A stretch of DNA of 20,753 bases, from the NCBI GenBank assembly GCA_943704525.1, contig CALSCQ010002678.1:1-20753 (forward strand), in the 5' to 3' direction. How positions within the stretch are numbered: position 1 is the first letter of the stretch; each line of letters starts with the position of its first letter. Made by a program: the position numbers and the translations under genes. The notes below the pieces were generated by a model that was not told the DNA's origin, did not search any database, and was given only the letters and a program-made list of their open reading frames with translations. This document shows, one piece after another, positions 1-20,753 of the stretch. The DNA comes from Pigoraptor vietnamica. Its lineage: Eukaryota; Opisthokonta; Filasterea.

Positions 1-36
1 TGGCCCCCCCCCCCCCCCTCTCTCCTATCTGTTCAG

Positions 37-1081
37 GCCGTCATGCGTTTATTGGTATGGGCTTTGGCGATCGCGGCGATTCGTTCGATTTTCAGGTGTC
101 GCTTCAAGACCACTTCAGGTGTGTTGGCAGCATATACATGTATGCAACCCCTTTTGTTCAAGTCATTGTGTTTCGCTGTCTGCGGTGCTCTTGTGCGTTA
201 TGTGTGGCGTAAGCGTGACGATCGAGTGCTTGCTATGTTACGCTGACGCTGGTGCGGGGTCACGTGCATGGTGCAGGTGGCTGACGACGTCGAAGGAGGC
301 AGAGCAGCAGATGGAGCAGCTGAAGCAGCAGGGCCCGTCTGTGGACTACAGCCTCAAGGAGGGACAGACGATCCGCATCAGCCTCGGGGTGGGCTACGCG
401 CACAATGGCATGCGGCCACATGCACTCGCACTCAGGAGATGGCGGCACGCTCGTCGCTCACATTGGAGTTAGGGTCTCGCACCACAACGTTGCAGCGTAT
501 GCTCTGACCAATGGATTTTGTGCCGTCGCAGAAGCCAAAGGAGGGCCAGGCAGCGCCCGCAAGCCGCCCGCGCCCGGCCGCCACTGGCAGTGAGTCATCC
601 ACACGCATGAGCTGGAGATCACCGTCCTCCTCCAACCCTTCCACTTTTCGTCGCGCTCCTTTTCTTCACCACCCCTTCCACCCCACCCACCGCACCACTC
701 ACACGCAGATAGGCAGACGAGAAACAGCTTCCTCTAATCTCTTGCTCGTCATTCCACAGACACCGGCGCTGTGCCGTTCCTCCCCCCTCCGCCCGGCCCG
801 GGCCGCATTGCGCCCCCTCCCACGTCGGGTGCCACATCAAGCCCGGGTCGCCCCTCGGGGAATGCGCCCGCGCCCGCGCAAGCACAGAGTGGCCTCGGCG
901 ACCTCGATCCGTTTGGGTTCGGCTCGTTCGGTTCGCAGCAGCAGCAGCAGAACCCCCCGCCTGCGAACACAAAGTGAGTGCCTTGCATTTCAATGTACGT
1001 GTGTGTCCTTGACCACATCGAAGCGTTTTCTATGTAGTTGAGTGTGGCCCATCATGCATATGCCTATCACACACACACACA

Positions 1082-1133
<52 letters not shown>

Positions 1134-1192
1134 ATGAAAAAATGTCAGCCAGCTAATGCTGCATTTCCTTTCGACGCAGCAACTGGTTCTAA
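37..1192 (+). CDS. NECAP-like adaptin-ear-binding endocytic adaptor, 3' part
   Basis: Exons 37-118, 277-388, 532-589, 760-973 and 1180-1192 give 158 residues. The 5' part lies off the left edge; bases 1-36 are the end of an intron with a long C tract. The first exons read [18 protein letters not shown], then VSLQDHFRW and a KEGQTIRI strand, which is the C-terminal half of the NECAP PH-like (PHear) fold. A disordered tail follows with a [10 protein letters not shown] stretch (DPF-type motif for the AP-2 alpha ear) and Q5. NECAPs act in clathrin-mediated endocytosis. An unspliced reading would stop at 975-977, but AA|GTGAGT is a good donor. The last exon adds a C-terminal NNWF, resembling the terminal WxxF AP-2 motif of NECAPs but without the two spacer residues. 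Family assignment is strong; the last exon is inferred. Confidence 0.85.
974..1179 (+). repeat. (CA)n(CT)n microsatellite in last NECAP-like intron
   Basis: This 206-nt intron (GTGAGT...GCAG) contains a CA tract followed directly by about 22 CT dinucleotides, roughly 1068-1129. The CT run lies on the sense strand 50 nt before the acceptor, so it may also serve as a pyrimidine tract. Confidence 0.8.
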
Positions 1193-1484
1193 ACGTCGCG
1201 CGTAACGGAGCACAGCGCAGCTGTTGCGGTCTGAAAATGAAGTATCGTCGCGCCTTATTTGTTGCGCATCCTACTTATTTCGCAGGTTCAATATTTGTGA
1301 ATGTGTATAGAAGTAGATATTCGTGCGTATTATTATGAATATTTGAATACTTAATTTCGTTCCGAGTTATCCAGGTTATCGCGGTTATCCACTGACAGCC
1401 GCACACAAGATCTTGCCTTCACGCCGGCAGCAAATAAGGAGTGTCCCCTACTTGTTTCGGCTCACATGACCTTCACCCGCACAA
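1193..1484 (+). promoter_or_regulatory. NECAP-RBR intergenic region with three GTTATC repeats
   Basis: A gene-free stretch with an AT-rich patch at about 1250-1360. GTTATC occurs at 1366, 1375 and 1384, exactly 9 bp apart (GATAAC on the other strand), about 100 bp before the next start codon. An upstream ATG at 1465 opens a 15-codon frame ending at 1512, which overlaps the RBR start at 1485 in another frame. Promoter function is inferred from position only. Confidence 0.4.
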
Positions 1485-3956
1485 ATGGCGATGGCTTCCG
1501 CTTTCATCTTTAGCGCAGATGCGCCGCACGGCACACCTGATCGTGCGCGTGAACTGTGCGCGCGACTGGCTGCCCTCGAGGATGTCCTGGGCGTGGTTGT
1601 GCTGGAAGTGAGGCTGCTGCGCGAGGCGATCACGTGCGCACCTGCAGTCCTCGACGCGCCCCTCGTGCTTCGCGACGTGCCGAGTGTCGGGGGTAACCCG
1701 AAGCTGGCGACGGGTGCCTATAAGCGCGCGGAGTATCACCGGTCCAAGGTGGGGTCGAATGGAGCAGACAACGGCGACCGCGCTCCGCCCGCAGCTGCTG
1801 CTGTGCCTGCGAACTATGCGCCCGTGGCCGCCAACGAAGTCGGCCAGCACCCACGCGATCCAGCATGGCTCCCTGTTGAAGTCGCAAGCGGAGCACCAAC
1901 GAGTCGTACAACGCGTGCTGTTACCCCTGCTGTTGCGAACGACACACGCGTTGTGGCTGAGAGTGCGCACGCTGCGTTGGATGTGCCGACTCAGAGCGAA
2001 TTGGGGCCTATTGCTCCCGGAATTGCGGAGCGTGCAGCCGCATTCGGGCCTGTTAACAACTCGCGCGTCCGCGTTGAAAAGATTGCCCCCGACGTCTCGA
2101 TTGTTGCCGCACGTGTCGCGTCATGGGAGAACCGCGAGTCGCTGCAAAATGCAGGCGTCCGTGTGGCCGTGGGGGAAGCGGTGGGAGAACGGGCGCATGT
2201 CGTCGCATCAGGCGCGCACAACATGAACCCATCGATGCAGGTACCAACGCCGCCCTCGGTGCGCGATGTGCCGCAAGTGGCTCCGTCGACCTCCGCCGAG
2301 TGGCAACTGCCCCACGCGCGTGTGGCAGACCACGTGACTGCGCTCCCGGCCCCTGCGATTGCGAGCGCCGCGCCTATTCGCACAAGCGGTGAGCCAACGA
2401 CTTCCTCCCCTGTCGGCGGAGGGGTCACTTACCCGCAGCCTCTCACAACATCACGTGACATGGTCGACATACTGCCGCCGGGAATCGACCCGGTCGCCTT
2501 TGCGGAACTCCCGGCGGACATTCGCGCGGAAATCCTTGCGACACCCGCGGACAGTGCCCTCGTCACTTTCACAGAGCAAGGCGTTCGGCGCACATTCGAC
2601 AGTCGCAAAAAGCCCGTCTCGGCAGCGGCCAAGCGGATGGCGCTGTACATGGACGCCGACGCCGCTGCCAGTGCCGCACACGACGGAAACGGCGCACCGC
2701 CTTCCCCACTGACGTGTCCTCTCGGCACCGATCCCGATGTGTTTGCCACGCTCCCGCGCTACATTCAGCTGGACATCGTGCGTGGCCACGGGGCCTTCGA
2801 GCATCTCGCAACAGGCGCTGCGAGCGGGGTCGAACGGGCGGCGACAGACGCGGGCGGATCCCCTCTTGCATCGCCAGATACGCCGCGTCCGCAGCTGGAA
2901 GCTCACCGTGACAAGGGGGCGACGGAGGTCTTTTCCATGGCGTCGTCATCCCGCCAGATTCTGCCACCTGCCGCGCTGCCGGCCATGTCACCGTCGCCGA
3001 ATGTGGTGTCCGCCGCTTCCCCAGTCCTCGCGGCTGCTGCGTCGTTTGCAGCGGGCGCGCTTGAGAGCGGGTCGAAGGGAAAGATGCCGGCTGCAACCGA
3101 GGGCTCAGCAGCGCGCGTGGGTCGCGTTCGAATTCCCGCGGCGTTTTGCTCCCCTGGCGACAACGCGCGTACACCGTCACCGCATCGCCGTGCAGCGGAG
3201 CACGTGACTGCCAGCGAACTCGCGTCCCGTTCGAGGGAGAGGGCGGATTGCTCCGCCGTGCACCCCCCGGACGAAAGTTCCGCCGCCTCGTCCACCATGA
3301 GGTGCTGTGTGTGTTTGGAGGACGCGCTGCCAGCGCCGATCAAGTTTAAGGCGAACGAGCAAGGTACCGGTGCACACCGCGATGCGTGCGTGAATTGCGC
3401 ACAGGCGTATGCTCTTGAGCGCGTCGGGGCCGCGGAGAGGGACGTGAGGTGCATGTGCGGCTGCGGCGGAGTTCTTGCGTACATCTGCGTTAGGCGACTG
3501 CTCGGCGACAACGAAGCCGCGAAGGCGCGCTTGGACTCGCTGTTGAGCGAAGTAGTCGTAATGAGTGCCAACGCACGGGCGGCGGCGGAGGATCTCAGGG
3601 TGGTGTTTTGCACAAACCCGCTGTGCGCGTCCGCGCAGCCCACGCCACCGGACTCTGTCGCGATGGTGTGCCGCATGTGCCAGCACCGCACATGCACGCG
3701 CCACGGTCGTCCAGCGCTGAAGAATGTGTGCTGCGCGGGCCACTACGAGGACGAAGAGGAGCGCGCACGTGCGACGCGCGAGCTGCTGGCGCTGGTGACG
3801 AAGGATTGCCCGTCGTGTCACGTGCCCATCGAGAAGAACGGCGGCTGTCGTCACATGACATGCGCGCACTGCAAGCACGAGTTCTTCTGGTGTTGTCTGC
3901 GGGCGTACAGGGACCCCGAGCAGAACAGGGCCCACAACCGCCAGTGCAACGACTGA
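1485..3956 (+). CDS. RBR-type E3 ubiquitin ligase with two UBM-like motifs
   Basis: A single open frame of 823 residues with no intron. The C-terminus (about 605-823) is a RING-IBR-RING module. RING1 is compact and divergent, starting C607/C610. The IBR starts C709/C714. RING2 has C775/C778 then EKNGGC, in which C788 occupies the position of the catalytic thioester cysteine of RBR ligases, then C793/C796 and C803. Residues 1-600 are mostly Ala/Pro/Ser-rich and probably disordered, except two motifs of the Rev1/Pol-iota UBM type. The first is DPVAFAELPADIRAEIL at 335-351; the second is at 416-432, with the diagnostic L423-P424. UBMs bind ubiquitin, so the protein may sense ubiquitin and transfer it. 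ATG 1485 is the first in-frame start; a second Met lies two codons on. Ligase call firm; UBMs likely; substrate unknown. Confidence 0.88.
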   Translation: MAMASAFIFSADAPHGTPDRARELCARLAALEDVLGVVVLEVRLLREAITCAPAVLDAPLVLRDVPSVGGNPKLATGAYKRAEYHRSKVGSNGADNGDRAPPAAAAVPANYAPVAANEVGQHPRDPAWLPVEVASGAPTSRTTRAVTPAVANDTRVVAESAHAALDVPTQSELGPIAPGIAERAAAFGPVNNSRVRVEKIAPDVSIVAARVASWENRESLQNAGVRVAVGEAVGERAHVVASGAHNMNPSMQVPTPPSVRDVPQVAPSTSAEWQLPHARVADHVTALPAPAIASAAPIRTSGEPTTSSPVGGGVTYPQPLTTSRDMVDILPPGIDPVAFAELPADIRAEILATPADSALVTFTEQGVRRTFDSRKKPVSAAAKRMALYMDADAAASAAHDGNGAPPSPLTCPLGTDPDVFATLPRYIQLDIVRGHGAFEHLATGAASGVERAATDAGGSPLASPDTPRPQLEAHRDKGATEVFSMASSSRQILPPAALPAMSPSPNVVSAASPVLAAAASFAAGALESGSKGKMPAATEGSAARVGRVRIPAAFCSPGDNARTPSPHRRAAEHVTASELASRSRERADCSAVHPPDESSAASSTMRCCVCLEDALPAPIKFKANEQGTGAHRDACVNCAQAYALERVGAAERDVRCMCGCGGVLAYICVRRLLGDNEAAKARLDSLLSEVVVMSANARAAAEDLRVVFCTNPLCASAQPTPPDSVAMVCRMCQHRTCTRHGRPALKNVCCAGHYEDEEERARATRELLALVTKDCPSCHVPIEKNGGCRHMTCAHCKHEFFWCCLRAYRDPEQNRAHNRQCND

Positions 3957-4265
3957 AGTCGTCTGGATCAGTCGGTTACCGGTCTGTTACCCGGACAGTT
4001 ACCCGTAACAGCCAATCGCATCTCGCAGCGTAGTTTGCCTGCTTCACATTCCGTCACTTTCAAGGCAAAACGCGCAGAGGCATTCCGTGCGTGCGCGGCT
4101 GCGTCACACGGGGAATGGACATGCGCGGAAACGGGGCAGACAATTCAAATCGAAAGAGAGTCAAGTTTACTACAATGAATCTTCGCTCAGTGATAACGCC
4201 GACGGAGCCAAACTGAATTGCTCAGAGAGTAGTTCGTTCACTCATCAGTACCACCGGGCGTGAGG
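3957..4265 (+). other. Intergenic region after RBR gene, with three GTTACC repeats
   Basis: No gene seen. Directly after the stop codon, GTTACC(C) occurs three times at 3975, 3986 and 3998 (11-12 bp period), probably in the 3' UTR. The rest is moderately AT-rich at about 4140-4230 and must hold the promoter of the next gene. No clear TATA box or polyadenylation signal was recognised. Confidence 0.35.
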
Positions 4266-4826
4266 ATGGCGCAGAGCGGAGAGCACGGGAAATGGAACAC
4301 GAAGGCGGACAACGAGCCGCGGCATAGGGGCGCGGTGGGAGCCAAGGACCTCGAGTGCCTTGACGTCATACACCCGAACGAGGGCAACCACGCGACCGTC
4401 CTTGGCCACGACAACGAAGGCCGGCGCGCGCACATCCCCAACATGACGTACACGCACGCGGCACAGCTTGCGGAGCAGCTGGGGGGATGCAAACAGCACC
4501 ACCACGGAATGCCTCACGAACACGGTGGGAATGCGAAGGAGGGAGGCGCGAAGGAGGGAGGCAACGTGAAGCGAGAGGAGAGAGGAGGGGGAGCGGATGC
4601 TGACCAGGCGGCGAGTGCGGGTGCGCTCAAGTGAGTGGTGTTTGCGAACTGCAAAGCGAAGCGGCTAAAACGAACTGCCGTGTGGGCATACTGACTGTGG
4701 TCGCGTGTTAGTTGGCCCGCGCTGTTGTTACCGGCTCTCGTGGTTGCGGGTTGTGCCATTGCGTTTGCCGCGGTTGCTTATTGCCGCTGTTCCGTTTTGA
4801 ACTGGTTTCGCAGGATGACGCAGTGA
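4266..4826 (+). CDS. Small unknown protein, probably with optional C-terminal membrane tail
   Basis: Exon 1 is 4266-4630 (121 codons plus 2 bases). It is hydrophilic, rich in Gly, His, Glu and Lys, with an HHH patch and a Gly/Lys repeat region near its end. No family was recognised. An unspliced reading stops at 4632-4634, but this again is AA|GTGAGT. Two acceptors fit the phase. One at 4711 adds exon 4712-4826, whose product (WPALLLPALVVAGCAIAF onward) is a single transmembrane helix of about 22 residues plus a short basic tail, total 159 residues. One at 4813 (TTTCGCAG) adds only four codons and the same stop, total 125 residues. The second acceptor is stronger by sequence, and a 183-nt intron is typical here. 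The first is supported by an open frame encoding a plausible anchor. The opposite-strand frames over exon 1 look like shadows. Confidence 0.45.
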
Positions 4827-5211
4827 GCTCGTCAGTGCATCTCATGTCACGCTGCGGCTTGCGCGTCAGAATTCCGCCGCGTTCGTGCCTTCGCAGGACG
4901 CATCGACTCTTCCTTCGCCTCTATAACACCCGTCGTACCCAACAATTGACAATTCTTCCACACCAATGGCTCAGGTGCCGCAAATTCACTGCAGAAATAG
5001 TCCATTCCTACGTGCTGTGCCGATCGCCCCCGGCAACCTTGGCACTCGCGCGCGCACGCACGCACACGCACACGCACACCGCACACGCTCACAGAACTGC
5101 GCAACGCACATCGCATGGCGCTTCAGAAGCGGCGGCGGCCGCGCTGCGGACCTGCATGCATAACACACGATCAGAGACAGACGGTATAGGACAGAGAAGG
5201 GCGTACACGCA
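4827..5211. other. Convergent intergenic region, no gene
   Basis: Lies between the 3' ends of two converging genes. It contains a CA-rich stretch at about 5045-5085 and otherwise unremarkable sequence. Open frames across it are low-complexity translations of the CA-rich tract. No terminator or polyadenylation motif can be named with confidence. Confidence 0.4.
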
Positions 5212-8200
5212 TCAATTCGAATGCAGTTGCGCAGGGACACAAGGCAGATCGCGCATCACGTGATGCATCTCCGTCAGCGCACCTTCGTCGTCGCCCTCGT
5301 CCTTGCCGCCAGCGAAGAACGCGTCGCGTGCCGCACGTGACTTGTCCGCCGTGTCGCGGGGCGGCGGGCGAAAGCTGGGGCGCACCGGCCCAGACTCCCC
5401 GTCGCTGTAGTCGTCGTCGTCGTCCTCCTCCCCCTCCGGCACAAACATGGACACCTTGATCTGCCCAAGGGCAAGCTTGCGCGCGACGGTGCGCACCTTG
5501 TCCACGAAATCGGGGTCGCGGAGAAGCTGTAGTGCGGAAACAGCGTCAGAACAGGGATTGGGTACGACACAAGGGGGGCGACACAACAAAGGCGCGCATC
5601 AAACACGCAGGGACTGAGCGGATAACAGCGTCACTAACAGGGGAGTTGGGCGTAAGATTGCACAAGGGGCGACACAAAGGCACATCAACTCGCAGGGACT
5701 GCCCACAGCGTCCACGTGGCACAACGTCGACATGGCACAGCGTCGACATGGCACAGCGTCGACAAGGTACAGCGTCCACATGGCACAGCGTCCACATGGC
5801 ACCCACCGAGTCGGCAAAGTTTCGCTTCTCGAACATCTTTGGGGTCATGTTACGCGGGACAGTGCCCGGCTTGGGCCCCTTCGGCTTGACCTCCGGGGTG
5901 GTGACCTTCTTGACCCATTCGGAGGGCTCTTTCTTCATGTGCTCGCGCTGCAGCTATTGTTGTGGATGTGCAAGCAATCGGTATCAGCGATGGACGACTG
6001 CACACTCGTGCCGCACATGCACGCGCGCTAGACAGGCGCAGACAACAGACACGCGCACACAGATAGATATAGGATAAAAGAAACAGACACCGACATAACA
6101 TGCAACGCGCGCACCGACGCTTCAATTTAAGCCCTCGCACACCTTCAACAGATCCGCAATTTGCTGGCGAATGTCCGGAATGGCTTCGGGAAGCCCCCCA
6201 TACTTCGGCCGCGCCGCGCGAAAACGCGGGAAATTGCGAGAGACAGTGCGGGCCTTGAGGAGTTCGTCAGCGGGCGCGCGTGTTCCATCCGCCTTCACCA
6301 CGGTCACCGTCCGATTCTGGGGACATGACGGTAAGCGGGAGGCGGTGAGAAATTGCATGTACACCAGGGGCCAAGAAGAGAAGGAGAAGAAGAGGCAGGG
6401 ACGGTTGGCCGCATCACGCGGGTCCCTCTTACCTGATAGTCCACATTGCGCGACGTGTCCGACACCACGACCGTGGGGCGCCCCTTCGGCTTCTGCTGCG
6501 GCGCGTACTCAGGATAGCGCAGTTGGTGGTCGGGGGGCATCTTGCCATAGCGCCGCACCTCTGTGTGTGTGTGGGGGGGGGGGGGGATCGAAAGGGTCCA
6601 CGTCAACAGGGAACGCCAAAAGGGTGAAGCCACGACTCGCCGTGGATGAATACCACGGTGCGCGTGCGTTCGAGTGTGCATGTCTTGTGCGTGGACATGC
6701 GTGCATAACTCACCCTCTGCCTTCGCCGCGTCACGGTCGGCCTTGGCGAGATTGCGCGCGCGAATGTCCTCCTTGCCCGCCTTCATCATCTGCACAGCGA
6801 ATGCGAGTCATTAACTTCAACTCCCATCATGACACACATACGCACACACATACCTACACGTGCGCGCGCACACACACCTCTACACACACACACACACTCA
6901 CTCACACACACACAGAGGCGCGCACACACATATATATAGAGGCACACACACACAACACACACCATCCTCCACTGAGTGTCCCCCCACCTTGAGATACGCC
7001 TCGTCGTCCAAGAGCTTGTAGTCGGGATGGTCGCCGCCCAAATGGTGCTCCTTCAGGTCATACACGGCGCGAAGGTACGGCGCATACTCCGTGATGGGGG
7101 TGGGGTCCAGCGGGTGCGTAACCACGTGGAACAGCTCCGTGTGTGCGCGCGCCGTCACGGGCAGAAGTTCGAGGAAGAGGTCTCGGTAGTTCTGCGCCGT
7201 ACAAATATTGTCGAAATAGAAACAATACCGAAGATTGAGCAGGGTCGAACAGCGAGGCGACAGAGATTAATTGGCGTGTGCGTGTGTGCCTTGTGTGTAA
7301 GGCTCTGAATCGTTTCAGGTGGTATAAGGGGGGTGTGTGTGAGCACGCGTGCATGCGTCTGCACGACTGCGCCAAACACCCACCGGGTCTTGGAACGTGC
7401 GGCGCTCCATTTCGCGGAGCCGCACGACCTGTCCCAGCAACCACCGGTCCATCTGGTACTCCTTCGCGAGGGCATCGAGCGTGTTCGTCTTGGGGTCCTC
7501 CGCGTGGCGCATGTAAATCTCCCACTGCAGCGAGTCCGACGGGTACAGCGGATCCAGCACGAGAATTTTGTGGTCAAAGGCCTGCGGCGACAGCGGGTGT
7601 TGGTTGGGGCGCAAATAAACAGGCACACAGCTCGTTACGGGCGCACACGCAACAGGAGGCACGTGTGCGCATCTCAGGCAAAGAGTACGACATGCAACAC
7701 CGCGCCCACACACCAGGGCCACCAGCCACTGCGCAATGTCGTCCTCCTCCAGCTCGCCCGCAAGCTCCCAGCACTCATCGACCGACACCTCCTCCACAAA
7801 CTCGGCCAGCTGAGCCGCCGCCGCCTCGCTTTCCTCCTTCTCCCACTCTTCTTCTTCCTCGCGCGAAGGGGTCTCGTCGTCGCTGTCGAGCCCATCGTCC
7901 TCGTCGCGCGCAGGCATTCGCTGCACACGAAAGGGAAAAACAAAAAAAACAGAACAGTTCACGTTAGGACATAATGCACAACAACAGTGCAACCATCCCT
8001 CACACCCCCTTCGCATGTGGCGCACATCAACGCAATGGACGTGCGCACATTCCGCGTGTGTGTGTGATGCCACCCACGCTAGTGCTGCCGGTGCCTCTCC
8101 TGCGGCCGCGCGTCCCCTGCCCTTCGGCAGCATAGTGACGCACGCCCACAGCAACTGCGGGATACACGAAGCGCTGTGCGCTCGGCACAACGGGGAGCGC

Positions 8201-8284
8201 AGCGGCCGCGCGAGTGCGCGAGAGGGCCGCCCGCCCTAGTGTGCGAAGGGACGCGCCCCCGGCCGCCGCCAGTCGCGCCCACAT
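5212..8284 (-). CDS. Mitochondrial protein of nine exons, possibly mitoribosomal (EMR1/mS45-like)
   Basis: Exons (minus): 8284-8078, 7920-7714, 7581-7384, 7191-6988, 6789-6714, 6560-6433, 6316-6143, 5947-5807 and 5526-5212, giving 549 residues. All junctions are phase 0 except exon 5/6 (phase 1). Residues 1-53 are a typical mitochondrial presequence: many Ala/Arg, no acidic residue, then RHYAA. Next come an acidic segment (70-115), a helical region with MRHAEDP then TLDALAKEY (about 163-180), a charged linker, a GRPTVVVSDTSRNVDYQ strand before 340, and an Asp-rich tail (DDDDD) in exon 9. The DPxTxxxxLAxxY pattern loosely recalls EMR1/mS45 mitoribosomal proteins; that is a weak guess. ATG 8284 is preferred over in-frame 8356 because the extra 24 codons cover a GCAC repeat and would mask the presequence. 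Gene structure is well supported; the function is not. Confidence 0.72.
5527..5806. repeat. Intronic 16-bp minisatellite and duplicated segment
   Basis: The last intron of the mitochondrial-protein gene holds about six 16-bp units at 5710-5802, consensus GTCSACATGGCACAGC, with clean 16-bp spacing at 5710, 5726, 5742, 5758, 5774 and 5790. Next to it is an imperfect direct duplication of about 45 bp (5569-5616 and 5661-5701), sharing CACAAGGGG...CGACACAA and CGCAGGGACTG. Confidence 0.85.
6545..6960. repeat. Intronic poly-G and (CA)n tracts
   Basis: On the plus strand a TG run leads into about 14 consecutive G (around 6573-6586). On the transcribed minus strand this is a C tract just before the 3' splice site of exon 6. 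A (CA)-rich stretch with a short (TA)n sits at 6831-6960 in the preceding intron. Confidence 0.75.
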
Positions 8285-8813
8285 GACACACAGAGTACGC
8301 GCACGCACGCACGCACGCACGCACGTACAGGGGAGTATGACAATGCACAGGCTCAAAGTGAATCCAAGGGTCGTATTTATGCGACTCGGCGAGTCACATG
8401 CGAGTTAGCGAAGTTGTGGGGTTAGTAATCATTTTAAATACTGAAGTTTTATTTATTTCTACTTAATGCAGATATTAAGTCTCTAAGTCTATATTAGGGC
8501 ATATTGGAGATTATATTTCCTGAAAAAGCATAAAGCATATCTAGGAATATTCTCGCCGAGAGTTCGGTTACAATTCGGCGCGCTGTTCAAACCAAAACGG
8601 AATTCCACTGTACGCGACCAACACAAATCGTGAAGCGACAACCATCGTGCTAGCGAGTGTGAGTGTGGGGTGCTCGTGAGCGTATTTGTGTGTGTGCGTT
8701 TTGTGTGTGTGTGTGTGTGTATGCGTGCGTCGGTGCTGAGCGAGGCTCGTTGATTGTGAGCCGGTGTGTCCAAAGGAGAGTACCAGTCGCGGCAACGTGC
8801 ATGCAAGGCAACT
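8285..8813. promoter_or_regulatory. Shared promoter region between divergent genes
   Basis: This 529-bp gap separates the start codons of the mitochondrial-protein gene (minus) and the TALPID3-like gene (plus). It has a (GCAC)n repeat at about 8299-8325, a strongly AT-rich core at 8420-8560 that contrasts with the GC-rich surroundings, and a (TG)n run at 8702-8720 near the plus-strand gene. Bidirectional promoter function is inferred from geometry and composition. Confidence 0.5.
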
Positions 8814-11800
8814 ATGCCCGCATTCGATTATGACGACCGCCTCCACTTTGACGTGACTCTCATCAAGGCACCCGCGCACGCAACGACGGTGGGCTGCTGT
8901 GTGTCGCCGCTGAGCCCTGTGTCCTCAGAGAATGCTAAGCGTTTGGTAATGTAACACACTGCAGTGCCGACACGCACAACAAGCAACAGCGGCGTCGCGC
9001 GAGGATGCAAACGAAGGTGAGTATGCCTGCGTGCCTGCGCATCCGAGTACGTGTGTCGAGTGCGGGAAAGGGCACACGTGACACTCCTTGCGCCTTCGTC
9101 CGGTAGATGGGGACGTGCGCGTGCAGTCGTTTGAGCGCTCGGCAAGGGAGAGGGAACTTCTGCGCTCATTCACTTCCGGGTGAGCCATATCACGTGACTC
9201 CCGCCGCGCAATAGCCGTAGCCGCGCTGGTGTGCGTGCATACCGTTCCACTCTGTTTCAGGCGCACTGCGAATAGTGCGCGCAGTCAATTGCCGATGTCT
9301 TGCCCTCAACTGCAACAGCGCCCTGCACTGTATGCCCATATTTTCCCTGTCCCTCGTTCTGCCCCTTCCAGCAATGGGGGCGCACGTCGTCTTCAGGAGT
9401 TTCACGACATGCCACGCCCGCACACGCATGACGGAGCGGAGGGCGACTCGCTTGCCTCGGGGCTTGCGAAGCTGGACGCCATCCAGAGGCGTCTGGACAT
9501 GCTGCAGACGGACTACGTGGCGCGGCAGGAGGCGCTGCTGAGGCAACAGGAGGCAGCGAGGGTGGAGCACACGGCCAGTGCAATGGAGCGACTGCGAGAC
9601 CTGCACGAGAGGCAGATGGAGGTGTGTGCGTGTGTGCCCGCGTGATTGTGTCCGAGAGTGTACGTGTTGTGTGCGGGCGCGCGCGGGCTCGTGTGTACGT
9701 GCGGGGCCTTTGCGCCTGTATGCAAGTATGCACGAGGCACCTCTGTGCATTCGTTTTGTTGCTCTGTGCGCTTGGGTTCCTGCGGCTGATTCACTCTCCA
9801 TCGAGCAGTGGCAAGAGGGCCAGTTGGCCGCACTCGAGTCGCTCGTGGCGCGGTCAGCAAAGCAGTCCCTCTATTCCTCGCCCACCGCCCCAAAGGGCTC
9901 GGCGTTTGCGTCGCCCCGTGCGAAGAAGAAGAAATCGAACGCGTCCGCAAAAAAGACCGGCACGAGTGCCCAAGCACCCGCGCGTTCGGATGCCGCCACG
10001 TCCTTCACGCCGAACGCAAGCTACCGCGGTGCAGCGTCGGGTCGGCTTTCGGTCACGGGACATGCGATTCAGGCGCCGTCACGTGAGGACGACGCCCCGG
10101 ATCGCGAGCCACTGCCCCCTGGGCGCGCGGACGTTGCCACAGAGACGGACGTGGCCGCAGCCCCGGTTGCGCCGGAGGAAGGCAAGGACGCCAGGCATGG
10201 TGCCGATGAACACGCCACGCCGCTCGACCGGTACCTTGGCGCGCTTCGACGGGAAGCGACGGGCGAATCGGCGGATGCGGACACGGGCGAGCGTGCCTAC
10301 AGTTACGAGCGTGTGGCTGACGTCATGACAGCCGCCCGTCGTGTCCGTGAGCAACTCGAGCGCGATTCAGGTGTTATTACTTCTGGCCTCAGTGGCGCTG
10401 GTAGTGCTGGCCGCGCAGCTGCGGGCAGTGTGGGGCCGAGTGCCACTGGGCGTTCGGGTGCGGGCACTCGGGGAACTGGTCATGGTTCCGGAGGTGCCGT
10501 GGGTGGCCGTGGTGGGGCGTCGGGCGCATCCGCGGCTGGGGGACACGCGAGCGCTGTGGGCGCCGCACCACCCGCCGGGACAGAGGCATATGATGTGTTG
10601 ATGCAGCGCGTGTTGGGCGGCGGTCGCGACGACCCCTTGTGGGACCAGTCGCGCATCCGGCACGAGGTGGGACGCCGCATACACGCCGCCATCGATGACC
10701 CGTCCGCTCCCGGCGCCGGCGCTGGCGCAGCGGGCTCGGGTGCAGCCGATGCGTGGGGCTCCGCAGGGGGAGTGCCGTACGGTGCCGGCGGTCGCGCGGG
10801 CGCCTTTGGTCACGCAGGTGCCCCAGAGCGGCCGACATCGCCGTCGGAGGGCGGGCGCACGGGCCCTCTGTGGGCGCCGGACCGTTACGACGGCATCTAT
10901 CTTACGCACCTGTATGGCCGCCCCTTCCACTACCCAAAGCGCGTAACAATCAAGCCCCCGTCCATGCGTTACGTCTCGGAGCCGCTCGCTGCCCCCGGCG
11001 TCATTCGCAGGCCAACCACGGTGGAGAGCTCGTCGCTGCTTCCCCCGCGCGTGCTCAAAGTCGAGTCGCAGCCGCTGCCGAAGCGACCGGATCTCAAGGT
11101 GGTGCACGTGGTGGCGGACGACCGCAAGCCCTTGGTGGCTGAGATGAAGTGAGTGTCAGTGCATGTGCCCGCTGTCACTTGTGCGTGCCCTCTGTCACAC
11201 TTTTTTTTTAGCCGCTGCTTCTGTGTGGTCTCATGTAACGCCACCGCGCGCGCAGTGTATCGGTCGACATCCCCCCGGCGACACCCGCACAGCCATCCTT
11301 CATTGCCGAGGGATCGGCGCCTGTGTCCCCGCCTCCCGCGGCCGGGCCTCGCTCCCCCTCGCCCCTCCTCCCGCCTGCGCCCAAGGAACCCTCCGACGTC
11401 CCCGTCGACTGGGTTCGCAGCGAGGTTCTCGCGGGCCTGCTCGGCGAAATTGGGTCGCGGCTGCCCCCCCGCCCGCAGCCCGCCCCGCGCGCCCCCTCGC
11501 CGCCCCGAGTGCCGACGCCCGCGCCGGAAGGCATCGACCCGTCCGAAATTGCCGCCATGGTGCGCGATTCCCTCGCGTCGCTCCTTGCGCAGCGCGCGCG
11601 CGAACGGCCCAAGACGCCCCCGAAGCCCCGGTCGCCGTCCCCACCCCCGCGGGTGTCGCCCCCCAAGCAGCCGTCGCCTCCGCGCGTGCCTTCGCCGCCG
11701 CCGCGCGCCCGGCATGCGTCGCCACCCCCGCCACCCTCGAAGCCTGATCGCCACGAGGCGCCCGTGCGCGATGCTCGCCGGGACGACCCTCCGCCGGCGG

Positions 11801-12483
11801 ACGTGGCGGCGGACCTTCCCGCGCGCGATTTTGCGTCGGCCATGCCCCGTCCAGCGATCGACGCACGCGGCGGCGACGCCTTCAGCCCGGGCGCGTCACC
11901 CATTCGCCGGCCGCCGATGGTGGAGCGTGCCGCATCCCCGCGCACGCCGACCGCCAGCGCGCCTCCGCCCGAATCGCCCGCGACGCCGGCTTCTGTCGAC
12001 ACGTCGTCGATCCCAACGACGTCGGTGTTCACGGACAACTTCATCTCGGAGGGCGAGCTGCTGGGCGACGGCTACAGCGACGGAGAATTTTACCCGCGCG
12101 CCCCGCGTGGCCGCCGACGCGCCGATTCGGACACGGATGAAGAGCTCCCGGGATATGACCTCAGCGAAATGGAGGTGCCGCTGCCGCACCGCATCGGACA
12201 TCCGGGGGTGCTGTCCCCGGGCGAGCCCGTCGACTTTGGCCGCCCGGTCCACCTGCCGTACGTCCCACCCCCGCAGGGGCCGCGCGACAGCAGCGAGGCG
12301 TCGGAATCCGCGGGCGAGTTGCGGTCTGCGTCGCCGAGTGCGAGCGACGCTACGCTGAGCCCCGCCAGCCACGGGGAGCGCGTGCAGGGCCACACGCGCA
12401 TCATCCGCCCGTCCCCACTTGCGGTTGCACGTGCACGCGCTCCGGCGCCGCTCGAGTCGGACGAAGACGAAGGGAGGGAATGA
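8814..12483 (+). CDS. TALPID3-like centrosomal/ciliary protein
   Basis: Exons 8814-8888, 8965-9016, 9107-9179, 9261-9621, 9809-11148 and 11256-12483 give 1042 residues with all phases consistent. Residues about 135-205 form a Leu/Gln/Glu/Arg heptad-like coiled coil. Residues 380-505 are Gly/Ala/Ser-rich. A conserved-looking block at 551-605 contains YLTHLYGRPFHYP, RVTIKPP and LPPRVLKVE, resembling the VYGKPVYQ...PRVIE block of TALPID3 (KIAA0586). Residues 640-800 are Pro-rich with a DWVRSEVLAGLLGEI helix, and SEGELLGDGYSDGEF near 899 matches the acidic SEGE-type C-terminal motifs of that family. TALPID3 acts at the distal centriole and is needed for ciliogenesis, which would imply a flagellum here. 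The donor before 11149 is AA|GTGAGT and would read as a stop if unspliced. Exon 5 may start at 9806 or 9809. The assignment rests on short motifs, so it is moderate. Confidence 0.65.
10387..10770 (+). repeat. Gly/Ala/Ser low-complexity coding segment
   Basis: Inside the large exon of the TALPID3-like gene, GGT/GGC, GCG and AGT/TCG codons dominate over about 125 residues, interrupted by a more complex stretch (AYDVLMQRVLGGGRDDPLW). It is probably a disordered linker between the coiled coil and the conserved block. Confidence 0.7.
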
Positions 12484-12657
12484 GGTGCCACACGGGCCTT
12501 GAACTGATGCCTCGAATTGGACGAGTGTGCGGACGCGTGATGGCCTCGAGGGTGTGCGTGCGTGCTATTCCGTGCGTGCGTGCGTGCGTGTTTGTGTATG
12601 TGCGTGCATGCGTTTGGTGTGCAATGCGCTTAAAGTTATGGAAAATCCGGCCTTTCT
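12484..12657. other. Short convergent 3' intergenic region
   Basis: Only 174 bp separate the stop codons of the TALPID3-like gene and PEX14. A (TGCG)n run lies at about 12576-12592. The two mRNAs must share or nearly share their 3' UTR sequence. No gene here. Confidence 0.5.
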
Positions 12658-12782
12658 TTATGTGGATGACACATCATCTGAGCTTTGGCGCGCAATTTCA
12701 TCCTGCAAGGACAGGGCATGCATGTTAAGTAACAGCCACACACACACATACACGCACGCGTAAACAGACACACACGCACGCA

Positions 12783-12823
<41 letters not shown>

Positions 12824-14705
12824 GCCCAAAAAGCAATGCATGACATTGAGGCCCTGTTACTCACCGCAGACTCGTCCCCACTAGTTCGCTCTTTTGATGC
12901 ATCTGACGCTTTCTTTCCCACTGCAAAGTCTACGGCGAAAGAAGCGTCAGACAAAATTGACAAATGAGCACATGGAAACAGAGGCAAACGCGAGTCCGCA
13001 CGCATCTCACCAGCGCCGTCGGCACGTTCGGCGCCGTCCGCTTCGGTACCGGAGCCAGCGTCACTTCGCGCCCCACGCTGTGCGGCGTTGGAAGAGCCCC
13101 TCTGCCACGCGGGAATAGCCGCGCCCGCAGGGGTTGAGGGGGCTGTACCAAGGGAAGGGACGGGCGAGAATAAGCAAAAGGGACAAAGAGGGCAACGAGT
13201 AATGCACAACCCATTTGCTGCTGGTGAACGGCCTGCGAGACCTGACACGAGAGCAACGGCGACGGCAGAACACACCTCCCACGGCGGATGAAGGCGACGC
13301 AGGCGATGACGCTGTGGCTGTCGTGGGCGATGGAAATTGCCTGCGATTCAGAAGGAGTGCCTGCGGGTGCATGATAACGGTGGGTCACGTGGCTGCACAC
13401 TCGCCAACACCACACAAAATGGCGCCCCTCGCACACAGCTATGCCAAAAGACGCACATACCTTTATCGACGCGAGGTCTGCACGCATTTCGGCGATGGAG
13501 TGCGCCTCGGGCACAGAGGCCTTGAGAACCGCGACGTCTCCCGCGAGCGCAGACACGCGCACTTGCTGGTCGGCAACCAGCGCATGCAGCGCCTCGAGCG
13601 TGAGTCCCATTGTGTTTGTCTTCGCGCCAACGTCCGTTACTGCGCATTAAGGATGTCAGCAGGCGTAGGGAGAGATGTTGGATTAGCTTAAATCATAGAC
13701 GTGTGTCCATCGAATCCACTAGAGCAGAGAAAGAGGGGGGGGGGGGTGTCTGTATGTCAGAAGGGGTAGGGAGAGAGGTGGGGTGGTCTGTGTGTGTGCG
13801 CGTGAATAGGACAGCAGACAGACCGGTCTCTCCTAGCGACTGCTTGAGCGAGACAAGGGCGTCCTCCATCCGGGAGAGGCGCTCGTCGGTGTCCCCCGCA
13901 AGCGCCCTTCGCAGCGCAGGCAGCACGTGCGACTTGACCACCGACGCAACGCCATAGCCCACGCCGCCCACGAGAATGGCGGCGAACAGCGCGTCCTTCA
14001 ACCGCGACGAGAAGGACGCCTCGGACTTGGGCGCGGCGGAGGGTACCAGGCTGTGTGCGTGCGCGTGGTGTACGGGGGGCGCGGATGTGGCCTGCGGGGG
14101 CGACTGGGTGAGTCGGCAATAATGAGAGTGCAGAAATGCTATTGCACACGGGCGCGCACATGCACACACCGCCATGCCACCGTCCCCTGTTCTGCGCATG
14201 GCCTCGTTGATTTCCTCATCCGTCAAACCCTAAATACAAAAAAGCAATTATAAGCGACCCATGTGCTTCACGCACTCCACGGAGAGGAAGATTCGTGCCA
14301 ATGCCGCATGCGATCGAGGGGCAGCACAAACAGCGCGCCTCAGCTCGCCTTCTGCCGCAAAAATGCCGTGCGCTTGCTGACGGGACTCTGTTGCACGCGC
14401 GGGTTTCGCAAAAAAGTGACGGCGGTCTGCACGAGCTCCTCGCGAAGACCGGACGTCGCAGGTGCCGCTGCTGCAAAAGCGCACGGGACGCGTGAACACG
14501 ATGGGACGCCACGCACGGGCAAACCAACACACGACTGTGAGAATGACTCAGCAAGGGGTCATGTGATGCCCCGCAGACGAGCGCAAAAAGAAGCGCACGC
14601 AGTGCACGCACGTGGGAGTGTCGGTGGCACTGTCGGTGGCGGCTGCGCGGGCGTTGATGCCGGTGGGTCCGCCGGAGCAGGCGTCGCATTCGTCTGCGAG
14701 TCCAT
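12658..14705 (-). CDS. PEX14: Peroxin 14, peroxisomal import docking factor
   Basis: Exons (minus): 14705-14612, 14470-14349, 14229-14170, 14103-13824, 13639-13461, 13360-13276, 13142-13011, 12929-12865 and 12702-12658, giving 353 residues with every phase matching. The N-terminal domain at about 40-88 is diagnostic: LREELVQTAVTFLRNPRVQ, then KRTAFLRQK|GLTDEEI. F51 and F68, spaced 17, match the two aromatic residues that grip WxxxF motifs of the PTS1 receptor PEX5. One hydrophobic segment (about 131-148, LFAAILVGGVGYGVASVV) and a coiled coil (163-240) follow, then a disordered acidic tail. PEX14 sits in the peroxisomal membrane and docks cargo-loaded PEX5. Length is close to the human protein. 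The intron after K72 must start with GC. The acceptor of exon 2 is a CAGCAG pair. The 66-nt intron 3 is stop-free and the least certain junction. Confidence 0.93.
12736..12822. repeat. (CA)n microsatellite in last PEX14 intron
   Basis: A long uninterrupted CA run (about 12784-12822) follows a looser CA/CG-rich stretch. On the transcribed strand it is (TG)n, lying between donor 12864 and acceptor 12703. Confidence 0.85.
14230..14348 (-). other. GC-AG intron in PEX14
   Basis: The exon ends CGGCAGAAG (K72) at 14349 and the next exon starts GGTTTGACG at 14229. Together they encode the invariant RQK-GLTDEEI block. The bases after AAG are GCGAGC, and the open frame hits TGA three codons later before any GT. 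The 119-nt intron ends TTTTTTGTATTTAG. A GC donor is therefore needed to build a PEX14 domain. Confidence 0.8.
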
Positions 14706-15053
14706 TGCGTGAGTCGCGACCTCCCCGCGCCGACGAGTGCAACACAGGCCTTCTTGGAGCGAAGTAAATGGGGCTTTCCAGGGCCCGTAATGTGGAGAAG
14801 AGGTGCGTGGAGCAACGCAGGCTCCCAGTGCACGTTCTACAGAGGATCAACCGAGGGACTGATTGCAACTGATGGTGGGGGTTATGTGGCAACGACTGCA
14901 CAATCCGCCCACTAGCCCAGCGACTGCCCCGGCAGAGTGCGACTGCAGAGTGCGACCGCGTGCCACAGCAGAGTGCGACCGCGTGCCTGCTATCCAGCGA
15001 CTGCCCACGAGAGATGCAATTCCGCGCCCCTGCCACGCGGGCCAGACGGGCAT
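14706..15053. promoter_or_regulatory. PEX14 upstream region with nested direct repeats
   Basis: It lies between the PEX14 start and the eL22 stop codon, both on the minus strand. CAGAGTGCGAC occurs at 14933, 14946 and 14969; the last two copies extend to a perfect 19-bp repeat ending CGCGTGCC. This cluster is flanked by two exact copies of CCAGCGACTGCCC at 14917-14929 and 14994-15006. It could be a PEX14 promoter element or part of the eL22 3' UTR. No gene is seen. Confidence 0.5.
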
Positions 15054-15993
15054 TTACTCGGCGTCCTCGGCCTCCTCCTCGTCGCCCTCAATGTTGAAGT
15101 AGCGGAGCTCGTACGCGGCCTTGTTCGTGGCAACCACGCGGAGCCAGTCGCGGAGCTTGTTCTTTTTCAGAAACTTCTTCGTGAGGTACTTGAGGTAGCG
15201 CTTGCTGAACGCGACGCCCTCCGACGACAGCGTGATCTTCGTCTTGTCGCGCGAGATCGACACGTTCTCGCCGAGGTTGTTCGTCTTGCCGTTCACCTTG
15301 ACGCGGTCCTGGAGGAACTTCTCCTGTGCGTGGAAGGCGCGCGTACGCACACACGTGTATGCAGACAGAGTGGGAGCGAGTGCGCCACGCAATGCGACAA
15401 CAGGCAAGTCGTCACACGGCACGAGAGCAACACGCACGAAGGGACACAACACAGAGCGGAGAAAGATGGAGAGCGAAAAAGGCACGGACGGACGTATTAG
15501 CGGCGTGTCGACACACACAACTAGGGAAGGTGACCCTAGGCGACCACAGCACAGCGGGTGGGGCAGGGACTGGGACCGCTGCAACAACGATAGGGAAGAG
15601 AGCCCTATCGCCACACACGCAGCCAGGCCGAGTGCGAGCGAGCACGCGCTTAGGGAAGGTGACCCTAAGCCACACACACAGACACTTATACAAACACGAC
15701 GCCACACACTCGAACAAACACAGGGGACGAACGGAATTGAAAATGAAGATGCGGGTATGGGAACGACTAACGCACAAAGGAAGCGGCATCCATGATCTCG
15801 TCCTCGACGGGGCGGCTGCAGTCCACCGTGAACTTGTGCTGGACCTTCTTCTTGCCCTTCGCGCCCTTGGCGCCCTTCGCGTTCTTCGCGGCAATGCGGG
15901 CCTGCGCACGCACATGTGTAAGACGACGACAAACTGTGGAAGGCAACCAGGGACCGCACTCAAAACGACGTTCGAGGCGCAGATGCGAACCAT
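15054..15993 (-). CDS. RPL22: Ribosomal protein eL22 (L22e)
   Basis: Exons (minus): probably 15993-15991 (ATG alone), then 15901-15776 and 15323-15054, about 132 residues. Exon 2 encodes a Lys/Ala/Gly-rich start ([10 protein letters not shown]) then [20 protein letters not shown]. Exon 3 continues [36 protein letters not shown] and [12 protein letters not shown], ending with an acidic Glu/Asp tail. This is a full-length L22e protein, an RNA-binding component of the large cytosolic ribosomal subunit. Exons 2 and 3 are certain. The first exon is inferred: ATG|GTTCGC has a weak donor, though a first exon with little more than the start codon is common in ribosomal protein genes. The 452-nt second intron is unusually long for this window and carries three hairpins. 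Confidence 0.92.
15521..15670 (-). ncRNA. Three-hairpin structured element in RPL22 intron
   Basis: Three perfect inverted repeats lie at 15521-15539, 15588-15610 and 15648-15670. Each has a 7-nt loop and the same inner stem AGGG/CCCT. The outer stems differ but still pair: CT/AG, CGAT/ATCG and GCTT/AAGC. In the transcript sense the loops read TCACCTT, CTCTCTT and TCACCTT, closed by a G-C pair with U at the 3' side. That is the type of stem-loop eL22 is reported to prefer. All three sit within intron 15775-15324. An intronic RNA structure or a small dispersed inverted repeat are the two readings; I favour the former because of the paired differences. Confidence 0.6.
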
Positions 15994-16377
15994 TTCAGCT
16001 GTCTTCCTCGCGTGCAAGCAACGGAATGTTGAAAGAGAAAGAAAGCGTGATTGCAAAGGGGGATCGCTTTGAAGCTGAGAGAGAGAGAGGAGAGAGAGGG
16101 GGAGAGAGAGAGAGAGAGCACATGGTTTGAAGGGACCTCGGCAGTAATAAATTTCATTTCAATACAATCTCAATACAATCACAACGCGAAAATAATTGGA
16201 CGCGAAATTGAACATCCGGGGTGCCATAAATCGATCACGTGACACGTGTCACAATCAGTTTGCGAAATGCCGTTTGTATTCCCGCACAGCAGACAGCAGC
16301 GGCGACAACACAAGCAACGATTGAACCCCACGGTACGCTCTTCACCCTGCCAAAGGGAGACCCATGTTCTTTTGAGG
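15994..16377 (-). promoter_or_regulatory. eL22 promoter region with pyrimidine tracts
   Basis: Upstream of the eL22 start (minus sense) comes a 15-nt all-pyrimidine run CTTTCTTTCTCTTTC (16045-16031), like a 5' TOP or ribosomal-protein initiator tract. Beyond it are a long (TC)n run (GA on plus, about 16077-16118) and an AT-rich patch at 16140-16220 with a CAATACAATC-type duplication. The region also holds the 3' flank of the Zn2Cys6 gene. Function is inferred. Confidence 0.4.
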
Positions 16378-17954
16378 TTATCGTTGTTGAGGCCCGCTTG
16401 AGGCGCTGTCGGCCGGGCTGTAGATGCCGTCTGCGCGCGCGCCGCCCATCGCCAGCTGGTACCGTGCGCTGTTGGAGTCCGTGTTTGTGTCGTAGAGCCC
16501 GCCCATGTGCATACTGATGTCGTCATGCGTCGTCGGCGCCGTTGTTGGGATGTACGGTACGTGCATACCGTCGCTGAACCCGCGCATTCCGCCCACCCTG
16601 CCAGTCTCGGCGGCCACCCGCGCTTGTGGCGGGCCATAGTCGGAAGCTGCAACCGCACGTGACGCGTAGGCGTGTTGATACTGTTGATAAAACGCCCCGT
16701 CCGACGACATGTCGTACGCGGAATATGGCACGCCGACTTGGTGAACATAGGAGCCCGCGCCGGGATAGTACTCGCTCGCCGGCACCGGCGCTCCGTGCGC
16801 GCCGGCCCCGACACCGGCAGCGTGCGTGTAGTGCGGCTGCTGAGCAAAGGGAAGTTCCGGCTGCGACAGCCCACCGTGCGTTTCCGCCATCAGCTCGTCC
16901 GCAAGGTGGCGCACGGCGGTGCGAGGCGAGACATCGTACATCGGATCCGACATGAAGGGATTTGCCCGACGGAACGCACCAGCGGCGGCACTAAACTGGC
17001 CAAAGTGGCCGCCGTGCATCCCGCGATCGACGCCGGTCCCTCCGAGTACAGCGTCGCCCATGTCGTGGCGATCCGTGTCGATCGAAAGTGCCCGGCGGTC
17101 CGTGACGTGGGAGCCGCGAGTAGTTGCGCCGGTCATCGCAAACGGCGCTTCGAATTCGGGCCGCCAAGGGGCCGGATACTGACTCCTCTCTTCGGGGTGC
17201 ACGTGCACGCTTGCGTATGATGCCGAGTGCGCGGACGACGGCTGCACGGGGGGGTCCTGGTCGCCAAATGAACGGCGCCGGCGCTGTGCGTTCGCGGATT
17301 GATGTGGACTCACGTCCTTCGTGAGGCTTGCTTTGCGCACCCGCCCTCGACCCGCCGCCCCGCCGCGTCCAGACAGGCCGCCACGACCACTGCCTGCAAG
17401 CGCCGCACTGGCCCGTGCAATCTCGTCCGCCAGCACACTCGGCGGTGCCTGCCCGTACTCGTTGGCTGCCGCGTCCTCGCGGAGCTTGTCCGCCTTCGGT
17501 TTCCGGCCCTTCTTCTTCGGCGGGAGATAGTGGCATCGACTTGGGTTGCCCGCGCGAGTGCAATCACTGCAGGGTAGGTTACCGTCGCACGCCTTGTGGG
17601 ACCGCTGCGCCAAGGAATGACCGGACACTTAGCATTCACAGTGACGAGTTGTCAAGCCGTCACAGCATCAGACAGCCCCCCGCCGCGTGGGGCGCCCAAA
17701 AATGCACTCACCCGACAAGGCCCACACGCAGCGTGCGCGGACTTTTGCGCGGGTGTCGTGCGGTCGCCGAAAGATACCGGAGCGCCACCGACATAGTCGA
17801 ACGCTCGCCCGATTGGCTCGCTCACAGTCGCCGACCGGGAAGGGCCAGAGGGGTGCGGCGCATCCGCGGGTTGTGCACCGCCGGAGCTCGCGTGCATCCT
17901 GCTGTGGCGGATGGTTGCCACACGAGGGTCTGAGAGGTAGGGCTCCGTCAGCAT
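16378..17954 (-). CDS. Zn2Cys6 binuclear-cluster transcription factor
   Basis: Exons (minus) 17954-17712 and 17604-16378 give 489 residues. The intron falls inside the zinc cluster: exon 1 ends ACGPCR and exon 2 begins RSHKACDGNLPCSDC. Joined, C77, C80, C87, C93, C96 and C105 give C-x2-C-x6-C-x5-C-x2-C-x8-C, the canonical Zn2Cys6 spacing, followed by a basic linker KKKGRKPK that is a likely nuclear signal. The remaining ~380 residues are low in predicted structure, rich in Gly, Ala, Ser, Tyr and Met, and resemble a transactivation region; no fungal middle homology domain was recognised. Upstream of ATG 17954 the frame stays open to a possible acceptor at 18003 but has no Met. A 13-codon upstream frame (17989-17948) overlaps the start. 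DNA-binding role is firm; targets unknown. Confidence 0.88.
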
Positions 17955-18224
17955 TCCGGGTCCAACAACCTCGCGATAGTGCGGGTCATGGTGACGTTTC
18001 AGCTATATAGAAACAACTGCGTGTAAACAGCGACAGTACGATAATCTTGAGAGCAACTGTTCAATTGCCACGAAGGCGCGCGCGAGTTGTACGCGTGTGT
18101 CGTGGTTCACTGACTCACCGTGCGTGTGGGTGCGTGCGAAGTGTGTGTGAGGAACGCAAGGGCGGCCTCCGCGCGCACGCCCCTCGGCGATTATAATTCC
18201 AGACCAACCATCCAGACCAACCAT
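17955..18224 (-). promoter_or_regulatory. Likely 5' UTR of the Zn2Cys6 gene with uORF and possible intron
   Basis: In minus sense, ACG|GTGAGT at 18118 and TTTCTATATAG at 18004 could bound a 115-nt 5' UTR intron. No frame through the upstream segment joins the coding exon in phase. Downstream, CACCATGACC opens a 13-codon uORF (17989-17948) whose TGA overlaps the main start as ATGCTGA. A perfect tandem 13-bp repeat CCAGACCAACCAT lies at 18199-18224. Confidence 0.4.
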
Positions 18225-18678
18225 TCAGAATTATTGGCGCTCACTATGAAAAATGCATATGTCAGAAAAAAAAATTGACACTGTAATAAATGAAATTTAT
18301 CAGTGGCGCAATTAGACAACCAGATCGGGCAATTTCATCCGCTTGAAATTTGAATCGCCCATACATGCGCCATACAAAAGTGCGGGCATTTAATAGGCCG
18401 CATATGCGGCGCATTCGCATACATGAATATAATGCGCCGCTTTATTCGTCCGTATTTTTGATTTTTGTTGCACTCATGTCACCTGCGTGCGTCCGCGTGC
18501 GCCCCTCACTCCGATACTTCTTCCGTAACGCCCAACGCACTGTTGGAGGCTAAAATATTGCCCTCCCCGTCACTACCCAAGCACAGGCAGGCGCGTGGGC
18601 GTCTCGAATGGAGAGACCCAGGGCTATGTAGGAGGAGGTTTGATGTCGGTTGGAAGCGGTGCTTTATTCCATCCTGCC
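18225..18678. other. AT-rich intergenic island with palindromes
   Basis: No gene seen. Base composition drops to AT-rich at 18225-18480. It contains a 14-bp perfect palindrome GCCGCATATGCGGC (18397-18410). Overlapping it is a 10-bp perfect inverted repeat: GCGGCGCATT at 18406-18415 and AATGCGCCGC at 18431-18440, with a 15-nt loop. It lies between the Zn2Cys6 gene 5' end and the synthetase 3' end, so it may contain the promoter of the former. Confidence 0.5.
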
Positions 18679-20645
18679 TTACAGCTTGGCGTCGGCCTGT
18701 GGCTTTGCGTACATGGCTTGGATTTGCTTGTCGAAGTGCGCCTGCAAAAATGGGAACGCAAACGCTGAATGAGCGTCCAAAGATGGCATGTTGCGCATGG
18801 AGCTCCATCCACGACAACCATCGAAGCGGCTCAGTTGGCTGGTGCCGTACCTTTGCCTGCGGCCTCTTCAGCTTGAAAGTCGGCGTGAGAATGTTGTTCT
18901 CGACGGAGAACGCCTCGGTCGACAGGTAAATGTCCTGTCGGTATCACAGTATTAGTGGCAGTGGTACTCAACATTGAGCGATTGGTAGAACGGAAGCGCA
19001 CCCTGACAATCTCAAACCCCGCGAGTCCGGCCTTGCGCGCCTCCTCCTTCATCGACTCGAGGACGATGGCCTTTACGCGCGGATTGGCCACAATCTCCTT
19101 GGGAGTCGAGCCCAACCCCTTGGTTTTGCAGAAGGGGCTCAAAACCTCAAAATCGGGGACGACGATGCACACCAGATGCGCCTGGAGGGTGTCGCCGTAG
19201 ACGAACGCCTGCGCAACGTAGGGACTGCGAACGTACTGCGAACCGGGACGGGGCCGGACTGACGATGAGGGCGTGATTGAACGGCGTGATTGCGCGTGCG
19301 CAAATACTCTCCGGACCATGCTACATACTAACGATAACTGAAACGAAAGCCCGGTTCTGCCCACAACACCCACCACGTTCTCAATCTTCTCTGGCGCGAC
19401 GTACTCGCCCTGCGCGAGCTTGAAGATGCTCTTCTTGCGGTCGATGATGGAGAGCGTGCCATCGGGGTTCCACCGGCCAATGTCGCCGGTGTGAAGCCAT
19501 CCCTCCGAGTCCAGCGCCTCACCTGTACATTGCGGGCGCAGTTGGCAGTGGGTTACCGTGAGTGCATTGAACAGCGAGTGGAGTCGAGTGCATCGGGCAG
19601 CGAGTGAAAGCGAGTGCATTAGACAGCGAGCGACGACGGACGTGTTGGGTGGTGAGTGGGGAGGAGCGCATTGAACAGCAAGTCGAGTCAAGTGCATTGG
19701 GCAGCGAGTGGGGAGGAGGGCATTGAACGACGAGGAGTCGAGGGCATTGGGTAGCGAGTGGGTGAATCGAGTGCATTGAACAGCGAGTGAAGGCGAGCGC
19801 ATTGAACAGCGAGGGAAGACGCCGCGTTAGTAGTGCGAGAATCAAGGGTTGCGGTGATGACCGGCACTCACGTGTCTGTTCCGGCTTGTTGAGATACCCG
19901 ATAAACACGTGGGGTCCACGAACGCAGACCTCCCCTGCGATAAGCGCGCGATAAGCCGACGCACACTGTCGCGATTCACAAGAAAATCGTTTGGATATCG
20001 TTCCGCATAGTTTGCGTTCAGGACAGCGAAAGAAAGCAGGCAGTTTGCACTAACCGCGGGGGCACGGGGCATCCGTTGTGAGGTACTCCATGTCCGGCAC
20101 GTCAACGAGCTTGACTTCGCACACGGGGAGGGGCACGCCCACGTGGCCAACAGAGTAATCGCCGCGCATGCCTATCGATGGATGCACGCGAGGCAGTTGG
20201 TCACCGGAATCACCATGAGGTAACAATTCTCCGAGACACGCCCTCCACCACCCACTGAGCGTTGCGGCTGCCGTGCACTCGGTCTGGCCGAACCCCTCGT
20301 ACACCTCGCAGGAGAAGGCCACGCGAAGGAATGAAATGACCTCTGGGGAGATGGGGGCCGCGCCCGTCACCATCGCACGCACGCGGCCGCCGAGACGCGC
20401 GCGCACCTTGGCGAAAACAAGGCTGCAGTGCGCATATGAGAACAGGGAATTTCTCGGGGGTGGGCCAACAATTGCAGATGTTCAACGGAAACGCATCGCA
20501 CGTCCGCGCTCACCGATCATAGACGGCGTGCGTGAGCGTGCCGTGCTCGCGCAGGTTCGCCAGCTTCGCGGCGAGGGCGCGGTCGAACAGTGCCTTCTTC
20601 GCACCACCGGCCTCGTTCACCGTGGCTATGATCTTCGAGTACAGC
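18679..20645 (-). CDS. Long-chain acyl-CoA synthetase, C-terminal half, PTS1-ending
   Basis: Exons (minus): 20645-20514, 20422-20256, 20171-20055, 19934-19872, 19522-19374, 19235-19002, 18934-18851 and 18741-18679, giving 335 residues; the N-terminal half lies beyond the right edge. Phases agree at all seven introns. Motifs in order: [14 protein letters not shown], then VYEGFGQTE (ATP/AMP-binding), [33 protein letters not shown] with [10 protein letters not shown] and [14 protein letters not shown] (FACS signature), and [16 protein letters not shown]. This family activates long-chain fatty acids to acyl-CoA with ATP. The protein ends DAKL-stop, and AKL is a PTS1-type peroxisomal signal, so a role in peroxisomal fatty-acid activation is likely. 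Bases 20646-20753 appear to be intron. Confidence 0.93.
19560..19820. repeat. 26-bp minisatellite, about 10 copies, in synthetase intron
   Basis: Tandem units of 26 bp, consensus GAGTGCATTGAACAGCGAGT plus six variable bases, fill most of the 349-nt intron 19871-19523. One unit is badly degenerate and others differ by a few bases or short indels. Since 26 is not a multiple of three, the array shifts frame each unit. It nevertheless stays open on the minus strand and produces long false reading frames. Confidence 0.88.
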
Positions 20646-20753
20646 CTGCGACGCACGTCAATAGAAGATACAGGAACACGACGCACGTGCCAGAATCGCG
20701 CGACAGCATGAAGCCCAGCGCCATAAAGTCAGCATTAGCTGAAGAAAGGGGGG

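Follow-up and report, generated by a model that had tools for sequence, protein, structure and literature searches.

The 20,753-nucleotide stretch of DNA from the filasterean Pigoraptor vietnamica analysed here (the window) contains a ribosomal protein gene with three similar hairpins clustered in one of its introns, and the question that this locus raises is whether those hairpins could be sites at which the encoded protein, eL22, acts on the splicing of its own transcript. There is precedent for such a circuit: yeast Rpl22 inhibits the splicing of RPL22B via an intronic structure (PMC4838235), and the RPL22 gene of K. lactis is likewise regulated (PMC5755908).

Identity and structure of the host gene

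A preliminary description of this DNA had assigned the host gene to eL22, and the assignment holds, since the Pfam L22e profile has a single match in the 32.5-Mb assembly (two candidates were scored) and the hand-spliced protein covers 110 of the 110 profile positions; on sequence evidence, the host gene is eL22. It is encoded on the minus strand. Exon 3, which includes the stop codon (15,054–15,323), is preceded by exon 2 (15,776–15,901, 42 codons), predicted from the translation, and by a putative exon 1 (15,991–15,993) that consists of the ATG only, is followed by the donor GTTCGC and is the weakest part of the gene model. The host intron, GTGCGT...CACGCACAG, spans 452 nt (15,324–15,775, minus strand), with boundaries predicted from the continuation of the eL22 protein across exons 2 and 3.

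Among solved structures, those closest to the encoded protein include the eL22 chains 7oyc_U1 and 3j7o_U, which we take to be of vertebrate origin. Two basic segments of the protein, KRYLK and KKFLKK, correspond in the alignment to residues 80–84 (KRYLK) and 88–93 (KKYLKK), respectively, of 3j7o_U (numbering counted by hand). High-affinity RNA binding by eL22 has been reported to depend on residues 88–93, which are essential, with a contribution from residues 80–84 (PMC2668802); judging by the alignment, the residues required for RNA binding are conserved in the Pigoraptor protein. Scans of viral and of bacterial and archaeal contigs for eL22 returned no relative, a result without bearing on conservation.

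Three hairpins with paired stem differences

The preliminary description had reported three perfect hairpins with 7-nt loops within 150 bp, and all three were located, with perfect stems of 6, 8 and 8 bp for hairpins 1, 2 and 3, respectively, and a loop of 7 nt in each. On the minus strand, in the order of the transcript, they are hairpin 3 (15,648–15,670, intron nt 106–128), which reads GCUUAGGG-UCACCUU-CCCUAAGC and has an 8-bp stem, hairpin 2 (15,588–15,610, intron nt 166–188), CGAUAGGG-CUCUCUU-CCCUAUCG, also with 8 bp, and hairpin 1 (15,521–15,539, intron nt 237–255), CUAGGG-UCACCUU-CCCUAG, with 6 bp. The corresponding readings of the plus strand are CTAGGG/AAGGTGA/CCCTAG for hairpin 1, CGATAGGG/AAGAGAG/CCCTATCG for hairpin 2 and GCTTAGGG/AAGGTGA/CCCTAAGC for hairpin 3.

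The form common to the three sense-strand hairpins is UAGGG-N4-CUU-CCCUA. The inner AGGG/CCCT that had been proposed as the shared core is indeed present, but the invariant part proved slightly larger, comprising 13 of 23 columns (read along the sense strand, TAGGG....(N)CTTCCCTA); within the loop, the 3' CUU is invariant and positions 1–4 vary. The further claim, that the outer pairs differ between copies and nevertheless all pair, stands in part. Both arms change at three of the eight stem positions, the outer three positions varying among the copies, but the fifth pair is a constant T-A, so that hairpin 1 has one differing Watson-Crick pair only. When the three stems are compared over all eight positions, standard pairs fill 23 of the 24 cells, one of them as G-U, and both this G-U and the single mismatch belong to hairpin 1.

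The paired stem differences are real as read from the three copies, and the statistics that can be derived from so few are weak: the observed covariation values were reached by 17 to 32 of 500 shuffles. Slid registers score far worse than the aligned one, in a comparison that favours the latter, the structure having been derived from the same three sequences. Given the core, the probability of the seven outer Watson-Crick pairs, computed post hoc from the composition of the intron, is about 3e-5.

Fit to the eL22 ligand consensus

In vitro selection (SELEX) has yielded a consensus for eL22 ligands that consists of a stem closed by a G-C pair and a loop of 5–9 nt in which the 3'-most base is U (PMC4838235); elsewhere, the loop is given as 5–7 nt, with the same 3'-most base (PMC2668802). 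On the sense strand, all three hairpins have a G-C loop-closing pair and a 7-nt loop ending in UU, which agrees with the consensus and bears out what had been stated of the transcript. On the antisense strand none of the three agrees with it, the terminal loop bases there being A, G and A. With regard to what such a fit implies for binding, of two sites in Alox12 that match the consensus, one failed to bind Rpl22 (PMC12820725). By their agreement with the consensus, the intron hairpins are probably to be regarded as candidate eL22 binding sites.

Rarity of the hairpins in the genome

The preliminary description had suggested a search for copies elsewhere as a check, and no dispersed repeat emerged. 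The motif TAGGGN7CCCTA has five occurrences in the 32.5-Mb assembly, three in the eL22 intron and only two outside it, versus eight matches per strand for the same motif read backward, and is therefore not enriched genome-wide. The 17-mer core shared by hairpins 1 and 3, allowed up to two mismatches, occurs at three places in the assembly, of which two are in the eL22 intron. For the inner core AGGGN5TTCCCT there are 30 matches, three of them in the intron (38 for the backward control); the 27 others lie singly, the eL22 contig being the only one with more than one match, and the stems at these 27 sites reach 4 bp in 20 cases, 5 in three and 6 in four, with none of 7 or 8 bp. A dispersed mobile inverted repeat was considered and is ruled out by these few, singly lying copies within the scope of the search, an assembly that includes N stretches.

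A survey of hairpins covered the window and 18 other 9-kb pieces, 182,753 bp in all including 3,447 N; the pieces are the first 9 kb of contigs named by earlier searches and thus a non-random draw. In this sample there are 55 hairpins with a stem of at least 6 bp and a loop of 7 nt, and the only trio of them within 200 bp is that of the eL22 intron. The eL22 consensus itself is loose, being matched by 42 hairpins with stems of at least 6 bp in 365,506 strand-bases, the intron trio included; here too, the intron provides the sole trio within 200 nt. A chance origin of the hairpin trio is unlikely.

A generic repeat finder did not list the three hairpins because it was set to arms of at least 10 bases and theirs are shorter. 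Rfam 15, applied to 14,900–16,200, gave one match up to an E-value of 5, at 15,890–15,913, outside the intron, with 20.1 bits versus a gathering score of 35, and a tRNA scan of the whole window found no genes. As for the rRNA of the organism, neither 28S patterns (up to three mismatches) nor the 5.8S family was found in the assembly, where rDNA may be missing or divergent.

Folding of the intron RNA

The intron RNA folds better than its shuffled controls, in keeping with the preliminary description, which had put forward this comparison as a check: the sense 150-mer has a folding energy of -63.0 kcal/mol and a z-score of -3.29, with one of 200 shuffles as good, and the whole intron has a z-score of -3.6 (100 shuffles). 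The value for the antisense strand (z -3.66) is similar, and the z-score fails to tell the two strands apart. The best structures do differ, as three separate hairpins are formed by the sense strand only, and in the antisense strand hairpin 1 is paired with hairpin 3.

Hairpin 2 is predicted to pair with a probability of 0.9–1.0 both with flanks and in the intron alone. For hairpin 3 the probability is 0.91–1.0 when the intron is folded with 100-nt flanks; in the intron alone, its inner six pairs remain at 0.91–1.0, the next pair is at 0.57 and the outermost G is mainly paired elsewhere (0.55). Hairpin 1 depends on context in the opposite direction, with 0.62–0.86 in the presence of 100-nt flanks and 0.98–1.0 in the intron alone. 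The loops of the sense-strand hairpins are unpaired at 0.87–1.0. The same folds contain a pairing of the intron ends: the donor GUGCGU (15,770–15,775) is perfectly complementary to ACGCAC (15,326–15,331), just 5' of the acceptor AG, and the two pair at 0.84–0.94 in the intron alone; with 100-nt exon flanks, the best partners of the donor are exonic.

Predicted consequences of retention and position of the candidate branch point

When exon 2 is read into the intron, the sequence continues as GTG CGT TAG, an in-frame stop at the third intron codon, and a retained intron would therefore terminate the protein at about 45 residues and abolish the production of full eL22. The intron has a single CTRAY, CTAAT (15,496–15,500, minus strand, intron nt 276–280), which is the candidate branch point and begins 177 nt before the intron end, 20 nt past hairpin 1. 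The distribution of AG dinucleotides is uneven: ten occur in intron nt 1–255, where the hairpins account for five, and the 195-nt tract that extends from hairpin 1 to the terminal AG (15,326–15,520, minus strand) contains none. An AG-free run of this length arose in 81 of 20,000 shuffles of the whole intron, and shuffles of the tract only were free of AG in 114 of 20,000. The AG-free stretch between a branch point and its acceptor is termed the AG exclusion zone. The distance of the sole CTRAY, taken together with this tract, points to a branch point that is likely to be far from the acceptor and followed by an AG exclusion zone; weaker branch sites may lie closer to the acceptor. For comparison, one other intron of this genome, from a gene that looks eL30-like by eye, has CTGAC at -27 and an AG-free run of 60 nt. 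CT-rich repeats are present in a long intron of an eL30-like gene.

The local structure around the candidate branch point is unsettled, as the pairing of its A differs between folds: mostly unpaired with flanks, it is paired at 0.92 with a downstream stretch in the intron alone. In the flanked fold, the CTA of the branch point (15,496–15,500) also pairs with the 3' arm of hairpin 1 (15,521–15,523) in a minority of structures (0.21–0.36), a possible switch.

A possible feedback mechanism and its alternatives

The hairpins are shaped like known eL22 ligands, and the gene that carries them in an intron is that of eL22 itself, which suggests that eL22 probably senses its own excess. We assign a probability of about 0.6 to the reading in which the three hairpins bind the encoded eL22 and an excess of the protein hinders its own splicing, lowering synthesis. 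Under this proposal, eL22 made in excess of rRNA would give rise to free nuclear eL22, which would bind the pre-mRNA hairpins beside the likely branch point and, once bound, hinder splicing. In the retained intron, the frame would end after two codons, leading to a fragment of some 45 residues or to decay of the message, and in either case the synthesis of eL22 would drop; the presence of three sites would steepen the response. We infer the intron, the binding, an inhibitory rather than activating effect on splicing, and the steepening ascribed to the three sites. A more elaborate version, in which an rRNA-type eL22 ligand, present in triplicate, immediately precedes a distant branch point with its AG exclusion zone and free eL22 gates the use of that branch point cooperatively, a feedback with the logic of yeast and a different RNA element, is tentative, and we would judge the odds to be somewhat against it. 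Since in the predicted folds the CTA of the branch point can pair, in a minority of structures, with hairpin 1 at its 3' arm, and the branch-point A with a downstream stretch in the intron alone, a protein fixing hairpin 1 could free the branch point, and the effect of eL22 could thus have the opposite sign.

Some explanations do without eL22. The RNA structure might compact the intron, shield cryptic sites, mark unspliced RNA for cleavage or bind another protein, and stems that are locally stable, in an intron whose branch point is likely to be distant, would suit such roles. Structural splicing enhancers are known in ribosomal protein genes, e.g. RPL7B (PMC12311795), and RNase III has the intron of unspliced RPS22B as a substrate (PMC7732827). 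Structure alone, however, requires neither a 3' loop CUU that is invariant in all three hairpins nor three identical inner stems, and would leave to coincidence the match with the ligand of the encoded protein, so that we consider this account unlikely. A palindrome looks alike in DNA and RNA, and with a constant spacer TAGGG-N7-CCCTA might instead be a DNA site for an intragenic dimeric transcription factor. A protein reading TAGGG half-sites would leave the paired outer changes unexplained, as well as the conserved, asymmetric end of the spacer, and the motif, at five places in 32.5 Mb versus eight for the control, is not enriched elsewhere; this reading appears quite improbable.

It is also conceivable that one functionless inverted repeat was copied locally within the intron and that the rest is chance. 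Hairpins 1 and 3 do share loop and inner stem, and among six comparisons of flanks, a GT-rich 14-mer 5' of hairpins 2 and 3 stands out, as it is equalled by 2.5% of random pairs. The five remaining comparisons, which are ordinary (26–100% of random pairs score as high), argue against duplication, and the hairpins thus stand out from their surroundings. Also at odds with this reading are outer stems that change on both arms and still pair, and the 27 other core matches, the stems of which are confined to 4–6 bp. We regard local duplication with chance as very improbable, and feedback by eL22 on its own splicing as the preferred reading.

Relation to known systems

As an eL22 gene with intronic RNA, the Pigoraptor locus is like S. 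cerevisiae RPL22B and RPL22A and K. lactis RPL22, where the lowering of splicing by the protein, proposed here, has been shown (PMC4838235, PMC5755908). The yeast precedent invoked in the preliminary description supports the principle of feedback and not the form of the hairpins, since the RPL22B element is reported to be unlike the rRNA stem-loop or the SELEX motif: stacked stems and internal loops make up one structure, in which the bases of the apical loop are immaterial (PMC4838235). Pigoraptor, unlike yeast, has three separate hairpins of the SELEX type. Compared by description, the yeast element contains a distal stem and an internal loop, CCCU/UGAA; the hairpins here have no internal loop.

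The hairpins have counterparts in the stem-loops of EBER1, stem-loop 7 of 28S rRNA and a hairpin in exon 2 of zebrafish Rpl22l1, all with the same G-C neck, short loop and 3' loop U; EBER1 also resembles the intron trio in having three eL22 sites (PMC2668802, PMC3750023). These are, respectively, a viral RNA, an rRNA and an exon of a paralogue, whereas here the RNA is the eL22 gene's own intron. The feedback reading thus resembles, by analogy, yeast RPL22B, and the hairpins resemble mammalian eL22 ligands. Human RPL22 acts on stem-loops of MDM4 intron 6, which parallels the proposal made here in that eL22 on intronic stem-loops alters splicing, but the target is another gene and the outcome is exon skipping (PMC12110047). 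Autoregulation via splicing is also found in RPL30, RPS14B and RPL7B, with other proteins and structures (PMC4838235, PMC12311795); in RPL30 and RPS14B the 5' splice site lies within the structure (PMC4838235), whereas the first hairpin here starts at intron nt 106. Among the matches listed from the open-licence literature, none describes such a hairpin array or RPL22 feedback via SELEX-type hairpins in its own intron.

If the proposed feedback is true, it would join the eL22 hairpin consensus selected in vitro with the control by eL22 of its own gene, and would point to a repeated emergence of eL22 feedback on the basis of different RNA. It would also offer a compact, three-site element for the dose response of a sensor of free ribosomal protein.

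Other features of the window

Three further open reading frames in the window deserve mention. The start of one on the minus strand (16,378–17,628) has a cysteine pattern resembling, by eye, part of a Zn2Cys6 DNA-binding domain, with no Pfam match at an E-value of 0.01. Another on the minus strand (18,831–19,802) includes a stretch ending in IIDRKK that resembles, also by eye, an AMP-forming acyl-CoA synthetase; it too has no Pfam match at 0.01, perhaps because introns interrupt the frame. On the plus strand, a frame of 823 amino acids (1,485–3,956) contains an IBR domain and a ubiquitin-binding UBM region according to Pfam and possibly encodes an RBR-like ubiquitin ligase.
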